Origin: Leptolyngbya sp. BL0902
GTDB lineage: Bacteria; Cyanobacteriota; Cyanobacteriia; Phormidesmidales; Phormidesmidaceae
Assembly (NCBI RefSeq): GCF_016403105.1
Contig: NZ_CP046157.1
Coordinates: 1 to 64,000 of the forward strand
DNA length: 64,000 bases
Direction: 5' to 3'
Below the pieces are notes generated by a model. It had not been told where the DNA came from. It saw only the letters and a list, made by a program, of their open reading frames with translations, and did no database searches. The position numbers and the translations under genes were made by a program. Below are positions 1 through 64,000 of this stretch, piece after piece (the first letter of the stretch is position 1; each line of letters opens with the position of its first letter).

Positions 1-1
1 G

Positions 2-232
2 GGCATTGCCACCGAATGGATCTTGATTGCAGCCATTATCAAACTGCCGCCCCTCCAGGCTATTTTTTCCACCGCGCCCCTCAACCTGGGTCAGTGGGCC
101 ATGCTGCTGCTGTGCCCGCCCCTGGTGCTGGGGCTAGAAGAACTCCGCAAAGCTCTCATGGGGAGACGGATTTCGGCCCGGCCACGAGCAACCCCGTCGT
201 CATTACCCCCGTCGCTACCGCTCTCACCCTAG
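2..232 (+). CDS. P-type cation-transporting ATPase, C-terminal fragment (5' end outside window)
   Basis: The frame is open from the first bases to a TAG at 230-232. It reads as the last two membrane helices of a P-type (calcium/cation) ATPase. The run PLNLGQWAMLLLCPPLVLG followed by LEELRKAL matches the usual end of the cation-ATPase C-terminal domain, where a final helix is followed by a short basic E-E-x-x-K tail. The last ~20 residues are low complexity (Arg, Pro, Ser) and look unlike the family, so the true C-terminus may have been replaced when the neighbouring IS arrived. The ion specificity residues lie outside the window. Confidence 0.75.
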   Translation, partial: GIATEWILIAAIIKLPPLQAIFSTAPLNLGQWAMLLLCPPLVLGLEELRKALMGRRISARPRATPSSLPPSLPLSP

Positions 233-238
233 CTGCGC

Positions 239-399
239 TCACCCGTGCTTGATGCGGATGCGGTAGTGCCACCCTAGTTGCGTCGTCATCATCATCACGT
301 CGGTGTGGACGAAGCCTCGGTCAGCATGGCGAAAGTGGGTGGATTCAAGGTTGAACCCCCGGGTTTTGAGGGCAGAAAACAAAGTCTCAATGCGCCAGC
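239..399 (-). pseudogene. IS4-type transposase, C-terminal fragment
   Basis: On the minus strand this encodes WRIETLFSALKTRGFNLEST and then about 30 more residues to a stop after RIKHG. That is the region starting at the catalytic Glu of IS4-family DDE transposases. It is the continuation of the fragment at 2943-3722; the two were separated by the serine-recombinase element. Deleting 400-2957 restores an unbroken reading frame. The family normally continues well past this stop, so the distal end is also lost, consistent with no recognisable IS terminus beside the ATPase fragment. Confidence 0.8.
385..399. repeat. Left attachment core (15-bp direct repeat)
   Basis: TCTCAATGCGCCAGC is identical to 2943-2957. 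Read on the minus strand it encodes the W-R-I-E codons of the IS4 transposase signature Y-x2-R-x3-E-x6-K. This is the left hybrid site of the recombinase element. The direction of the repeats and the frame restoration on excision support site-specific insertion rather than chance. Confidence 0.85.
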
Positions 400-465
400 C
401 ATAATGCCCCCATAAATCGGTCATCGACTCAGTATCCGAAGATCAGTCTGGCGGGTTTACAGCGA

Positions 466-681
466 TTGGTTGACGTTGTCGCCAAAATAGAGGCAACCGA
501 ATCACCCTCAGAGGACGCTCTACCATGCCCGAGCGATACGAGCCCCCCCGTCTGCTTGCCCGCTGAATCAGAGTCGGTGGGCACGCCTGCCCCACCCAAA
601 TCGCCAACGTCTAATTTGTGTGGTCAGCCAGATGTTGGAGCAGCACCTGAGCGCCCAATCCAAGCCGGAGGTGCCTCATGA
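466..681 (+). CDS. Small protein coupled to the serine recombinase, unknown function
   Basis: This 71-residue reading frame starts at TTG 466. It ends in a TGA that overlaps the ATG of the recombinase (ATGA at 678-681), an arrangement typical of translational coupling. The frame is also open upstream, where it reads PKISLAGLQRLVDVVAK without an ATG, so the true start could be earlier at an alternative codon. The protein is rich in Pro, Ser and Glu, with no recognised domain. Its position inside the element suggests an accessory role such as a directionality factor or regulator. That is inference from context only. Confidence 0.45.
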   Translation: MVDVVAKIEATESPSEDALPCPSDTSPPVCLPAESESVGTPAPPKSPTSNLCGQPDVGAAPERPIQAGGAS

Positions 682-2819
682 CTCCTCCCACTAATCCTGG
701 ATTCGGGCTGTCAGACAAAATTCAATGGCCGCATCTCGACCGATTAGCTGTGGTGTATGTGCGCCAGTCCACGCTGCAGCAAGTGAGCGACCATCAAGAA
801 TCCACCCGTTTACAATATGGCTTAGTAACGCGAGCCGAAGCGCTGGGCTGGCCCCCTGAGCGCATCCTCACCATTGACGAAGATTTAGGGAAATCCGGCA
901 GTAGCGCGGCAGGGCGTTCGGGCTTCCAACGACTGGTCAGCGAAGTGGGGCTGAACCACGTCGGTTTGATTCTGGGCGTTGAGATGTCGCGGTTGGCCCG
1001 CTCCTGCAAGGACTGGCATCAGCTGCTGGAAATCTGTGCCCTCTTCGGCACGTTGATAGCGGATCTCGATGGCATCTACGACCCGAGCCAGTACAACGAC
1101 CGGTTGCTGTTGGGCTTAAAAGGCACCATGAGTGAAGCCGAATTACATCTCCTGAAACAACGGATGATGCAGGGAAAACGGACAAAGGCCCAACGCGGCG
1201 AGCTGGGGTTCAACGTTCCCATTGGCTACATTTGTCGTCCATCGGGGGAAGTGCAATTTGACCCGGATGAGCAGGTGCGTCAGGTGGTGCGATTAATCTT
1301 CCGCAAATTTGAGGAATTAGGCACCCTCAATGCCACCCTACGGTATTTGGTCAGTCATGACATTCAAGTGGGGGTGCGGGTGTTGTATGGCCTCGACAAA
1401 GGGGAGTTGCAGTGGCGACGTCCGAATCGCCCGACCTTACAAAATCTGCTAAAAAATCCCGCCTATGCCGGAGCCTATGCCTACGGACGTAAACAAGTCG
1501 ATGCCCGCAGAAAGCAAGCCGGTCGTCCCCATACTGGCTGTGTCGTCAAACCCCCTGAAGAGTGGCTGGTCTTAATCCAAGACCACCACCCGGCCTACAT
1601 TTCCTGGGAGCAGTACCAGCGGAATGGGGCTCAACTGAAAGCGAATCGGAATCGAGCGGATGAACTCGGTCATGCGCGAGAGGGAGTGGGTCTTTTGAGT
1701 GGGCTTCTGGTGTGTGGGCGATGTGGATGCCGTCTGCAGGTTCAATATCACCGGGCAGGCGGCTATCACCGCTATGTCTGCAATCGGGCGATGAGCGATT
1801 ATGGGGGCCAATTTTGCCAGCACGTGTCGGGCACCTGTCTGGATGAGTATGTCACGGGACAAGTGCTGCGCGCCTTGGAGCCGGCTGCTTTAGACCTTTC
1901 CTTGGCGGCTGCCGCTCATCTGGAGCAAGACCGAGCCGAGCTTGATATTCTATGGCAACAGCGATTGGAGCGGGCTCAGTTCGAAGCCGATAGAGCCCAG
2001 CGGCATTACCAGTTCGTTGAGCCGGAAAATCGCTTAGTCGCCCGACAACTGGCTCAAGCATGGGAAGCTGCATTGCAGGCTCAGCACACCCTGCGGGACG
2101 ACTACCAGCGGTTTTGTCATGACCAACCGAAAGGCCTCTCGCCTGACGAAAAGCAGCAGATTCAGCAACTCGCAGACAGCCTGCCCCTACTCTGGGCCGC
2201 GCCCACGACCACGATGGCGCAACGCAAAGACGTGATTCGACAGATGATTGACGGCATCCTCATGACCGTGGTGGGCGATACCGAACAGGTACAGGTGACG
2301 ATTAAATGGGCGGGCGGCGATTCGAGTCAGGCTCAGATCACTCGCCCGGTCGCCAAATGGACTCAACTGAGTGACTACCCGCAACTGTGTCAACGGCTTG
2401 AACAACTGACCCAGGCCAATCTTACCACCCGCGACATCATTGACTGCTTGCATCAAGACGGGTTTCGCCCCCCAAAGCGTCGTCAAACCTTCAATCCAGA
2501 AATGGTGCAAACGTTAATTCGCAAGCTTGGCTTAAGATCTCACGCAGCGACTCCGGCAAAAGCACCGTTGCCGCCCCCCGAATGGTGGTTGCCGGACTTG
2601 GCTGCCAAACTGGACATGCCGACGATGACCCTCTATAACTGGGTGCAACGAGGGTGGGTGAAGGCCAGACAACCGGCAGAACCCCCTAAACACTGGATCA
2701 TTTGGGCCGATGAGGCCGAACTGGAACGCCTCAGAACTCACCGTCAATGCCCCACCCGGGAGATCCTCAGGCAACGCTGGCAAGGGGAAACACCCAGCAT
2801 TGCTTGTCCTCCTGACTAG
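678..2819 (+). CDS. Large serine recombinase (site-specific integrase)
   Basis: The 713-residue protein has the large serine-recombinase layout. The resolvase catalytic domain (about residues 10-160) carries the nucleophile motif VYVRQS and the conserved EMSRLARS. A recombinase domain (about 170-300) follows, then a zinc ribbon with CGRCGCRL and a later C-x-N/C pair (about 345-395), and a long Gln/Arg-rich helical region. A C-terminal helix-turn-helix-like segment contains LAAKLDMPTMTLYNWV (about 640-680). Family members cut and rejoin DNA at attP/attB through a phosphoserine bond. It sits inside its own 2.56-kb element, and all expected catalytic features seem intact, so it may be active. 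The ATG at 678 overlaps the upstream stop. Confidence 0.92.
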   Translation: MTPPTNPGFGLSDKIQWPHLDRLAVVYVRQSTLQQVSDHQESTRLQYGLVTRAEALGWPPERILTIDEDLGKSGSSAAGRSGFQRLVSEVGLNHVGLILGVEMSRLARSCKDWHQLLEICALFGTLIADLDGIYDPSQYNDRLLLGLKGTMSEAELHLLKQRMMQGKRTKAQRGELGFNVPIGYICRPSGEVQFDPDEQVRQVVRLIFRKFEELGTLNATLRYLVSHDIQVGVRVLYGLDKGELQWRRPNRPTLQNLLKNPAYAGAYAYGRKQVDARRKQAGRPHTGCVVKPPEEWLVLIQDHHPAYISWEQYQRNGAQLKANRNRADELGHAREGVGLLSGLLVCGRCGCRLQVQYHRAGGYHRYVCNRAMSDYGGQFCQHVSGTCLDEYVTGQVLRALEPAALDLSLAAAAHLEQDRAELDILWQQRLERAQFEADRAQRHYQFVEPENRLVARQLAQAWEAALQAQHTLRDDYQRFCHDQPKGLSPDEKQQIQQLADSLPLLWAAPTTTMAQRKDVIRQMIDGILMTVVGDTEQVQVTIKWAGGDSSQAQITRPVAKWTQLSDYPQLCQRLEQLTQANLTTRDIIDCLHQDGFRPPKRRQTFNPEMVQTLIRKLGLRSHAATPAKAPLPPPEWWLPDLAAKLDMPTMTLYNWVQRGWVKARQPAEPPKHWIIWADEAELERLRTHRQCPTREILRQRWQGETPSIACPPD

Positions 2820-2864
2820 ACGGTTTGACCGGTATAAACTCAAATTTTTGACTGGAGAAGACCC

Positions 2865-3044
2865 ATGGCAAAGCACACACCTTCGATTCCACCACCTCAG
2901 CATCCGCCTGAAGATGACTATGGGGGTATTGAGGCTGGAGTATCTCAATGCGCCAGCGTAGTCGGTAGTCGGCGAGGGCCGTCTGAGGGGCGTGGTGGGT
3001 GGCGAGAATCAGGAGTTCGCCATCGGCGAGGCGGGTGGCGATGA
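2865..3044 (+). CDS. Possible 59-residue ORF spanning the right attachment core
   Basis: An ATG at 2865 follows GGAG and starts MAKHTPSIPPPQHPPEDDYG. The frame runs through the right 15-bp core and ends at 3042-3044 inside host sequence. The first 26 codons lie in the element and the rest are antisense to the transposase fragment, so the C-terminus would depend on the insertion site. There is no homology that I recognise. It may be a real small gene whose 3' end is exchanged on integration, or just a chance frame. Confidence 0.25.
   Translation: MAKHTPSIPPPQHPPEDDYGGIEAGVSQCASVVGSRRGPSEGRGGWRESGVRHRRGGWR
2943..2957. repeat. Right attachment core (15-bp direct repeat)
   Basis: Identical copy of 385-399. 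Upstream, 2931-2942 separates it from the inverted arm TATGGGGGTATT. The transposase frame on the minus strand runs from DYRLRWRIE into this core and then breaks, which marks the exact junction of the element with its target. Confidence 0.85.
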
Positions 3045-3722
3045 CGTAGACCCGTCGGCCCCAGACCCATCGTTTTCCCGATAGAATCCGCGTTTCCCCG
3101 GCCCTGAGACTGGCAAAGACCCGTTCTCCCGCTTGGCGAGACTTCCCAGAACGGGAGCTCATCTTATCGCTATGGCGCAACCGGAGACGAAAGGGCAGGG
3201 TCTTGGGCAACAGCAGATAACTGCACCACTCCTTACCCACAAACTCTCGGTCGCCCGTCAGACACCGCACCTTGGCATCTGGAAACACCCGCTCAAAGCG
3301 CTCCAGGAGGTCGATGCGCTCGTCGCTGTTACTGTTGCCCCGCTTGTCCAGCATCGTCCAGAACAGGGGAAGGCCACCCCTTCATGGACGATCCCCAGCA
3401 TTAGGATGTTGAAATGAACCGAGCCAAATGACCAATTCGTGCGGTCGAGGCTCAAGGTCCAGGGTTGAGGAATCTGGCTCCAACTCACCACGGCCTGCGC
3501 AATATCATTGAAATCCACCGGAAACTCCCGCAAAAACCGTGTGAGTCGTTTGTAACTCGACTCTGGTTTAGCCCGATTGGCAAACACCGACGACAGTTTA
3601 TCTAGGTTCACCGTCTCCACCCGGAACATGGCCACCAGAAACAGCGCTAGAAACGTCAGTCATCTACCGTGCCACGGTAGATGAGCACGCAGGGCCGATT
3701 GAAGTCGGTTAATCTGAGTCAT
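2943..3722 (-). pseudogene. IS4-type transposase, N-terminal and catalytic part (degenerate)
   Basis: Read on the minus strand from an ATG at 3722 (MTQINRLQSALRAHLPWHGR). Three lesions are visible. A TGA replaces codon 21 (3660-3662). A one-base deletion in a C run (G run 3366-3369 on the plus strand) shifts the frame between GIVHEGVAFP and TMLDKRGNSNSDERIDLLER. The serine-recombinase insertion falls at 2957. The protein has the first catalytic Asp in TLSLDRTNW and the second in RCLTGDREF, and the signature DYRLRWRIE with the third (Glu) residue at the att core. Losing all three features of a working gene marks it as dead. Confidence 0.85.
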
Positions 3723-3889
3723 GGGGAGGAAGCATAGGTCTGTGGTAATTCCTAGCTCACCTCCCTATTCCTCCTTCTGTCAACCCTCTACTGGACAGGC
3801 TTGCAGCCCCTCACCTCAAGTTTTGTCCCTGTACCGTGGGACAACCCATATCCGAGTTCTATACCTCTGAAATGGGATAGACTGAGACT

Positions 3890-4412
3890 ATGCCTAGACC
3901 CCTCCATCTCGAACCTCATTTTTCGGTTGATGAATTGAAAGCCCGCTATCGGGCCAGTCACGACCCCGTTGAAGCTCGCCGCTGGCACCTACTGTGGCTT
4001 ATTCACAAGCCCATGGCGCTGACGGAGGCGGCCAAAGCGGTGGGCTTGAATTATGACTATGCTCGCTCCATCGTGACGGCCTATAACCGCGAGGGTGCCA
4101 ATGGAGTACGCAATCGTCGCAAAGATTCGCGCCCTCACCAGCCTCGGAGTCTGCTCACGGCGGAACAACAACAGGCGTTGGCCGCTCGGTTAGAAATGCC
4201 CCCTGACGACAATGGGGTTTGGAATGGGCCGAAGGTGGCTCAGGTGATGGCGGAGATTTTGGGGGTGCCGAAGGTGTGGCCACAGCGAGGGTGGGATTAT
4301 CTCAAGCGGTTAGAGCAATCGTCGCACGTGCCCCGTCCTCGGCACCGTAAAGGAAATCCAGAGACCCAGGAGGCTTAAAAGACTCCCGGAGCGTAAAGAC
4401 AAACTACAGTGA
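3890..4412 (+). pseudogene. IS630-family transposase remnant (N-terminal half)
   Basis: An intact 162-codon frame (3890-4378) encodes the helix-turn-helix N-terminus of IS630-type transposases, including LTEAAKAVGLNYDYARSIV and GVPKVWPQRGWDYLKRL. The frame ends at a TAA in GAGGCTTAAAAGA. Skipping one base continues as KRLPERKDKLQ to a stop at 4410-4412, the expected family continuation of the QEAFKK type. The DDE catalytic half is absent downstream, so this is a truncated copy whatever the nature of the frameshift. The IS ends were not identified. Confidence 0.75.
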
Positions 4413-4700
4413 GCAGAGTGTTCTAGGTAGGGTCAGCGCCGCGAATGAGCCCTACAACCCCACCACTTGGGAATTTGGGTTAGGGGAGTCTGACTTGAGA
4501 TCAGATGAAAGCAGGGCGGATGTGAGTCCCCCTCGAAGTTATGCCAAGCGTCTGCGTAGCGATAGAGCAGAGAGACGTGCCACCGCCAATCGGGTAAAAT
4601 TGGGCCATGTGCGGCAATCCTAGAGTCGGCATTCCTACTTGACGCCGATGGGACGGCCTAGGGGTCGATTCTGACGTCTTGAATATCTTCCCCTGGCCCT
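4413..4700. other. Non-coding stretch between IS remnant and lipoprotein gene
   Basis: I see no convincing gene, RNA or mobile-element end here. Short minus-strand frames exist but have no recognisable composition or start signals. It probably contains IS debris plus the downstream region of the lipoprotein gene at 4701-5462. Confidence 0.4.
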
Positions 4701-5462
4701 CTAACGGCACACCGCGCTGCCATCAAAAATGTTGTAAAACACCCGAACCTCATCCCCCGGCTTGGCGGCTTGGTTCGAGAGGTGATGCACCCGCACCTCC
4801 GACTCGCTAAGCTGGCCTTTCCATACTCCGTGCTGGGCGTCGGTTTTGCCGGAGTAGGCCAAATTAGCCGTGAGCGGATCGCCGGAGTCGGGCGTGAGGG
4901 TGAAGCGGCTAAAGCCTGCCTCACGGGTGTAGCTCACCGTAAATCTCGTGCCGTTCGATAAGGTTCCGGCACAGGTCATGGAGAGGCTATCCGTTGGCGG
5001 TGGACGATCCGGTGGAGGGGGTTCTGGCGGCGGCGGGCGATCTGAGGTGAGATTTCCCTCGCCATCGACTGCAATATTGCCACCATAGGCCCAACCCAAC
5101 CGGGGCGATAGAGTACTCCTCACCTGATACCAGGTGCTATCGCCCATGGCGGTTTCGGCAAAAATATCTAACCGGGTGCCGTTGGGGGCGGCATAGATGA
5201 CGGGCGTATTCGTGCCGGGGGTGGTGTGGATCCGCAGGGACGGCTCGGCCCTCACCGTGCCCGTTTTGATGGGGTTGCCCGGATCGGGTTCCGGTTCCGG
5301 TGCTGGCTCTGGGCTAGTGGTTGGATCCTCCGCCGTTGGTTCGGCCACATCTGGATCAGTTACGGCGATCTCCGGGTTGTCCGGTTCCACAGAAACCGGG
5401 GGTGTTCGCTGGCAGGCTGTTGTCCAGAGCCCCAGCAGCAGCACAAACGTTAACCATTTCAT
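4701..5462 (-). CDS. Lipoprotein with SH3-like domain, unknown function
   Basis: The likely start is the ATG at 5462 (MKWLTFVLLLGLWTTACQ), which gives a lipoprotein signal with lipobox Cys about residue 17. An upstream in-frame ATG would add 20 unlikely residues. A Pro/Glu/Asp-rich linker (about 25-65) leads to a bacterial SH3-like segment (about 70-135) with LRIHTTPGTNTPVIY and WYQVRS...LGWAYGG, followed by a second Pro-rich linker. The C-terminal ~80-residue domain contains two Cys (MTCAGTL and a final VCR) that could form a disulfide. Probably anchored to the outer or inner membrane facing the periplasm. The upstream 500 bp is non-coding and AT-rich. Confidence 0.75.
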   Translation of the reverse strand: MKWLTFVLLLGLWTTACQRTPPVSVEPDNPEIAVTDPDVAEPTAEDPTTSPEPAPEPEPDPGNPIKTGTVRAEPSLRIHTTPGTNTPVIYAAPNGTRLDIFAETAMGDSTWYQVRSTLSPRLGWAYGGNIAVDGEGNLTSDRPPPPEPPPPDRPPPTDSLSMTCAGTLSNGTRFTVSYTREAGFSRFTLTPDSGDPLTANLAYSGKTDAQHGVWKGQLSESEVRVHHLSNQAAKPGDEVRVFYNIFDGSAVCR

Positions 5463-5522
5463 GTCTTTTACAACGTGACAAATAAATTGATTAAACGATA
5501 AGCCTAAGCCCATCGTTGTCAT

Positions 5523-6034
5523 AGGCTCTGCGACAACACCCCTAGCGAAGGCAAAATCAAGCGATCTTTCTGCCGAGGAAGATTTGCCAGAGGCATGACC
5601 GTAATTCCCTAGGCCACTTATAGCCTATTACGGCCCTATTTTTGAGGCGAGTACATCAATTATTAAGCCTATTAAGCCGATTTTAACCAGCCTAATTAAA
5701 TCTCGTATTTGTCAGACAATCCTTCGACGAGCCTCTAGAACCCTTGACTAGCAAGGCAGATGGAATCTCACCAAAAAAATTTCTCTAAGATCTAACAAGA
5801 CTTTTACGAACTTTAAGGCTTGGATGAGGCTTAGTCTACTTTCTAAAGATGAATTAGATGACCTTCAAGATGGCTTTAGTATTTCAAATAAATTTTAACA
5901 ATTGCTGTTGACAAAGGAGGTCTACTATACGGTTGACTTACTCTCTCTGACTGGGTTGATCTAGCTCGGTAGACAAGAGGTGAGTATCTTTTTGATTAAC
6001 TCATTGTCGTGAGATTTAAGGAGTGGTAAACCCC
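5523..6034. other. AT-rich intergenic region between divergent exported-protein genes
   Basis: No gene was found. This spacer separates the divergent lipoprotein (minus) and SH3/Gly-Tyr repeat protein (plus), so it should hold both promoters. A TTGACA is present near 5908, but no well-spaced -10 box accompanies it, so I do not assign a promoter. AAGGAG at 6018-6023 is the ribosome site for the ATG at 6035. Confidence 0.4.
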
Positions 6035-6691
6035 ATGTTGAGATATTGGCCGTTGGCGATGATCGTTGGGCTATGGCCGATGGCGGAGGTGGCCAGAGCG
6101 ATTCCTCTGGCCTCGCCCCAACTGATTGCCCAGGCTCAGCTTTATGGCACCGTTATTCCCAATGAGCTGAATGTGCGGGATGGGGCAGGTACGGATCGCC
6201 GAGTGCTCTATGTGCTCCACCGCGATGCCGTGGTGCGGATTACAGGCCAGTATGGCGACGGGGCCGACAGTTGGTACCGCATTGTGCCCATGACCAGCGG
6301 CTATCCCCAAACCGAAGGTTGGGTCTCGGGCGCGTACTTAAAAATCCGGGATTCGCAGCCCTCAGTCTCCTACTACGACACGGGCTACCAAGCCGGATTG
6401 GCCGATGCCCAGGCTGGCAACACCTACGACCCCGTGGGCGGAAGTCGCGATTTGCCCGCCGATGCCTCCCGTGCCTACACCCGTGGCTACAGTGATGGCT
6501 ACACTGCCGGACGTCCCGGCAACCCCTCTGGCCTCCAGCGCTACTACGACGATGGCTACCAGCATGGCCTAGAGGATGGTCGGGCCGGACGCACCTACGA
6601 CCCCGTGGCCGGAAGCCATGGTCTGCCTGCCAACCTCTCGCGGGAATACACCCGTGGCTATGCCGATGGTTATGAGCAGGGACGTCCCTAG
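6035..6691 (+). CDS. Secreted SH3-domain protein with tandem Gly/Tyr/Asp repeats
   Basis: The start is set at the ATG at 6035, 11 nt after AAGGAG; a GTG at 6023 overlaps the ribosome site. The N-terminus MLRYWPLAMIVGLWPMAEVARA is a signal peptide. Residues ~35-105 form an SH3-like domain (NELNVRDGAGTDRRVLYVL ... GWVSGAYLKI). The C-terminal half has two near-identical ~55-residue repeats, each with YYDxGYQxGLxD, GxTYDPVxGS, L.A..SR.YTRGY.DGY. Such aromatic/Asp repeats resemble surface or metal-binding proteins, but function is unknown. Repeat similarity at DNA level suggests recent duplication. Confidence 0.75.
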   Translation: MLRYWPLAMIVGLWPMAEVARAIPLASPQLIAQAQLYGTVIPNELNVRDGAGTDRRVLYVLHRDAVVRITGQYGDGADSWYRIVPMTSGYPQTEGWVSGAYLKIRDSQPSVSYYDTGYQAGLADAQAGNTYDPVGGSRDLPADASRAYTRGYSDGYTAGRPGNPSGLQRYYDDGYQHGLEDGRAGRTYDPVAGSHGLPANLSREYTRGYADGYEQGRP

Positions 6692-6740
6692 GCCCACCCA
6701 ACTCAGGCTTCGGTCGGATGGGTAGACCGGGTGATTCCGG

Positions 6741-6840
6741 TCGCCCTCACCCCCAGCCCCTCACCCCCTGGGAGAGGGGAGCCAGAAACTCCTTCAAAGT
6801 CCCTCTCCCAAGTTGGGAGAGGTATTTAGGGTGAGGGCGA
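6741..6840. repeat. 100-bp inverted-repeat element (REP/MITE-like)
   Basis: Begins TCGCCCTCACCC and ends GGGTGAGGGCGA, a perfect 12-bp terminal inverted repeat. Internal arms CTGGGAGAGGGGA and TCCCTCTCCCAAGTTGGGAG give further pairing. It follows the stop of the SH3 repeat protein by 49 bp. Elements of this GGGTGAGGGC / GGGAGAGGG type recur widely in cyanobacterial genomes (general knowledge). Folded RNA could act as a 3' stabiliser or terminator, but there is no T-run. Confidence 0.7.
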
Positions 6841-6917
6841 CGAGGACTTGATGATTAACCAAAGCTTCCCCTGACAGCCTCAGCTTTACTCTGCATTCCT
6901 AGCCAATTCAACCCACT

Positions 6918-7155
6918 ATGACGGCTCATTCAACGGCTACCCCGATTCAAATTCGGGGGCTGACCAAAACCTACCCGGTTCTTCATGGGCGACATCATTG
7001 CCCACATCTATAGCGAAGCCGACCCCGGTGCCGGGTTTGATGCCATCAAACCCGACCTAGAGGACGTTTACTTCTGTGTGATGCAGGAAATCCCAGCCCT
7101 GCCGTCTGCCAATGGAGCCGACCCCACAGCGGCCATCGCTGCCCCAGAATCGTAG
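6918..7155 (+). pseudogene. ABC transporter ATP-binding gene remnant with internal deletion
   Basis: It starts like an ABC ATPase (ATG 6918, IQIRGLTKTYP at the A-loop strand). The frame breaks near 6985, and in another frame continues as MGDIIAHIYSEAD ... PDLEDVYFCVMQEIP to a TAG at 7153-7155. The L-E-D-V-Y-F motif is the usual C-terminus of ABC-2-type ATPases. Walker A, signature and Walker B are all missing, so roughly 700 bp have been deleted. A remnant of a plausible partner (ABC permease/M1 aminopeptidase) lies at 12040-12315. Confidence 0.75.
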
Positions 7156-7223
7156 CCCTCAAAGCGAGATCCCAGAGTTCTTCAAAAACCCTGGAATCTA
7201 AACCCACCGCAACCCAATCATGA

Positions 7224-7805
7224 CTATGCAAAAATCTCGGCAGTGGTTAAGCCAAATTCAGGCACGAGGTCGGATTGAAGCTTCTCATCACCGCTGTAAA
7301 CCTGGTCTTCGTATTGGCCGCTCACCCAGCGGCAGAGGGTGACTTGGCGGGTTTCGGGATCGACAATCCAGTATTCGCCAATGCCCCGTGCCGCGTACTC
7401 GGTGTGCTTATAGCGATAGTCCCGTTCTCGGTTGGCCTGTCCGGGGCTGACCACTTCCACCACCAGGGCCGGAGGGGGCATATCGCGGGTGATGGTGGCG
7501 CGGGGGGCACCTGCTAGGGCGGCGGCGGAGTCTTCCGTATGCACCAGCACATCGGGGATACGGCACCGTGCCCGACGACCTGTGATCTCGATTTCCGTAT
7601 CTTTGTGGCCGAGTAGGGCAACCGGGAAATGTTTCGCCAGTTCAAGCAATAGTTTTCTGGCAATGGTGTTGTTTTCAAAGGATTCGGGCGGCATTTCCAC
7701 TAAAACTCCATCCACCAGTTCGTAGCGGGTATCGGTACCGTCGTCGTAGGCCAAATAGTCCTCAAAGGTGAGGTGGGTGGGGGGAGATGAGACAGCTTGA
7801 CCCAT
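7224..7805 (-). CDS. Uma2 family putative restriction-type endonuclease
   Basis: The 193 residues match the Uma2 (DUF820) family, a PD-(D/E)xK nuclease-fold group much expanded in cyanobacteria. Landmarks are the N-terminal LTFEDYLAYDDGTDTRYELVDG, the central RIPDVLVH (catalytic Asp), ALVVEVVSP with the acidic residue, and EYWIVDPETRQV near the end. Length is typical. The physiological substrate is not established for this family. It stands alone, divergent from the AIM24 gene with a 100-bp spacer. Confidence 0.85.
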   Translation of the reverse strand: MGQAVSSPPTHLTFEDYLAYDDGTDTRYELVDGVLVEMPPESFENNTIARKLLLELAKHFPVALLGHKDTEIEITGRRARCRIPDVLVHTEDSAAALAGAPRATITRDMPPPALVVEVVSPGQANRERDYRYKHTEYAARGIGEYWIVDPETRQVTLCRWVSGQYEDQVYSGDEKLQSDLVPEFGLTTAEIFA

Positions 7806-7907
7806 GATCCAAGCGCTCCATAGATCGGCATTGATGTTTCTTATTCTACTGATTCCGAAAATCCAGCGATGATCGCAGTGACCGATTCATTTTAGGAATG
7901 ATTCGCC

Positions 7908-8594
7908 ATGCAAGTTGAATTGATGTATCAGCCCGCCTACACCCTTGGCCGTGTTCAATTGCGAGGGGGCGAACAGGTACGGGTAGAAGCCTCCTCGATG
8001 GTGGGGATGTCCACCGGGACGACCCTAGAAACCAAAACAGGGGGCATCATGCAGGCTCTCAAGCGCTCCTTTTTGGGTGGAGAAAGCTTCTTTCAAAATG
8101 TGTACACCGCTCCAGCCCAGGGCGGCGAGGTGTGGGTGGCCCCTTCTTTGCCGGGGGATTTGAACGTGATTACCCTCCGTGAGCCGATGCTGATCCAGTC
8201 GGGGGCGTATGTGGCCTCGGATATTGGCGTTACCCTAGATGCCAAATGGGGCGGATCCAAGTCCTTCTTTGGCACGGGGGGCGGGTTGTTTATGCTGCGG
8301 GCGGAAGGCCAAGGCCAGGTGGTCGTGTCCTCCTATGGCGCAATCCACGAATTTACCCTGGCGGCGGGCGAATCCTTCACCATCGACACCGGGCACCTGG
8401 TAGCCCTCAGCGAATCCATGCCCTTCAAAACCCGATCCGTCGGCGGCATGAAGACCTTTCTCTTTAGCGGTGAGGGCTTTGTGGTGGATCTCACCGGGCC
8501 AGGAAAGGTCTTAGTACAAACCCGTTCCCAAGATCAGTTCCTAGCTTGGTTGATTCCCAAACTGCCCCAGCCCAGCAGTAGCAGTAGTAGCTGA
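7908..8594 (+). CDS. AIM24 / TIGR00266 family protein
   Basis: The 228-residue protein is of the AIM24 family, a beta-rich (double-stranded beta-helix-like) fold. Features include SMVGMSTGTTLETKTGGIMQ near the start, RSFLGGESFFQNVYTAP, the GTGGGLFMLRAEGQGQVVVSS turn region, and GMKTFLFSGEGFVVDLTGPGKVLVQTRS at the end. It finishes with a poly-Ser tail coded by simple AGTAGC repeats. No signal peptide or membrane helix is seen, so cytosolic. Bacterial function is unclear; mitochondrial AIM24 is linked to inner-membrane organisation. Confidence 0.85.
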   Translation: MQVELMYQPAYTLGRVQLRGGEQVRVEASSMVGMSTGTTLETKTGGIMQALKRSFLGGESFFQNVYTAPAQGGEVWVAPSLPGDLNVITLREPMLIQSGAYVASDIGVTLDAKWGGSKSFFGTGGGLFMLRAEGQGQVVVSSYGAIHEFTLAAGESFTIDTGHLVALSESMPFKTRSVGGMKTFLFSGEGFVVDLTGPGKVLVQTRSQDQFLAWLIPKLPQPSSSSSS

Positions 8595-8667
8595 TTGTTG
8601 GTGTCCCCAGATCCCAGGATTCTTAGAGAACGCTGGGATCTATCCATGGAGTGGTCAACTTTGAGGG

Positions 8668-11600
8668 ATGAGAAGTACCCTTAGACAAAACCCTCTGGCC
8701 CCTGCTGCCATGCCTCAATCCAGCCACCACCGCCTGTTTCAAGAAAAGACTCTAAGCCGAGCGCTGAAGGGGTTTACGTTTCCTGATGACATCACAACGC
8801 GACATCAAACGATGTTGCAGTGGGTGAAGGCCCTAGAGAGCGGCACCCTGGATGCGGTGAAGGAAACCTCGCTGCACGGGGAATTTTTGCAGAAGGTGTT
8901 TCAGGAGGTTTTGGGCTATCGCTCGGTGGTTGGTGGCGCAGGACAACAGTGGGAACTGCACGCCGAGCAGACCATTTCCGATGGTGGCGGTTCTGCCGAT
9001 GGAGCGCTGGGCTTTTTCCATGCCGTGACAAACCAGAAGGGCGGCAAAAAGTTAGAGGGCCGAGTGATTGCGCCCATCGAGCTAAAGGGAGCCAAAAATG
9101 ACCTAGACCGTGCTGCCCCAGGCCGTAAGGAATCTGCAGTAGACCAGGGGTGGCGCTATGCCAACTACACCGCCGATTGTCGCTGGGTGCTGGTGTCAAA
9201 CTATCGTGAAATTCGGCTGTATCAAACCAGTAAAACTCCAGCCTATTATGAGGTTTTTCGGCTGAAGGATTTGACCGATATCACGACCTTCAAAGCCTTT
9301 TACTTTGTGCTATGTCGGCAAAACTTTTTGCCCCCCAGTGCCGACCCCAAAGCCCGTTCGGTGATTGACCAACTTTTAGTTGAGTCTGACAAGGCAGAGG
9401 TGGAAATTACTAAAGCCCTCTATGAAGAATATAAACAGGTGCGAATCAACCTAGCCCGTCATTTTCGTGCCACTGGCCCTGCTGATTTGCCAGATCGAGA
9501 CATTGCCTTAATCGAAAAAGCCCAAAAAACCCTAGATCGGGTGCTGTTTATTGCCTTTTGCGAAGACAAAGACCTTCTACCTAAGGAAACCCTTCAGCAA
9601 GCCCACGATCACCAAGATCCCTATAATCCTCGCCTCATTTGGGAAAACTACAAGGCCGTTTTTCGGGCGGTGGATCAGGGAAATCCGTCCCTAGCGATTC
9701 TGGGCTACAACGGTGGTCTCTTTAAGTATGATCCGTTGCTTGATGATCAGCTTCAGGTGTCGGATATTCTCTGCACTCAGCTTAAAAAACTGGCCCGCTA
9801 CGATTTCGAGTCTGAGGTGTCGGTCAACATTTTGGGCCACATTTTTGAGCAATCTGTTACCGATTTGGAGGAACTGCGAGCACTGGCAGCGGGGGAAACC
9901 TACGACCAAAAGAAAGGCCAACGCAAAACCCAGGGCGTTTACTACACTCCGGCGTTTATCACTCAATATATTGTCTCGGTGGCGTTGGGTGGCTATTTGC
10001 ACCGCAAGGAAAAAGCCCTTTGGCAAGAGATAGGCATCGACCAAATTCGTGCCAATGCGGTGCGCCAACGTCGCAAAGCCGAAATTCAGTTTTGGGAACG
10101 CTACCGTGATGAGGTACTCGTCAAAACCCGTGTGGTTGACCCGGCCTGTGGTTCGGGGGCATTTTTGATTGCCGCTTTTGATTATCTCAATAATGAGTAC
10201 GAACGGGTCAACGAACAACTAGCAGCCCTCAAGCTGGCAGATGATACGGGCGAGTTTCTAGGTCAGCGTAGTTTATTTGATCTCACCAAAACCATTCTGA
10301 ACCAAAATCTCTATGGGGTAGATCTGTCCTCCGAGTCGGTGGAAATTACGAAGCTGTCGCTATGGCTAAAAACGGCGGAACGGGGTAAACAACTTACCTA
10401 TCTGGACGACAACATTAAGGTAGGAAATTCCATTGTGGATGATCCAACCGTGGCCCCTCGCGCCTTTGCCTGGGCAACAGAATTTGCTGAGGTGTTTGCC
10501 GATGGTGGGTTTGATGTGGTGATTGGCAACCCGCCCTATGTGCGGCAAGAATTGTTAACGCCGTTTAAGCCCTACCTACAACGCCACTATGCGGCCTATG
10601 ATGGCGTTGCAGATTTGTATGTGTATTTCTATGAGAAGGGGCTGAAGATTTTACGGCCTAATGGGGTGATGTCGTATATTGTGACGAACAAATGGCTACG
10701 GGCAGGCTATGGAGAACCGCTACGCAAGTTTTTTGCCGAAAACAGCATTTTTGAACAAATCATCGACTTTGGCCATGCACCCATTTTTCAAGATGCGGAT
10801 GTGTTTCCGTGTATTGTGGCGGTGAGAAAGCCAGTAGAAGAAGACATACAGAAGAGTGACACTTCTATCTCAGTAGAAGTTTGCCCTATACCTAGAGAGA
10901 AATTAGAAAACATTAATCTTCCACAATTTGTCAACCAAGAGGGATATAAAATTTCTTGGGACAGATTTTACGGAGAAGCGTGGAGTTTAGAGCTTCCGGA
11001 AGTTGGCTACCTCTTTGAGAGAATACAGCGTACAGAATCTAATCTTAAAGATTTTGTTGGAATTAAGCCATATCGAGGAATATTAACTGGTTTCAATGAT
11101 GCTTTCCTGATTGACGACTCAACCCGAAAAAGCCTGATTGAAGCAGACGAAAAATGTTCGGAAATCATAAAGCCCTATCTTAGAGGGCAAGATGTTGATA
11201 GGTGGTCTTCTGAATGGGAGCAGCTTTGGATGATTTTCATCCGATGGGATTGTTCCATTGAAGAATACCCATCCGTGCTTAATTGGCTAGAGACTCATAG
11301 AAAAGGCTTATCCAGTCGTCCAGAGGTAATTCAAAGAAGATTTCCCTGGTATGCCATGAGTCGTTATGGTTCTGACTACTGGGAGCTATATGAGAAGCCT
11401 AAGATTATCTATCAAGAAATTCAGTTTCATCCGTCTTATAGCTTTGACTTAAATGGACAATTTACCAATAACAAAGTTTTCTTTATTTCCACCGACGATC
11501 TATATCTTCTTGCAACTCTGAACTCACCGCTAATGTGGTGGTATAACTGGCGTTATCTCCCACACATGAAGGATGAAGCCTTAACTCCAAAAGGAGAGCT

Positions 11601-12039
11601 AATTGAGTTATTACCCATCGCGCCACCCACTGACGAAATCCGTGCCGAGGTTGAACCTGCTGTTCAACAACTTATTGAATTAACCAAAGCCAACCAGCAA
11701 GCCACTCGTGAAATGTTGGATTGGTTTCGGGTGGAGCATGGCATCGACAAAGCAGGCAACAAACTCAGCGACTTTGCCACCCTTTCCCTCGATGACTTTT
11801 TGCAAGAAATCAAAAAACGTCGCCCCAAAGGTGCAGGCAACCTTGGCCCCAAAGACCTCAAGACCCTCAAAGAAGCCTACGGCGACTATGCCCTGCCCAT
11901 CCAACAACGCCGCCGCGATGGCCTGGTACTAGAACACCGCATTTCTGACTTGGTCAACCAAGCCTACGACCTCACCCCCGAAGACATCGATTTAATGTGG
12001 AAAACCGCCCCACCCAGAATGCCCTTTAGCCGTCCGTAG
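8668..12039 (+). CDS. Type IIG (Eco57I-like) restriction enzyme/DNA methyltransferase
   Basis: A single 1123-residue protein combines nuclease and adenine methyltransferase. The N-terminal nuclease region has SADGALGFF and VIAPIELKG (the E-x-K of a PD-(D/E)xK site, about residue 138). Methyltransferase motif I, VVDPACGSGAFLIAAF, is at about 486-502 and the catalytic NPPY motif, VVIGNPPYVRQELL, at about 615-628. The TRD-like recognition region lies roughly at 700-1000. A C-terminal helical segment follows. No separate specificity or methylase gene is needed. Sequence between ~10,850 and 11,640 is visibly more AT-rich than the rest, as expected for a fast-changing recognition domain. An internal ATG at 8710 is an alternative start. 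Confidence 0.9.
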   Translation: MRSTLRQNPLAPAAMPQSSHHRLFQEKTLSRALKGFTFPDDITTRHQTMLQWVKALESGTLDAVKETSLHGEFLQKVFQEVLGYRSVVGGAGQQWELHAEQTISDGGGSADGALGFFHAVTNQKGGKKLEGRVIAPIELKGAKNDLDRAAPGRKESAVDQGWRYANYTADCRWVLVSNYREIRLYQTSKTPAYYEVFRLKDLTDITTFKAFYFVLCRQNFLPPSADPKARSVIDQLLVESDKAEVEITKALYEEYKQVRINLARHFRATGPADLPDRDIALIEKAQKTLDRVLFIAFCEDKDLLPKETLQQAHDHQDPYNPRLIWENYKAVFRAVDQGNPSLAILGYNGGLFKYDPLLDDQLQVSDILCTQLKKLARYDFESEVSVNILGHIFEQSVTDLEELRALAAGETYDQKKGQRKTQGVYYTPAFITQYIVSVALGGYLHRKEKALWQEIGIDQIRANAVRQRRKAEIQFWERYRDEVLVKTRVVDPACGSGAFLIAAFDYLNNEYERVNEQLAALKLADDTGEFLGQRSLFDLTKTILNQNLYGVDLSSESVEITKLSLWLKTAERGKQLTYLDDNIKVGNSIVDDPTVAPRAFAWATEFAEVFADGGFDVVIGNPPYVRQELLTPFKPYLQRHYAAYDGVADLYVYFYEKGLKILRPNGVMSYIVTNKWLRAGYGEPLRKFFAENSIFEQIIDFGHAPIFQDADVFPCIVAVRKPVEEDIQKSDTSISVEVCPIPREKLENINLPQFVNQEGYKISWDRFYGEAWSLELPEVGYLFERIQRTESNLKDFVGIKPYRGILTGFNDAFLIDDSTRKSLIEADEKCSEIIKPYLRGQDVDRWSSEWEQLWMIFIRWDCSIEEYPSVLNWLETHRKGLSSRPEVIQRRFPWYAMSRYGSDYWELYEKPKIIYQEIQFHPSYSFDLNGQFTNNKVFFISTDDLYLLATLNSPLMWWYNWRYLPHMKDEALTPKGELIELLPIAPPTDEIRAEVEPAVQQLIELTKANQQATREMLDWFRVEHGIDKAGNKLSDFATLSLDDFLQEIKKRRPKGAGNLGPKDLKTLKEAYGDYALPIQQRRRDGLVLEHRISDLVNQAYDLTPEDIDLMWKTAPPRMPFSRP

Positions 12040-12315
12040 ACGGGGTTTGCCAAGCTGTGTCCACTTCCAATCACCGACCTGTTTGAAACGGTAACGCTCT
12101 ACGACAACCAAGTCACCGCCGCCACCGTTACCCAGCGCCCCGATGGCCAGTTCGACGTGACCCTAACGATTAATACCGCCAAGGTGCGTTCCGATAACGT
12201 GGGCAACGAAACCCCAGCCGAAATCACCAACGAGGAGATCGATATCGGCCTCTACGGAACCGACGGCAAACTGATTTACCTCAAAAAACACCCCGTCGAG
12301 AAGATCCTAGGATGA
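12040..12315 (+). pseudogene. ABC permease/M1 aminopeptidase gene, C-terminal remnant
   Basis: The frame is open and has no start. It reads ITDLFETVTLYDNQVTAATV, then DGQFDVTLTINTAKVRSDNVGNE and IDIGLYG ... [14 protein letters not shown], ending TGA at 12313-12315. This matches the C-terminal beta domain of the fused ABC-permease/M1-peptidase proteins found beside ABC-2 ATPases. Only about 80 of more than 1000 residues remain. Its left edge coincides with the end of the R-M gene and its right edge with an IS3 scrap, which suggests replacement of the locus by foreign DNA. Confidence 0.65.
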
Positions 12316-12416
12316 ATCAACTCGGTTTTGAGGGTGCCAAAAAAGCTTTCAGCTACTGCGTTGTCCCAACAATTGCCTCGGCGGCTCATACTACCCATTA
12401 TCGTAGCCTGCTGCCG
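12316..12416 (-). pseudogene. IS3-family transposase (OrfB) fragment
   Basis: The minus strand encodes [20 protein letters not shown] followed by LKTEL, the hallmark of the integrase-type catalytic core of IS3-family OrfB, including the final catalytic Glu in AESFF. Only ~33 codons survive between the aminopeptidase relic and a TAA at about 12420. No ends of the IS are recognisable. Confidence 0.8.
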
Positions 12417-12520
12417 AGTTTAGCCATCAACCGTACCACCCGTTGACGGCTGATGCTCAAGCCTTGAGCCACGAAAAGCTACACCAAGCAGCGATCCGCT
12501 GATATCGCCAGGGAGTAGCA

Positions 12521-12895
12521 CTAGCCCTCATCAGCCACTAACCAATTCATCTGCCCAAACCATTCCCGCTTGAGGTGTTGCTGCTTGCTCCTAAACTGGC
12601 GGTCGTGCCGAAGGTGACACACCACACACAATGCCTTCAGGTTCTCGCGCTCACAGTTCTCTGGCCGCTGATCTAGATGGGCCACCGTCAACAACCAGCG
12701 CCGGGGCGCAGCCTGGTAGTCTGCCGGGGTGAAGCCCTGCCGCCATGGCTGACACCGTTTCAAAAAGTCCTCCACCGACTCCTCAGGGCGACGGCAGGGG
12801 CGGCCACATTGCTCGCAACACCACTGGGCCTCAGCCTTGACCTGGGATGCAATCACCTCCCAATCCTTAGGGTAGCGGGCGCGGATCATCGGCAT
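12521..12895 (-). CDS. HNH endonuclease-like zinc protein
   Basis: The 124-residue protein has an N-terminal CEQCGRPC pair and a later LTVAHLDQRPENCERENLKA followed by LCVVCHLRHD. This is a compact HNH layout: the AHLD His-Asp, the central Asn in ENLKALC, and the final CxxCHxxHD. Four Cys could bind structural zinc. It begins 3 bp after the stop of the primase-like gene, so the two form an operon. Possible roles are nicking or cutting for a mobile replicon, or host DNA repair; these are inference. Confidence 0.75.
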   Translation of the reverse strand: MPMIRARYPKDWEVIASQVKAEAQWCCEQCGRPCRRPEESVEDFLKRCQPWRQGFTPADYQAAPRRWLLTVAHLDQRPENCERENLKALCVVCHLRHDRQFRSKQQHLKREWFGQMNWLVADEG

Positions 12896-12898
12896 GGA

Positions 12899-14557
12899 TC
12901 AGTCAACCTCCAACGCCTGTAAACGGTACAGCAACGTCATCAACTCATCATCGCTCAACTGCCAGCGACGCTTGCCCTCAAACTGGTCAGCAATGAACTG
13001 CCCCATCTGCACCGCTGTCCAGCCCAACCGTTCCGCCTGCCGATGGCAGATATCAGCAACGTCCGCCAAAAAGCCCAGATGGTCGGGGTCAGGGGGCTGT
13101 GGAAAAACCGATTCATCCCCCCGTACCCCCCTTTCCGGAGTAAAAGAATTTGGATCCGAGCTCGCCCCACCCTGCGGGAGCGCCCTACCCTTCATAATTG
13201 GGGCTATAGGGTGTAATCCTTTAATCTCCAATGCTTCTGGCGATTGGCAGAGTTCCACTAAAATGGCCTCGTTATCGGCGGAAAAGCTTGTCTCTGCGTT
13301 GATTACACCCTCTTGGTGATAGGGGTGCCAAAGCTCAAGATGTTTGTAGAGGGTCTGCTGGCTGACGTGGGCGGTCTGGGCGATGGCCTTGGCGCGGGCG
13401 GTAATTTGGTCAGGAAGGGTGCCCGCCTGCTCTAGCTCACGGTAGGCGGTGCGGATACGGTGCTGGGCGTCTTCGGACTGGCGTTGGTTGAAGGGCACTA
13501 GGTTGTTCTTGGGGGCGCTACTCTCGCGGCTGGGGGTGGTGCCGAGGGGCCAGTAGTATTTCTCGGCGGCTTTGGCCCAAGCGGTGACTCTGGCTTCGAT
13601 GTCGTGCTGGTGGCGGCAGTATTGCTCATAGCCGGGGCAACGGGTGGCGATGCGGAGGATGTAGTCAATCAGGGCTTGCCCGTCTAGCCCTTCAAAGACG
13701 CGGCCATAGCAGGCGATGGTCTTCAGCAGGTGGTTGGTCTGGCCGGGGGCTGTCCAGCCTTCGGTGATTTCCAGATCCAGGTTGTGCCGCCAGGTATCCA
13801 CGGGATGGCTGCGGCGTTGGGGCCGTTTTCGGTGGTTGTCGCGGCCAATTGTCATGGCGTCGCGCAGGGTCTCCAGGTCTTGCTGGGCAGCGGCCCCGTC
13901 CCACAGCCAGAAGAACCGAGCTAGGCTACAGGGCAGGTCGTTGAGGGCGTCATCCAGCAAACAAGACCCGCTGCCCGGTTGCAGGGGTAGGCGATGGGCG
14001 TTGTATTCGGTAAAGCTGGTCACGCCGTAGACTTTGACGTTGGGGAAGATTTCGAGCTGTCCCGCTTTGAGCTGAAACCCCTGGGCCTTGAGGCATTCTT
14101 TCAGCGCTACGGCCAGGTCAAAGGTGTTGACCTGTTCGGCAAAGGGAAGGTACAGATGCAGCCCACCGCTCCAGCTTGAGCGAATCAGCAGGGTGCGGGT
14201 GATGCCGATGGTCTCTAGGGCGGCGCGGATTTGGGCGACCCCTTCGGCGTTGGAGTAGGCTCCCCCAGCATCCAGGTCGATCAGGGCGTAGTAGGTGTCA
14301 TGGGTGAACCGGACGCCAATCAGTTGGTGGGCATCCTGCCACTTATCCCACAGGGCGCGGGGCCGAATCGGGTGGGTTTTGATGGTCGTCCAGGAGGGCT
14401 TGGCGGTGGCATCTTCAGGCTGTTCGGCGCTGATGACGTTCCAACGGTAGTGGCCAAAAATTTCGCACAAGCGCTGGCCAGTGGGGTCAGCGGGGAGGGG
14501 TTCCGTCGGGTGAGCCGTTCTACGAGGCTGCTCACCCACACCGATAGAGGCGGTCAT
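12899..14557 (-). CDS. Primase-polymerase-like (AEP fold) replication protein, putative
   Basis: The 552-residue protein carries a pattern like archaeo-eukaryotic primases. TYYALIDLDAGG fits the hhhDhD motif (about residues 88-100), SSWSGGLHLYLPF fits the sxH motif (about 148-160), and LEIFPNVKVYGV plus HRLPLQPGSG resembles the third acidic strand and basic loop of TOTE-type primases (about 190-215). The middle is helical. A helix-turn-helix-like segment, AIAQTAHVSQQTLYKHLELW, is at about 385-405. AGGAGA precedes the ATG at 14557 by about 10 nt. It leads an operon with the HNH gene and looks plasmid- or phage-derived. Assignment is by motif only. Confidence 0.5.
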   Translation of the reverse strand: MTASIGVGEQPRRTAHPTEPLPADPTGQRLCEIFGHYRWNVISAEQPEDATAKPSWTTIKTHPIRPRALWDKWQDAHQLIGVRFTHDTYYALIDLDAGGAYSNAEGVAQIRAALETIGITRTLLIRSSWSGGLHLYLPFAEQVNTFDLAVALKECLKAQGFQLKAGQLEIFPNVKVYGVTSFTEYNAHRLPLQPGSGSCLLDDALNDLPCSLARFFWLWDGAAAQQDLETLRDAMTIGRDNHRKRPQRRSHPVDTWRHNLDLEITEGWTAPGQTNHLLKTIACYGRVFEGLDGQALIDYILRIATRCPGYEQYCRHQHDIEARVTAWAKAAEKYYWPLGTTPSRESSAPKNNLVPFNQRQSEDAQHRIRTAYRELEQAGTLPDQITARAKAIAQTAHVSQQTLYKHLELWHPYHQEGVINAETSFSADNEAILVELCQSPEALEIKGLHPIAPIMKGRALPQGGASSDPNSFTPERGVRGDESVFPQPPDPDHLGFLADVADICHRQAERLGWTAVQMGQFIADQFEGKRRWQLSDDELMTLLYRLQALEVD

Positions 14558-14591
14558 GGGGCTTCTCTCTCCTAAAAAAGAGCAATGGGTA

Positions 14592-14620
14592 TTGCCCCGA
14601 GAGAGAGCCAGTGTTACGAT
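14592..14620 (+). promoter_or_regulatory. Candidate extended -10 promoter reading away from the primase-like gene
   Basis: TTGCCC (14592-14597) and TACGAT (14615-14620) are separated by 17 nt, and TG sits one base before the -10 (TGT-TACGAT). The start would be near 14627. It lies 35 bp upstream of the minus-strand ATG at 14557 and points the other way, so the transcript would be antisense to that gene's leader. Confidence 0.3.
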
Positions 14621-14626
14621 GTGCGC

Positions 14627-14711
14627 ATAAGGTATTTCTGCGCGACTCGGGACTGGTCCTCTCGGGTTTTCGCTTTTAAAAGAGTCGGTGGCAAGTGCTA
14701 TCGGCTCTTTT
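14627..14711 (+). ncRNA. Candidate ~85-nt antisense RNA in the leader of the primase-like gene
   Basis: From the predicted start near 14627 the RNA would contain CTCTCGGG-TTTT and end with a 10-bp hairpin, AAAAGAGTCG (14678-14687) pairing with CGGCTCTTTT (14702-14711, one G-U pair), around a 14-nt loop. Ending in U4 it resembles an intrinsic terminator. Size and position match the counter-transcribed RNAs that control plasmid replication genes. If no such RNA exists, the hairpin may instead be an attenuator in the minus-strand leader. No expression evidence is available. Confidence 0.3.
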
Positions 14712-15131
14712 GTGTATCAAGGGTCTGGTCAGGACGCTTAACACAGATTCACACCATTACCAGGGGGTCAGCCCAGAACGGCATAGATCATTGCCGGATC
14801 ATAATACAGGCACCCAAACCGGGCAAGAGAACCCTCAAGATTCATCGGGTTGGGGCTGTGGGGTGGGTATCGGCCTCCTGACGCGCCACACAAGACGGTC
14901 GTTACCGCTCGATTAGCCGCAGTCACCAGGGCGCTCGATTAGCCAATTTGAATCGGGGGTAAGCATTCAGGATTTAGTATTATTCATCAATTTATTGATT
15001 GAATTATTGATTGAAGCCCTGGCCCTATCGGCATCGCCAAGTCGTGATGAAGTCGTTATCCAGCCGTGAATGATGCGATGACTTCAGATTTTTCCTGGCT
15101 TCAGCATAGGGGAATCGTGATTTAGCTGAGG
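14712..15131. other. Intergenic region, no gene recognised
   Basis: There is nothing convincing on either strand. The right half is AT-rich, with a short direct repeat (TTATTGATTGAATTATTGATTGAA near 14,991-15,015 in broken form). It separates the upstream end of the primase-like operon from the 3' end of the AraC gene. Confidence 0.4.
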
Positions 15132-16157
15132 TCACTCTATACTCTTGTGGCTATGCAAGAGCCGATATTCGCGGGGCGAGATCCCGGCCCAGCGCTTAAA
15201 GGCACGGGTAAAGTTGGCGGGGTCGGTATAGCCCAGTTCACCCGCAATATCTAGCAGTTTCACCTCGGGCTGTTGCAGCAGCGCTATAGCTCGGTTAAAC
15301 CTCACCCGGTCAACCAGCTTGGAGTAGGTCAGTCCGGCCTCGGCCAGGATCCGTTGCAGGGTTCGCACGCTCAGCCCTGATGCCGCCGCCACGAGGGCAA
15401 TATCGGGATAGCTGTAGGGCAGCATGGCCTGAATCAGTTGGTGCAACGAGTTGAAAAACGCTGGGTCTGGGGCCGTCTGCTGGAACCGTTCATAGTCTGG
15501 GCTACCAAGATTATTGCTGGGGGCACTGGGGTTGTAGGGCAAACTGAGGGCCGACCGAGGAATTTTGATGGCATTGTAGGGGCGCAAAAAGTGAATGGTG
15601 GTGCCCGCAAAATCTTGTAAATCTACCATGGCTTGGCAACGTGGCTCCTTGAGGTGAAGTTCTGGGGGTCGCCAATTTGGCCCTAGAGCCTGACGCAGCG
15701 CACTAAGGTACAGGCCGAGATCGTAGCGATGGTTTTGGAGATTGCTAATCCGGCCAGGATTTTCGCAGTTGAATTGCCACCACACCCAGTCGCCATCCCA
15801 CCGCAGGCTGACCCGCTGCCCAGAGTTGGCCATGCCGATCACTTGCTCGACGGTGATGAACAAATCAAACAGGGTGAGGGAATTTTGCACAAGTTTGCCC
15901 AGGGTGCCCAGCCGAGGCGGTGGAGTTTGACTGCCGATCAAGAATCCAAGGGTTTCTATCCCCTCCAAGGCCGCCGCCCGTTCTGCGAGGGATGCCCCCT
16001 GGTAAAGCGTCAGCAGACCGTCTGGCCGATCAAGCGCCATGGGGGAGATACTGACCTGTTCTAGCAAGCGCTCGGTGGGGGAGCCGATGTGATCTAAAAA
16101 ATTAACAATGGGCAACAGAAGCCCAACTCGAATCAGAGGAATTGACTTCATTGCCAC
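15132..16157 (-). CDS. AraC family transcriptional regulator
   Basis: The 341-residue protein has the two-part layout of the OruR/ArgR-type AraC group. An N-terminal ligand or dimer domain (about 20-210, arabinose-binding-like PF12625 type) is followed by the double helix-turn-helix at 240-335. The first HTH reads VAAASGLSVRTLQRILAEAG, the second DIAGELGYTDPANFTRAFKRW with the family GxSPxxYR near the end (GISPREYR). It is transcribed divergently from the BASS-type transporter with a ~640-bp spacer, so it may regulate that gene in response to a small molecule. The regulon is inference. Confidence 0.88.
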   Translation of the reverse strand: MAMKSIPLIRVGLLLPIVNFLDHIGSPTERLLEQVSISPMALDRPDGLLTLYQGASLAERAAALEGIETLGFLIGSQTPPPRLGTLGKLVQNSLTLFDLFITVEQVIGMANSGQRVSLRWDGDWVWWQFNCENPGRISNLQNHRYDLGLYLSALRQALGPNWRPPELHLKEPRCQAMVDLQDFAGTTIHFLRPYNAIKIPRSALSLPYNPSAPSNNLGSPDYERFQQTAPDPAFFNSLHQLIQAMLPYSYPDIALVAAASGLSVRTLQRILAEAGLTYSKLVDRVRFNRAIALLQQPEVKLLDIAGELGYTDPANFTRAFKRWAGISPREYRLLHSHKSIE

Positions 16158-16794
16158 GGCGAAGGGGGCTTAGGGGCTATTTGGGCTGGGGTAGATGGCT
16201 TTTGCGTCTAGTCTATCAAAGGATTAATCATTCTTTGCAATGCTGGCGCAAAATGACCAGAATTCCAAAACCTTCAGTGATATTACTAAAAGGTAAACCC
16301 TAAAATCCGCACGTTAAAAGATTGCCTTAGAATGATTCATCTCCATCATCATTTTTCCCTTGTGTATCCGGCATCCCTACTCCCTTCTTTGACCCATTAC
16401 ACGGAGCCTTGAACCATTAAAAAATATGAAAACCTGCTGAGAATTTTCTGAAACCTATGCACGACGCGAGTCAAGTGAATTTTAATCCTGTCAATTTTTA
16501 ACTCAGCATAGACAGCCTATGTACTTTAGAAACGATCTGGACAAACTGTGTTGACCCATCTTCCAGTTACCCAAAGACCCCTGTTCAATAATCAAGAGAA
16601 TCTAAAGATTTTCTAGAAACCTGCAATGTCTTAATTTTCATAGCAGTCTAGTTTCAAGGCTTAAGGTTGAGCTGTGATAGGGCTGGACTGAAGGTTTATT
16701 AACGCGATGGACTTCGGTGGCGGGGGTGGCGGTCGATCCGGTGTTAGTGGAAATGAATTGGATTGCGGTATCCATTAAGACAAAGGATTGAGTT
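16158..16794. other. Long divergent promoter region between AraC and transporter genes
   Basis: No full gene was found. The left two thirds is AT-rich. The final ~90 bp has an open frame (reading VAVDPVLVEMNWIAVSIKTK to a TGA at about 16,790) that could be the tail of a lost gene or a leader peptide. No clear AraC half-sites can be named without alignment. Confidence 0.35.
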
Positions 16795-17676
16795 ATGGAC
16801 ATCAAGGAATTACTGAGTAGTTTTGCCCAACTCACGGTCTTTAGCATCATGCTGTCGATGGGGATGGCCCTGGGGTTTACGGGCATTAGTCGGCTGTGGC
16901 GCAGGCCGTCGTTGCTGGTGCGGTGCATTGTGGCGGCGTTTGTGGTGGTGCCCCTAGCTGCGATGGTGGTGACAAAGGTGGTGCCCCTTTCCTTTGAGGT
17001 GCGGGCGGGCATTGCCGCAATGGCGGTGATTCCGGGTGCTCCGGTAATCTATCGCAAGATGCTGAAGGGGCCAGGGGATGCGGAACTGGCGGGCAGCTTC
17101 CAGGCGACGATGGCGCTGCTGTCGGTGGTGCTGGTGCCCCTGTGGTTTGGCATTATTTCGGCGCTGTACCCCATGGATGCGACGGCGGCGCTGTCGGTGG
17201 TGTTTAAGCAAGTGATGACGGTACAGGGTATTCCGCTGCTGGTAGGGGCGGCGCTGGCCCACTGGTTGCCCGATTTAACGGAGGAGTTTAGCGAACCCCT
17301 CAACCGCATTAGTAATGCCATGTTGATTGGCGTGGTGTTGATGGTGGTGGTGATGGGGCTGTCGCTGGTGCTGAAGGCTGGCCCCCTGCCGATTTTGGCG
17401 GTGGTGTTGATGGCGGCGGCGGCGCTGCTGGCGGGTCACTACCTGGGCGGGTCGGATCCGGTGCAGCGAGAAACCCTAGCCCTGGCCAATGGATCGCGCA
17501 ATGCGGGGCTAGCCCTGGCGTTGATTACCCTCAACTTTCCTGCCGTGGCCCAGGAGGTGCTAGTTACCATTGCCTCCTATGCCGTGATGTCGGGCATTGC
17601 CACCAAAATCTACACCCATCTCTACCAAAAGCAACTGGCCCGTACTGCCCGCGTTCAGGATGCTCCAGGGGTTTAG
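16795..17676 (+). CDS. Bile acid:sodium symporter (BASS) family-like membrane transporter
   Basis: The 293 residues are almost entirely hydrophobic, with 8-10 predicted transmembrane helices. The start is the ATG at 16795. Early SIMLSMGMALGF and late LALANGSRNAGLALALITL resemble the SBF/BASS family, where the G-x-R-N-x-G-L-A-L motif lies in a discontinuous helix that binds Na+ and substrate. VIPGAPVIYRKML also fits the first crossover region. Substrate is unknown; candidates are organic anions. Located in the inner membrane. The divergent AraC gene is the likely regulator. Confidence 0.7.
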   Translation: MDIKELLSSFAQLTVFSIMLSMGMALGFTGISRLWRRPSLLVRCIVAAFVVVPLAAMVVTKVVPLSFEVRAGIAAMAVIPGAPVIYRKMLKGPGDAELAGSFQATMALLSVVLVPLWFGIISALYPMDATAALSVVFKQVMTVQGIPLLVGAALAHWLPDLTEEFSEPLNRISNAMLIGVVLMVVVMGLSLVLKAGPLPILAVVLMAAAALLAGHYLGGSDPVQRETLALANGSRNAGLALALITLNFPAVAQEVLVTIASYAVMSGIATKIYTHLYQKQLARTARVQDAPGV

Positions 17677-17800
17677 GGCGTGGGTTGGGTTCTGATCTGC
17701 CCCAACCGCTATGGGCGAGGCGGGCATCTAGAAAGGTCATTCTCAACCTGATCCCTAGGGATCTTGAGAAACCTTAATTCGTGAGCAAGTGAAGACTGAA

Positions 17801-19072
17801 ATGAAAACTAAAACAGGTTTGATTGGTTTAAGCGCTACGTTGGCCCTGGCCCTGTGGCTACCCCAGGCAAAGGCCGATACCATGCCCTCCCTAGGGGAGA
17901 CCCTTGAAGCAGCTACGACCGTGGAACAGCCCACCGAGGAGGCGCTAGGGGCCATCGCCGAGGAGGAGGTTGCGGCAGAGATAGCCGAGCATGAGTCTAC
18001 TGAGGTGATGTCAGTGGATGCAATGCCGTCGGAGGCCGAGGCTTCTGATGTTGGGGCGGTGGAGGATGCTGAGCCTGAGACCCAGCCGAGTGCGGTGAGC
18101 CGCGATGATCCCCTGACCTCGGATCCTGTCTTCGCTGAAGACCCCCGATTTTCGCCTTCGATCAGCAGCCGTGATTTGCAACTGGAAGAAACGCCGCTGA
18201 CGAGTGAGGGACAACGGCCAACCGCCGGAGGACAGCCCTTTGATGTGGCTCAAAGGTCGGCGGGAACGACCACGCCGGATCGGTGGCACTTTTTGGTGGT
18301 GCCCTACATCTACATTCCCCTCAGCATCTCAGGCTCAGCCAATTTTAATAACCTGAACGGCAACCCAGGCGGTTCTGGAGGCGGTATTGACTTTGAACTA
18401 GAACCCAACGAAATCACAACAGCGCTGCGGAATAGCTTAAACTTCGCCTTCCTGGGTGGATTTGAAGCCTGGAACCCGACCTATAAGTTTGGGGCTCTCG
18501 CCAACTTTGACTACGTTTCCCTGTCTACCGATAGCACGGTAGAGCGGGAGGTGCGGTTTCCGGGGGCGGCGGACTTCGTTCCTACCGAAATTAACGCCGA
18601 CCTCACAACCCAGTTGATGCGGGCCGACCTGCTGGGTGGCTACCGCTTTTACGATCCAGCGCGGGTGAACCCGGAGGGTGTGCATTCCGAGTACGACCTA
18701 GGGCCGTTTGTGTTCGATGCGGTGGGTGGCCTGAGTCTCATTCAAGTGAATACCCGTCTGGGTTTAACGACCAATTTGGGTGGGTCGGGGCAGTTTGACA
18801 ACAGTCGCACCATCGTATCGCCGCTAATTGGCGGGCGGGCGCGGTGGAATGCCAACCCAAAATTGGCGGTGATTGGGGCGGGCACCATTTCTGGCTTTGG
18901 CATTGGGGGCCTGATGCAGTACGGCCTCCAGGGCGGAGTGGATTGGATGTTCTCCGGCAACACCACCCTAGGGGCGGGGTATCGCTTTGGCTTCACCGAC
19001 TACAACTCCGACCGAGTGAGCCTCAATGTCGATCAACACGGCCCCTACATCAATATTGGCTTCCGCTTTTAG
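17801..19072 (+). CDS. Outer-membrane beta-barrel protein
   Basis: Begins MKTKTGLIGLSATLALALW with a signal peptide ending near AKA (an alternative GTG start at 17789 adds four residues). Residues ~30-150 are acidic (Glu/Asp/Ala-rich) and probably disordered. From about 165 (DRWHFLVVPYIYIPLSISG) the protein alternates aromatic and small residues in strand-sized blocks and ends in Phe (YINIGFRF), the classic outer-membrane assembly signal. The barrel part of ~260 residues fits 8-12 strands. Gly-rich turns (GSGGGIDFE, GGLMQYGLQGG) are typical of barrel loops. Function unknown; it may be a pore or a structural protein. Confidence 0.75.
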   Translation: MKTKTGLIGLSATLALALWLPQAKADTMPSLGETLEAATTVEQPTEEALGAIAEEEVAAEIAEHESTEVMSVDAMPSEAEASDVGAVEDAEPETQPSAVSRDDPLTSDPVFAEDPRFSPSISSRDLQLEETPLTSEGQRPTAGGQPFDVAQRSAGTTTPDRWHFLVVPYIYIPLSISGSANFNNLNGNPGGSGGGIDFELEPNEITTALRNSLNFAFLGGFEAWNPTYKFGALANFDYVSLSTDSTVEREVRFPGAADFVPTEINADLTTQLMRADLLGGYRFYDPARVNPEGVHSEYDLGPFVFDAVGGLSLIQVNTRLGLTTNLGGSGQFDNSRTIVSPLIGGRARWNANPKLAVIGAGTISGFGIGGLMQYGLQGGVDWMFSGNTTLGAGYRFGFTDYNSDRVSLNVDQHGPYINIGFRF

Positions 19073-19282
19073 GGAACTGATTTAGGCCCAGGCTGACGGG
19101 GTGGGTCGCCCACGTAAATCCCATCCCTAAGCCCAGGTTGGCCCTGCCCCAGCGGGAGGATCTACCCATGGAACCTGTGGCCTGTCTCACCCCGTTTCAT
19201 GGTTTCGCAGCCTGAGTAAGCAACGCAATACCAGGAACACTTTCTACCCCCCAACAATACTCTTTCTTAAGCGAGCACAACG

Positions 19283-20074
19283 ATGAACAACAACACCCTT
19301 CTAAACCCCATCGGCGGCGTATCCCTCGCCCTCGGTATGGCCCTCACCGTGGGAGCCATCGCGCCGATGCCAACCCAGGCCCAGGAGCTAGACCCCAACG
19401 CCACCGAAGTCCTGCAATTTATGTCGGACTACCTGACCAGAACCCAAGCCTTCAGCGTCAATGCCGATATCGATTTTGAAATCGTCACCACCACGGGGCA
19501 AAAGCTGCAATTTAGCAGCTACGCCTCCATGGTGATGCAGCGGCCCACGGGGCTATTTTTCCAGCGCCGGGGGCCATTGGCCGATGCTGAAGTTTTCTTT
19601 GACGGTAGCCAGATCACCCTGTTTGGGCGGCGGATTAACGCCTATGCCACCATCCCCCTCAGCGGCACCATCGACGAGGCCATCCTCACCATGGAAGCCG
19701 AGACGGGCCTACCCTTTCCGGGGGCGGATTTGATGTTTAGCAACCCCTACGAAGTGCTGATGGAAGGGGTGGAAAGCAGCACCTACCTCGGCACAGGCTA
19801 CATCGACGGCGTGGAAGTGCATCACCTGGCCTTCCGGGAAGCCGATGTGGACTGGCAAATTTGGGTGCAAACCGGGGATCGGCCCCTGCCCATGAAGTAT
19901 GTGATCACCACCAAATGGATCACGGGTGCGCCGGAATACTCCATCCGTCTGCGCGACTGGAACACCAACCCGCAGATTCCCGCCAACCGCTTCACCTTTA
20001 CTCCCCCCGCCGGGGTCAGATTGCTCGAAGCCCTGCCCCCCAGCGAACTCGAAGACTATCAGGAGGCCCAATAG
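19283..20074 (+). CDS. Exported DUF2092-like protein (LolA-like fold)
   Basis: The 263-residue protein has a signal peptide (GGVSLALGMALTVGAIAP, cleavage near TQAQE). It starts LQFMSDYLTRTQAFSVNADI, and the body (MQRPTGLFFQRRG, FFDGSQITLFGRRINAYATI, HHLAFREADVDWQIWVQTGDRPLPMKYVI) follows the DUF2092 pattern, a predicted LolA/LolB-like half-barrel that may bind lipids or hydrophobic ligands in the periplasm. The stop at 20072-20074 directly abuts the ATG of the next gene. It leads a three-gene operon with two related small secreted proteins. Confidence 0.8.
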   Translation: MNNNTLLNPIGGVSLALGMALTVGAIAPMPTQAQELDPNATEVLQFMSDYLTRTQAFSVNADIDFEIVTTTGQKLQFSSYASMVMQRPTGLFFQRRGPLADAEVFFDGSQITLFGRRINAYATIPLSGTIDEAILTMEAETGLPFPGADLMFSNPYEVLMEGVESSTYLGTGYIDGVEVHHLAFREADVDWQIWVQTGDRPLPMKYVITTKWITGAPEYSIRLRDWNTNPQIPANRFTFTPPAGVRLLEALPPSELEDYQEAQ

Positions 20075-20395
20075 ATGCAACGGCAACCGATGAAATTCAT
20101 GATTTTGGGCACCGTGGCTCTGTTGGCGGCGAGTACCTTGGCCGATGGGATGCTCAATAGCCGCATTGTGACCCAGCGGGCCGAAGCCGTAGTCGGTAGG
20201 CCCGCCACCCCCGTCAGTGCCGCCGGAACCTCTCGACGCACCACCCGACGCGTGATTCGGCGTTCCACCATCTACGTCGCCAGCCTGCCGGGGAACTGTT
20301 CCACGGTAATTATTGAAGGGGTAAGCCTCTACCTCTGTGGCGGCACCTACTACGAACCCTACGGCAATCAATACGTGGTGGTGTACGTCGAGTAG
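20075..20395 (+). CDS. Small secreted Cys/Tyr protein, copy 1
   Basis: The 106 residues begin with a signal-type segment (FMILGTVALLAASTLADGML). An Arg-rich stretch follows (RRTTRRVIRRSTIYVASLP). The C-terminal tail contains NCSTVIIEGVSLYLCGGTYY and EPYGNQYVVVYVE, with two Cys placed to form a disulfide. It overlaps nothing but begins at the base after the upstream stop, so it is co-transcribed. It is a tandem paralogue of the next gene. The Y-x-P-Y-x-x-x-Y-V-V-V ending occurs together with DUF2092 genes in other bacteria (recollection, not checked). Function unknown. Confidence 0.75.
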   Translation: MQRQPMKFMILGTVALLAASTLADGMLNSRIVTQRAEAVVGRPATPVSAAGTSRRTTRRVIRRSTIYVASLPGNCSTVIIEGVSLYLCGGTYYEPYGNQYVVVYVE

Positions 20396-20467
20396 ATGAT
20401 CGACGGATCGGCTCCTCCCAGGCAGGCGTTCCAAGAGGGGCAATATCAGCAATTTGGAGATTTAACC

Positions 20468-20782
20468 ATGAACGCAATGCAACGTTTGATGATTGGAGCC
20501 TGTGGACTGCTGGCGGCAGGGGCCGTAACGGATGGATTGTTGGGCAGCAAGTGGGTAACGCAATCTGCTGAGGCAATTGTGGGTCGGCCCCGAACTCCGG
20601 TGAGTGCGGCGGGGGTGGCGCGACGTACCACGCGGCGGATAGTGCGGCGTTCGACCATCTATGTGGCCACGCTGCCCGTGGGGTGCGGCACGGTCTACAT
20701 CGATGGCGTCTACCTCTACTCCTGTGGTGGCACCTACTACCAGCCCTACAACAACCAGTACGTAGTGGTGTATGTGGACTAG
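20468..20782 (+). CDS. Small secreted Cys/Tyr protein, copy 2
   Basis: The start is the ATG at 20468, preceded by GGAG; a longer frame from 20396 is unlikely because it would bury the signal peptide. The protein (104 residues) shares most positions with copy 1: AEA(I/V)VGRP, TPVSAAG, RRTTRR, RRSTIYVA, LP.(G/N)C.TV, CGGTYY, PY.NQYVVVYV. The two Cys are again conserved. The spacer from copy 1 is 72 bp. Tandem duplication followed by divergence is evident. Probable periplasmic or surface protein acting with the DUF2092 product. Confidence 0.78.
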   Translation: MNAMQRLMIGACGLLAAGAVTDGLLGSKWVTQSAEAIVGRPRTPVSAAGVARRTTRRIVRRSTIYVATLPVGCGTVYIDGVYLYSCGGTYYQPYNNQYVVVYVD

Positions 20783-20876
20783 GGAATAGATTGTCCGGGC
20801 CACCCTTTCGGTAGTGGTCTGCCGCGCCATCAATATTATTAGCCGTTAACCTCCAGGCTGCTAGAACTCGATCTCC

Positions 20877-21467
20877 ATGCAAAACTACCCCAAAATTTCT
20901 GGCCCCAAACAATCACTGCTGCTGCTGGCGGGTACCGGGGTTGGCGTGGCCCTCACCCTGGTCATCCTCACCCAGTTGCCCCTCGGTGCCGCTGCCGTGG
21001 CCAGTTCTCTGGGGTTGGCCAGTTTAATTGTGGCCTGTGCCTACATCTCCAAACCGTTGTACTGGTGGATTGGGGTGGGGGCCATTGCGGGGATGATCAT
21101 CGGCCTGGGCGGCATCATGGCTGGGCAGCTCGCCGCTGAAAAGGATCACATTGATTTGCACCTGCGGCTGATTGTGGTGGTGGGTCAAGCCCTAGCGGGG
21201 TTCATTTCCGGGATACTGCTGGGTCGTCGCATTCCCCAGGCCCACCTGCCCACCCTCAAGGATTTCCTCTCTAGCCTCAGTGCCGTCACGGTGGGGCTTT
21301 ACGCGATTATCGTCACCGGGCGTTTCATTGTGGATGGCCTCGATCCGGCCCGCACTCTCTCCAGCCGATTGAGCACATCTACCACAATTTTGCTTACCCT
21401 GCTGGCCCTCCCCGGAGCCTTGGGTTACTTGTTCAGCCAGCGCCAACCGCCCCACTCCGGCCCGTGA
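20877..21467 (+). CDS. Hypothetical integral membrane protein
   Basis: The 196 residues contain about five hydrophobic segments (LLLLAGTGVGVALTLVIL, ASLGLASLIVACAYI, WWIGVGAIAGMIIGLGGIM, LIVVVGQALAGFISGILLG, and two near the C-terminus). No family was recognised. A short cytosolic N-terminus (MQNYPKISGPKQS) and charged loops KDHIDLHLR and RRIPQAHLP are seen. The ATG at 20877 is 94 bp after the preceding gene, so it may be read through from that operon. Confidence 0.65.
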   Translation: MQNYPKISGPKQSLLLLAGTGVGVALTLVILTQLPLGAAAVASSLGLASLIVACAYISKPLYWWIGVGAIAGMIIGLGGIMAGQLAAEKDHIDLHLRLIVVVGQALAGFISGILLGRRIPQAHLPTLKDFLSSLSAVTVGLYAIIVTGRFIVDGLDPARTLSSRLSTSTTILLTLLALPGALGYLFSQRQPPHSGP

Positions 21468-21533
21468 GCGGGTGCCTAAACGTTCCACGGCAATCGACCA
21501 ACCATTCTTTAATCTCATAAAGAGGCAGAAACC

Positions 21534-23192
21534 ATGACGAAAGACAATCAAGGCCCCTACAACATCGTGTTTATCCTGACGGATCAGGAGCGCCATTTCC
21601 GTCCGGATGAACTCCCCAAGGGCTATCATCTCCCGGCCCATGAGCGGCTGGCGAAAAACGGCGTGGTGTTCGAGAACCACCGCATCAACTCCTGCGTGTG
21701 CACGTCCTCGCGCTCGGTGATTTATACCGGGCTTCACATCCAGCAGACCAAGATGTTCGACAACACGAACTTCCCCTGGATGCAGAGCATGTCCACCGAC
21801 ATCAAGACCCTCGGCCACCAGCTCCGCGAAGCGGGCTACTACACCGCCTATAAGGGCAAATGGCACCTCACCCGCGAGTTCGAGACCGACAACACCCTGG
21901 AAGCACCGACGAAAATCTTCACCCAGGAGATGGAGGCCTACGGCTTTGCCGATTATCTCGGAGTCGGCGACATCATCGCCCACACCCAGGGCGGCTACCT
22001 CCACGACGGCATGATCGCCGCCGCCGCCGCGAGCTGGCTACGGGGCAAAGCCTCGGAACTGGCGCAGGAGAACAAACCGTGGTTCCTGGCGGTGAACCTG
22101 GTCAACCCCCACGACGTGATGTTCTACGACACGGACGAGCCGGGACAGCCGATGCAGGGCAAAAACAATCTGACCCACATCGCGGGCGATCCGGCCCATG
22201 AGATGTATGCCAAGCAGTGGGACTTTGACCTGCCGGAAAGTTTCTCGCAGCCCCTCGACGCCCCCGGCCGCCCCGCCGCCCACACCGACCACACCATCGG
22301 GAACAATGTGATGACAGGGCCGATTCCAGTCAACGAGACCTGGCGCTGGCGCAAGCGGCACAACTTCTATCTCAACGCCCTGCGCGATGTGGATCGCCAC
22401 ATCCTGACAGTGCTGGACGAACTGGAGGATCGCGGCCTTGCCTCCAACACCATCGTCATTCTGACCGCCGACCACGGCGAACTCGGCGGCGCACACCAGA
22501 TGACCGGGAAGGGGGCCACCTCCTACCGCGAGCAGAACAACGTGCCGCTGATTGTGGCGCACCCAGCCTATCCGGGCGGCAAGCGTTGTCGGGCCGTAAC
22601 CACCCACCTCGACCTCGCACCAACCCTGATCTCCTTCACCAACGTCAGCCCCGATACGAAGGCGGCAATTACTAAGGATCTCCCCGGTAAGGACTTCTCC
22701 CCGGTGCTGGCCAACCCAGAGCAGGCAGACATTGACACCGTGCGCGACGGCCAGCTCTTCTGCTTCAACATGTTCGCCATGCTAGACGGCGACTTCCTGC
22801 TGAAGGCGCAAGAGCTGTTGGCCCAGGGCGGGCCGGAGAAGATCAAGGAAGCGGGTCTGCGCCCGGATATGACGAAACGCGGTACCGTCCGCAGCGTGTT
22901 CGATGGCCGCTACCAGTTCACGCGCTACTTTTCGCCCAAGCAGCACAATCGGCCCACCACGATGGAGGAATTGTTTGAACTGAACGATGTCGAACTGTTC
23001 GACCACCAGAACGACCCGCACGAAGTGGATAACCTGGCGCTGGATCGCGAGAAAAACGCCGACCTAATCATGGCCATGAATGCCAAGCTGAACCGCCTGA
23101 TCGACGAGGAGGTGGGCGAGGACATCGGACAGATGCTTCCTGGCGGCGTGGATGGTGGCTGGGTGGCAACCCCCGCCGTGCACGATCTGTAA
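21534..23192 (+). CDS. Sulfatase (formylglycine-dependent, Cys type)
   Basis: The 552-residue protein belongs to the alkaline-phosphatase/sulfatase superfamily. An early VFILTDQERHFRP supplies metal ligands. The active-site signature C-T-S-S-R at residues 56-60 (in NSCVCTSSRSVIYTG) fits C-x-[SPA]-x-R, where the Cys is oxidised to formylglycine. YYTAYKGKWHL and the later ILTADHGELGGAHQMTGKG give the second conserved Lys/His and the metal-binding D-H. No signal peptide is visible, so it may be cytosolic. A bona fide formylglycine-generating enzyme starts at the right edge of this window. GAAACC precedes the ATG at 21534 with GAGG nearby. Substrate unknown; choline-sulfatase and arylsulfatase are possibilities. 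Confidence 0.88.
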   Translation: MTKDNQGPYNIVFILTDQERHFRPDELPKGYHLPAHERLAKNGVVFENHRINSCVCTSSRSVIYTGLHIQQTKMFDNTNFPWMQSMSTDIKTLGHQLREAGYYTAYKGKWHLTREFETDNTLEAPTKIFTQEMEAYGFADYLGVGDIIAHTQGGYLHDGMIAAAAASWLRGKASELAQENKPWFLAVNLVNPHDVMFYDTDEPGQPMQGKNNLTHIAGDPAHEMYAKQWDFDLPESFSQPLDAPGRPAAHTDHTIGNNVMTGPIPVNETWRWRKRHNFYLNALRDVDRHILTVLDELEDRGLASNTIVILTADHGELGGAHQMTGKGATSYREQNNVPLIVAHPAYPGGKRCRAVTTHLDLAPTLISFTNVSPDTKAAITKDLPGKDFSPVLANPEQADIDTVRDGQLFCFNMFAMLDGDFLLKAQELLAQGGPEKIKEAGLRPDMTKRGTVRSVFDGRYQFTRYFSPKQHNRPTTMEELFELNDVELFDHQNDPHEVDNLALDREKNADLIMAMNAKLNRLIDEEVGEDIGQMLPGGVDGGWVATPAVHDL

Positions 23193-23217
23193 CTCTGGGA
23201 GAATCTAGCGGGCACCT

Positions 23218-23325
23218 GTGGCCGATCTCACTGGCATCAACATCACCAAGGATGCGGTGATCTCCCAGCAGGCCCAGGTGCAGGATCAGTGCCTAAAACA
23301 ACTTAACATCTGCCTGAGGTACTGA
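23218..23325 (+). pseudogene. Possible short gene fragment downstream of the sulfatase
   Basis: An open frame from a GTG reads VADLTGINITKDAVISQQAQ, then 15 more residues with two Cys, ending TGA at 23323-23325. Composition looks coding, but no family was recognised and the length is only 35 residues. It overlaps the 3' end of the convergent gene at 23293. It may be the tail of a lost gene or chance. Confidence 0.2.
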
Positions 23326-23565
23326 AATATTTATATCCACATTGAATAGATCATTAAAAGTAAATAGGAATCCGAAGTTGACGATAATAGGCCTGTTGCA
23401 ACTGTCTTGATTTAAACGTCCTTGCAGTTCTTCGACCTTAGCTTCCAGGATATTGAGACGATCCAATAACTGGTCAACTGAACTCATCACTACCGCTTCT
23501 GCCTCAGTATCGACAGACCCAATTTCGGCTTCGCTTGGTTGCATAGAAGAATTTGAATGATTCAT
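23293..23565 (-). CDS. Small coiled-coil hypothetical protein
   Basis: The 90 residues have an acidic Ser/Glu-rich N-terminus, a heptad-like stretch VDQLLDRLNILEAKVEELQG suggesting a coiled coil, and a hydrophobic C-terminal part (FGFLFTFNDLFNV). The start is the ATG at 23565; AGGAGG-like sequence on the minus strand (GGAGGCTTG just upstream) supports it. It stands alone, convergent with the sulfatase. Function unknown. Confidence 0.55.
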   Translation of the reverse strand: MNHSNSSMQPSEAEIGSVDTEAEAVVMSSVDQLLDRLNILEAKVEELQGRLNQDSCNRPIIVNFGFLFTFNDLFNVDINISVPQADVKLF

Positions 23566-23897
23566 AACAAGCCTCCGTAACCTCTGCTAGATCTACAATA
23601 ACTTACTTTAATAGCTGACTTTCATGGAAATACTTAAAAAGTGATAAAAATGCCGCCCAAAGACTCGCCTATCAAAGCTTGAAATATGTTTTAGAAATGA
23701 TTTAGATACTGTAGGATAGACACTGACCAATAGCCATAATTTTTAGTTTTCTATAGGTTGATTGAATTGCACTCTGTTGAACCCAACTACCGTTTTTTGT
23801 GCTTGGGAAAGGCATCTCCCGTGCGCCCCATAGTCCCGCTTTTACTAAAGCCCTGAAGCATTAACCGTCCGTTACCCGAAATGGCTCTCCTCTATTT

Positions 23898-24065
23898 TTG
23901 TGCAGCGCCATAGCCCGCCTCTGCCAGCACATCGCCCCAGAGCGCATCATTTTATGTGGGTCTTGGGCCAGGGGCAGCGCCACCCGCCGCTCCGATATCG
24001 ATCTCTTCCTGGTGTGGGATTGCGCCCTGCCGTCCGTGGATCGCACTGGATTCAGGATGTCTTAA
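23898..24065 (+). pseudogene. Nucleotidyltransferase (MNT-type) gene fragment
   Basis: The frame reads ARLCQHIAPERIILCGSWAR then GSATRRSDIDLFLVWDCALP, giving the G-S-x-A-R-G and S-D-I-D-L-F-L motifs of minimal nucleotidyltransferases. It has no proper start (frame only entered from a TTG). After residue ~50 it runs into the repeat beginning at 24045, which supplies the stop. The 3' half of the gene and any HEPN partner are missing, so it is a relic disrupted at the repeat boundary. Confidence 0.7.
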
Positions 24066-24118
24066 ATCAGGTCACTGGCACACACTCTAGGCTTACGCTA
24101 CAGCTTACACAACACAAA
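24045..24118. repeat. ~74-bp dispersed repeat, copy 1 (upstream of unknown two-gene module)
   Basis: Starts ACTGGATTCAGGATGTC and contains CACTGGCACAC and spaced TTACRC/TTACAC words. A diverged copy, roughly 75-80% identical by eye, lies in the same orientation at 46840-46912. Here it interrupts a nucleotidyltransferase relic and precedes the genes at 24179-25386 by ~60 bp. It may be an element end or a protein-binding iteron array. Confidence 0.55.
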
Positions 24119-24178
24119 TGTTAGGATGACGGTGAGGGTCAACCCAGCCCAAACCCTAGACAACGCCAGGGATTGACG

Positions 24179-24715
24179 ATGCCCCGCCCGCCTGACCCAA
24201 AATGTGTCGCCTGCGCCCAGCTTCCGAGTGAAGAGGCCCAACGTCGCCATGGCCCAGAGGGGGATGATTGTTGGGTAGACTCACGCTGCCACCGTCGTCG
24301 CTCCCACTACCGTCACCGGGGCCAGGTGAATGTGCAGCGGCGAGAGCAGTACCGTGCCCAGCAGCATCAGGCCAAGGTAGATGAACTGGGGATTGAGGTG
24401 GACTTGCCTCCGGCGGCTTATCTCTATCTATACCGAGCCAAACGGGCGGATAGTCCTATCCATGCGGTGGCGGCCTCGGTGTGGCAGGGCGACCAACACT
24501 TGCTAGCGGTGCGCCCCATTCACTGTGCGGGCTTGACGGGACGGCGGCTAAAGCAATACCTGGTGCAGGTGCTCGACCACATTCACGAGCGTTATCCCCA
24601 GATTCAGCAGTTTGAGGCGGAGATTCGTCTAGAGCCCACCGAATGCCCGATTCAGGGCTGTCCGTTGAAAGCTCCTAACTCAGACGCTGTCCCTGAACTT
24701 GTAATCATGCCATGA
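24179..24715 (+). CDS. Unknown protein 1 of a two-gene module (putative zinc-binding N-terminus)
   Basis: I do not recognise the family. The start is the ATG at 24179, 7 nt after AGGG; a TTG two codons earlier is also possible. The N-terminus has KCVAC, later DDCW and SRCHRRRSHYRHR, a Cys spacing that could bind zinc next to a strongly basic patch. The central part (AYLYLYRAKRADSPIHAVAA, HCAGLTGRRLKQYLVQVLDH) looks like an alpha/beta domain, and the end has ECPIQGCPL with two more Cys. The last codons overlap the next start by 4 nt (ATGA at 24712-24715). Its position after a repeated boundary suggests a mobile-element cargo protein. Confidence 0.65.
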   Translation: MPRPPDPKCVACAQLPSEEAQRRHGPEGDDCWVDSRCHRRRSHYRHRGQVNVQRREQYRAQQHQAKVDELGIEVDLPPAAYLYLYRAKRADSPIHAVAASVWQGDQHLLAVRPIHCAGLTGRRLKQYLVQVLDHIHERYPQIQQFEAEIRLEPTECPIQGCPLKAPNSDAVPELVIMP

Positions 24716-25386
24716 CGCTTTCGGCCCTAGAGGCAGACCTGAATGCGGCCTGGGTTAATCCTGAGACCACTGATTTAGCTCAGCTTTGGCAGGCGATTGA
24801 ACCTGTCCTCGGACGTCTGGAGCTGCATGAGCAACTGGCAGTCGGCGGGGCGGTAATTGAACGATTGGCGACCCTGCACCAGGCCAAGGCTGAAGCCCTG
24901 TTCGAGCAATGGCAAGCGGTCTATAACCCGGAAGATCCGACTCTGGCCCAAGACTGGCTTAGGGGATTGGTGCGTTCCAGTCAGCAACTCGATACGGAAC
25001 TCCTCGTGGCCCCCCTGACTCGACAGCGCCCCCAGGCTGAGCCCGTTGACGATGACAAGTCGGTGGTGGCTACGGTGGATAAGGCTGCTCTGCTGGCGAT
25101 GGTGGATGAGATGGAGGCCAAGCAACAGGCCATTGCAATCGCCCATGACGAATCCGTGGGGGTTTGGGTTGAGCAACTGCGGGACTGGTTTGAGGCCCAC
25201 CCAGAGGCGATGGATGTGCGACAACTCCAAGCCCAGTTGGGCTGGCCCTTGGTGCAGGTGTGGTTGGGGCTGTTGCTGGGCGGATTCCGGCTAGTGCCTG
25301 GAGAAGGCAAGTTCTACGCTAGGCCCATTTGGGTTGAGAACGCCCTAATACCTCAGGAATCCATGCTTTCAGCCCCTAGGCCATAG
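24712..25386 (+). CDS. Unknown protein 2 of a two-gene module (helical, winged-helix-like C-terminus)
   Basis: The family is unrecognised. The 224 residues are Gln/Leu/Trp-rich and mostly helical. The C-terminal ~70 residues (VWVEQLRDWFEAHPEAMDVR, LQAQLGWPLVQVWLGLLLGG, FRLVPGEGKFYARPIWVE) could form a winged helix-turn-helix with a two-strand wing. The 4-nt overlap with the previous gene indicates coupled translation and probably a shared complex. A hairpin followed by TTTT at 25520-25550 is the likely end of the transcript. Confidence 0.65.
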   Translation: MTLSALEADLNAAWVNPETTDLAQLWQAIEPVLGRLELHEQLAVGGAVIERLATLHQAKAEALFEQWQAVYNPEDPTLAQDWLRGLVRSSQQLDTELLVAPLTRQRPQAEPVDDDKSVVATVDKAALLAMVDEMEAKQQAIAIAHDESVGVWVEQLRDWFEAHPEAMDVRQLQAQLGWPLVQVWLGLLLGGFRLVPGEGKFYARPIWVENALIPQESMLSAPRP

Positions 25387-25519
25387 CTTTGCCTGTTTCA
25401 TAATCGTTGGGTTGATATCAGCTTGCAAAGCCCCCTTGCCTGATCTCAAACTGAGGTGAGGCTAGCCTAGGCCCAGTTCTCGCCGTTGTTCGAGCGGTTC
25501 TTATGCCTGGGAGTCTGGA

Positions 25520-25550
25520 CAAGGGGCTTAAATCCTAAATCCCTTGTTTT
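25520..25550 (+). terminator. Candidate terminator after the two-gene module
   Basis: CAAGGGG...CCCTTG (25520-25546) forms an imperfect hairpin with an inner AAAT/ATTT-type pairing and is followed by TTTT. It is similar to the centre of the MITE at 39599-39693 (CAAGGGGCTTAAGCCCCTTG), so it may be a decayed copy of that element rather than a dedicated terminator. Confidence 0.35.
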
Positions 25551-26009
25551 CAGGCCGTTGTCCTGGTTGGGATATCCCTCCTCCGTTGGGGAACCGCGCT
25601 ATGACCATCAGATCTCGTCTTCGATGGGTGGGGCGGCGCTATAAAAATGGTAGGTGCTACGGCCTTGTTTTTTGGCTTTATAGAGGGCTTGGTCGGCGTG
25701 GCGCAGCAGGGTGGTGGGGTCGGGGCCATCCTGGGGATAGAGGGCGATGCCGATGCTGGTGCCGATAGTGAGGTGGTGGGGATGGATAGAGAAGGTCGGT
25801 TGCAGGCTTGCGATGATGCGATTGCAGGTCTGCACCACAGATGACGACGTGGTCAGCCGAGAGATCACCAAAATAAATTCATCACCGCCCCAGCGAACTA
25901 ATAGGTCTTCGCTACGCAGACAGCGGGCAAGGCGCTGGGAGACTTGGCGCAACAGTTGGTCGCCCACCCCGTGGCCTAGGCTATCGTTGACGTCTTTAAA
26001 CTTGTCTAG

Positions 26010-26840
26010 GGCGTGTCATCAATTGAGGTAAATTGGAAAGGCTATTGTTAACCTGATATACCCAACCATGACGACCCGCCGCCATGCCCTACGCGACGAC
26101 CAATGGGAACGCATTCAGGATCTGCTGCCCGGTTCTAAAGGCTGGGTCGGCGTGACCGCCCAGGACAATCGCCGATTTGTGGAGGCGGTGCTGTATCGCT
26201 ATCGGGCCGGCATCCCCTGGCGAGATTTGCCAGAGCGCTTTGGGCATTATCGCAAAGTCCATACCCGCTTCCGTCGCTGGGCGAAAACCGGAGTCTGGGA
26301 ACGGCTCTTTCGCGCCTTAGCCAACGATGCCGATAACGAATACCAGATGATTGACAGCACTATCGTCCGCGCCCACCAGCACAGTGCTGGGGCAAAGGGG
26401 GGGATGCCAACGCTCAGTGCATCGGTCGCAGCAAAGGCGGATTAAGCACCAAAATCCATGCCACCTGCGATGCTTTGGGAAACCCGACGGGGCTTCATCT
26501 GACGCCCGGACAAGCCTGTGACCTCGATGGGGCAGATGTTCTGTTGGCCGATATTCCCACCGACACCGTGCTTGCCGATAAGGGCTATGACGCCGACAAA
26601 CGGGTGATTGAGCCGCTCGAAGCCCAGGGCAAAACGGCGGTGATTCCGCCCAAACGCAACCGCAAGACACCCCGGGAGTATGACCGAGACTTGTACAAGG
26701 CCCGTCACCTGATTGAGAATTTCTTTGCCAAACTCAAACAATACCGAGCCATTGCCACCCGCTATGACAAGCTGGCCGAGACCTTTCTCAGCGCCATTTA
26801 CATGGCGGCTTGCGTCATCTGGCTTATTTGATGACACGCC
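26010..26840 (+). mobile_element. IS5-family (IS427-type) insertion sequence, 831 bp
   Basis: Terminal inverted repeats are GGCGTGTCATCAA (26010-26022) and TTGATGACACGCC (26828-26840), 13 bp perfect. CTAG flanks both sides (26006-26009 and 26841-26844), consistent with a 4-bp target duplication, or TA within a palindromic target. It is inserted in the GGDEF domain of a diguanylate cyclase gene, in opposite orientation. The ends and both ORFs look intact, so the copy is probably young. Confidence 0.92.
26068..26831 (+). CDS. IS5-family transposase (two frames, probable -1 frameshift)
   Basis: OrfA (26068-26445) has the DUF4096-type N-terminus (LRDDQWERIQDLLPG, YRYRAGIPWRDLPERFGHY) and the first Asp in YQMIDSTIVRAH. 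OrfB continues in the -1 frame as DANAQCIGRSKGGLSTKIHA, then DTVLADKGYDADKR (second Asp) and ARHLIENFFAKLKQYRAIAT (Glu) to 26831. The switch lies at AAA followed by seven G (about 26395-26403), the slippery site type used by IS427-group elements to make the full DDE enzyme. The coordinates cover both frames. Confidence 0.88.
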
Positions 26841-27535
26841 CTAGGTCTAAAAAGGCCACGGCTACTTGGGTTTGCTGGCGCTTGGCCTGGGCCAGCACCT
26901 TGGGGAGGTAGGTATCTAAAAAGGCTCGGTTGGGGAGTTGGGTGAGCTGGTCGTAGAAGGCTTGACGACGGATTTTGGCCTCCACCTGCTTTTTCTCGGT
27001 GATGTCGCGTATCAGCCAGAGTAAGCGCATGGACTCCCCCTCGCGACCAATGGAAACGGTAATCGCCACATCAATGGCCTCACCCTCGCGGGGCAATAGC
27101 TTGGCTTCCCAGGTTTTGGTGGGTACGGCCTGCGGGGTACGGCTGAGCAGGGCCAACACGTCATAGAGGGCACGGCGATGTTTGGCGGCCAAAAATAACA
27201 CCATGGGTTTGCCCACCAAGGCCGACTGGGGACGTTTCAGCAGGGCCGAGATCGCCACATTGCCCGCCTGAATCATCCCCTTCTCGTCACTCACCAGGTA
27301 GCCATCGGGGGCCAGGTTGAAGAGATCTTGGTAGCGCTGACGCTCGGTTTCAAGCTGTTGACGATAGCTCGCCAAGGCTTGATTTTGCTGCATCAGATCC
27401 TCATGGGCCGTGCGGAGTTCCTCTAGCACCAAGTTGAGGTCGTCCAAGGCCAAGGCCAGCAGTTCCGGCTGAATGGGCGATTCGCTGGCGTACTGGTGTA
27501 GCAATAGGGCGCGCTGCTGAACGGCCTTAATGCGG

Positions 27536-28228
27536 TCAAACATGCGGCTCATGACTCCTACCTTGACGGCAATCGCTGAGTTCTTGGCGCAACTGGGCGA
27601 CGGCCCCCTGTAGCTCAGCGGTACGGGCGGCAACGAGGGTTTCAAGATCGGGATGGATGGCCTGAAGCTGTTGCTCCATGCGGCGCTGCTGGGAAATATC
27701 GCGCAGCAACCACAGAATGGTGGTGGCCCCCAGCCGTCGATCTTGGATGACGTTGGTGGTGATGGCTACCGTCACAGGTTCACCCGGTCGCGAATGGAGG
27801 GTGATATCCCAAGGGGTGGATTCGGGCTGGGCCAGCCGCCGCTGAAACTCTGGCCAATCCCCCGGTTGAATCAATACTAGCAGGGGTTTGCCCACCAACC
27901 CCGCTTGGGGCTGGCCACACAGCAGCGCCGCCGCTCGGTTCGCGTGGTAAATTTGGCCCTTTTCATCGGTGACGAAATAGCCATCGGGAGCCAGTTCAAA
28001 CAGAATGCGGTAGCGCTGGCGTTCTAGGTCAACCTCATGCTGGGCGTTGCTGAGCCGCTGGTTTTGCTGGTGCAGCTCGGCATCAACGGCCTGAAGCTCT
28101 TCCAGCACCAGGTAGAGATCCTTGAGTGCCAGGTCAAGGATGGACGGATCAACGGGATGCGTCGTGGCCTGCTCACGCAGATGGAGGGCACGCTGGTAGA
28201 CGGCCTCAATTTGATGAGAAATACTCAT
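27536..28228 (-). CDS. PAS-domain signalling protein
   Basis: The 230 residues begin MSISHQIEAVYQRALHL. An N-terminal helical region (about 1-75, DLYLVLEELQAVDAELHQQN) leads to one PAS domain (about 75-195, LFELAPDGYFVTDEKGQIYH ... LWLLRDISQQRRMEQQL), and a short coiled coil closes the protein. There is no output domain. It is strikingly similar in layout and sequence to the N-terminal half of the next gene, so the pair probably arose by duplication. Its stop overlaps the downstream start by 17 nt, so it likely partnered the cyclase now broken by the IS. Confidence 0.8.
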   Translation of the reverse strand: MSISHQIEAVYQRALHLREQATTHPVDPSILDLALKDLYLVLEELQAVDAELHQQNQRLSNAQHEVDLERQRYRILFELAPDGYFVTDEKGQIYHANRAAALLCGQPQAGLVGKPLLVLIQPGDWPEFQRRLAQPESTPWDITLHSRPGEPVTVAITTNVIQDRRLGATTILWLLRDISQQRRMEQQLQAIHPDLETLVAARTAELQGAVAQLRQELSDCRQGRSHEPHV

Positions 28229-28827
28229 GGGCCAGCCTGATTAAAGTGGGTATTTATCCAATCAAAATCCAGGTATTGACCTGCTTGACTGGCGGAATTG
28301 ACTCACCCTCCGCCCTCCTCCCAGGGGAACAAGGCGTTCGAGGCTCTGATCAAGAAATTTTCCCCGTCAACCAGGATAGTCACACACCCCAGGAAACCTA
28401 GTATCAACCTGACAACACCCTGTTTTTCTTAATTTTTGTTACTTTTAGGCTTTACTTAAGTATATCATAAAAAGCTTTTAATTGCAATGAAATAAAGATA
28501 CTTGCCAAGTTATTTTTTCGGCCTTCATAACAGAAATTTCTTGCGATGTTTAATCATAGTTTTAGAAAAATTTTCTTTCACGAAGAATCAGTCTAATACT
28601 CCGTAAAAGAAGAAGAGTTATCAAATAAAATTTTTTTGAAAATGACTTCCCCAAAAAGCTTTCGCTCTCGTTTAGTTGTAGTCACATCAGGTAAATTTGG
28701 GCAGGATCATCCCTGGCAAAAAGAGCCTGAAGTTCTTATCTATATCGCAGCTAACTGAGATTTTATCTATGGCCAGTCAATTATCTTTTCATGGCGTGCG
28801 CTTATTTTACTTGTCTTCTCTAGAAGT
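28229..28827. other. AT-rich intergenic region
   Basis: No gene was detected. The stretch 28,430-28,680 is much more AT-rich than its surroundings, with A/T runs. It lies between the 5' end of the PAS gene and the 3' end of the CheB-CheR fusion (both minus strand), so it should contain the PAS operon promoter and the terminator of the fusion gene. Confidence 0.4.
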
Positions 28828-31779
28828 TTAATTAAGAGTTGTTTCAATCGCTAGCAAGACTAAATCATTACCATTGACCTGAGTCATTTTACGAGCATTG
28901 AGCCGCATCATTTGGGGGCCAATAGTTTCAAAGGTGTGGGTTACTTGAAAGTCTTCGACCTGTAAATTTTTAGGTAATAAATCATGGAGCAGGGATCGCA
29001 GTTGGGGAATATCCCACTGGCCGTTGCCTAGATCAAAGATCAAGCGGCCCTCGGTATCGGCAGGGCCAACCTGAAAGGTCTGATAAAACTGTCGGTTGGC
29101 GGTGACAACCCGCAGGTCGTGGTCTAGCACCACCAGGGCTTCGCGCAGGGTTTGCACAATGGTGTCGGCATAGTCGCGGGCTTGGCGCAGTTGTTCGGCA
29201 ATGCGTTTGAGGCTGTCGATATCCACCAGCACCACCACCGCCCCATCGATGCGGTTATCTAGGGTGCGGTAGGGACGAATGCGGAGGTCGTACCAGCAGC
29301 CCTCCTGATCCTGTACCTCCTGGCTACTTTGCTCTAGGGTGCTGATTACGGTCGTAATTCGGGCCTCTAGGTCGGTGATGGCGAGGCGATGGTTAATGTC
29401 GCTGAGGGGACGGCCTACATCGCTGGGGATGAGGTTAAATAGGGCGGCGGCAGTGGGGGTAAACCGCCGAATTCGTAGGTCGTCCTCTAGCATCAAAATG
29501 GGGATATGGATGCTGCTGAGTAGGTTTTGAAAGTCATCGCTGATGCGGGTGGTTTCGGCATTGCGGCGGTACAGTTCGTCGTTGATGGTGCTGAGTTCTT
29601 CGTTGGTGGCCTGGATCTCTTCCTTGGCGGTTTGTAGTTCCTCGTTGGTGCTTTGCAGTTCTTCGTTGCTGGAGAGGATTTCCTCGTTGGCGGCTCGTAG
29701 GTCTTGGTTGGTGGCCTCTTGCTCTTGGATAATCGATTGCAGGTGGGAACGGGTGGTGTCGAGATCCTGGCGGAGAGCCTGGTTTTCCTGGAGGTACTGA
29801 TTCATTTCGACCTGGGCCACAGGGTCGGCTTCAAGGGTGGCCCCTGCCGTGGCTAGGCTTTCTAGGGTCTCGGTGAAAAACACTAAATAATAGAGGGGAG
29901 CTGTGGTCTGGGGCCTCAGGGGCACAATCTCGATCTGCACCGGACGGGGGCGTTCTCCGGCCTTCAACAAGAGGGATTGGCGCTGCACCGCTTGGCCCGT
30001 TTGCTGGGCTTGGTAGAGGGCCGTGCGGAGATCCAGGCGCAGCCCTTCCTTGGCCATGGTGAGCACATTGAGGCTGGCCCGACCGGGGGCGGGTTCTAGA
30101 TAGGCTCCGGTCTGACCTCGGAACTGGAGAATTTCCAACGCCTCATTGACCAGCACTCCGGTGGGGCCATAGCGGCTGAGCACCGTCTGGTCGGCCTGGG
30201 TATAGATATCGATGGACGGGGGGCGTTCTTGGGTCAGGTCGGGGCGCGGCAGGGGTGGGGGGTAGGCGGTGGGGGAAAAGTCCAGGCTCAGCGGCAGGGA
30301 CGACGATTGCTTAGCGTAGATTTTGTAGTGGCTGTCTACGAGGGCAAACAGGTGGCTGAGATCCCCCACCGTTTCTGAAGACCCCAGCAGCAGAAAGCCG
30401 TCGGGCCTCAGGCCATAGTGAAACATGGGCAGCACCTTACGTTGCAAGGCGACCCCAAAGTAGATCAACACATTGCGGCAGCTAATCAGATCCAGCCGCG
30501 AAAAGGGCGGATCGGTGATTAAATTTTGGCAGGCAAAAATGCACAGTTCCCGCACCACTTTGTTGATTTGGTAGCCCCCATCGGCGGGGGTAAAAAATCG
30601 CTGCAACCGCTCCGGCGATACATCGCCCACCTGGCTGGGGGCATACCAGCCCAAGCGAGCCGTCTCAATGGCCAGATCGCTAACATCGGTGGCAAAAATC
30701 TGAATCGGCAGGCTCGCGTTGTGGTGGCCGAGGTACTCCAGTAGGCCAATGGCGATGGAGTAGGCTTCTTCCCCGGTGGAGCAACCCGCCACCCAAATTC
30801 GCAGGGGATGATCGGGGTTGCGGTCGCGCAGGAGGGTCGGAAACACGATCTGCTCTAGGGCCGTAAACACCTCCGAATCGCGAAAAAAGCTGGTAACGCC
30901 GATCAAAATCTCCTGGTGGAGGGCCTGCACCTCCTCCGGGTTGGCCTGGAGGTATTGACCGTAGCGATCCAGACTTTCCAGATGGTGCAGGGCCATGCGC
31001 CGCAGGATTCGCCGTTTTACGGTGGTGGGCTTGTATTGGGCAAAGTCGATTTTGGTGGCCCGCTTCAGGAGGGCCAAAATTCCTCCGAGGGTGGCCTCGT
31101 CCTCCGCCTCCCCAGGGTGGGGCACCGCTGGCTCTAGGGGGTCGGGGCTGGTGACGTAGGAATGGCCGCTGAGGCTGACCAGGGTTTGAGCCAGATCCTC
31201 CGGGGTTTGGATAAAATCCACCTGCCCGGTGGCAATGGCCATGTGGGGCATCTGGCTAAATTTGGCCGAGGCCTCCGACTGGGACAAGGTAATCCCCCCC
31301 GCTGCCTTAATCGCCTCCAGACCTAGGGTGCCATCGGCATTCGCCCCCGACAGCACCACTCCAATGGCCCGATTGCCCCGCTCCTGGGCCAAGGCGCTAA
31401 AAAAACTGTCAATAATCCGGCTACCGTTGCGGGGGCGGGGCTTCAGCCGCAATTGGCCCGCCACGATGGTCATCTCCGTGTTGGGAGGAATGACATAAAC
31501 CTGATTGGGGGCAATGGACAACCCATCTGCCGCCTCCAAAACGGGCATTTCGGTGGTGTGCCCCATCAGCTCGGTCAGCAGGCTGGGCTGGCTGGGATCT
31601 AAATGCTGCACCAACACAAAGGCCATCCCCGTCGTGGCCGGGAGATGGCTCAGCAGTTGGGTAAACGCCTCCAGCCCCCCCGCCGAAGCGCCAATGGCCA
31701 CCACCGGAAACAAAACATCTTCCTGGGCCGAGGGCGGTTGCCCATCATCACTTGGGGCCGAGGATTGGGAAGCCATCAC
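28828..31779 (-). CDS. CheB-CheR-PAS fusion sensor protein
   Basis: The 983 residues combine several domains. The CheB methylesterase (about 20-205) has VAIGASAGGLEAF (catalytic Ser), LVQHLDPS (His) and GVVLSGANADGTLGL (Asp). The CheR N-terminal and methyltransferase domains (about 225-480) have LRIWVAGCSTGEEAYSIAIG as SAM motif I and ISCRNVLIYF. A long coiled coil (about 660-735) reads ANEEILSSNEELQSTNEELQ. One PAS domain (about 745-860) and a second PAS-like domain (about 865-975) follow. There is no histidine kinase or receiver. Family members couple receptor-type methylation chemistry to PAS sensing, but partners are unknown. No che genes are nearby. Confidence 0.9.
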   Translation of the reverse strand: MMASQSSAPSDDGQPPSAQEDVLFPVVAIGASAGGLEAFTQLLSHLPATTGMAFVLVQHLDPSQPSLLTELMGHTTEMPVLEAADGLSIAPNQVYVIPPNTEMTIVAGQLRLKPRPRNGSRIIDSFFSALAQERGNRAIGVVLSGANADGTLGLEAIKAAGGITLSQSEASAKFSQMPHMAIATGQVDFIQTPEDLAQTLVSLSGHSYVTSPDPLEPAVPHPGEAEDEATLGGILALLKRATKIDFAQYKPTTVKRRILRRMALHHLESLDRYGQYLQANPEEVQALHQEILIGVTSFFRDSEVFTALEQIVFPTLLRDRNPDHPLRIWVAGCSTGEEAYSIAIGLLEYLGHHNASLPIQIFATDVSDLAIETARLGWYAPSQVGDVSPERLQRFFTPADGGYQINKVVRELCIFACQNLITDPPFSRLDLISCRNVLIYFGVALQRKVLPMFHYGLRPDGFLLLGSSETVGDLSHLFALVDSHYKIYAKQSSSLPLSLDFSPTAYPPPLPRPDLTQERPPSIDIYTQADQTVLSRYGPTGVLVNEALEILQFRGQTGAYLEPAPGRASLNVLTMAKEGLRLDLRTALYQAQQTGQAVQRQSLLLKAGERPRPVQIEIVPLRPQTTAPLYYLVFFTETLESLATAGATLEADPVAQVEMNQYLQENQALRQDLDTTRSHLQSIIQEQEATNQDLRAANEEILSSNEELQSTNEELQTAKEEIQATNEELSTINDELYRRNAETTRISDDFQNLLSSIHIPILMLEDDLRIRRFTPTAAALFNLIPSDVGRPLSDINHRLAITDLEARITTVISTLEQSSQEVQDQEGCWYDLRIRPYRTLDNRIDGAVVVLVDIDSLKRIAEQLRQARDYADTIVQTLREALVVLDHDLRVVTANRQFYQTFQVGPADTEGRLIFDLGNGQWDIPQLRSLLHDLLPKNLQVEDFQVTHTFETIGPQMMRLNARKMTQVNGNDLVLLAIETTLN

Positions 31780-32093
31780 GTACCTACCGGACGATTACTG
31801 CCTGATCCTAACAAGCCAATCCTTCACTGGCCCATACCAAGGCCACAGGATTAGCCTTGCCACGAGATCGCACCCAATCGAACCATTGATCTAAGACCTT
31901 CCCCGGTTTTCGCCGCAACCGGGATGATGGCGATATGGAGGTTCATCCGGCGCACATGGGCAGCCATTCAATCAAGGCTAATGTCCAGATAGGGCTCAAG
32001 ATCCACCTTGGCCATCAAGAGACAATCGACTCTAATTGCCTGACACCCTTTTCATAGGGGTTAAGTGCAATCAAGCGGTTGCCAAGCGTCTCC
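31780..32093. other. Intergenic region, no gene recognised
   Basis: Only short antisense frames are present. Expected to hold the promoter of the CheB-CheR fusion (minus strand) at its left end. Confidence 0.35.
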
Positions 32094-32306
32094 TCAGCAG
32101 AATGAAGTGGCCCCATAGCGAACGGCAGCATCGAGTTCGGAGCGAAAGAAGGCGGCGATGGCCCGCTTCAATTTAGGACTGCCAAAGTAGTGGGTCTTGC
32201 CGAAACTGAAGAGGTGGGTGCGGGTATCGTTACCTTGGGCAATGTCGGCTTGCTCCCACAGATCGGCCTCGATTTGGTCATGGCCCTCGACCGCTAGCAT
32301 TTCCAC
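32094..32306 (-). CDS. Short hypothetical protein or gene fragment
   Basis: The 70 codons read MEMLAVEGHDQIEADLWEQA, then THLFSFGKTHYFGSPKLKRA and a Cys at the end. Composition is protein-like and looks like part of a larger conserved protein, but I cannot name the family. It lies directly upstream of and divergent from the higBA promoter. It may be a relic. Confidence 0.35.
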   Translation of the reverse strand: MEMLAVEGHDQIEADLWEQADIAQGNDTRTHLFSFGKTHYFGSPKLKRAIAAFFRSELDAAVRYGATSFC

Positions 32307-32314
32307 CTTGCGCT

Positions 32315-32359
32315 ACAATACTATTGCTTGACGTTATTAACGCTACTCAGTAGTATTGT
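32315..32359. promoter_or_regulatory. Candidate HigA operator flanking the higBA promoter
   Basis: A perfect 9-bp inverted repeat, ACAATACTA (32315-32323) and TAGTATTGT (32351-32359), brackets TTGACG (32328-32333) and overlaps TAGTAT (32351-32356), a -35/-10 pair with 17-nt spacing. Antitoxins of this type bind palindromes at their own promoter. If this promoter is used, the transcript starts after the GTG at 32358, so either another promoter serves or translation starts later. Confidence 0.5.
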
Positions 32360-32642
32360 GATTATAGGGTTTAAATCCGACGAAACCAAACGCATCTTTG
32401 AAGGCTTTCAGTCACGCCAATATCTACCTGAGATCCAAAAGATTGCCTTACGCAAGTTGCTTCTCATTCATGCGGCAATATCCGTTAATGATTTACGGAT
32501 ACCACCCGGAAACCGATTAGAGAAACTAGCGGGAGATCGTCAAGGACAGTATAGTATTCGGATTAATAATCAGTGGCGCATTTGTTTTGCTTGGACAGAT
32601 GGAAACCATGCAGATCAGGTCGAAATTGTAGACTATCACTAA
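32358..32642 (+). CDS. higB: HigB-type toxin of type II toxin-antitoxin system
   Basis: The GTG start at 32358 gives 94 residues beginning IIGFKSDETKRIFEG, the normal N-terminus and length for HigB (RelE/ParE superfamily mRNA interferase). Conserved features are the central RKLLLIHAA, LRIPPGNRLEKLAGDRQGQY, and SIRINNQWRICFAW with the catalytic-type Arg residues, ending VEIVDYH. The stop is 10 bp before the antitoxin ATG. Toxin-first order is normal for higBA. A TTG at 32328 would add ten residues. Confidence 0.88.
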   Translation: MIIGFKSDETKRIFEGFQSRQYLPEIQKIALRKLLLIHAAISVNDLRIPPGNRLEKLAGDRQGQYSIRINNQWRICFAWTDGNHADQVEIVDYH

Positions 32643-32652
32643 GAAAAAAGCC

Positions 32653-32961
32653 ATGAATAGCGAACGATTACCCAATATTCATCCTGGCGAAATTCTACGG
32701 CTAGAATTTCTAGATCCACTGAGTATTACACCCTACCGACTCAGCAAAGATATCGGTGTTTCCCAAACTCGAATCAGCGAAATCCTGTCTGAAAAACGCA
32801 GCATCACCGCTGATACAGCCCTGCGTCTATCTAAATATTTTGGGAATAGCGCTCAGTTCTGGATGAACCTACAGGCTCAGTATGACTTACGCCAAGCTCA
32901 GGAAGAAAACAGGGACATTTATGAGCATATTCCTGTCGCTCAACTCGCCCATTTAACCTAG
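32653..32961 (+). CDS. higA: HigA-type antitoxin (XRE helix-turn-helix)
   Basis: The 102-residue protein of HigA type starts with NIHPGEILRLEFLDPLSITP, the standard HigA opening. The HTH is YRLSKDIGVSQTRISEILS. ITADTALRLSKYFGNSAQFWMNLQAQYDL is the conserved remainder. It neutralises the RelE-like toxin and represses the operon by binding the promoter palindrome. Both genes look intact. Confidence 0.92.
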   Translation: MNSERLPNIHPGEILRLEFLDPLSITPYRLSKDIGVSQTRISEILSEKRSITADTALRLSKYFGNSAQFWMNLQAQYDLRQAQEENRDIYEHIPVAQLAHLT

Positions 32962-33059
32962 CGGGATGCTCCCCTTCTCACCCAGCCCTTCACCCTAGAG
33001 CAAGGCCCAATGGCCTGTTGGGCTAGGCCATCGCCATTGGGCAGGCGTCGGGTGTCGGG

Positions 33060-33497
33060 TTAGGTGGCCCAGAGGTGGGCCAGGGTTTCGGTGGGCACCA
33101 TCAGCGCCGCCTGGTGTCCCTGCTCAATCACCGCCAGACACGCCGCTACCGCCACCACGGTCTTACCGGAACCGACATCGCCCTGCACCAGACGGTTCAT
33201 GGGGAAGGTTTGGGTCAAGTCATCGAGGATTTAGGTCAGGGTGCGCTGCTGGGCTCCGGTCAGGGCAAAGGGCAGGTTGGCTTTGAACCGCTCCAAAAGG
33301 GAGAGCGATAGGTTTTGAGGCTTGACCCGCTGCGGCACCTGGCCTCGACGCAGCAGCAGCGCCATTTGGAGGTAGAAGAACTCGTCAAAGACCAACCGAC
33401 GGCGGGCCGCTTCCAGTTGCCCATCGTCAGGCGGAACGTGGATGTGGGCCAGCGCTGGGTGAGACCGCTCCAGGGATCGACGGAGACTACTCCCCAT
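33060..33497 (-). pseudogene. recG: recG helicase gene fragment
   Basis: The minus strand reads from a truncated end as RRRLVFDEFFYLQMALLLRR, then LPFALTGAQQRTLT, an in-frame TAA (CAA to TAA type, near 33,228-33,230), and onward through [18 protein letters not shown] (Walker A) and [10 protein letters not shown] (motif Ia) to a stop at 33060-33062. This is the middle of RecG. Both ends are missing and there is an internal stop, so the copy is dead. Its 5' edge overlaps the last codons of the large cyclase gene by ~10 bp, which marks a rearrangement junction. A functional recG presumably lies elsewhere. Confidence 0.85.
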
Positions 33498-36400
33498 CTA
33501 GCGGTGCACAGAGGACTCGGTTACGGCCAGCAGCCTTGGCTTGGTAAAGGGCTTGGTCGGCTTTCTGCAAGAGATCCGCCCCCGTCTGACCATGCTGCGG
33601 GAAGCAGGCCACCCCCAAGGAGGCGGTAATGGTGGGCACGGGCTGTCCCCTGTGGGTGAGGGCCAGTTGGCCGATCTGTTGACGTAGGGCTTCGGCCCGA
33701 GTGGCGGTGTCGGCCAGGGACGTTTGGGGCAAAATCAGGGTAAATTCTTCGCCGCCGTAGCGACAGGCAAGGTCGGACGGGCGGGTGCTCCCGGTCAGCA
33801 CTTGGGCAATGGCCTGGAGCACCTGATCCCAAAAGTCGTGGCCGTAAGTGTCGTTAAACGATTTGAAGTGATCGGCATCGACCATGATCACGCCAATGGT
33901 GGTCTGGTGGCGCTGGGCGCTGGCCATTTCATGCTGGAGGGCTTCTTCCAGGTAGCGGCGGTTATACAGCCCTGTCAGCGGATCGCGAATGCTTTGCTCC
34001 CGCAGGGTTTCGCGCAGGTGGAGGTTGGCGATGGCTAGGGCGATCTGTTCAGCTACGGTGTGGGCCAGTTGCCGTTTGGCCACGGGCAAGGCCGCTGGGG
34101 TGGCGGCACTGAGGTACAGCAGCCCAGAAATTTCGCCCTGGGCCATCATGGGGATGCAGAGTGTGACCACCCCTGCCTCTGCAATCACGTGCTGGCAGTG
34201 CCGCTGGGTCTGTCCGGCGGGTACCCAATATCCTCGCCCTCGCCGCAAGGCCCAGCAATCTGTGCGACGAAACTCGGACTCTGAGCGGAGGGGGTGCCCC
34301 CAGGTGGCTTTGGCTTCCAGCAGGCGACCGGGGGCGGGGGTGGTAAAAATGCCCCCCGTACAGTCGGGAAACAGCGGTTGCAGCAGGTCGGCGAGGGCCA
34401 CGTAGGCTTCGTCTAGGGTTAAACAGACCTGCAAGAAATCGCTCATAGTGCTGAGTAGCACCATGTCTTCGTTGCGCTGGCGCAGGTCGGTTAGGCGGGC
34501 CTCTAGCTGCTGGTTGGCTTGCTGCAAGGCGGCTTCGGCGGCTTTACGGTCGCTGATGTCAATCACAACGCCATACCAAACGATGTCGCCATTCTCCCGG
34601 CGCTGGGGTTGAGATCGACCCTGGAGCCATTTGACCACACCGCTGGGGGTGATGATGCGCCACTCGTGCTCAAAGCTGGTTAGGGTGTTGATGCTGCGCT
34701 GCACCGCCGCGTCATACCCCGCTCGATCCTCAGGATGGATGCCGTTTAACAACACAGAGGCATCGGCGAGAATATCGGCCACCCGAAGCCCATGAATCGC
34801 CTCGACGGCTTGGCTCATGTGCTCAAACTGGAAGGTGCCATCGGGGTGCATGACCAAAATGTAGAGGTTGGCTGGCGACGCATTCGACAGTCTCCAAAAC
34901 CGCGCTTCACTGTCTCGTAGGGCTAGTTCGGCCTGTTTGAGATCATGGATATCGCGGCCTACCGACTGGAACTCTAGCAGGGTGCCCTGGTCGTCATAAA
35001 TGCCCTGATTGATCCACTGCATCCACCGCACATCGCCTTTGACCATGGCGCGATGTTCCACCGTGCCAATGGGGTTTTCCGGCGATAACTGGGCTAGGAC
35101 TTGGTCGATCAGGGCTTGATCGGCGGCGTAGACTCTGGGTTGATAGGGCTGTCCAATCACCTCCGGTTTAGACAGGCCGTAGTAGCGGCAAAAGGCATCA
35201 TTCACAAAGACCAGGGTGCCATCGGCTTGAAAGCGGGTAATCAGCTCTGTTTGCTCATCCAAAATGGATAAATAACGGGCCTCCGATTGGCGCAGTGCAG
35301 TTTCCATGGCCTTGCGATCACTAATGTCGGTGACGCGCACTAAATGAATGCTCTGATCGCCGATCTGCACGACTTTTGCAGCCAAGTTGCCCCAGAACGA
35401 ATGGCCCTTGGCGGTCACGTATTCAAGCTCCTGGCTCCAAAATCCGTGCCGTTCCATCTGATCGATAATCTCGATCATTTCGGCTTCGGTAAAGGGTTGG
35501 CGTTGCAGGGTCTGTCCTTCAATGCCAATCAGCACTGTCTTGTTTTCCACCTCAAACAGTTCCACCGTTCGCTGGTTGCAGTCGGTAATGAGCAGCGTCT
35601 TGGGATCGACCAAAAAGAGCGCATCGGTGGATTCGTTGTAGATCGTTTCGCGCAGATCTTTTTGCCGCTGTAGCTCTAGCTCTGCCCCTTTGCGATCACT
35701 AATATCCAACACCACCCCAAACCAGAGCATATCGTCGTTGGGCAACTGTTCGTGGCGGGCGTTGACCTGGAGCCACTTGGTTTTGCCTGAGGGCGTAATC
35801 ACGCGCCATTCGTGGCGGAAGGGCTGCTGGGTGGCCACACTGTGTTTGCGGGCGGCCACAAATCCAGGCCGATCATCGGGATGGTACAGGTTGAAGATCA
35901 CGCTGGCATCGGCGAGAGCCGCTTCGACCTCAATTTCTAACAGTTCTGAGGCGGCGGCGCTGCCGTAGATAAACTGTGTGGATCCATCCGGTTTCACAAT
36001 GGAGCTATACAGGAGCCCCGGCAGGGTAGCTGCCATTTTTTGGAACCGCGCCTCGCTGTCGGCCAGCTTTTGAGCATTGATCTGAAGATCGGCCTCAAAC
36101 TGCTTCCGATCACTGACATCCAGCAGCAGGCCATACCAGGTCACGCTGCCGTCGCTGCGTCGGATCGGTTGCGAACTGGCCTCTAACCATTTCAACTGGC
36201 CCGAGGGCGTGATGTTGCGAAAGGCGAAGGAAAAGGGCTCCAGGGTAGCCGCGCTGTGGGCCACGGCGGCAGCGTGGCTAGGGCGATCTTCCGGGTGGAT
36301 TTGGGCGAGCACCGTTTCGGCATCGGCCACAATGTGCTCCGGCGTTAGCTCCAGAATACGTTGACTGGCCGAACTGACATAGTCAAACCGGGTGAGGCCA

Positions 36401-37842
36401 TTGGTGTGCAGGGTGTAGGTGTAGATCATGCCCGGTACCGCCGCCGCCAACCGTTGAAATTGGGCCTCGCTCTGGCGGGTGGCCTCCACATCCACCTGGC
36501 TTTGAAACAACTGCCGCAGTTGGTCGGCCATTTGGTTAAAGGCCAGGGCCAGGGCTTTAGTTTCAATAATGGGGCTGGTGGCGGGCACCTGCTGGGTCAG
36601 ATCGCCCGCCGCTAGGGCCGCACTGGCCTGGGTCAGCCGGGTAATGTGCTTGGTCACGCGCTTGGCAATCACTAGGCCAGAGGCAATCGCCCCCGCCAAG
36701 GCCAGCAGGCAGAGCACCCCGGTATTGATTACGTTCTGCTGCATTTCGGCGGTGAAGTCAGCCTCAGGGATCACCGTCATCACCAGCCAATCGAGGCCGT
36801 GGGCATTGCGGTAGGGCACCACCGTGATGAAATCGTGCGGCCCTGGCCCGGAGGCATGGATGGCCTGGGGGGATTGGAGACTGGCCAAATCTATCCCCTG
36901 CTGGGTCAGGTGTGCGTAGGCCCGCTGGATCGTGGGGCTGGCCAAATCCGTGGGTTCCAGCCGCTCAAAGCCCAGTTCTCCGGGGGGCGTTCTGCCGTCG
37001 GCGTTGGGGGTGCTGGTGATGGCGTAGGGGCCGTCTCCGGTGGAGGTGGCCACCACCAGGCCATTGCGCTCCAAAATTACGACCTCCCCCGTTTTCCCGA
37101 CCGCTAAATCCGCTAGGAAATCCCCCAATTGGTTCAGGGTAATGTTGACCGCAAACACCCCCAGCAAGGCATCCCCCTCGTCATACAGGGGGACATGGGC
37201 ATTGAGGGTGAGCAGGTTAGTACTCCCAAACTGGTAGGGGCCAATCCAGCCCGGTGCTCCGGTGGCCACCGCCTGACGATACCAGGGGCGGTCGCGCACA
37301 TCCATCTTCTCAATCGTTTCTAGGTAGCGCCCAATTTGCCCCGCCCCATCCACCCCGTAGAGACGATTCGTGGATGGGTTAGCAGCCTCCGAGATCGCCG
37401 CCTCAATGGGGATTTCCCCCGGTTGCAGCCGAGTGTTGACCCCATAGTCCTCAGGCCGCACCCGGTGACTGATGCGAAAATCCCCCTGGGGGCTACCAAA
37501 CAGCACGGTCGTTAGGGCCCCCGCCTGACGATGCTGCAAAATCATATAGCGGTGCAGTTGATCGAGATCCTGGGGATCGATGGCCTGGGCCGCCACCGCC
37601 GCCACCTGGGCCTGGTTGAACTGGTGGGCTTCCTGAAGGTAGTGATCTAGCTCTTGGGTCACTCGCTGCCCCACCTGATCCATCAGGGCGTAGGCCATCG
37701 TTTCTATGGTCTGTTGCCCATGGCGGTAGGACAGATACCCCACCACCCCTACCACCCCAGTTACCTGCACCACAAAGGGCAGCGTCAGCAGCAACCGCAG
37801 GGAAATGGGCGGCACCTTCAGACGCAGGTTAGACCGATGCAT
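33487..37842 (-). CDS. Large membrane diguanylate cyclase: Cache-HAMP-5xPAS-GAF-GGDEF
   Basis: The likely start is the ATG at 37842 (MHRSNLRLKVPPISLRLLL); frames from 37893 or 37935 add up to 31 residues. TM1 precedes a periplasmic double-Cache sensor (about 45-365). TM2 and HAMP follow (about 370-455), then five PAS units, each ending D-(I/V)-x-D-x-K (about 460-1135), and GAF (about 1150-1300). The C-terminal GGDEF has RDPLTGLYNRRYLEE and RYGGEEFTLILPQT. RPSD lies five residues before GGEEF, so a product-inhibition I-site is present. Predicted to make c-di-GMP in response to periplasmic ligands. At ~1450 residues it is unusually long for a cyclase. No EAL domain. Confidence 0.9.
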   Translation of the reverse strand: MHRSNLRLKVPPISLRLLLTLPFVVQVTGVVGVVGYLSYRHGQQTIETMAYALMDQVGQRVTQELDHYLQEAHQFNQAQVAAVAAQAIDPQDLDQLHRYMILQHRQAGALTTVLFGSPQGDFRISHRVRPEDYGVNTRLQPGEIPIEAAISEAANPSTNRLYGVDGAGQIGRYLETIEKMDVRDRPWYRQAVATGAPGWIGPYQFGSTNLLTLNAHVPLYDEGDALLGVFAVNITLNQLGDFLADLAVGKTGEVVILERNGLVVATSTGDGPYAITSTPNADGRTPPGELGFERLEPTDLASPTIQRAYAHLTQQGIDLASLQSPQAIHASGPGPHDFITVVPYRNAHGLDWLVMTVIPEADFTAEMQQNVINTGVLCLLALAGAIASGLVIAKRVTKHITRLTQASAALAAGDLTQQVPATSPIIETKALALAFNQMADQLRQLFQSQVDVEATRQSEAQFQRLAAAVPGMIYTYTLHTNGLTRFDYVSSASQRILELTPEHIVADAETVLAQIHPEDRPSHAAAVAHSAATLEPFSFAFRNITPSGQLKWLEASSQPIRRSDGSVTWYGLLLDVSDRKQFEADLQINAQKLADSEARFQKMAATLPGLLYSSIVKPDGSTQFIYGSAAASELLEIEVEAALADASVIFNLYHPDDRPGFVAARKHSVATQQPFRHEWRVITPSGKTKWLQVNARHEQLPNDDMLWFGVVLDISDRKGAELELQRQKDLRETIYNESTDALFLVDPKTLLITDCNQRTVELFEVENKTVLIGIEGQTLQRQPFTEAEMIEIIDQMERHGFWSQELEYVTAKGHSFWGNLAAKVVQIGDQSIHLVRVTDISDRKAMETALRQSEARYLSILDEQTELITRFQADGTLVFVNDAFCRYYGLSKPEVIGQPYQPRVYAADQALIDQVLAQLSPENPIGTVEHRAMVKGDVRWMQWINQGIYDDQGTLLEFQSVGRDIHDLKQAELALRDSEARFWRLSNASPANLYILVMHPDGTFQFEHMSQAVEAIHGLRVADILADASVLLNGIHPEDRAGYDAAVQRSINTLTSFEHEWRIITPSGVVKWLQGRSQPQRRENGDIVWYGVVIDISDRKAAEAALQQANQQLEARLTDLRQRNEDMVLLSTMSDFLQVCLTLDEAYVALADLLQPLFPDCTGGIFTTPAPGRLLEAKATWGHPLRSESEFRRTDCWALRRGRGYWVPAGQTQRHCQHVIAEAGVVTLCIPMMAQGEISGLLYLSAATPAALPVAKRQLAHTVAEQIALAIANLHLRETLREQSIRDPLTGLYNRRYLEEALQHEMASAQRHQTTIGVIMVDADHFKSFNDTYGHDFWDQVLQAIAQVLTGSTRPSDLACRYGGEEFTLILPQTSLADTATRAEALRQQIGQLALTHRGQPVPTITASLGVACFPQHGQTGADLLQKADQALYQAKAAGRNRVLCAPLDGE

Positions 37843-37935
37843 CCATGGCTTCAACACATCCTTCACAGCAAAAAACACCATTCGATGGAGCATCACAAAA
37901 CGAAACGGGGCAGGGCAAACCTTCCCAAAAAGCAA

Positions 37936-38422
37936 CCTGAGCTAGGCACTCCCACCAGGGCACCTCCACCGTCGGCCTCGCCCATCACCTTCTCCTCCGC
38001 AAGCGGCAGGGCAGGGAACCTCGGTCGGGCGACCCATCCTAAACGGGGGCTGCAACCCGACCCCAGGCCATTAACAATGACCCAGGGGTATCTAGCTATA
38101 CCTCAAGGGTGCCCCAAAATGCCCCCGAATGCTCACTCCCCCGGCATTTTGATCGTGGCTATCCCTGTCGCGACCTGTCCCGGCTGACGGAAGTCCGATG
38201 GCCTAGACCACCCTGAACGATGAACGAGTTGCGCTCTTGATGGTTTCAGCCGTTCGGCTGAGCATCGTGAGTTCTGGGCCAGCCTGGGCACCCTAAATAG
38301 GCAAGCACCAGGAGGCGTCGATGAGGCGTCGATGGCGAGTCTTTCGATGCCTTTGATGATTGGCTAGATCAGGATCCTGATTTTGCTCACCGAGTGTTAG
38401 AACTCGAAAGTCGGCAACCTGC
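37936..38422. other. Intergenic region upstream of the large cyclase, no gene recognised
   Basis: It contains a palindromic GTTTCAGCCGTTCGGCTGAGC near 38,240-38,262 (arms CAGCCG / CGGCTG) and a short duplicated GGCGTCGATGA near 38,316. No coding potential that I trust. The palindrome could be a regulator site for the cyclase or a small hairpin. Confidence 0.35.
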
Positions 38423-39397
38423 CTGCCTGACACAAGTGGGTGAAAGGGTTGAAATCTCGTGACGCGAGGGGGAAACGGTGAGCCGACATGAGAGGCTGAA
38501 ATTTGCGTATCCCAGGTCTGCATCATGTCAGCTACCCCCTGTCTATAGGATCAAGTGCTGTCTTTGCTGCGTCAATACAGCCATCGTCGGGATTTACGGC
38601 ACCTCAAAGCGCTGGCGTGGATGGTGACGGCGCTGGTGTGCAGCGGTCAGTTGAGTTTGCCAGGGTGGGAAGCCTATGGGCCGAGTCGCGCTCGCCAAGC
38701 GCAAAGCACCGAACGCCGATGGCAACGCTTCCTGGGCAACCGCCGCGTGCGGGTGAAAAGCCTGTACGTGCCCCTGGTCTTGGCCGCTATCCATCGGTGG
38801 AAAGGACGCCGACTCTACCTGGCCCTGGATACGACGGTGCTGTGGAATCGGTATGGCATGATTCACCTGTCAGTGACCTGTTGCGGACGAGCGGTGCCTC
38901 TACTGTGGCGGGTTTTGGAGCATCCCAGTGCCACCGTGAGTGCCCAACGGTATTTGCCGATGCTGCGATTGGCCCATCGGCTATTGCAGGCCTATCCCGA
39001 TGTGATGGTGTTAGCCGACCGAGGGTTTGCCAACCATGACCTGCTGGCGTGGTTAAGCCAAAGTCGCTGGCACTATGGTTTATGCTTGCCCAGTGATGTG
39101 GTGGTGCATGGCCCCCACCGTCATCCTCTTGAGGTGGGCTATCTGTTGCCCCCCAAGGGTGAAGCTCGATGCTATGAGGGTATTGGTCTCTGGACGGATG
39201 GTCGCTGGCTCAAGGGGGTGGTCAACAAAGGGCGTCCACTACTCCAACCCATCGCCCTCTTCACCGTTGACCCTGAACCCTGTTTTGCCTCTAAACCAGC
39301 GGAAGCCCAATCTTATGACCGCATCTGGTTCTCTAGAATCCAGGCCGTGCGGTGTCAGCTACCGCCTTGGGAGGCCGCCTAAAGATGTGTCAGGCAG
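38423..39397 (+). mobile_element. Insertion sequence with intact ends and internal deletion (IS4-like)
   Basis: The ends are CTGCCTGACACA (38423-38434) and TGTGTCAGGCAG (39386-39397), 12-bp perfect inverted repeats. The transposase frame starts 120 bp inside the left end and stops 3 bp before the right repeat. The 975-bp length is short for this type of DDE element, and the catalytic Glu region is missing, so this is a deletion derivative. It could be moved only by a full-length relative. Confidence 0.75.
38555..39382 (+). pseudogene. DDE (IS4-like) transposase with central/C-terminal deletion
   Basis: The frame of 275 codons starts at GTG 38555. Present are RRWQRFLGNRRV, the first Asp in YLALDTTVLWN, and the second Asp in VMVLADRGFANHDLLAWL. 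Then GRWLKGVVNKGRPLLQPIAL runs abruptly into DPEPCFASKPAEAQSYDRIW, which looks like the extreme C-terminus. The segment that should carry the Y-x2-R-x3-E-x6-K signature is absent, so the protein cannot be catalytic. The frame is retained, suggesting an in-frame deletion. Confidence 0.7.
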
Positions 39398-39598
39398 TCA
39401 GCCTGTATTCATTGCTGTGCCATAAGTTCCATAACGTTTAATTTGCTTTGTCAGTAATCCAATGCTTCACACAGTATGGTGAATGTACATACTCTAGAGA
39501 CTGGCTAAACTCCTTGGATATGGATCTTTCAAGGCGTATTTTGGGTATGGGTTCTCTGTCCAGATTTATCTACCCTAGGCGACATCGCAACATTGCCT

Positions 39599-39693
39599 TA
39601 TAGCAGTTCTCTGATTGATGCAGTACATCTATAGACTGTCAACAAGGGGCTTAAGCCCCTTGCCTGCGTCGCATCTTACTGAAATCCGCTATA
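39599..39693. repeat. 95-bp MITE with TATAGC ends and central palindrome
   Basis: Bounded by TATAGCAGTTCTC and GAAATCCGCTATA (imperfect inverted ends) with TA at each edge. The centre, 39643-39662, is a perfect 20-bp palindrome, CAAGGGGCTTAAGCCCCTTG. It has the size and TA-flanked design of IS630-type MITEs common in cyanobacteria. It lies 38 bp upstream of the FAD oxidoreductase pair, so it may contribute promoter or leader structure. A related hairpin is at 25520-25546. Confidence 0.65.
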
Positions 39694-39730
39694 TCCCTTA
39701 TAGGGATGATTGATAACCCAGGATAAAACC

Positions 39731-41323
39731 ATGAAAATAAATGATCTTCCAGATTATTTGATTGTGGGTAGCGGTCTCTCGGCGCTGGTATTCGGTGCCC
39801 TCGTAGCCAAGGCTGGAAAGTCGGTACAAATCCTTGAAGCCCACGAGCATCCAGGAGGCTTTGGCCATACCTTTACGATGGCAAAGCAGTATCATTTCAA
39901 TGCCCAGTTGCACTACGTCTGGGACTGTGGTGAAGGCCACACTGTCAACCGAGTTCTAAAAACCCTAGAACTAGACCAAGCCGTCACCTTTGAACGCTAC
40001 GATCCCAATGGCTTTGACCACATGCGTACGCCCGACTACGCCCTCGATATTCCCTCCGATTCAGGGGAATTAGCGCAACGGTTATCGGCCCTTTTCCCAG
40101 ACCATCGCAAACCAATCCAGAAATTTATACAAGAAGTACGAACCGTCAGCGCAGGCTTAAAATATCTGTCGCCACCGCTGCGCCCTGGGCTGATTTTCAG
40201 TCACCTCCCAGCGGCCTTAACGGCCCTTCGATACTATCGCAGCACCCTTCAGGATGTCTTTGATCACTTTGCTTTGCCCCAAGCAGCCCAAACTTTGTTG
40301 GCGCTTCAGTGGCCAGATTTTCTGCTGCCGCCCGACCAACTCTCGTTCTATGCCTGGGTCATTTTATTTACGGGCTACCAGGACGGAGCCTTTTACCCCA
40401 CCCAGCATTTTGAGCATGTCATCAAGTCTTTAGTTGCCACCATTAAGCAGCATGGCAGTGAGGTACTGACCAATACGGAAGTGACTGAGTTTTTAGTTGA
40501 TGGCAAGACAGTCAAAGGGGTTAAGGCGGTGGATCGCAATACCCACGAAACCCATACTTTTTTAGGCGAAACCATCATCTGCAATATTGACCCTAAAAAA
40601 GCGGCCCAGATGATCGGCCTAAACCGTTTCTCTCGCCAGGTTCAGAAACGGTTGGATTACGACTATTCACCCTCTAACTTTATGGCCTACTGTGTCGTTA
40701 AAGATTTAGACTTACGCGAGTATGGCTTTGGCCCCTGGAATGTATTTCATAGTGAAGACATCGACCTCAATCGGGCCTTTGTTCGTATGTATGAACAGCA
40801 CGATTATTCTCAGCCTAGCTTTGCGATTACCACGCCTACCTTATTAACCCCAGCAAAACGGGATTGCCCGGAAGATTGTCAGGTTATGGAATTTCTGACG
40901 GTGGCTAATTACGACTACTTTAACCAGCTACGTCTTCAGGATCGCAAAGCCTACAATCAGAAGAAAGAGGAGATATTCAACACCATCCTTGATATTGTGG
41001 AGCAGCGGTATATCCCGAATATTCGACAGCATATTGTGTTCAAGGTCACGGGGAGTCCTACTACGAATGAACGCTTCTGCTGGTGCCCCCAGGGCAATTC
41101 CTATGGCTCTAGTCTGACCCCGAAGAATATGGGATTAGGTCGGCTCAATCATCACACCTCCCTTCAGCAGTTTTACTTCTGCAATGCTTCTTCAGGTTAT
41201 CCAGGGTTTGCGCCCACCTTCTGGACAGGGGCCATGCTTTACCAACGGTTGTCGGGCCAACCCCTGGTTACAGCGACCATCCCTCAAGAAACCTCGGTAC
41301 AGCCAGCGGAGGTGGGGGTATGA
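39731..41323 (+). CDS. FAD-dependent oxidoreductase of the phytoene-desaturase/carotenoid isomerase type
   Basis: The start is the ATG at 39731 (MKINDLPDYLIVGSGLSALV). The dinucleotide-binding fold has GSGLSALVFGALVAKAGKSV and EAHEHPGGFGHTF, where the Gly-rich loop and Glu bind FAD. The body resembles the CrtI/CrtISO/RetSat group (YHFNAQLHYVWDCGEGHTVN, WVILFTGYQDGAFYPTQHFE, ETIICNIDPKKAAQMIGL). The C-terminal GYPGFAPTFWTGAMLYQRL aligns with the FAD ribityl-binding end. The 530-residue length fits. The final ATGA overlaps the next FAD gene by 4 nt. Substrate unknown: a lipid, retinoid or polyene is plausible. No carotenoid genes are adjacent. Confidence 0.85.
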   Translation: MKINDLPDYLIVGSGLSALVFGALVAKAGKSVQILEAHEHPGGFGHTFTMAKQYHFNAQLHYVWDCGEGHTVNRVLKTLELDQAVTFERYDPNGFDHMRTPDYALDIPSDSGELAQRLSALFPDHRKPIQKFIQEVRTVSAGLKYLSPPLRPGLIFSHLPAALTALRYYRSTLQDVFDHFALPQAAQTLLALQWPDFLLPPDQLSFYAWVILFTGYQDGAFYPTQHFEHVIKSLVATIKQHGSEVLTNTEVTEFLVDGKTVKGVKAVDRNTHETHTFLGETIICNIDPKKAAQMIGLNRFSRQVQKRLDYDYSPSNFMAYCVVKDLDLREYGFGPWNVFHSEDIDLNRAFVRMYEQHDYSQPSFAITTPTLLTPAKRDCPEDCQVMEFLTVANYDYFNQLRLQDRKAYNQKKEEIFNTILDIVEQRYIPNIRQHIVFKVTGSPTTNERFCWCPQGNSYGSSLTPKNMGLGRLNHHTSLQQFYFCNASSGYPGFAPTFWTGAMLYQRLSGQPLVTATIPQETSVQPAEVGV

Positions 41324-42627
41324 AGATCGCCATTATTGGGGGAGGGGCCAGCGGCATGATTGCGGCCTATTGGCTGGATCGCAGTGGCCATGAAGTGACG
41401 GTCTACGAACGCCAACCCGTTTTAGGAGGGCACATTCGCACCCTCCATCAAAATGTTTTTCCGTCCTCTGATTGTTCTGCCCTTTTAGAGGCTGGGGTGC
41501 TAGAGTTTCCGGTTGAATTCACAAATTTTCTACAGCTCATGGAGGAATTGAAGGTACCCCTAGAACCTGTCGAGGTGGGGTCGGGGCTGTTCTTTCACGA
41601 CGGTCGTCACTTCCTGTCGCCGACCTTGATTGGGCAGAATTTTCATGGGTTAGAAAAGTGGCGCGAAATATTGCACATCGACAGCCTCTATGCTCGGTCG
41701 GTTGGGCTGTGGCTCAAAGCCCAGCGCACTTCGATTCATTGCCTTCACAATCAATCAATGGGGGACTATCTTGCCCCCGAATCGATCCAGGCAACCTGGC
41801 TCAAGCTACTCACCATGTACAGCTACTCGATGGCCTATGACACCATCGATGCCTTTCCCGCTGACCTTGCCATTCCGGCCCTGCGGCGCTATGTGTTTAG
41901 CCACTGGGTACGCATTAAGGGAGGGGTTTATTCCTATATCCAAAAAATTCTTGACCAGTTTTCAGGGCAGGTGTCGCTGAACACAAAGATATTGACAATC
42001 CATCGGTCGAATCAATCGGTTCAGATTAAAGGCATAGTTATCCCCGCCGATTCAGGACTAGCCTTTGGGAGTCAATCCCCCTTTGAACGAGAGTTTGATC
42101 GAGTGATTTTTGCCACGCCGCCCGATCAAGTACTACGGCTGCTAGCGGATCCCAGCCCGGAGGAAGTGCGGCGGTTCAGCCCATGGCAACCCAACCATAT
42201 CACCACCATGCTGCACTACAATCAGCATCTTTATCAGCCCTATAACCTTCACCACGGCTCAGAGTTTGACTTCTTTCAAACCCCTTCGGGTTGGGGTTAC
42301 AATGCTTACCTCAATCAGCTTTGCGGGCTTCCCGCCGAGCCAGCCTACTATCTTGCGTTTAACCTAGAGCATCAGATCGCCCCCGAAAAAATTATCCATG
42401 TGCAACCCCATCACACCCCGTTGTATACCCTAGACGCCTTTCGCTATGTGGACGAGGTGCGAGCTACCAACGGCGAGAACCATACCTATCACGTTGGGGC
42501 CTATCTTGGCGATGGTCTCCATGAAGGGGCTGCAACCTCGGCCATGCAGGTCGCGAGGGCCATTGGGCCTGCTGATGTCTTAGACTCTGCTAGAGTCGCT
42601 TGCCATTCTGTCCAGCCCAGACGGTGA
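41320..42627 (+). CDS. FAD-dependent amine-oxidase-like oxidoreductase
   Basis: The 435 residues start MKIAIIGGGASGMIAAYWLD, a textbook Rossmann G-x-G-x-x-G followed by VTVYERQPVLGGHIRT. Further landmarks are FDRVIFATPPDQVLRLL and GWGYNAYLNQLCGLP. This group is close to the NAD(P)/FAD-dependent amine-oxidase-type enzymes found next to cyclopropane/lipid-modifying genes, but no methyltransferase is present here. The C-terminus (FRYVDEVRATNGENHTYHVG ... GLHEGAATSAMQVAR) completes FAD binding. Coupled translation with the previous gene suggests the two flavoenzymes act in one pathway. Confidence 0.82.
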   Translation: MKIAIIGGGASGMIAAYWLDRSGHEVTVYERQPVLGGHIRTLHQNVFPSSDCSALLEAGVLEFPVEFTNFLQLMEELKVPLEPVEVGSGLFFHDGRHFLSPTLIGQNFHGLEKWREILHIDSLYARSVGLWLKAQRTSIHCLHNQSMGDYLAPESIQATWLKLLTMYSYSMAYDTIDAFPADLAIPALRRYVFSHWVRIKGGVYSYIQKILDQFSGQVSLNTKILTIHRSNQSVQIKGIVIPADSGLAFGSQSPFEREFDRVIFATPPDQVLRLLADPSPEEVRRFSPWQPNHITTMLHYNQHLYQPYNLHHGSEFDFFQTPSGWGYNAYLNQLCGLPAEPAYYLAFNLEHQIAPEKIIHVQPHHTPLYTLDAFRYVDEVRATNGENHTYHVGAYLGDGLHEGAATSAMQVARAIGPADVLDSARVACHSVQPRR

Positions 42628-42767
42628 TCTGCGCTGGCGTCACATTGCCTGACTCTCTAACGTCCCTGTGTTTCTCGTTCAACGCTCTAGAGCAGACTTT
42701 CTGAGGGGAGGGTGCTTAGACACCGAGAGTTATCTAGCCAGTCGGCCCCTTGGTGAATCACCAACCT

Positions 42768-43307
42768 CTAGATACCCAAGTCGTTCAAGGCAAAGCGAAT
42801 CTGCTCTAGCCGTCGTCGGTTCACGCCCAAATCAGATTCGCCCAACCGGGCCGATGCTCGCACATGAATCACGGGCTCATCTGCTGGAAAGTAAAACTCT
42901 GCGTCGTCTACAAACCCCAGAAGACGGCTGGTAGACTTCACCCGAACATAGTTCTCCTGCTGCGTCACCATCTCCGTGCGGGGCACCACACCTAGCACTT
43001 TGATGAGGATCTCACGGGCTTCCTCCCGGCTTCTGGTATAGGCCATCGGCGCAATGGCATGGTCTGGGTCAGCCCCTTGGCTTACCACACAGTTCGGCGT
43101 TACTGGACAAGGCAACAGACGGCCATCCTGAAGACCCAATTCAGGCGTGTCTCCCGCCAAGACGGCTGATAGGCCAGGAATTGCCCCTAGGGGCTGAGGA
43201 ACGACAACAGCCAACGCTGGGGGGACTGGGAAAAGCCATAGGGTGATAGCCAAGAGAGCGGCGAGGATGGGAGCCATGGACAAGCATCGAGCGACAACTC
43301 TCACCAT
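42768..43307 (-). CDS. DUF1499 domain protein, membrane-anchored
   Basis: The most likely start is the ATG at 43307 (MVRVVARCLSMAPILAALLA), giving an N-terminal membrane or signal segment. A longer frame from 43421 adds 38 residues without support. The DUF1499 body is clear: PCPVTPNCVVSQGADPDHAI, the middle YVRVKSTSRLLGFVDDAEFY, and VIHVRASARLGESDLGVNRR. Length is typical. The two conserved Cys (C-P-V-T-P-N-C) may form a disulfide outside the cytosol. Function of the family is unknown; plant/cyanobacterial homologues are often thylakoid-lumen proteins. Confidence 0.85.
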   Translation of the reverse strand: MVRVVARCLSMAPILAALLAITLWLFPVPPALAVVVPQPLGAIPGLSAVLAGDTPELGLQDGRLLPCPVTPNCVVSQGADPDHAIAPMAYTRSREEAREILIKVLGVVPRTEMVTQQENYVRVKSTSRLLGFVDDAEFYFPADEPVIHVRASARLGESDLGVNRRRLEQIRFALNDLGI

Positions 43308-43565
43308 AGGCGAATTGGGCTTAGTTTCCCCTGCGTTCGTCGTCCATCGAGGTTCGGGCTGTCCCAAGCCAGCGACAAAACCAAGGCCACATGGCTTGAG
43401 CAGGCTGACCTGGCCTCTCAAGTATGATTCATATCCTCAACCCACTACGGCTGAGCCGTTTAGCGCTAGGACTCACTCAATAACCCAAACATCAGCCCAG
43501 CGGCAATAGACATCTGTTGCACCAATGCTTACGATCAGCCCTAGCGACTCTACAATTCACGCCCC

Positions 43566-44024
43566 ATGCCCCCAACCCTGAATGAAGCCCTCTCCCTCGC
43601 CATGGCTAAACAAATCAAAGGCAAAGCAGGCGCTCCCTTTGACAATGCCCATCGAGCGGTGATAACCCTGACTGGAGCCACCTACGTCCAGGGGTTTGTG
43701 GTTGTAAATAACGGGCAAGATGAGCCTATCGAGCACGCATGGATTGAACTAGGTAACGATATTATCGACCCGACGCTGCCACATATTAATAAGACCCAGC
43801 AAGACATTGACTATTTTCCGGCCCAAAGCCTGAGTATCAAGGCCTTAAAAGCCTCTATTGAAGAAGCCCAAGAAGACTATCCAGACGATCCCCCGCTGCC
43901 CATCTATGGCGCTCCGCCCTATGAGTATTACGGTGACGTGATGCTCGGAGGGAAAGACTATGCCAATGCCTATCAAGCTGCCGTATTAAAGAGCAAAGCA
44001 CTCAAAGCGGCTAGGGCAGAATAG
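43566..44024 (+). CDS. Hypothetical cytosolic protein
   Basis: The 152-residue protein starts MPPTLNEALSLAMAKQIKGK and is acidic overall, with no signal peptide or membrane helix. A segment EPIEHAWIELGNDIIDPTLP resembles the H-x-W-(I/V)-E...D-P pattern of small papain/transglutaminase-fold or viral-type proteins, but a nucleophilic Cys is not obvious, so I do not assign a function. It stands alone, with 140 bp upstream to DUF1499 (divergent). Confidence 0.6.
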   Translation: MPPTLNEALSLAMAKQIKGKAGAPFDNAHRAVITLTGATYVQGFVVVNNGQDEPIEHAWIELGNDIIDPTLPHINKTQQDIDYFPAQSLSIKALKASIEEAQEDYPDDPPLPIYGAPPYEYYGDVMLGGKDYANAYQAAVLKSKALKAARAE

Positions 44025-44232
44025 CAACAAAAACCCTGACATTTCCGGCCTTGTATGGTTCGCTCGACCCTTGCGCCGATCCTCAGCGCGTAAACTAGAA
44101 AAGCCTGCGTTAGTTGGCGTTATGGGGCCGTCTACCTCCACCCAGAAGCGCTGAACAGTATGACTCAGATCAGCCTACTTTTCGCAAGGGCTAGCATAGG
44201 GTCAACCCGACTCGAAAGGTAAAGGTAAGGCC

Positions 44233-44562
44233 ATGGTGTTAGCTTGGGTGCGCCTGTTCCATACCCTTGTCTTCGGGGTGATGTTCGGGTCTATCCTGTT
44301 CCTGCTGTACTGTGGCTTGACTAACCAACTCACGGTCTGGACAGCGATTACCTTCGGGCTCATCAGCATCGAGGTCGTCATCTATGTGGCCCACGGCTTT
44401 CGCTGCCCCCTGAGAACCTGGGCTGAAGCCCTTACCCCCCCAGGGCAAGCCGTTCAGGATATCTACCTACCGCCCTGGCTCTCATCTCGTGTCGTGGCCA
44501 TCTCGACCCCACTCCTGGGGGTAGCCTGCCTGCTCCTGCTAGGGCGGTTGCTGACCCAATAA
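44233..44562 (+). CDS. Small membrane protein (DUF2784-like), unknown function
   Basis: The 109 residues have three or four hydrophobic segments (LFHTLVFGVMFGSILFLLYC, AITFGLISIEVVIYVAHGF, VAISTPLLGVACLLLLGRLL). The motif H-G-F-R-C-P-L-R-T-W-A between helices 2 and 3 recalls the DUF2784 family of small membrane proteins. The start is the ATG at 44233, after GGTAAAGGTAAGG. It is monocistronic. Confidence 0.6.
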   Translation: MVLAWVRLFHTLVFGVMFGSILFLLYCGLTNQLTVWTAITFGLISIEVVIYVAHGFRCPLRTWAEALTPPGQAVQDIYLPPWLSSRVVAISTPLLGVACLLLLGRLLTQ

Positions 44563-44869
44563 TCATCCTGAAATACAGGACAATCAAGGCCGCAACCTAG
44601 CCCGCCGTCGGCCCAGTCCTGGCACTGATGGAGTCAGTCTCTTCAGTGGCGATGATCCGTATGATCGTATGGCAGCTTTGGCGATGTAGGCTAGGTCGAG
44701 TTCAAGCGACCGACGGTGAATCGGTTGGTGGGGTCGTCTGGCGATATTTCGCTGGAGATAGAAACGCTAGATATGGCACGGGTTTCTAACAGGATGAACC
44801 TTGATTTTTCGTTGCCCAGAACCCTGGCATGGCAAGCGATCTAAATAGACCAGCCTCACTCCACATGGA
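44563..44869. other. Intergenic region between convergent genes
   Basis: There is nothing recognisable. It lies between the 3' ends of the membrane protein gene (plus) and the aminotransferase gene (minus). No strong terminator hairpin was found by eye. Confidence 0.35.
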
Positions 44870-46321
44870 CTAGAGACCTGGGGATGACGCAAGGCAGTCA
44901 CTCATCGCCCGGTCTAGGATGGCCAGCCCTTCATCTAGTTCCTCCTGGCTCACCGTTAGCGGCGGGGCAATGCGCCAAACGCTTCCCATGTTGGGTAGAG
45001 CCGTGATGTTCATGCTCAGGCCCAGTTCCATACAGCGGCGCGTGATGGCGGCTCCTAGGTCGGGGTTGGGGGCACGGCTGTCTCGATCCTTCACCAGTTC
45101 TACCCCCAGCAGCAGACCCCGACCGCGCACATCGCCAATCACCTCATAGCGATCCTTCAGCTTCAGCAATCCGGCTTTGAGGTAGGCTCCCATCGTGGCG
45201 GCCCGTTCTGTGAGATTCTGAGTCATGAGGACGCGCAGCACTGCAAGGCCCACTTCCGCTGGCATGGGGTCGGAGACGTGGGAGGTGTAGTAGAGGAAGC
45301 CCTTGTCGTAGCAGTCGGCCTCAATGTCGGCACTGGTGACGGTGGCGGCGAGGGGCAATCCACCGCCCAGAGTTTTCGACAGGGTGAGGATGTCGGGCAC
45401 GATGCCCAGTTGCTCGAAGGCAAAGAAGCTGCCCAGACGACCAAAGGCGGTTTGGGCCTCATCCAAAATCAGCAGCATTCCCCGCTCGCGGCAGTAATCT
45501 TGAAGTCGTTGGAAATAGCCCTCCGGCGGTTCGATGATGCCCCCAGAACTGAGGATAGGCTCGACCACGACGGCGGCGTAGGAGCCTACAGACTGGCTAT
45601 CGATCAACTCAAACCCCACCGCCAAGCAGGTCATGTCGCATTGGTCTTTGCAGTGGCGCACGGGGCAGCGGTAGCAGTTGGGGGTAGGTAGGGCAAAGGT
45701 GCCGGGAATGGTTGGCCCATAGCCCTTTCGAGCCGCAACAAAGGTACTGGCGCTGGCCCCAGCCGTCATGCCGTGCCAGGAGGCACTGAGGCCCACCACC
45801 TCAAAGCCTCCGGTGTGGAGTTTAGCTATGCGTAGGGCAGCTTCGTTGGCCTCGCTCCCCGTATTCAAAAAGATGGCCTTTTGCAGCGTTGGAGGCAGCA
45901 GCTTGCACAGGGCATCCGCCAACTCGATCACCGAGGGCGACAGCATCCCGCTAAACAAATGCAGCACCTCTTCACAGGCTTTATGGATGGCCTGCACGAC
46001 CTCAGGATGATTGTGGCCTAGGGTGGCGCACATCTGCCCAGAGGTGAAGTCCAAAATCTTGCGGCCCTGGCGGTCGTACAGATAGCTGCCCCTCGCTCGT
46101 TCAATCAGCCGGGGAGTAAAACTGCCGCCATAGCGGATCAAGTGGTGATCTACGATGTCCCACAGTTCCTCGTTGGAGGGGGCCTGGGCGGTGGGGTGGA
46201 CATCACTGGGAGTAGGTTTAGGGACGTGGGGCGAAGGGGTAGCTTCTAACATAGGACGTGGAATCGATGGAACAACCTCTTTATCCTGCCCTTGACGCCA
46301 GCACTCGGCGGCGTTGGTCAT
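44870..46321 (-). CDS. Class III PLP aminotransferase, dialkylglycine-decarboxylase-like
   Basis: The 483-residue fold-type I PLP enzyme has a long N-terminal extension (about 1-45). It matches the 2,2-dialkylglycine decarboxylase group: HLIRYGGSFTPRLIERARGS, KILDFTSGQMCATLGHNHPE, AIFLNTGSEANEAAL, LLILDEAQTAFGRLG (Asp that pairs with the PLP ring) and ILTLSKTLGGGLPLAA (Schiff-base Lys). A CYRCPVRHCKDQCDMTC cluster of five Cys (about 215-232) is unusual for aminotransferases and might bind a metal. The reaction could be decarboxylating transamination, but substrate is uncertain. The real start may be an internal ATG (MLEATPSPHV). Confidence 0.85.
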   Translation of the reverse strand: MTNAAECWRQGQDKEVVPSIPRPMLEATPSPHVPKPTPSDVHPTAQAPSNEELWDIVDHHLIRYGGSFTPRLIERARGSYLYDRQGRKILDFTSGQMCATLGHNHPEVVQAIHKACEEVLHLFSGMLSPSVIELADALCKLLPPTLQKAIFLNTGSEANEAALRIAKLHTGGFEVVGLSASWHGMTAGASASTFVAARKGYGPTIPGTFALPTPNCYRCPVRHCKDQCDMTCLAVGFELIDSQSVGSYAAVVVEPILSSGGIIEPPEGYFQRLQDYCRERGMLLILDEAQTAFGRLGSFFAFEQLGIVPDILTLSKTLGGGLPLAATVTSADIEADCYDKGFLYYTSHVSDPMPAEVGLAVLRVLMTQNLTERAATMGAYLKAGLLKLKDRYEVIGDVRGRGLLLGVELVKDRDSRAPNPDLGAAITRRCMELGLSMNITALPNMGSVWRIAPPLTVSQEELDEGLAILDRAMSDCLASSPGL

Positions 46322-47196
46322 AAAGGTTTACGCCAATGGGGGTTGTCTCCGCCAAGCCTGTCCCGGTGAGGATAGAGGGTGGACTCTTATCCTATTCGGG
46401 GTATGGCACCGATGCATGTAAAAATGGGCCACATCTCCTAGAAGTTTTATGAATAGGCCGCTTCAGCGGCTAAGGACAGCCTATTCCAGGGTCTCTTAAG
46501 GCGGTTTGCTTGAAATCGAGACGTCAGAGTGGAGCGCTGGCGGCTGTCGTTCAAGATCTAAGCTGTATGACCAAGCTACCTCAGCCAAAAGTCTGAGATT
46601 TTAAGCCAAAACCCCCGTTTCAGCCCTCGCTGTCTCACACCAAGCTCAGTCTCACCTAAGATTGGCACATCGCACCGTCACAGTTGAGCTAGGCCAATCC
46701 AGTCCAGTCTTAGTCTCAAGCTTTTCGCCAAGCCATAAATCTTTTATATATTAATACTTTCAAAGCCTTGAGTATTTGCGGTCATCGCAACTATTCAAAC
46801 ACAATCAACGAGCTTTCAAGGAGTTTAGTAATTCTTAGAACTGGACTCAGGATGTCTTAAAATAGGCCACTGGCACACCCTTAAGACTTACACTACGAAT
46901 TACATAACTTACATATCTTGGGTCAGCAGCGCCCTAGTAACTCGCCATTTGTGACTATCGTCAGATCCACCAGTTTCAATTCTGGCAACGGGCGCAGCTT
47001 ATGCCCTGCCACAACCCACACTAGATTTAAGCCATCGGGTCAGGAATGGCCCCGACTGGTGTTGAAGTTCCATAATGTCCTGATTCCCCTAGGGTCGTTG
47101 GCCCTAGCTAGGAAGACAGGATATCGATGCCCCCGGCTTTGGGAATAGCGCTCGTATCAGGCCGCGATTGCCCAAGTCTTTTGCCCCATTATTGTT
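46322..47196. other. 870-bp region without intact gene; contains a dispersed repeat
   Basis: 46,680-46,860 is AT-rich (TTTTATATATTAATACTTT) and probably carries the promoter of the aminotransferase or element debris. The dispersed repeat at 46840-46912 follows. 46,920-47,140 shows a short frame (LAICDYRQIHQFQFWQRAQL) ended by stops that could be a transposase tail. No intact gene seen. Confidence 0.4.
46840..46912. repeat. ~73-bp dispersed repeat, copy 2
   Basis: Starts ACTGGACTCAGGATGTC and contains CACTGGCACAC and three TTACAY words spaced over ~25 bp. It is the diverged partner of 24045-24118 in the same orientation. No gene resembling the two-gene module follows it, so this may be a solo end left after deletion or excision. 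Confidence 0.55.
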
Positions 47197-47898
47197 ATGA
47201 CCCACATTCCACGCCATCCGGCAGTGGCCGGATGGTTGTTGCTTTGCCTAGTGTTGCCCGCTTGTACTGGGGCAGGCCCATCGACACCCAGTGGCCAAGA
47301 CCCGACCAGGGAGATGCCTATCACGGACGCCGCCGCCGCCGCTAATCCACCGTCTAATTCCACCATCGATGATCCGTCGGCAAGCTGGGCCGATCTCCTA
47401 GGGACAACCTCGGCACCGGAGGGATGGCAGGTCGTTTCCTGCGAGAACCCCATGCTGCTTTGTGTTGAGGTCGATGGCGAAATCCTCGGCACCGTGGAAC
47501 GCTTTAGCTACCCACTCAGCGAGGTGAACCTGCAAGGGGGAGCGCCCACAACCCTGGAAGCCCAGCGGCAGTTTCTCGATGCCTGGGTGGCGGATCACCA
47601 AGCCACGATTCAGCGGGATCGCGCTGGGACAGACCCCACCCTGCGGTTTACCCACGACTTGCCAGCCCCGTTTCCGGTGGGCAGCCTGTTGGGATTGCGT
47701 TACGGCTATGCCCTCAGCGATGCCGAAGGGGTGGTGCGCGAACGCACGGTGGGCTATGTGGCCACCGATGGCGAACAGGTCTACGTCTTTACCACGGGGG
47801 TGATCACGGGCGATCCCACCGGGCCGTTTGGGTCGGAATCAGATTTGTCCGCCTTTGAACCCCACCTTGCCACCATCATCGAGGGGCTGCGGCTATGA
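47197..47898 (+). CDS. Hypothetical lipoprotein
   Basis: The 233 residues have a lipoprotein signal (VAGWLLLCLVLPACTG; lipobox L-P-A-C). A Ser/Thr/Pro/Ala-rich linker reaches to ~65. The C-terminal domain (WQVVSCENPMLLCVEVDGEI, LRFTHDLPAPFPVGSLLGLR, VGYVATDGEQVYVFTTGVIT) is beta-rich with a Cys pair likely in a disulfide, and resembles domains that assess wall or surface stress, although no family was recognised. The stop overlaps the ATG at 47895 (ATGA), tying it to the GUN4-WD40 gene. Likely periplasmic face of a membrane. Confidence 0.7.
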   Translation: MTHIPRHPAVAGWLLLCLVLPACTGAGPSTPSGQDPTREMPITDAAAAANPPSNSTIDDPSASWADLLGTTSAPEGWQVVSCENPMLLCVEVDGEILGTVERFSYPLSEVNLQGGAPTTLEAQRQFLDAWVADHQATIQRDRAGTDPTLRFTHDLPAPFPVGSLLGLRYGYALSDAEGVVRERTVGYVATDGEQVYVFTTGVITGDPTGPFGSESDLSAFEPHLATIIEGLRL

Positions 47899-47972
47899 AC
47901 CCACGACCCAGATCGGTGCGGGGTATCCCCCTCCTCAACACTCCAGCAACGCATTACAGAATGAGACTCTCC

Positions 47973-49880
47973 ATGAAAGCTTTAACGAAACTCAGTATGG
48001 CGTTGGCCCTCAGTGCGGCCCTCGTGCATCCCCTCATCGCCACCGTGGCCCAAGCCCAGGTCGATCCAACGGTGCAGCAAATCAACTGGGCTCAGGCCCA
48101 GCCCGTGGATATGACGGCCCTGGAAGATGCCCTCGCTGCCCAAGATTGGAAGGCCGCCGATGGCGAAACCCGCCGCATTTTAGATCCGTGGATTCATCCG
48201 GGTGGCAACATTTTGGGCACCCCCCTGGCGACCAATATTCCCCCAGAGGTGCTGCAAGCCCTGGATGAACTCTGGGTGGAGGCCAGCGACGGGCGGTTTG
48301 GCTTGAGTGTGCAGCAGCGCATATGGGCCGAGGTGCAAGCGCAGAACCCGACGGATTCGACGGCAGCGGCGAAAGCCTTTGGAGATCAGGTCGGCTGGAC
48401 GCGCCCCCCCGGTAGGGAAGATCCCACCTTCATCGCTGGGGAATGGCTGACCGAAATGGAGATCACCCATTCCCTAGATGCCCCCGTGGGCCATCTGCCC
48501 TGGGCCGGGGTGAGCTGGGCACAAATTTCTCGCCTGTTTGCGGTGGAAAGCTGCGGCAGTTGCACCATCGACGCCATGTATGTGCAGGGGGAACGGTTCC
48601 ACCAATACCTGCCCATCCTCTTTAGCTGGGTAGAAACGGCCCTAGAAATGACCGTGCCGGATGTGGGCTCTTGGCGACAGCCCCAGTTAGCCCACACTAT
48701 CGATCTCCAGTCCCTCTATCCCGATTCCCGATGCCCCATCCGCACCAGTGCCTCAGCCATTAGCCCTAATGGTGCGGTGGTGGCCATCGGCAGCTACAGC
48801 TACGAGCGCAACTGCCCCAACGCCGGGGAAAGCACTCTGGCCCTGTGGGACGCCCAGCGTGGCAACCGTATCATCACCCTACAACGGGGGCCAGCGATGG
48901 CGGCTTCGGCCCAGGGCAACCCACCCCAGGAGCCTGCGGGACAGAGGGCTCGCATCGTGGGGGAGGTGGCCAATGCGGTAGCGTTTACCCCCGATAGCCA
49001 AATCGTGGCGGCGGGGATGTCGAACGGGGTGGTGCAGCTGTGGTCGGCCCCGACGGGGGCACCGATCCGCACCCTGGAGGGCCATCGCTATGCAGTGCGG
49101 GCCATTGCCATCAGCCCCACCGGGCGAACCCTGGCCAGTGCCAGCGCCGATAACACCGTCAAGCTGTGGGATATGCAAACCGGACGGCTGTGGGAGACGA
49201 TCTCCATTCCCGCCGCTGACGGTATCGTCCACACCCTCACCTTTAGCCCCAATGGCGAGCGCCTCGCCACCGCCACCGACCAAAACACCCTCCAGCTTTG
49301 GGAGGTATCCACCGGACGATTGATTCGCCCCCTGGTGAGTCGGGCCGGAACCGAGATTGCGCCGCTGCCCATGGCCTTTAGTCCAGACAGCCAAACCCTG
49401 GCCACGGGCGACGCCGACAACAGCCTCAAGTTCTGGAATGCCCACACCGGGGCGCGACAACTGACTCGACCCGTGCATGAACCCCTGCGCCATCTGGCCT
49501 ATAGCCCCAATGGTAACTGGCTCGTCACCAGCGACGGCACCACCGCCCGCCTGTGGAATCTGTCCCGCCCAGAGCGCGAAACCGTGCATTTCATTCCCCT
49601 AAACCAGACCGCTGGCCACCACATTCAGCCTATGAATCCCGGCCTGATTGCCTTCAGCCCCGATGGCCAAACCCTAGCCACCAGCACCCTGCTGCTGCCG
49701 CTGACGGAAAGTGAGCCGATTCCCCGCCAGGGCATCACCCTCTGGGCCGTGGAGACGGGGCTACCACTTTATCAAATCCACGAGGTTGGCCCCTTTCAGT
49801 TCAGCCCCAGGGGCGACTTTTTGATGGTGATGGGGCAACGGGTACAGTTCTGGCAACCCTACAGCGGCCTAGTCCGGTAG
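47973..49880 (+). CDS. Exported GUN4-WD40 fusion protein
   Basis: The start at 47973 exposes a signal peptide (MKALTKLSMALALSAALVHP ... TVAQAQ). The in-frame ATG at 47895, overlapping the previous stop, would bury it but fits coupling. A GUN4-type domain follows (about 40-185): LEDALAAQDWKAADGETRRI and LWVEASDGRFGLSVQQRIWA are the tetrapyrrole-binding family's hallmark segments. The C-terminal part holds seven WD40 units (endings LWDAQRG, LWSAPTG, LWDMQTG, LWEVSTG, FWNAHTG, LWNLSRP, LWAVETG), enough for one seven-blade propeller. Cytosolic GUN4 proteins act in chlorophyll synthesis; an exported GUN4-WD40 must do something else, perhaps bind porphyrins in the periplasm. Confidence 0.82.
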   Translation: MKALTKLSMALALSAALVHPLIATVAQAQVDPTVQQINWAQAQPVDMTALEDALAAQDWKAADGETRRILDPWIHPGGNILGTPLATNIPPEVLQALDELWVEASDGRFGLSVQQRIWAEVQAQNPTDSTAAAKAFGDQVGWTRPPGREDPTFIAGEWLTEMEITHSLDAPVGHLPWAGVSWAQISRLFAVESCGSCTIDAMYVQGERFHQYLPILFSWVETALEMTVPDVGSWRQPQLAHTIDLQSLYPDSRCPIRTSASAISPNGAVVAIGSYSYERNCPNAGESTLALWDAQRGNRIITLQRGPAMAASAQGNPPQEPAGQRARIVGEVANAVAFTPDSQIVAAGMSNGVVQLWSAPTGAPIRTLEGHRYAVRAIAISPTGRTLASASADNTVKLWDMQTGRLWETISIPAADGIVHTLTFSPNGERLATATDQNTLQLWEVSTGRLIRPLVSRAGTEIAPLPMAFSPDSQTLATGDADNSLKFWNAHTGARQLTRPVHEPLRHLAYSPNGNWLVTSDGTTARLWNLSRPERETVHFIPLNQTAGHHIQPMNPGLIAFSPDGQTLATSTLLLPLTESEPIPRQGITLWAVETGLPLYQIHEVGPFQFSPRGDFLMVMGQRVQFWQPYSGLVR

Positions 49881-49951
49881 CCGTTGGTCTCAAAATTCAA
49901 GTCCTACCATGCAACAGGCTCACTCCAAAAGTCACATTTCAAAATGGCCCC

Positions 49952-50836
49952 ATGACTTTCTTCACCTTTTCCACCCAAGCGCTGACCACCCTATTGGCCC
50001 TGGCTACCCTGACCACGGGCGCGATGGCCTGTGCCCCCCTGCCCGATGCCGAAGAAGCCACGCCCTCCCCTGGGGGCGCTGTCGTGGTCGATCCCTCAAC
50101 CGATGAGCAACCAAGCCACTGGATCGATACCGATGCGGAGGACGTTCTCACCCCAGCGGTACGGAATCGCGTTCTGCAAAACATTGCCTTCGACCTAGGC
50201 CGTCCCGTGGAAACCCTCCGCATTGCCGCCGCCGAAACCGCCATCTTTGATGGCTGCATGGGTATCTATGTGCCCGATCTGGCTTGTACGGAGATCGCGC
50301 TGTTCGGCTTGCGCGTCGTCGTTACCGATGGCGACCAAAGCTGGGTTTACCACACCCATCAGGAGGCTGATACCCACGGCGTGGTGCAAAATCCCACCGC
50401 CAGCGGTAGCCGTAACGGCCTCATTCCCGACTTTATCCCCCGTCCTGTAACGGAGGGGGAAGCCGAACCCGAAGACCACCTCTTTCGATCTGTGGAGTCA
50501 GGCAGCTTGGCGGGCTATTTCAAGGAAACCATTCTGACGACCGATGGCCGACTGATCCAACGGGAAAGCGGCAGGGTTGTGGCGGAAGCCCGTCTGGCCC
50601 CAGACCAAGTCGCGGCCTTCCAGCAGGTGCTTGAGGATCAGCGCTTCCCCAACCTGCACCGGATGCGCTACGTCACCGATGCCGCCTTTGCGGACTATCC
50701 CACCGTGCGGCTATCGTCTTGGTCGATGGAAGTGGACTATATTGACCTGGCCCTCGCCGATGCCCCCGTGGCGCTTCAGGCTATTGTCTCTGCCTGGGAT
50801 GCCGTGACGGCTGAAGCGGGGCTGGAGAGTAACTAG
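49952..50836 (+). CDS. Hypothetical exported protein
   Basis: The 294-residue protein begins with a hydrophobic signal (ALTTLLALATLTTGAMACAP); the Cys after A-M-A could be a lipobox (A-M-A-C). The mature part has CMGIYVPDLACTEIALFGLR with two Cys, VVVTDGDQSWVYHTHQEADT, and a C-terminal module (VSGSLAGYFKE-type, SGRVVAEARLAPDQVAAFQQ VLEDQRF) with a protease-inhibitor or lipocalin-like flavour. No family name can be given. It lies 71 bp after the GUN4-WD40 gene, probably in the same transcript, and convergent with the NB-ARC gene, whose stop is 4 bp away. Confidence 0.65.
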   Translation: MTFFTFSTQALTTLLALATLTTGAMACAPLPDAEEATPSPGGAVVVDPSTDEQPSHWIDTDAEDVLTPAVRNRVLQNIAFDLGRPVETLRIAAAETAIFDGCMGIYVPDLACTEIALFGLRVVVTDGDQSWVYHTHQEADTHGVVQNPTASGSRNGLIPDFIPRPVTEGEAEPEDHLFRSVESGSLAGYFKETILTTDGRLIQRESGRVVAEARLAPDQVAAFQQVLEDQRFPNLHRMRYVTDAAFADYPTVRLSSWSMEVDYIDLALADAPVALQAIVSAWDAVTAEAGLESN

Positions 50837-50840
50837 CGGG

Positions 50841-53800
50841 TCATGACTTCCCCGGAATGGCTTCATCCAGCATGGTGCGCTCGGCTCCTAACGCTTCTAG
50901 GGCGGTGATGGCCCAGTCATCTAGACCTGCGGCTTGGGCGATGATCATGCCCTCATAGAGGCGAGGGCTGCGGAAGGTTTTGAGGCAGGTTCCGGTGGTG
51001 ATGTCCCACAGGCGCAGGGTTTCGTCATGGCTACCGCTCACCAAATAGGGTGGATCAACGCCATGATCATGCGGCAAAAAGGTCAGGCAAGAAACGGCGC
51101 TGGTGTGGCCCGTGAAGGTTCGCAGGCAGGTTCCGGTCGCTACGTCCCACAGTTTGAGGGTGCTGTCTTGGCTTCCGGTGGCGAGGTACTGGCCGCTGGG
51201 GCAAAAAGCGAGGGCTTTCACCTGGCTGGTGTGGCCGCTGAGGGTGTGGAGGCAATCGCCGCTGTGGATGTCCCAGAGTCGGGCGGTGGCATCTTCGCTG
51301 GCGGAGGCAATCAGACTATCATCGGGGGAGAGGGCGACGGCCCAAATGCGTTCACCGTGGCCGCTGAGGGTGCGGAGGCAATCGCCGCTGTGGATGTCCC
51401 AGATTTTGATGATTTCGTCGTTGCTAGCGGTGACGAGCCAGGGGTGATGGCTGGCCAAAACGCAGGCCCACACCCAGCTTCCGTGGCCCTCAAAGGTGCG
51501 GAGACATTCCCCAGTGTGGGTGTCCCACAGCTTGGCTCCGGCATCGGCCCCGCCACTGGCGAGGAGGTGTCCATCGGCGCTGAAGGCAAGGCCATAGACA
51601 GCGGCGGTGTGGCCCGCCAGGGTGTGGGTGCATTGCCCCGTGGCCATGTCCCAGAGTTTGAGGGTGCTGTCGCCTCCGGCGGTGGCCAGTTGCTGACTAT
51701 CGGGGCGAACGGCAACGGCCCACACCCAGCTTTGGTGGCCCTCAAAGCGGCGGATCTCGCTGCCCGTGGCCACCTCCCACAGGCGAGCCAGTTCGTCGTC
51801 GCCCCCCGTCACCACCTGCCCAGGGCCAGCGGCGGCGAGGCCATAGATTTGGCTAGAGGATCCGCGAATGGTTTGGGTGCATTGGCGGGTGGCCACCTCC
51901 CACAGTTTGACGGCCTTATCGTTGCCGACGCTGGCCAGTTGGGTGCCGTCGGCACTGGCGGCGAGGCTCCACACTTCGCCCCGATGGGCCAGGGTGGTGT
52001 GCAGGCAGGTGCCATCGCGGCTGTCCCAATATTTCAGAGTATGGTCGAAGCTGCTGCTCACCAGGAGATCGCTATGGGGAATAAACACGGCGGCACTGAC
52101 GATGTGGCGGTGCCCCCGCAGGACGGTGCGCTGGGTGCCCGTGGCCACCTCCCACAGGCCGATGGTGCCATCCATGCTGCTGGTGGCGAGTAAGGTGCCG
52201 TCGGCATTAAAGGCCAGGTGCCACACCAGGTTTTGGTGCCCCTCCAGACAGTGCAGACAGTGGCGACGGTGGAGATCCCAGAGCCGCACGGTGTAGTCGT
52301 GGCTGCCCGTGGCGACGATGACCCGACCTTGAGCGTCCGGTACCGGGGCAATGGCCACAAAGGCGATCCGTTGGGTATGTCCCGCCAGGGTGCCGATGGG
52401 TTCCCAGGTGGCCGTATCCCACAGCCGCACCTGGTTGTGGTAGCTGCCCGCCAGCACCGCGCCATCGGGGCTAAAGGCCACCGACGCACAGCCGTCTTCC
52501 CCGTCCAGGGTCTTCAGACAGCGCCCGGTCGCCACCTCCCACACCTTGGCCACGTTGTCGTTACTGCCGCTGGCCAACCACCGCCCATCGGGGCTAAAGG
52601 CCAGTCGCCACGTCCAGCGCAGGGTACGCAACAGCCGCAAATTGGAGAGGCTCCACAGGCACAGGTGGTTATAGTCGGCGGTGGCCAGCAGGTCGTCCAC
52701 GGGGCTGAAGGCGACGGCGCGGCTGTAGGTGCTGGGCTGGGCAAAGACGGTGTGCTCGAAGGTGGCCCCCACAAAGGACACCCGATGCAGAGGCGTGTTG
52801 ACCAGGTGGGCCTGCCGAATCCACAGGCGGGAAAAGTCGGCGGCGGTGAGGTCGATCTCCAGGTGGGTCAGTAGATTCAGCAGGTTTCCGGCACTGTAGC
52901 TGGGGGTGTGGGCGAAATGAATCCGCACCCGATTCAGCACCCGCCACAGGTAGGCCGCTAACCGTTCCCCCGACCCGAGTTCGGCCCGCAGGCGATCCGC
53001 CAGGGGCACCAAAATTACCCGCACCTGGCTTTGGCGGATATATTCCTTGGCGCTGGCCTGGATCAGCGGGAACCGATGGAACCAGGGACTTTCCCGTCCG
53101 TCCAGGTTTTCAGCAGACTCCTGACCCCAAACCATCAGATCCGCCAACACCGCCGCCAGCAGACTCTCAATCAGGTATTCCATTACCACGGGCTGCTGGG
53201 TAAAGCCCTGGTCTCCCCGCTCAATTAGGGAACGCCGCCCCAAGGACTCCAGGGCTTCTAGCAACAACCGCCGAGGAATGCCATCCCCCACCGCCTGCTG
53301 TAGAGCAGCCAGGGACACCCACTCCCGATGGATAGCCAGCCAGGTCATCACCTGGGTTTCGAGATCAGACAGGCGACCGCACTGCTGCTGCAACAGGGGC
53401 CGAATGCCGCTAAACAGCAGGGTATCGTCCCGCAAAAATTCCTCCACATCGCCGCCAAACAGGTCTTTAATCGAACTCGCCACCACCTTCAGCGCCAGGG
53501 GATTGCCCCAGTAGCGATCAATCAGCCGCTGATGCTCCGCCACCGTGCCCAACAGCCCCTTGGTTTGGAACAACGCCTGACTATCGGCGGCTTTCAGACC
53601 GGGCAGCACGTAGGAACGCACGGGCAAATCCTCCCCCTCCAGGGCGGCAATTTCCCCCGGCTTTTCTCGACTGGTGAGGATCAGACAGCTCTGATGGGCG
53701 CATTCCCCCACCTGGCGCAGTAGTTCGCCATAGCCCTCGTAACCGGGAAGATAGTGGCCCACCGCACCGCCGCTTTGCAAGCCGCTCTGTAAAAGGCTCT

Positions 53801-54497
53801 CGGCATTGTCCAGCACCAGCAAACAGCGATGCTGCCGCAGATAACTGACCAACCGGGCGATCTGCGCCGTGGGGCCAGGGGGCAACGCGCCCTCCCGCTG
53901 CTGCGACACAATCGGCAGCACCTCCGCCAGCCAGTCCTCCAGGGGCGGCGCATCCCGCAAACTACGCCACAACACACACTCAAATTCCCCCTGCACCACC
54001 TGGGCCAGCTTCACCGACAGAGCGGTTTTGCCCATCCCTCCCATGCCCAACAGCAGGATCAATCGGCAGCGGTCGGCCAGAATCCATTGCTTGAGGATGG
54101 CCAGTTCCGGCTCGCGCCCGTAGAAGTGGGAGACATCGATGGCGGAACCCCAGGAGGTGGGGGGGGAAGGGGAGGCGGAGGGAGAGGATCGGGGAGGCGG
54201 GAGTGGGGAGGCGGGAGTGGGAGAAGCGGGGTTAGGATCGGGGAAGCCATAGTCGGCGCGGTCTAGGGTGAGGTGGAAGGCGGCGAAAAAGGCGTCTAGG
54301 GTTTGGCGATCAACGGTGGTTTTGGCCTCTAAAACTTTGGTGATGGTTTTGAGGGAAAGCTGGGTGCGCTCGCACAGTTCCTCCAGGGTAAAGCGCTGGC
54401 CGAAGTTCTCTGCCTGCTCCACCTGGCGGCGAGCGGCGCTGAGCTTGGCCTGCCCCTGGGGTGTCAGCACCACGCCCCGCTGTCGTCCTTTTCCCAT
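50841..54497 (-). CDS. NB-ARC (STAND) ATPase with HTH and 14 WD40 repeats
   Basis: A protein of about 1218 residues. The N-terminal ~85 residues form an XRE-like helix-turn-helix (FTLEELCERTQLSLKTITKV). A Pro/Ser linker follows, then the NB-ARC ATPase from SHFYGREPELAIL, with P-loop LLGMGGMGKTALS (about 150-162), Walker B-type CLLVLDNAESLL and LILTSREKPGEI (sensor). A helical region to ~590 precedes 14 WD40 units, enough for two seven-blade propellers. Such STAND proteins are ligand-gated switches; some act in phage defence or cell-fate signalling. The ATG at 54497 overlaps the preceding TGA (TGATG). A GTG one codon earlier is the alternative start. Confidence 0.88.
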   Translation of the reverse strand: MGKGRQRGVVLTPQGQAKLSAARRQVEQAENFGQRFTLEELCERTQLSLKTITKVLEAKTTVDRQTLDAFFAAFHLTLDRADYGFPDPNPASPTPASPLPPPRSSPSASPSPPTSWGSAIDVSHFYGREPELAILKQWILADRCRLILLLGMGGMGKTALSVKLAQVVQGEFECVLWRSLRDAPPLEDWLAEVLPIVSQQREGALPPGPTAQIARLVSYLRQHRCLLVLDNAESLLQSGLQSGGAVGHYLPGYEGYGELLRQVGECAHQSCLILTSREKPGEIAALEGEDLPVRSYVLPGLKAADSQALFQTKGLLGTVAEHQRLIDRYWGNPLALKVVASSIKDLFGGDVEEFLRDDTLLFSGIRPLLQQQCGRLSDLETQVMTWLAIHREWVSLAALQQAVGDGIPRRLLLEALESLGRRSLIERGDQGFTQQPVVMEYLIESLLAAVLADLMVWGQESAENLDGRESPWFHRFPLIQASAKEYIRQSQVRVILVPLADRLRAELGSGERLAAYLWRVLNRVRIHFAHTPSYSAGNLLNLLTHLEIDLTAADFSRLWIRQAHLVNTPLHRVSFVGATFEHTVFAQPSTYSRAVAFSPVDDLLATADYNHLCLWSLSNLRLLRTLRWTWRLAFSPDGRWLASGSNDNVAKVWEVATGRCLKTLDGEDGCASVAFSPDGAVLAGSYHNQVRLWDTATWEPIGTLAGHTQRIAFVAIAPVPDAQGRVIVATGSHDYTVRLWDLHRRHCLHCLEGHQNLVWHLAFNADGTLLATSSMDGTIGLWEVATGTQRTVLRGHRHIVSAAVFIPHSDLLVSSSFDHTLKYWDSRDGTCLHTTLAHRGEVWSLAASADGTQLASVGNDKAVKLWEVATRQCTQTIRGSSSQIYGLAAAGPGQVVTGGDDELARLWEVATGSEIRRFEGHQSWVWAVAVRPDSQQLATAGGDSTLKLWDMATGQCTHTLAGHTAAVYGLAFSADGHLLASGGADAGAKLWDTHTGECLRTFEGHGSWVWACVLASHHPWLVTASNDEIIKIWDIHSGDCLRTLSGHGERIWAVALSPDDSLIASASEDATARLWDIHSGDCLHTLSGHTSQVKALAFCPSGQYLATGSQDSTLKLWDVATGTCLRTFTGHTSAVSCLTFLPHDHGVDPPYLVSGSHDETLRLWDITTGTCLKTFRSPRLYEGMIIAQAAGLDDWAITALEALGAERTMLDEAIPGKS

Positions 54498-54596
54498 CAC
54501 TCACTCACAATGTTTGCAATGCGCCCCACGACCTGATCCAGTTCAGCCAGTTCTTGCCGAAGACGGCCTGCTGTGGCCACATAGGCCCCGTTCATA
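54497..54596 (-). pseudogene. Truncated HepT-like (HEPN) toxin, 32-codon stub
   Basis: The minus strand from ATG 54596 reads MNGAYVATAGRLRQELAELD, then QVVGRIANIVSE and TGA. HepT-like RNase toxins encoded next to MNT nucleotidyltransferases begin this way (short N-terminus, then R-Q-E-L-x-x-L-D-x-V-V helix). They normally run ~140 residues with a catalytic R-x4-6-H, which is missing here. It overlaps the nucleotidyltransferase stop (CTATGA) and the NB-ARC start (TGATG), so the coupling is retained although the toxin is cut short. Confidence 0.65.
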
Positions 54597-55026
54597 GGGG
54601 TTGCCCCTCCGTGGTGATAACAACAGCCAAGCTAGGTTTGCACGTTTCCAGCCGCACCAAATCAATTTTGAAGGATGAGATATCTTGCAGCTTGGCTACG
54701 GCGGTAAAGTAGTCCAGTGGATCCAGCCCCCGCACCGCCAGGTCAATATCCGAGGATAGGTGAAACCGCTCCCGATGCAGCAACGACCCAAAGAGAATCA
54801 CCTCACGGGCCTGAAAGTCTTGCTTGAGCAAGGTCTTGGTAGATTGCACCACCTGACTGGCCACCTCATATCGTTGGGCAAGGCGCAGGTGTTCGGCTTG
54901 TTGGCGCAGGGCCAAGTTGCGTCTAAAAACCGCCATTTCCTCTGGGCTCACGGGTTTCAATGGATTTATCCCCCAGGTAGGTGCTATTTTGGCGAGTACG
55001 CGAGACTCTGAGGTCGTCAGTTGCAT
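54592..55026 (-). CDS. MNT-type nucleotidyltransferase antitoxin
   Basis: The start is the ATG at 55026 (MQLTTSESRVLAKIAPTW); a TTG at 55053 adds nine residues. The N-terminal helical region (about 1-75, EMAVFRRNLALRQQAEHLRL) precedes the nucleotidyltransferase core with VILFGSLLHRERFHLSSDID. That gives G-S-x(9-10)-S-D-I-D-L, the metal-binding Asp pair. The end KPSLAVVITTEGQPL is typical of MNT partners of HepT-like toxins, which they can AMPylate to inactivate. The toxin is reduced to a stub, so this gene may be orphaned or serve the adjacent NB-ARC protein. Confidence 0.8.
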   Translation of the reverse strand: MQLTTSESRVLAKIAPTWGINPLKPVSPEEMAVFRRNLALRQQAEHLRLAQRYEVASQVVQSTKTLLKQDFQAREVILFGSLLHRERFHLSSDIDLAVRGLDPLDYFTAVAKLQDISSFKIDLVRLETCKPSLAVVITTEGQPL

Positions 55027-55115
55027 GGACAAAGCGTAATCTGTGCGGGACAACGGGATACATGACGCTCAAACTAGCGCATCCCAACGTCTAAGGGAAG
55101 TCGTGCAGATACCTC

Positions 55116-55685
55116 CTACCGCCGACCAAAAATACGCATGAGGGGGCAGGAAAAATCCGGCAACAGATGCGAAGTCAGGCTGTCCGATGCTTGTAGGGTC
55201 ATTGCCAGGGTCAGCACCGCCTGATCGCGACGGTAGACCTGAACCTGTTGCAGGGTGTTATCCACGATCCAATACTCTTGTACCCCCTGCTGGGAATACA
55301 GCTTGAGCTTGAGTTGTCTATCCCGCTGCTCGTCTTTTTTCCCGAGGGACAGCACCTCCACCACTAGTTCTGGTGCTCCGGTTAGGTGTTCAGCCTCATC
55401 CATCAGCGCCTCTAATCGCTCGTTGCTGGCCCACACCACATCAGGAATCACATTGTCTTCATCAGTGAAAATAATGCCGGGGTTAATGGCTGCTCGCCCC
55501 AGATCGGTATCTTGGCACCAGCTATCTAGGGCCGCAAAAATTCGACCCGTCACTTCCTGATGACTCCATCGCGGTGCCCTCGTCACGATTAGTTCTCCAT
55601 CAATAATCTCGTAGCGCTTGCCATCGTCGGGAAACAGGTCTAGGTCTGCCGAAGTCCATCGAACGCGATTGGTTGCAGAAGTCAT
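55116..55685 (-). CDS. Uma2 family putative endonuclease
   Basis: The likely start is the ATG at 55685 (MTSATNRVRWTSADLDLFPD); a frame from 55769 adds 28 residues. The Uma2 (DUF820) fold is evident: YEIIDGELIVTRAPRWSHQE, INPGIIFTDEDNVIPDVVWA (catalytic Asp in IPDVV), LVVEVLSLGKKDEQRDRQLK and EYWIVDNTLQQVQVYRRD. It is the second Uma2 in the window and only distantly like the first (7224-7805), so not a recent duplicate. Monocistronic. Confidence 0.87.
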   Translation of the reverse strand: MTSATNRVRWTSADLDLFPDDGKRYEIIDGELIVTRAPRWSHQEVTGRIFAALDSWCQDTDLGRAAINPGIIFTDEDNVIPDVVWASNERLEALMDEAEHLTGAPELVVEVLSLGKKDEQRDRQLKLKLYSQQGVQEYWIVDNTLQQVQVYRRDQAVLTLAMTLQASDSLTSHLLPDFSCPLMRIFGRR

Positions 55686-55917
55686 CACGGAAGCCTCAAT
55701 CCTTGGGCTGTTTTTACCATAGCGAAGAACCTCCAGACCGAGCCTATCCAATGGGGCCAACATCACCAAATCGGATCACTGGCGGGTTAACGTTCCCCTT
55801 AACTTACCGCTTAAGTTACCCAATCTTCCCTGGTGAATGGAGGGCGGCGAGGCGATAGTGGATTCATCGGCAGGAAATGCCGAAAGCCCTTGCCCCCAGA
55901 ACCTTTCGGAGGTTGTT

Positions 55918-56403
55918 ATGATTCACCACATTTCGATTTCGGCTAAAAATCCGCGCCATGTGGCCAACGTGTTGGCGGAACTTTTTCAGGGCAGCGTGAT
56001 GCCCTTTCCGCCCCTGGAGGGAGCCTACGTGGTCATGGCTAAGGATAAGCATGGCACCATGATTGAGGTCTATCCCCTGGGCAGCGAGATTATGCCCGGT
56101 CAGGGTTTGGAGGAAGCCAGTTTTTGCCGCAATGCCCATCCTTACCACTTCACCTCAGTCCATGCGGCGATCTCGGTGCCCGTGAGCCAAGCCGCCCTGG
56201 AGACCATTGCCCAGCGAGAAGGCTGGCGAGTGCTGCCCTGTGCTCGCGATGGCCTGTTTAACCTGGTGGAATTTTGGGTAGAAAACCGCGTCATGCTGGA
56301 GCTGCTGCCCCCGGTGATGGCCAAGGGCTACCTCCAGGCCATGAGCCCCGCCAATCTGGAAGCCCTGGCCCAGCAGCTCGCAGGCGTGGCCGGACGCAGC
56401 TAA
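55918..56403 (+). CDS. VOC/glyoxalase-like protein
   Basis: The start is the ATG at 55918, just after GGAGG. The 161 residues begin MIHHISISAKNPRHVANVLA, as in vicinal-oxygen-chelate folds, where an early His is a metal ligand. A basic central segment (VVMAKDKHGTMIEVYPLGSE) supplies an acidic ligand. The second half has FTSVHAAISVPVSQAALETI and NLVEFWVENRVMLELLPP. The 2x(beta-alpha-beta3) layout fits, but the reaction is unknown. Earlier frame from 55837 lacks a ribosome site. Confidence 0.75.
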   Translation: MIHHISISAKNPRHVANVLAELFQGSVMPFPPLEGAYVVMAKDKHGTMIEVYPLGSEIMPGQGLEEASFCRNAHPYHFTSVHAAISVPVSQAALETIAQREGWRVLPCARDGLFNLVEFWVENRVMLELLPPVMAKGYLQAMSPANLEALAQQLAGVAGRS

Positions 56404-56584
56404 GTTACGCCACTCGTTAACGCCGCTCGTTGACGCCGCCAACTTTCGCCACCCAGTCACGACCGATTTTTGCGCTCGCCGCCCCAGTGCCTCCATTGGG
56501 GCCTATTCCTCGCGCCCATCAACAGGCCCATGGTTCACCGACTCAGTTCACCGAACCTAGTTCACCGACTTGGAGATTCCCCCT

Positions 56585-57160
56585 ATGCAAGTCACTTCAT
56601 CTCATTCCCAACCTTCCTATCCCGAACCTTCTCATTCCCAACCTCATTCCAAACCTCGCCGCCGATTTCACCGCTGGCTGTGGCTGGGTCTTCCGGCGGG
56701 AACCATCACCGCCACGACCCTGGGCCTGCTGATTGCCATCGGCACTGGCCCCGCTGGTGGGGTGCGCGTCACCAGCAATTTGGAACCCTACGCCGTTGCC
56801 TACCTGCACAACCATGATCTGATCACCTCGGATGAAACCGTCATCGCCTACTACGATGCCACCATTACCCTCAACGGTCGCGAAGCCGCCATCTTGACCA
56901 ATCGCCGCCTGATCTACCATCGCCCATCGCACACCACCAGCCTCCCCCTCGACCAAATTGCCTACATTCACCACGACACCGACCACTGGATCGGCGACAT
57001 CATCCAGGTCGTTGCCCATTCTGGGGAAATCATGGTGATTGAAATTGCTCCTCTCAACGATGGCCCCCGGTTTTTGGCCGCCCTAGAAAACCAGGTGGCA
57101 CGGGTTAAGGCTCAGTCCTATACGGCCCCTGCGCCCAATGCCGCCCAGTTCACGCCCTAG
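56585..57160 (+). CDS. Membrane-anchored PH-like domain protein
   Basis: The ATG at 56585 starts a Ser/Pro/His-rich, repetitive N-terminus (SQPSYPEPSHSQPHSKPRRR) followed by one transmembrane helix (WLWLGLPAGTITATTLGLLI). The C-terminal ~120 residues hold ETVIAYYDATITLNGREAAI, LTNRRLIYH and IGDIIQVVAHSGEIMVIEIA, a pattern of small bacterial PH domains in which L-T-N-x-R-L follows a beta hairpin. Repeats of TCCCAACC/CATTCC in the DNA underlie the N-terminal tract. Function unknown. Confidence 0.65.
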   Translation: MQVTSSHSQPSYPEPSHSQPHSKPRRRFHRWLWLGLPAGTITATTLGLLIAIGTGPAGGVRVTSNLEPYAVAYLHNHDLITSDETVIAYYDATITLNGREAAILTNRRLIYHRPSHTTSLPLDQIAYIHHDTDHWIGDIIQVVAHSGEIMVIEIAPLNDGPRFLAALENQVARVKAQSYTAPAPNAAQFTP

Positions 57161-57275
57161 CGACTCTGCATCAGTCTCAGTCTCGCCCTAGCTCCATGCC
57201 CCATTCCCTAGGGCGAGGAGACCTCGCCCCTACCGCCCGACTCCCGACTCCCGATTCCAGATTCCAGAGGTTCCT

Positions 57276-58019
57276 ATGAAAAGCCCGCTCAAACTCCTGA
57301 CGGCCACCCTCGCCACCGCCGCCCTCGCCCTAATGGCTCCTCCCCCGGTGGAGGCCCAGTTCACGAACCCCTACACCTTCAGCACCTGGAACAACCCCAT
57401 TTCCAGTTCCGCCGATACGGCCATCATGAACCGGGCCTTCCAGCGGATGCTGGGGAATGACGCCAGCGGATACAGCGGATCAGGGCGGGCAGAACCCCAG
57501 GCTCCTGTGGTGTCTGCGCCCCTGAGTGCTAGTGCCTTTCGTCCAGTGGGTGGCCACATCATGCCCCAGCGGCTGGCGGCAGACGCCGCCCTTAGCCCGG
57601 TTGAACAGCGGGAACTGACCGCCCTCTACAGCAGCCTGCTGGATTTCTACCACGATTGGCTAACCCAGGAGGGTGAACAACGCCTGCAAAACAACGTGGC
57701 AGGGGCGATGATGTACCTGCTGCTGACGAGCCACTACCTACTCAACGACGGTGAGGAAGTCAGTCAAGCGGAACAAGACGCCATCCTCTATGACCTTAAT
57801 GATGCGCTGGCCGATGATCTCACCTTTCAAACCCTTAGCCCTCAGGCCAAGCAGGAGATTTACGAAACCCTGGTGATTTCTGCGGCCCTGCCCCTCGCCC
57901 TCTATTTTGAAGGCTACGAAACGGGCGACGCGGATCTCGTCTTCCAAGCCCAGCAGATGATCGAAGCCACCTTGGTAGCAGTGCTGACGGGTGAGGCAGG
58001 CGTCTTCAACGGGATATGA
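57276..58019 (+). CDS. Exported DUF6683-like protein
   Basis: The 247-residue protein has a signal peptide (KLLTATLATAALALMAPPPV, cleavage near EAQ). A Ser/Asn-rich segment (about 30-90) is followed by an all-helical domain: SPVEQRELTALYSSLLDFYH, NNVAGAMMYLLLTSHYLLND, and LVISAALPLALYFEGYETGD. This order recalls the DUF6683 family (assignment from memory). It lies 115 bp after the PH-like gene, and both are convergent with tetR, 15 bp apart. Likely periplasmic. Confidence 0.65.
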   Translation: MKSPLKLLTATLATAALALMAPPPVEAQFTNPYTFSTWNNPISSSADTAIMNRAFQRMLGNDASGYSGSGRAEPQAPVVSAPLSASAFRPVGGHIMPQRLAADAALSPVEQRELTALYSSLLDFYHDWLTQEGEQRLQNNVAGAMMYLLLTSHYLLNDGEEVSQAEQDAILYDLNDALADDLTFQTLSPQAKQEIYETLVISAALPLALYFEGYETGDADLVFQAQQMIEATLVAVLTGEAGVFNGI

Positions 58020-58034
58020 CGTGGCTCTACAGAT

Positions 58035-58664
58035 TTAGCCATGAACTCTAGTGCTAGGGTCGATAGAATCCCCGGAAAGAGCACCCTCTGGGCCGTGGAG
58101 CAGTTGGTTGAGCCCCGCCCGATACAGTCCTTTGGGAGCCGCAACGGGATCGACGCAGGTCTGTAAAAACAGCCCGGTGCCGAAGGAGGTGATCACCCAG
58201 GCGAGGTGATTCGGCGGCATGGGCATGGGGGTTTGGGTGGTACGGTAGTGGGTTTCCAGCAGGTGAGCCAGCACCTCGTAGGCTCGGCGGTAGCGCTGGG
58301 CCAGCTTTTCGCGGGCGGATTCATGGCGCATGGCGTAGAGGAAGAATTCGATGGTGAGCAGGTTGAGGGTGCGGTTTTCCGTCAGTTCTCGTTCAAACTC
58401 GGCTTCCCACACCGCTAGATCGAGGCCGTCGCCCAGCTTCTCGATTTCCACCGCCAGGTATTGATCAATCAGGGCCAGAAACAGGTCTTCCTTGCTGGCG
58501 AAGTTGGAGTAGACCGCCCCCTTGGAGTAGCCCGCCGCCTCGGCAACGTCCTCCACCGATGCGCCGTTGAAGCCCCGCTCGGCAAACACCTGGGCGGCGG
58601 CGGTAAGCAGGCGTTCGCGGGTTTGTTGACGACTTTCTTCCCGGCTGAGGCGAGGCTTGGGCAT
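58035..58664 (-). CDS. TetR/AcrR family transcriptional repressor
   Basis: The start is the ATG at 58664 (MPKPRLSREESRQQTRERLL); a longer frame from 58712 would overlap the promoter. The TetR helix-turn-helix is clear (AAAQVFAERGFNGASVEDVA followed by EAAGYSKGAVYSNFASKEDL). The C-terminal ligand domain is long enough for an AcrR-type dimer and matches the TetR_C group with FFLYAMRHESAREKLAQRY. It is divergent from the exporter at 58789, with a perfect palindrome between them, so self- and exporter repression is likely. Confidence 0.9.
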   Translation of the reverse strand: MPKPRLSREESRQQTRERLLTAAAQVFAERGFNGASVEDVAEAAGYSKGAVYSNFASKEDLFLALIDQYLAVEIEKLGDGLDLAVWEAEFERELTENRTLNLLTIEFFLYAMRHESAREKLAQRYRRAYEVLAHLLETHYRTTQTPMPMPPNHLAWVITSFGTGLFLQTCVDPVAAPKGLYRAGLNQLLHGPEGALSGDSIDPSTRVHG

Positions 58665-58720
58665 GGCTAATGTTTCCGTTCGCAACGGCACCGGGGCAAA
58701 CCCCAGCACCACCGATATAC

Positions 58721-58749
58721 TTGAAATTGAAATACCGTTCGGTATTTAG
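58721..58749 (+). promoter_or_regulatory. Exporter promoter with TetR operator palindrome
   Basis: AAATACCG (58730-58737), TT, then CGGTATTT (58740-58747) is a perfect 8+8 palindrome of the ATACCG-TT-CGGTAT class known for TetR/AcrR repressors of exporters. It overlaps a possible promoter: TTGAAA (58721-58726) and TATTTA (58743-58748) with a 16-nt spacer. The ABC gene starts at 58789 and tetR at 58664, so one operator could control both. Confidence 0.72.
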
Positions 58750-58788
58750 ATTTCGACTAGTCTTTATTGTACTGGGGAAAATCACGCC

Positions 58789-59535
58789 ATGATCGCCCCG
58801 TCCCCCGCCGCCCCTCCAGTTCCCCCGAATGCGCCAGCCCTGTTCCACGGTCGGCAGATCACCAAGACCTACCAAATGGGCGAAGTGGCCGTCCATGCCC
58901 TGCGCCAGGTGGATATCGACCTCTATGAAGGGGAATTTGTGGTGCTGCTGGGGCCATCGGGCAGCGGCAAATCCACTCTGCTGAATATCCTGGGCGGGCT
59001 GGATGTGCCCACCAGCGGCGAGGTGTTTTTCAAAAATCAAAACCTGACCGCCGGGGGCGACCGTCTGCTCACCCGCTTTCGCCGCGAGTCCATTGGCTTC
59101 ATCTTCCAGTTCTACAACCTCATCCCCAGCCTCACCGCCAAGGAAAACGTCGCCCTCGTCACCGACATCGCCCCCCACCCGATGCGGCCTGAGGTGGCCC
59201 TAGATTTAGTGGATCTGGGGGATCGCCTCGACCACTTTCCCTCCCAACTTTCCGGTGGCCAACAGCAGCGGGTGGCCATCGCCCGCGCCATCGCCAAACG
59301 GCCCGAAGTCCTCTTCTGCGACGAACCCACTGGAGCCCTCGACTTCTCCACCGGGAAGCTGGTGCTGGAGGTGCTGGCCCGCGTCAACCAAGAACTGGGC
59401 ACCACCGTGGTGATCATCACCCACAACGCCGGAATTGGGGCCATGGGGGATCGCGTCATCACCATGCGCGACGGCCAGATCCACTCCGTGGAGCACAACC
59501 AGCGGCGGGCCAAGCCGGAGGAGTTGGAATGGTGA
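58789..59535 (+). CDS. MacB/LolD-type ABC transporter ATP-binding protein
   Basis: The 248-residue ATPase has an A-loop region ([20 protein letters not shown]), Walker [19 protein letters not shown] (about 65-82), Q-loop [16 protein letters not shown], signature [18 protein letters not shown] (about 148), Walker [13 protein letters not shown], and the H-switch VIITHNAG. Sequence and length fit the MacB/DevA family, whose partners are an FtsX-fold permease and a HlyD-type adaptor, as here. It drives mechanotransmission rather than classical transport. Cytosolic, first gene of the operon, downstream of the TetR operator. Confidence 0.93.
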
Positions 59536-59543
59536 CTTGGCAA

Positions 59544-59614
59544 GGTAAAAGGCAAAAGGCAAAAGGCAAAAGGCAAAAGGCAAAATTTTGAACTTTGAAC
59601 TTTGAACTTTGAAT
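59544..59614. repeat. Heptamer tandem repeats (STRR) between ABC genes
   Basis: Six GG(C/T)AAAA units (59544-59585) run directly into four TTTGAA(C/T) units (59587-59614). These are two different 7-bp unit families of the short tandemly repeated repetitive type found in cyanobacteria. They fill almost the entire spacer and end 12 bp before the permease ATG, leaving no recognisable ribosome site. Copy number probably varies between strains. Confidence 0.85.
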
Positions 59615-59626
59615 TCCCCTCCCCCC

Positions 59627-61996
59627 ATGCGCTCCCTCCACCGCAAACTCCTCCGCGATCTCCGCACCCTGCGCGGCCAGGTGATCGCCATCGTGCTAAT
59701 CGTGGCCTGCGGCATTGCCAGCATGGTGACCATGACCAGCACCTACCAGTCGTTGCTGTTGTCCCAAGAGCAGTACTACAGCCAGTACCGCTTTGCGGAG
59801 GTGTTTGGGCAACTGCGGCGGGCACCGGAGGGGGTGATGGCGCAGATTCGGGAGATTCCGGGGGTGGGGCAGGCGCAATCGCGGGTGGTGGAGACGGTCA
59901 CTTTGGATGTGCCGGGGCTGGAGGATCCGGCCACCGGACGGTTGATTTCCCTGCCGGAGCAGCGCCAGCCCGTACTGAACGACACTGCCCTCCAGTCGGG
60001 CCGCTATTTCCAGCCCGGTCGCGCCAACGAGGTGATCGCCAGTCCGGCCTTTGTGGCGGCGAACCATCTGGCCCTGGGGGATACCCTCAGCGCCGTGATC
60101 AATGGCCGCTGGCAGGAGTTGCGGATTGTCGGTACGGCCCTGTCGCCGGAGTATGTCTACGAGATTAGCGGCACCGAGCTGCTGCCCGACAGCCAGCGGT
60201 TTGGGGTGTTTTGGATGGGGCGGGAAGCCCTGGCCACCGCCTTTGACCTGAACGGGGCCTTCAACGACGTGGTGCTGACCCTGACACCGGGGGTGAATCC
60301 GCAGGCGGTGATCTTTCGCCTCGACCAGATCCTGGCTCCCTACGGCGGACTGGGGGCCTACGGGCGCGAGAACCAGGTCTCCCATCGGTTTCTGGAGGAG
60401 GATTTGCAGGGGCTTCAGGTGATGGCGCTGATTCTGCCAGTGATCTTCCTGGGCATTGCCGCCTTTTTGCTGAATATGGTGCTGGCCCGCCTGGTCAGCA
60501 CCCAGCGGGATCAGATTGCGGTGCTCAAGGCCTTTGGCTACCGCAACACCGAGGTGGGGCTGCACTTTTTGCAGTTGGTGCTGGTGGTGGTGGCCCTGGG
60601 GGCGGCGGTGGGCATTGGTCTGGGCCGCTGGCTGGGGGCGAGTTTCACCGAGTTCTATACCCAGTACTACCAGTTCCCCTCGGTGCAGTACCGGGCGGGG
60701 TTGGGGCTGATGCTGGGGGCGGGGGCGGTGAGTGGAATCGCGGCGCTCATCGGCGCGTTTAATGCCGTGCGCGGGGTGGTGGCCCTGCCCCCAGCCGAGG
60801 CCATGCGGCCCGAACCTCCGGCCAGCTTTCGGCCCACCCTGGTGGAGCGGCTGGGGTTGCAGCGCTGGCTGTCTCCCGCCGGACGAATCATCCTGCGCAA
60901 CCTGGAGCGGCGGCCCTGGCAAGCCCTGCTGGCCATCGTCGGCATTGCCCTGGCGGTGGCCATTCTGGTGGTGGGGGGCTACTTCGGTAATGCCATCGAC
61001 CACATTATGACGGTGCAGTTCAACACCGTGCAGCGGGAAGACCTCACCCTCACCTTCGCCCAGCCCCTCTCAGGCCGAGTCCGCCACGACCTGGCCCAAC
61101 TGCCGGGGGTGCTGCGGGTGGAGCCATTTCGGGCGGTGCCTGTGCGGCTGCGGTACGAACAGCGATCGCGCCTGGGAGCCATCACCGGACTTTCGACCCC
61201 CAGCACCCTGCGCCAACTGATCGACACCAACCTGCAATCGGTGCCCCTACCCAGCGATGGCCTGGTGCTCAGCCAAACCCTGGCGGAGCTATTACAGGTG
61301 CAGGTGGGGGATGCCCTGACGGTGGAGGTGCTGGAGGGAGCCCGCCCCACCCGGTCGGTACCCGTGGCCGGACTGGTGGACGAACTGGTGGGCCTGTCCG
61401 CCTACATGGAGGTGAACGCCCTCAACGCCCTGATGCAGGAGGCCCCAAGCTACTCCGGGGCCTACCTGCGGGTGGATCCCGAAGCCCTGCCCAGCCTCTA
61501 CCGCCAGCTTAAGCGCACCCCCGCCATCGCCAGCGTCGCCCAGCGCCAAACCGCCCTAGAGCAGTTCAACGAAACCGTCGGGGCCACCTCCGGAGCCATG
61601 AACGCCGTGCTGATGCTGTTTGCCACCATCATCTCCGCCGGGGTGATCTATAACGCCGCCCGCATTGCCCTCTCCGAACGCAGCCGCGAACTGGCCACCC
61701 TGCGCATCATCGGCTTCACCCAGCGGGAAATCGCCTTCATTCTGCTGGGGGAACAGGGGGCGCTCACCCTAGCGGCGGTGCCCCTGGGCTGGGTACTGGG
61801 CTACGCCATGGCCTGGGCCTTAAGCGAATTTGCCGTCGCCGACTCAGAGCTATTTCGCCTACCCTTCGTGATCCAGCCCGCCAGCTACCTCTTTGCCCTA
61901 CTGGTGACGGTGGTAGCCGCCCTCGGCTCCGGCCTCCTCATCGCCCGCCAACTCCAAGGACTGGACTTGATTGCCGTCTTGAAAACGAGGGAGTGA
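59627..61996 (+). CDS. FtsX-like ABC transporter permease
   Basis: The ATG at 59627 begins MRSLHRKLLRDLRTLRGQVI, and TM1 (AIVLIVACGIASMVTMTSTY) follows. A MacB-type periplasmic domain extends to about 270. Three TM helices at 275-385 form the first FtsX unit (LPVIFLGIAAFLLNMVLARL). A second half repeats the plan: TM near 435-460 (ALLAIVGIALAVAILVVGGY), periplasmic domain to ~660, and three final TMs (ALLVTVVAALGSGLLIARQL). The 789-residue length fits duplicated-type permeases. No ribosome site is visible; translation may be coupled or depend on the repeat. Confidence 0.88.
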   Translation: MRSLHRKLLRDLRTLRGQVIAIVLIVACGIASMVTMTSTYQSLLLSQEQYYSQYRFAEVFGQLRRAPEGVMAQIREIPGVGQAQSRVVETVTLDVPGLEDPATGRLISLPEQRQPVLNDTALQSGRYFQPGRANEVIASPAFVAANHLALGDTLSAVINGRWQELRIVGTALSPEYVYEISGTELLPDSQRFGVFWMGREALATAFDLNGAFNDVVLTLTPGVNPQAVIFRLDQILAPYGGLGAYGRENQVSHRFLEEDLQGLQVMALILPVIFLGIAAFLLNMVLARLVSTQRDQIAVLKAFGYRNTEVGLHFLQLVLVVVALGAAVGIGLGRWLGASFTEFYTQYYQFPSVQYRAGLGLMLGAGAVSGIAALIGAFNAVRGVVALPPAEAMRPEPPASFRPTLVERLGLQRWLSPAGRIILRNLERRPWQALLAIVGIALAVAILVVGGYFGNAIDHIMTVQFNTVQREDLTLTFAQPLSGRVRHDLAQLPGVLRVEPFRAVPVRLRYEQRSRLGAITGLSTPSTLRQLIDTNLQSVPLPSDGLVLSQTLAELLQVQVGDALTVEVLEGARPTRSVPVAGLVDELVGLSAYMEVNALNALMQEAPSYSGAYLRVDPEALPSLYRQLKRTPAIASVAQRQTALEQFNETVGATSGAMNAVLMLFATIISAGVIYNAARIALSERSRELATLRIIGFTQREIAFILLGEQGALTLAAVPLGWVLGYAMAWALSEFAVADSELFRLPFVIQPASYLFALLVTVVAALGSGLLIARQLQGLDLIAVLKTRE

Positions 61997-62013
61997 TGGG
62001 GATAAGGGGTGAG

Positions 62014-62069
62014 ATTTTGAACTTCGCACTTTGAACCTTGAATTTTGCATTTTGAATTTTGAACTTTGA
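62014..62069. repeat. Degenerate heptamer repeats between permease and adaptor genes
   Basis: Mostly TTTGAA(C/T/A)-type units with irregular spacing (TTTTGAAC, TTCGCAC, TTTGAACC, TTGAATTTTGCATTTTGAATTT). They are the same unit family as the second block at 59587-59614. AAGGAG at 62077-62082 follows and is the ribosome site for the adaptor. Confidence 0.75.
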
Positions 62070-62088
62070 CCGTCACAAGGAGATCCCC

Positions 62089-63474
62089 ATGACCAGCACC
62101 CTCTCCACCCCCAACACCGACGCCAAACCTCGCCGCCTTCCCCGCTGGTCGCGCCGGGGGCTTTATGTCCTAGGAGGATTGGGACTCGCCGCCTTGGTGG
62201 GCTATGCCCTGCGGCCCCAGTCGCTGGCCGTGGATCTGGCCACGGTGGAGCGGGGCGAGTTGCAGGTGACGGTGAACGCCGAGGGCCGCACGCGGGTGCG
62301 GGATCGCTACACCATTGCCGCCGCCGTGGATGGCGAACTCCAGCGCATTGACCTGCGGGCGGGGGATATCGTAGAAGCCGGGGCGGTGATTGCCCGTCTC
62401 GACCCGCTGCCCCTGAGCAGCCGAGTGGAGGCCACCCAGGCCCGCCGCCGCTCGGTGGAAGCCCAACTGGCCGGGGTGGAGACCCAGCGGCCCAAGCCCG
62501 AAGCCCTGGCCCAGGCGGAGACCCGCATTCGGGTCGCCCAGGCCGCCCAGGCCCAGGCCCAGGCCCAGGTGAGCGAAGCCCAGGCCGCCCTGGTGCAGGC
62601 AGAGCGTGATCGCGACCGCATGGCCACCCTGGAAAGTCGGGGGGCAATTGCTCGCCAGGAGCTAGAGGCGATGGAACTGGCCGTCACCCAGCGGCAGCAG
62701 GCCCTCGCCACCGCCCGCCAGCAGGTCAACACCGCCCAGGCCGATGTCCAGGCCGCCCAGGCCAACCTGGCGCAAATCACCGCCGAACAGCAGGATCCCG
62801 ACTATTTGCTAGCGGTATACCGGGGAGAACTCGCCGCCCTGGATGCCGAACTGGCCAACCTAGCCGACAACGCCCGCCGTGCCACCATTGCCGCCCCCGC
62901 CGCCGGACGGGTGCTGACGGTACTGGAGCCTAGCGCCCGGTTTGTGGCCGCAGGCACGCCCCTGCTCACCCTTGGCGATCCCAACAGCCTGGAACTGGTG
63001 ATCGACATCCTGTCCACCGATGCGGTGCGGGTGTCCCCCGGCAACCCCGTCTACCTAGAGCGCTGGGGTGGTGAGGAAACCCTGCAAGCCACCGTGCGCC
63101 AGGTAGAGCCTGCCGCCTTCACTGAGGTCTCGGCCCTGGGGGTAGAGGAGCAGCGGGTGAATGTGATCGCCGACTTGACCGACCCCGCCGCCGCCCTGGG
63201 GGACGGCTTTCGGGTGGATGCGCGGATCGTAGTGTGGCAGAGTGACGATGTGCTGACGGTGCCCATCAGCGCCCTGTTTCGCTGCGATACGGACTGGTGT
63301 GCCTTTGTGAAGGACAATGGTCGCGCCCAGCGGCGACCGATCACCATCGGCCCCCGCAGCGACTTCGAGGCGGTGGTGGAATCGGGGCTGACCGAGGGTG
63401 ATCAGGTGATTCTCTACCCTGGCGACCAGATCGAGTCGGGGGTGAGGGTGCAGAGTAGACCTGGCCACAACTGA
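62089..63474 (+). CDS. HlyD/RND-type periplasmic adaptor protein (membrane fusion protein)
   Basis: The start is the ATG at 62089 after AAGGAG. The 461-residue protein has one N-terminal TM (LYVLGGLGLAALVGYALRPQ), a lipoyl domain split in two (VNAEGRTRVRDRYTIAAAVD and the later TIAAPAAGRVLTVLEP), and a long coiled-coil hairpin of ~150 residues (QAAQAQAQAQVSEAQAALVQ, LEAMELAVTQRQQALATARQ) able to reach an outer-membrane channel. Beta-barrel and membrane-proximal domains complete it (LTVPISALFRCDTDWCAFVK). An uncommon Cys pair C-D-T-D-W-C sits in the barrel region. It completes a TetR-regulated tripartite exporter; the outer-membrane partner is not in this window. Confidence 0.9.
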   Translation: MTSTLSTPNTDAKPRRLPRWSRRGLYVLGGLGLAALVGYALRPQSLAVDLATVERGELQVTVNAEGRTRVRDRYTIAAAVDGELQRIDLRAGDIVEAGAVIARLDPLPLSSRVEATQARRRSVEAQLAGVETQRPKPEALAQAETRIRVAQAAQAQAQAQVSEAQAALVQAERDRDRMATLESRGAIARQELEAMELAVTQRQQALATARQQVNTAQADVQAAQANLAQITAEQQDPDYLLAVYRGELAALDAELANLADNARRATIAAPAAGRVLTVLEPSARFVAAGTPLLTLGDPNSLELVIDILSTDAVRVSPGNPVYLERWGGEETLQATVRQVEPAAFTEVSALGVEEQRVNVIADLTDPAAALGDGFRVDARIVVWQSDDVLTVPISALFRCDTDWCAFVKDNGRAQRRPITIGPRSDFEAVVESGLTEGDQVILYPGDQIESGVRVQSRPGHN

Positions 63475-63631
63475 CCCTAGGATGCCGTCGTTCGCAACAG
63501 GCTGTGGTCTTTCCAGCATTGGCTCCTTCATGTCTCACCTTTCCTAGGGGTATTGACCCCCTCTGAAAATGTAAGATCCAGCGCTTTTTGGCCTAGTGAG
63601 GCACACGCAAATTGCTGAAATGCCTGCCATC
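63475..63631. other. Intergenic region between convergent genes
   Basis: A short spacer between the adaptor (plus) and the formylglycine-generating enzyme (minus). No RNA or repeat was seen. Confidence 0.35.
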
Positions 63632-64000
63632 TCAACGAAAGCGGTCAGAGTGACCTGACTTGTCCCTGGACGAACTCGTCAAGCTAGTCTGTTCATGATC
63701 GAATTGACTATAGTGATTAGGCGTGATCGCCTGCACCAACCGAAACCCCACATGGGTAGTACCGGTATCCACCGCTTGAGATTCGCGGGCGGCGGGGCGA
63801 TAGCGACTGCAATAGTTTTTGGCGCAGAGGTAGGAACCACCTTTGATAACGTGGGTAGCTCCATCCTGGGGCTTTTTAGGGTCGTAGCTGGCGGCTTGAG
63901 CGGGGCCAGTGGGGTCGAGCTGATGGGCGAGGTCGTCGTGGTAGACAGTGAACCAGCTAGAGGTAAGTTCCCACACGTTGCCCGCCATGTCGTAGAGGCC
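63632..64000 (-). CDS. Formylglycine-generating enzyme, C-terminal part (5' end outside window)
   Basis: The frame is open at the right edge, reading GLYDMAGNVWELTSSWFTVY. Then HVIKGGSYLCAKNYCSRYRP is the active-site segment of true sulfatase-modifying FGEs: two Cys five residues apart, equivalent to the copper-binding pair (G-G-S-Y-x-C-x4-C-x-R-Y-R). GTTHVGFRLVQ ends the fold. Many SUMF1-type proteins lack the Cys pair; this one has it, so it should oxidise Cys to formylglycine in C-x-[SPA]-x-R sulfatases such as 21534-23192. The last ~25 residues form a polar tail. Confidence 0.88.
   Translation of the reverse strand, partial: GLYDMAGNVWELTSSWFTVYHDDLAHQLDPTGPAQAASYDPKKPQDGATHVIKGGSYLCAKNYCSRYRPAARESQAVDTGTTHVGFRLVQAITPNHYSQFDHEQTSLTSSSRDKSGHSDRFR

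Follow-up and report, generated by a model that had tools for sequence, protein, structure and literature searches.

Large serine recombinases carry their active-site serine within a YVRQS stretch, and one of them, XisF, belongs to the fdxN element, which interrupts a gene that excision can restore. In this work, we have analysed a window of 64,000 nucleotides (positions 1 to 64,000 of contig NZ_CP046157.1 of Leptolyngbya sp. BL0902) and the relatives of a recombinase gene found in it. While XisF/fdxN has one developmental gene as its target, the family described here enters transposases in many places. The multi-targeting large serine recombinases (Durrant et al. 2022, PMC10083194) are alike in that one recombinase reaches many target genes and in that the target is conserved around a dinucleotide core, and the streptococcal serine-integrase IMEs (Coluzzi et al. 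2017, PMC5357655) are alike in that they enter and disrupt conserved genes belonging to a different mobile element (traG, maff2 or snf2 in 12 of 16). As far as the sections of these papers available to us go, the streptococcal case, conjugation-mobilizable, has as its targets genes of one ICE superfamily, whereas ours has transposase catalytic codons, and for the multi-targeting, TndX-like clade no transposase catalytic motif is named as a common target. According to the same sections, most of that clade (63%) holds DUF4368, a domain absent from the Pfam matches of the window recombinase at E 0.001; since only 63% hold it, its absence does not exclude membership. IS607 also moves by a serine recombinase without target duplication, but in the accessible part of its description (PMC6188088) the DNA-binding domain lies N-terminal to the catalytic domain, an order not met in the window recombinase, whose resolvase domain is N-terminal (residues 24-175 of 713); the zinc ribbon and the long conserved target of our element also contrast with IS607. 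No earlier account of serine recombinases using transposase catalytic codons as attachment sites was found in the top-ranked literature, subscription journals and preprints being outside the coverage. The nearest precedents are the multi-targeting recombinases and the ICE-gene IMEs.

Between the two copies of a 15-bp direct repeat, the element contains one serine-recombinase ORF (Table 1) with the Pfam families Resolvase, Recombinase and Zn_ribbon_recom above their cut-offs, and R29, Q30 and S31 are invariant in 13 aligned relatives. Three distinct PDB sequences matched at E 0.001, two YokA forms and one resolvase-family domain. The best NCBIfam model was XisF (NF041201), with 114.3 bits against a cut-off of 375, and the equivalog criterion was not met.

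Table 1. Coordinates of the element and of its interrupted target in the window
Feature	Position	Strand	Remarks
Mobile element	389-2946	+	2,558 bp; differs at 3 bases from the G000:C1 copy (L060)
Large serine recombinase ORF	678-2819	+	713 aa; Pfam PF00239, PF07508, PF13408
Direct repeat TCTCAATGCGCCAGC, 15 bp	385-399 and 2943-2957		Flanks the recombinase ORF
Left core dinucleotide TC, attL side	387-388		Reads GA on the IS strand (Glu codon); from comparison of copies
Right core dinucleotide TC, attR side	2945-2946		From comparison of copies
attP half on the element	389-411	-	Minus strand GGGGGCATTATGGCTGGCGCATT; mimics W-R-I codons of the target; arm conserved among relatives
Other attP half (GGGGTATTGAGGCTGGAGTATC)	2923-2944	+	Pairs with the left arm as an inverted repeat
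Upstream small reading frame 1 (ISLAGLQRLVDVVAK...)	442-681	+	ATGA overlap with the recombinase start; exact start undetermined
7-C run	543-549	+	Between both conserved halves of the upstream reading frames
Second conserved half (WARLPHPNRQRLICVVSQM...)	578-694	+	+1 frame; stop 692-694
Target transposase, N-terminal part (...DYRLRWRI)	2947-3770	-	Frameshifted
Target transposase, C-terminal remnant (E-TLFSALKTRGFNLESTHF...)	298-388	-	Shortened further left; 81.7% identical over 71 bp with the flank of the second copy

The original prediction held that the 15-bp repeat bounds the element and that excision rejoins a transposase, recreating Y-x2-R-x3-E-x6-K, and at the sequence level both points were borne out: the repeat lies at the tabulated positions, and the window flanks, joined on the minus strand, read ...DYRLRWRI/ETLFSALKTRGF... 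in frame. The IS4-type signature Y-(2)-R-(3)-E-(6)-K, which contains the E of the DDE triad (PMC2266710, in the portion available), is met after rejoining both in the window (DYRLRWRIETLFSALK) and in a second copy (DYRQRWGIETLFSALK). The host IS of the window had already decayed, with its N-terminal part in two frames (ORFs 3258-3635 and 2767-3354) and its C-terminal part shortened. The recombinase is encoded twice in the source genome, as an identical protein, on C3 (the window) and at C1:3773331 (L060). The two elements show 3 differences in 2,558 bp (99.88%, ~99.9% identity) and their IS flanks are 89.5% identical on the right (784 bp) and 81.7% on the left (71 bp); the rejoined frame of L060 is intact, with 367 residues.

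This second copy rules out the 15-bp repeat as the crossover core. The right repeat of L060 reads TCTCGATGCCCCAGC and the exact repeat there is only 4 bp, so the 15-bp identity in the window reflects a resemblance of the element end, which resembles TGG-NNN-ATN-GA of the target, to that particular target. The relatives agree, since in 31 of 32 two-sided junctions the repeat is 2-6 bp long around the GA with which the Glu codon begins (2 bp at 11 loci, 3 at 8, 4 at 2, 5 at 6, 6 at 4 and 11 at 1, a count that includes the doubtful L100). GA alone was common to both sides in 11 of the 32, with the reservation that GA was required by the scan and that no reaction data exist. The predicted attachment core within the catalytic-Glu codons therefore keeps its position and loses its length, the inferred core being no more than that codon's GA. 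Uninterrupted homologues of the rejoined L060 protein were found in G020, G016, G026 and G050 among 96 genomes searched (355/355 residues, no stop, 78-81% identity), and the rejoined site (900 bp) showed 77% identity to the G020 locus in a gap-free alignment of 897 bp. Such an alignment indicates that the site was present once before insertion.

Recombinases of this group in Leptolyngbya PCC 7375 (G027) are about 75% identical to that of the window, and the nine elements read first there are near-identical to one another. Six of them rejoin an IS4_2-type transposase (RWGI/EQFFKDCK) and one a Tn5-like transposase (RWHV/EEFHKLLK); another, L044, has its Tn5-like flank on the right alone, since on the left it meets a further element head to head, and the last, L039, lies outside any recognisable transposase. 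Except for the left side of L044, their junctions read target-TC/AATGCGCCAGCC on the left and GTATC-TC/target on the right, and the circular attP of these PCC 7375 elements is predicted to be GTATC-TC-AATGCGCC. Taking both genomes together, three distinct IS4-type transposases regain an open frame when rejoined at the Glu codon. All 11 copies found of the IS4_2-type IS in PCC 7375 hold the element or its decayed remains at the same base, although in four of them (L163-L166) only the right junction was seen.

Genome contigs were scanned with a profile built on 13 relatives, which counted 239 relatives; the best 80 of these were taken, 19 of them from PCC 7375, and a tblastn search found 515 plasmid records. 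Junctions were examined at 90 loci (80 from the profile scan, 6 from plasmids and 4 from relatives). Boundaries drawn from pairwise blastn alone scattered by tens of bases at many loci and were set aside. A strict rule placed left junctions at 47/90 loci, right junctions at 42/90 and both at 29/90 (24 without five near-copies from one genome). Shifted-anchor decoys gave two-sided calls at 0/63, 0/61, 0/56, 0/53, 1/90 and 0/90 loci, and one-sided calls at 1-4 on the left and 0-4 on the right. An antisense version gave 7/90, 10/90 and 3/90 and is no clean control, because it includes real insertions in the opposite orientation. With both orientations considered, and partly by eye, at least one junction fell at a W-x-(I/V/L/M)-E-like codon in 57 loci (65 with eight PCC 7375 near-copies), with both sides placed in 31 of the 57; the recombinase runs antiparallel to the transposase in 47 and parallel in 10. 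Two of the 57 are weak, L092 having no family name and L095 no family match, the DQVWHI end of the latter resembling what we take to be the first Asp of an integrase core. Among the remaining 25 loci, 13 were read differently (L070 as off-target; L104, by eye, as IS5-like; L082, L083, L084, L087, L132 and L144 as IS21; and L056, L068, L139, L145 and L148) and 12 of the 90 were matched to no target (L054, L055, L094, L100, L113, L124, L125, L130, L131, L141, L143 and L146). At L080, L108 and L109 the two flanks seem to derive from different transposases. Insertions at transposase codons span Cyanobacteriota, Actinomycetota, Pseudomonadota and Chloroflexota.

The targets were named with NCBIfam on 40 of 44 right-flank fragments, picked with a motif rule (L081, L111, L126 and L140 were left out). 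Thirty-six of the 40 matched IS transposase models (IS5 13, IS4-type 12, IS701-type 10, IS1634 1), 18 of them above the curated cut-off and the other 18, short pieces that fall below it, with E <=9e-5; L066, L089, L095 and L122 had no NCBIfam match. For each model, the best alignments stop at one identical column in every locus: IS5_3 at 221/258 (13 loci), IS701 at 321/363 (7), IS4_3 at 281/405 (4), IS4_2 at 237/340 (3), IS4_1 at 290/332 (3), IS701_3 at 319/412 (3), IS4_4 at 328/449 (2) and IS1634 at 385/483 (1). On the left-flank fragments Pfam was mostly silent. Only 6 of 20 had a match; these include L134 (IS3-type), where rve_2 aligns from its first column, and L073 and L102, both with Dimer_Tnp_Tn5. 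It had been proposed that the recombinase uses a conserved transposase motif as attB and that copies should sit at the same codons of IS4 transposases. The flanks of the relatives place them at this codon not only in IS4-type transposases but in those of IS5, IS701 and IS1634 as well, and this insertion pattern, each IS family being broken at one fixed profile column, supports the proposal. In a recombinase tree of 87 rows the target labels cluster: IS4/701/1634 labels require 14 changes against a shuffled mean of 28.7, and IS5 labels 8 against 15.7. Some labels were assigned by eye, L070 (the off-target copy) was mislabelled as IS4 and L068 as IstB although it is IS630, and L128 forms a false long branch from a wrong ORF.

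The attachment site may explain how one enzyme could reach these families. When 44 distinct right junctions are taken together with 44 left ones, the target half reads (C82)(G95)-N-T100-G89-G89-NNN-(A/G)-T-N-GA and the other half R-NNNNNN-T77-T80-Y, with A93 at +22 (figures are percentages); these bases fit the codons for R-W-x-(I/V)-E-x-x-F and for the signature's K. T at -1, GA and R at +3 were preconditions of the scan, which also admitted only W, F, R, C, L or Y as residue -3, so conservation at these columns is in part a product of the selection. At the element ends, TGG and CCA face each other around GA in a near-palindrome. We consider it very probable that this is an autonomous large-serine-recombinase element that inserts without target duplication at the GA of the catalytic-Glu codon of DDE transposase genes, several IS types being targeted; the position, the frame, the empty sites, the repeated insertion (see below) and the same column in several IS families are shown by the sequences. 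We propose that attB is read mainly from bases that R-W-x-(I/V)-E can hardly vary, (C/A)G-N-TGG-NNN-(A/G)T-N-GA, and that a near-palindromic attP on the element, its TGG and CCA arms placed around the central GA, would recombine with it at GA without duplication; catalysis by the recombinase and a 2-bp crossover are here inferred from the enzyme class. The host transposase would be split at its catalytic residue, so that this IS copy should be silenced, and exact excision would restore it, the loss of transposition and the ability to excise being inferences from the same source. As the same enzyme accepts several IS types, the element could spread among dispersed IS copies; the little harm to the host and the many dispersed targets of the original prediction are likewise inferences.

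An alternative that we find unlikely, although it keeps some support, is a generic serine recombinase of the multi-targeting kind, whose site is short and weak and which lands at many GA sites, the bias towards ISs reflecting survivorship, since IS copies abound and losing one does no damage. Recombinases with multiple targets have been described (PMC10083194, in its available sections), and the 24-bp consensus, scanned in 38 genomes, gave 133 matches against 62 for a reversed control, about two-fold, with 17 of 30 sites read by eye lying in transposases. By these sequence matches the motif is enriched in transposases, is not exclusive to them and is not enough to identify them on its own. Furthermore, a precise off-target insertion exists: the joined flanks of L039 are 93% identical over 3,317 bp to an uninterrupted stretch in G040, an empty site that rules out a chimera of two flanks. 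The L039 site keeps ATC-GA, lacks TGG and had no Pfam match in four frames spanning the junction, so recognition is strong and not absolute. Against a generic enzyme stand the single column used per transposase family, in spite of the many GA dinucleotides on offer, and the interruption of the one PCC 7375 IS at the same base in 11 of 11 copies, four by their right junction only.

It is still less probable that one or two insertions took place and were then multiplied by the host IS, the composite moving as a unit with transposase supplied in trans. The PCC 7375 composites do have IS terminal repeats of their own (CTTAAAGGGTGACA) and 9-bp duplications that differ between L040-L043, the four loci with both ends read (GTACGGGAG, ATACCCGTC, GTCCTCTCC and GGCTTGGAT), and L040, L042 and L043 are identical over 840 bp of the IS (right side) and 2,500 bp of the element, so co-movement with the IS is also likely and may explain part of the copy number. 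However, against L040 the IS flanks of L038, L163 and L166 show 14, 18 and 33 differences in 840 bp, while the last 1,500 bp of their elements show no mismatch, with one gap in L163, and in the Tn5-like pair L037/L044 the IS is 88.0% and the element 99.93% identical. With IS copies 1.7-12% apart (1.7-4% in the first three, 12% in the pair) and elements 99.9-100% identical, insertion was repeated, and different IS families were struck at the same codon. The contrast between IS and element is small in L164 (10 mismatches and 3 gaps vs 1 and 2) and L165 (5 mismatches vs 2). Gene conversion between elements could mimic part of it and cannot be excluded, yet it would itself require prior insertions at the same base; unless it is demonstrated, pure co-amplification with the IS is insufficient. 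Equally doubtful is a reversible switch in which excision restores the transposase and regulates IS activity, like the heterocyst-gene excision elements, for despite the exact insertion, the frame restored on rejoining and a best NCBIfam model that is XisF, far below its cut-off, some host ISs, that of the window among them, are decayed or shortened, the occupied ISs were found in G000 and PCC 7375 only in interrupted form, and no directionality factor was identified.

Some relatives use other targets. A second PCC 7375 subfamily (L082, L083, L084, L087, L132 and L144) splits the IS21 transposase, as seen in L082, the one tested, with NF033546 on the right and the Mu transposase C-terminal domain on the left; the GA used here, at HYYS-(M)-SVPY, is not in frame. 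Next to L139, L184 and L191, IstB is interrupted at its end, L068 lies behind an IS630 transposase ending LPPYSPDLNPIE-D (NF033545 to 269/299), L145 and L148 lie within IS3/integrase-core genes, and L187, L056 and L188 are each flanked by the N- and the C-terminal portions of a group II intron reverse transcriptase. These came from few loci read by eye and are leads for a wider reading, not a rate. Unrelated targets with different cores had been named as what would refute the original prediction, and L039, together with the relatives on IS21 IstA/IstB and on group II intron reverse transcriptase motifs, partly meets that description; the insertion at the catalytic-Glu codon stands as the main reading. 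We lean towards the broader hypothesis that this widespread clade is a guild of hyperparasites, in which each lineage has taken as attB the conserved motif DNA of the enzymes of other mobile elements (the Glu of IS4, IS5, IS701, IS1634, IS3 and IS630 transposases, IstA, IstB and the group II intron reverse transcriptase).

What would such a guild mean? If this reading is true, one enzyme finds and silences many different transposons through codon-invariant bases, and the element lives within other mobile elements, its target being the one region of their enzymes that cannot escape by mutation. A DNA-binding enzyme could then track a protein motif through its codon-invariant bases. Many split transposase genes would be explained, site-specific recombinases whose sites can be predicted would become available, and insertion sequences in several bacterial phyla may be subject to a natural brake.

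Two conserved small halves lie upstream of the large serine recombinase gene, one with the motif IGxxGLLRLV... and the other with W..LP..NRQRL..LLSQMLE (see table). Among the 54 sequences in which both halves were found, near-copies counted in, the frames of the two differ by +1 in 48, coincide in five and are related otherwise in one. The halves often lie on either side of a run of 6–9 C. Within the second PCC 7375 subfamily, which is inserted in an IS21 transposase, the halves share one frame in the copies with an 8-C run (L082, L087 and L132) and are split in those with 9 C (L083, L084 and L144). This frame relation could reflect slippage that is programmed, a phase-variable switch or a pair of overlapping genes.

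Features in the window
Feature	Position	Strand	Remarks
Two conserved small halves	442-694		Upstream of the recombinase
162-aa ORF	3890-4378	+	Winged helix-turn-helix matches (HTH_33 and others)

The 162-aa ORF adjoins the decayed IS that is the element's own target, and is perhaps the one with which an IS630-type element begins. In a Rhodovastum plasmid (L192), two recombinase genes are annotated in tandem immediately after an IS630 transposase. The IS hosting the second copy in the BL0902 genome (L060), whose outer ends were read by eye, seems to be bounded by the imperfect inverted repeats GTACGGGGACAAAAGTTG and CAAGTTTTGTCCCTGTAC, with GGTCTTGTC apparently present at either side.

At about 3,570 of the PCC 7375 locus L044 (recombinase orientation), comparison with L082 revealed two elements of different subfamilies abutting head to head: their left ends are joined directly, without intervening host DNA.

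At three loci (L080, L108 and L109) the element seems to be flanked by a different transposase type on each side, such as IS701 at the right and some other type at the left, and L081 and L111 are perhaps flanked likewise; the left types were assigned by eye. These mixed flanks look as if transposase halves had been exchanged by recombination between elements.
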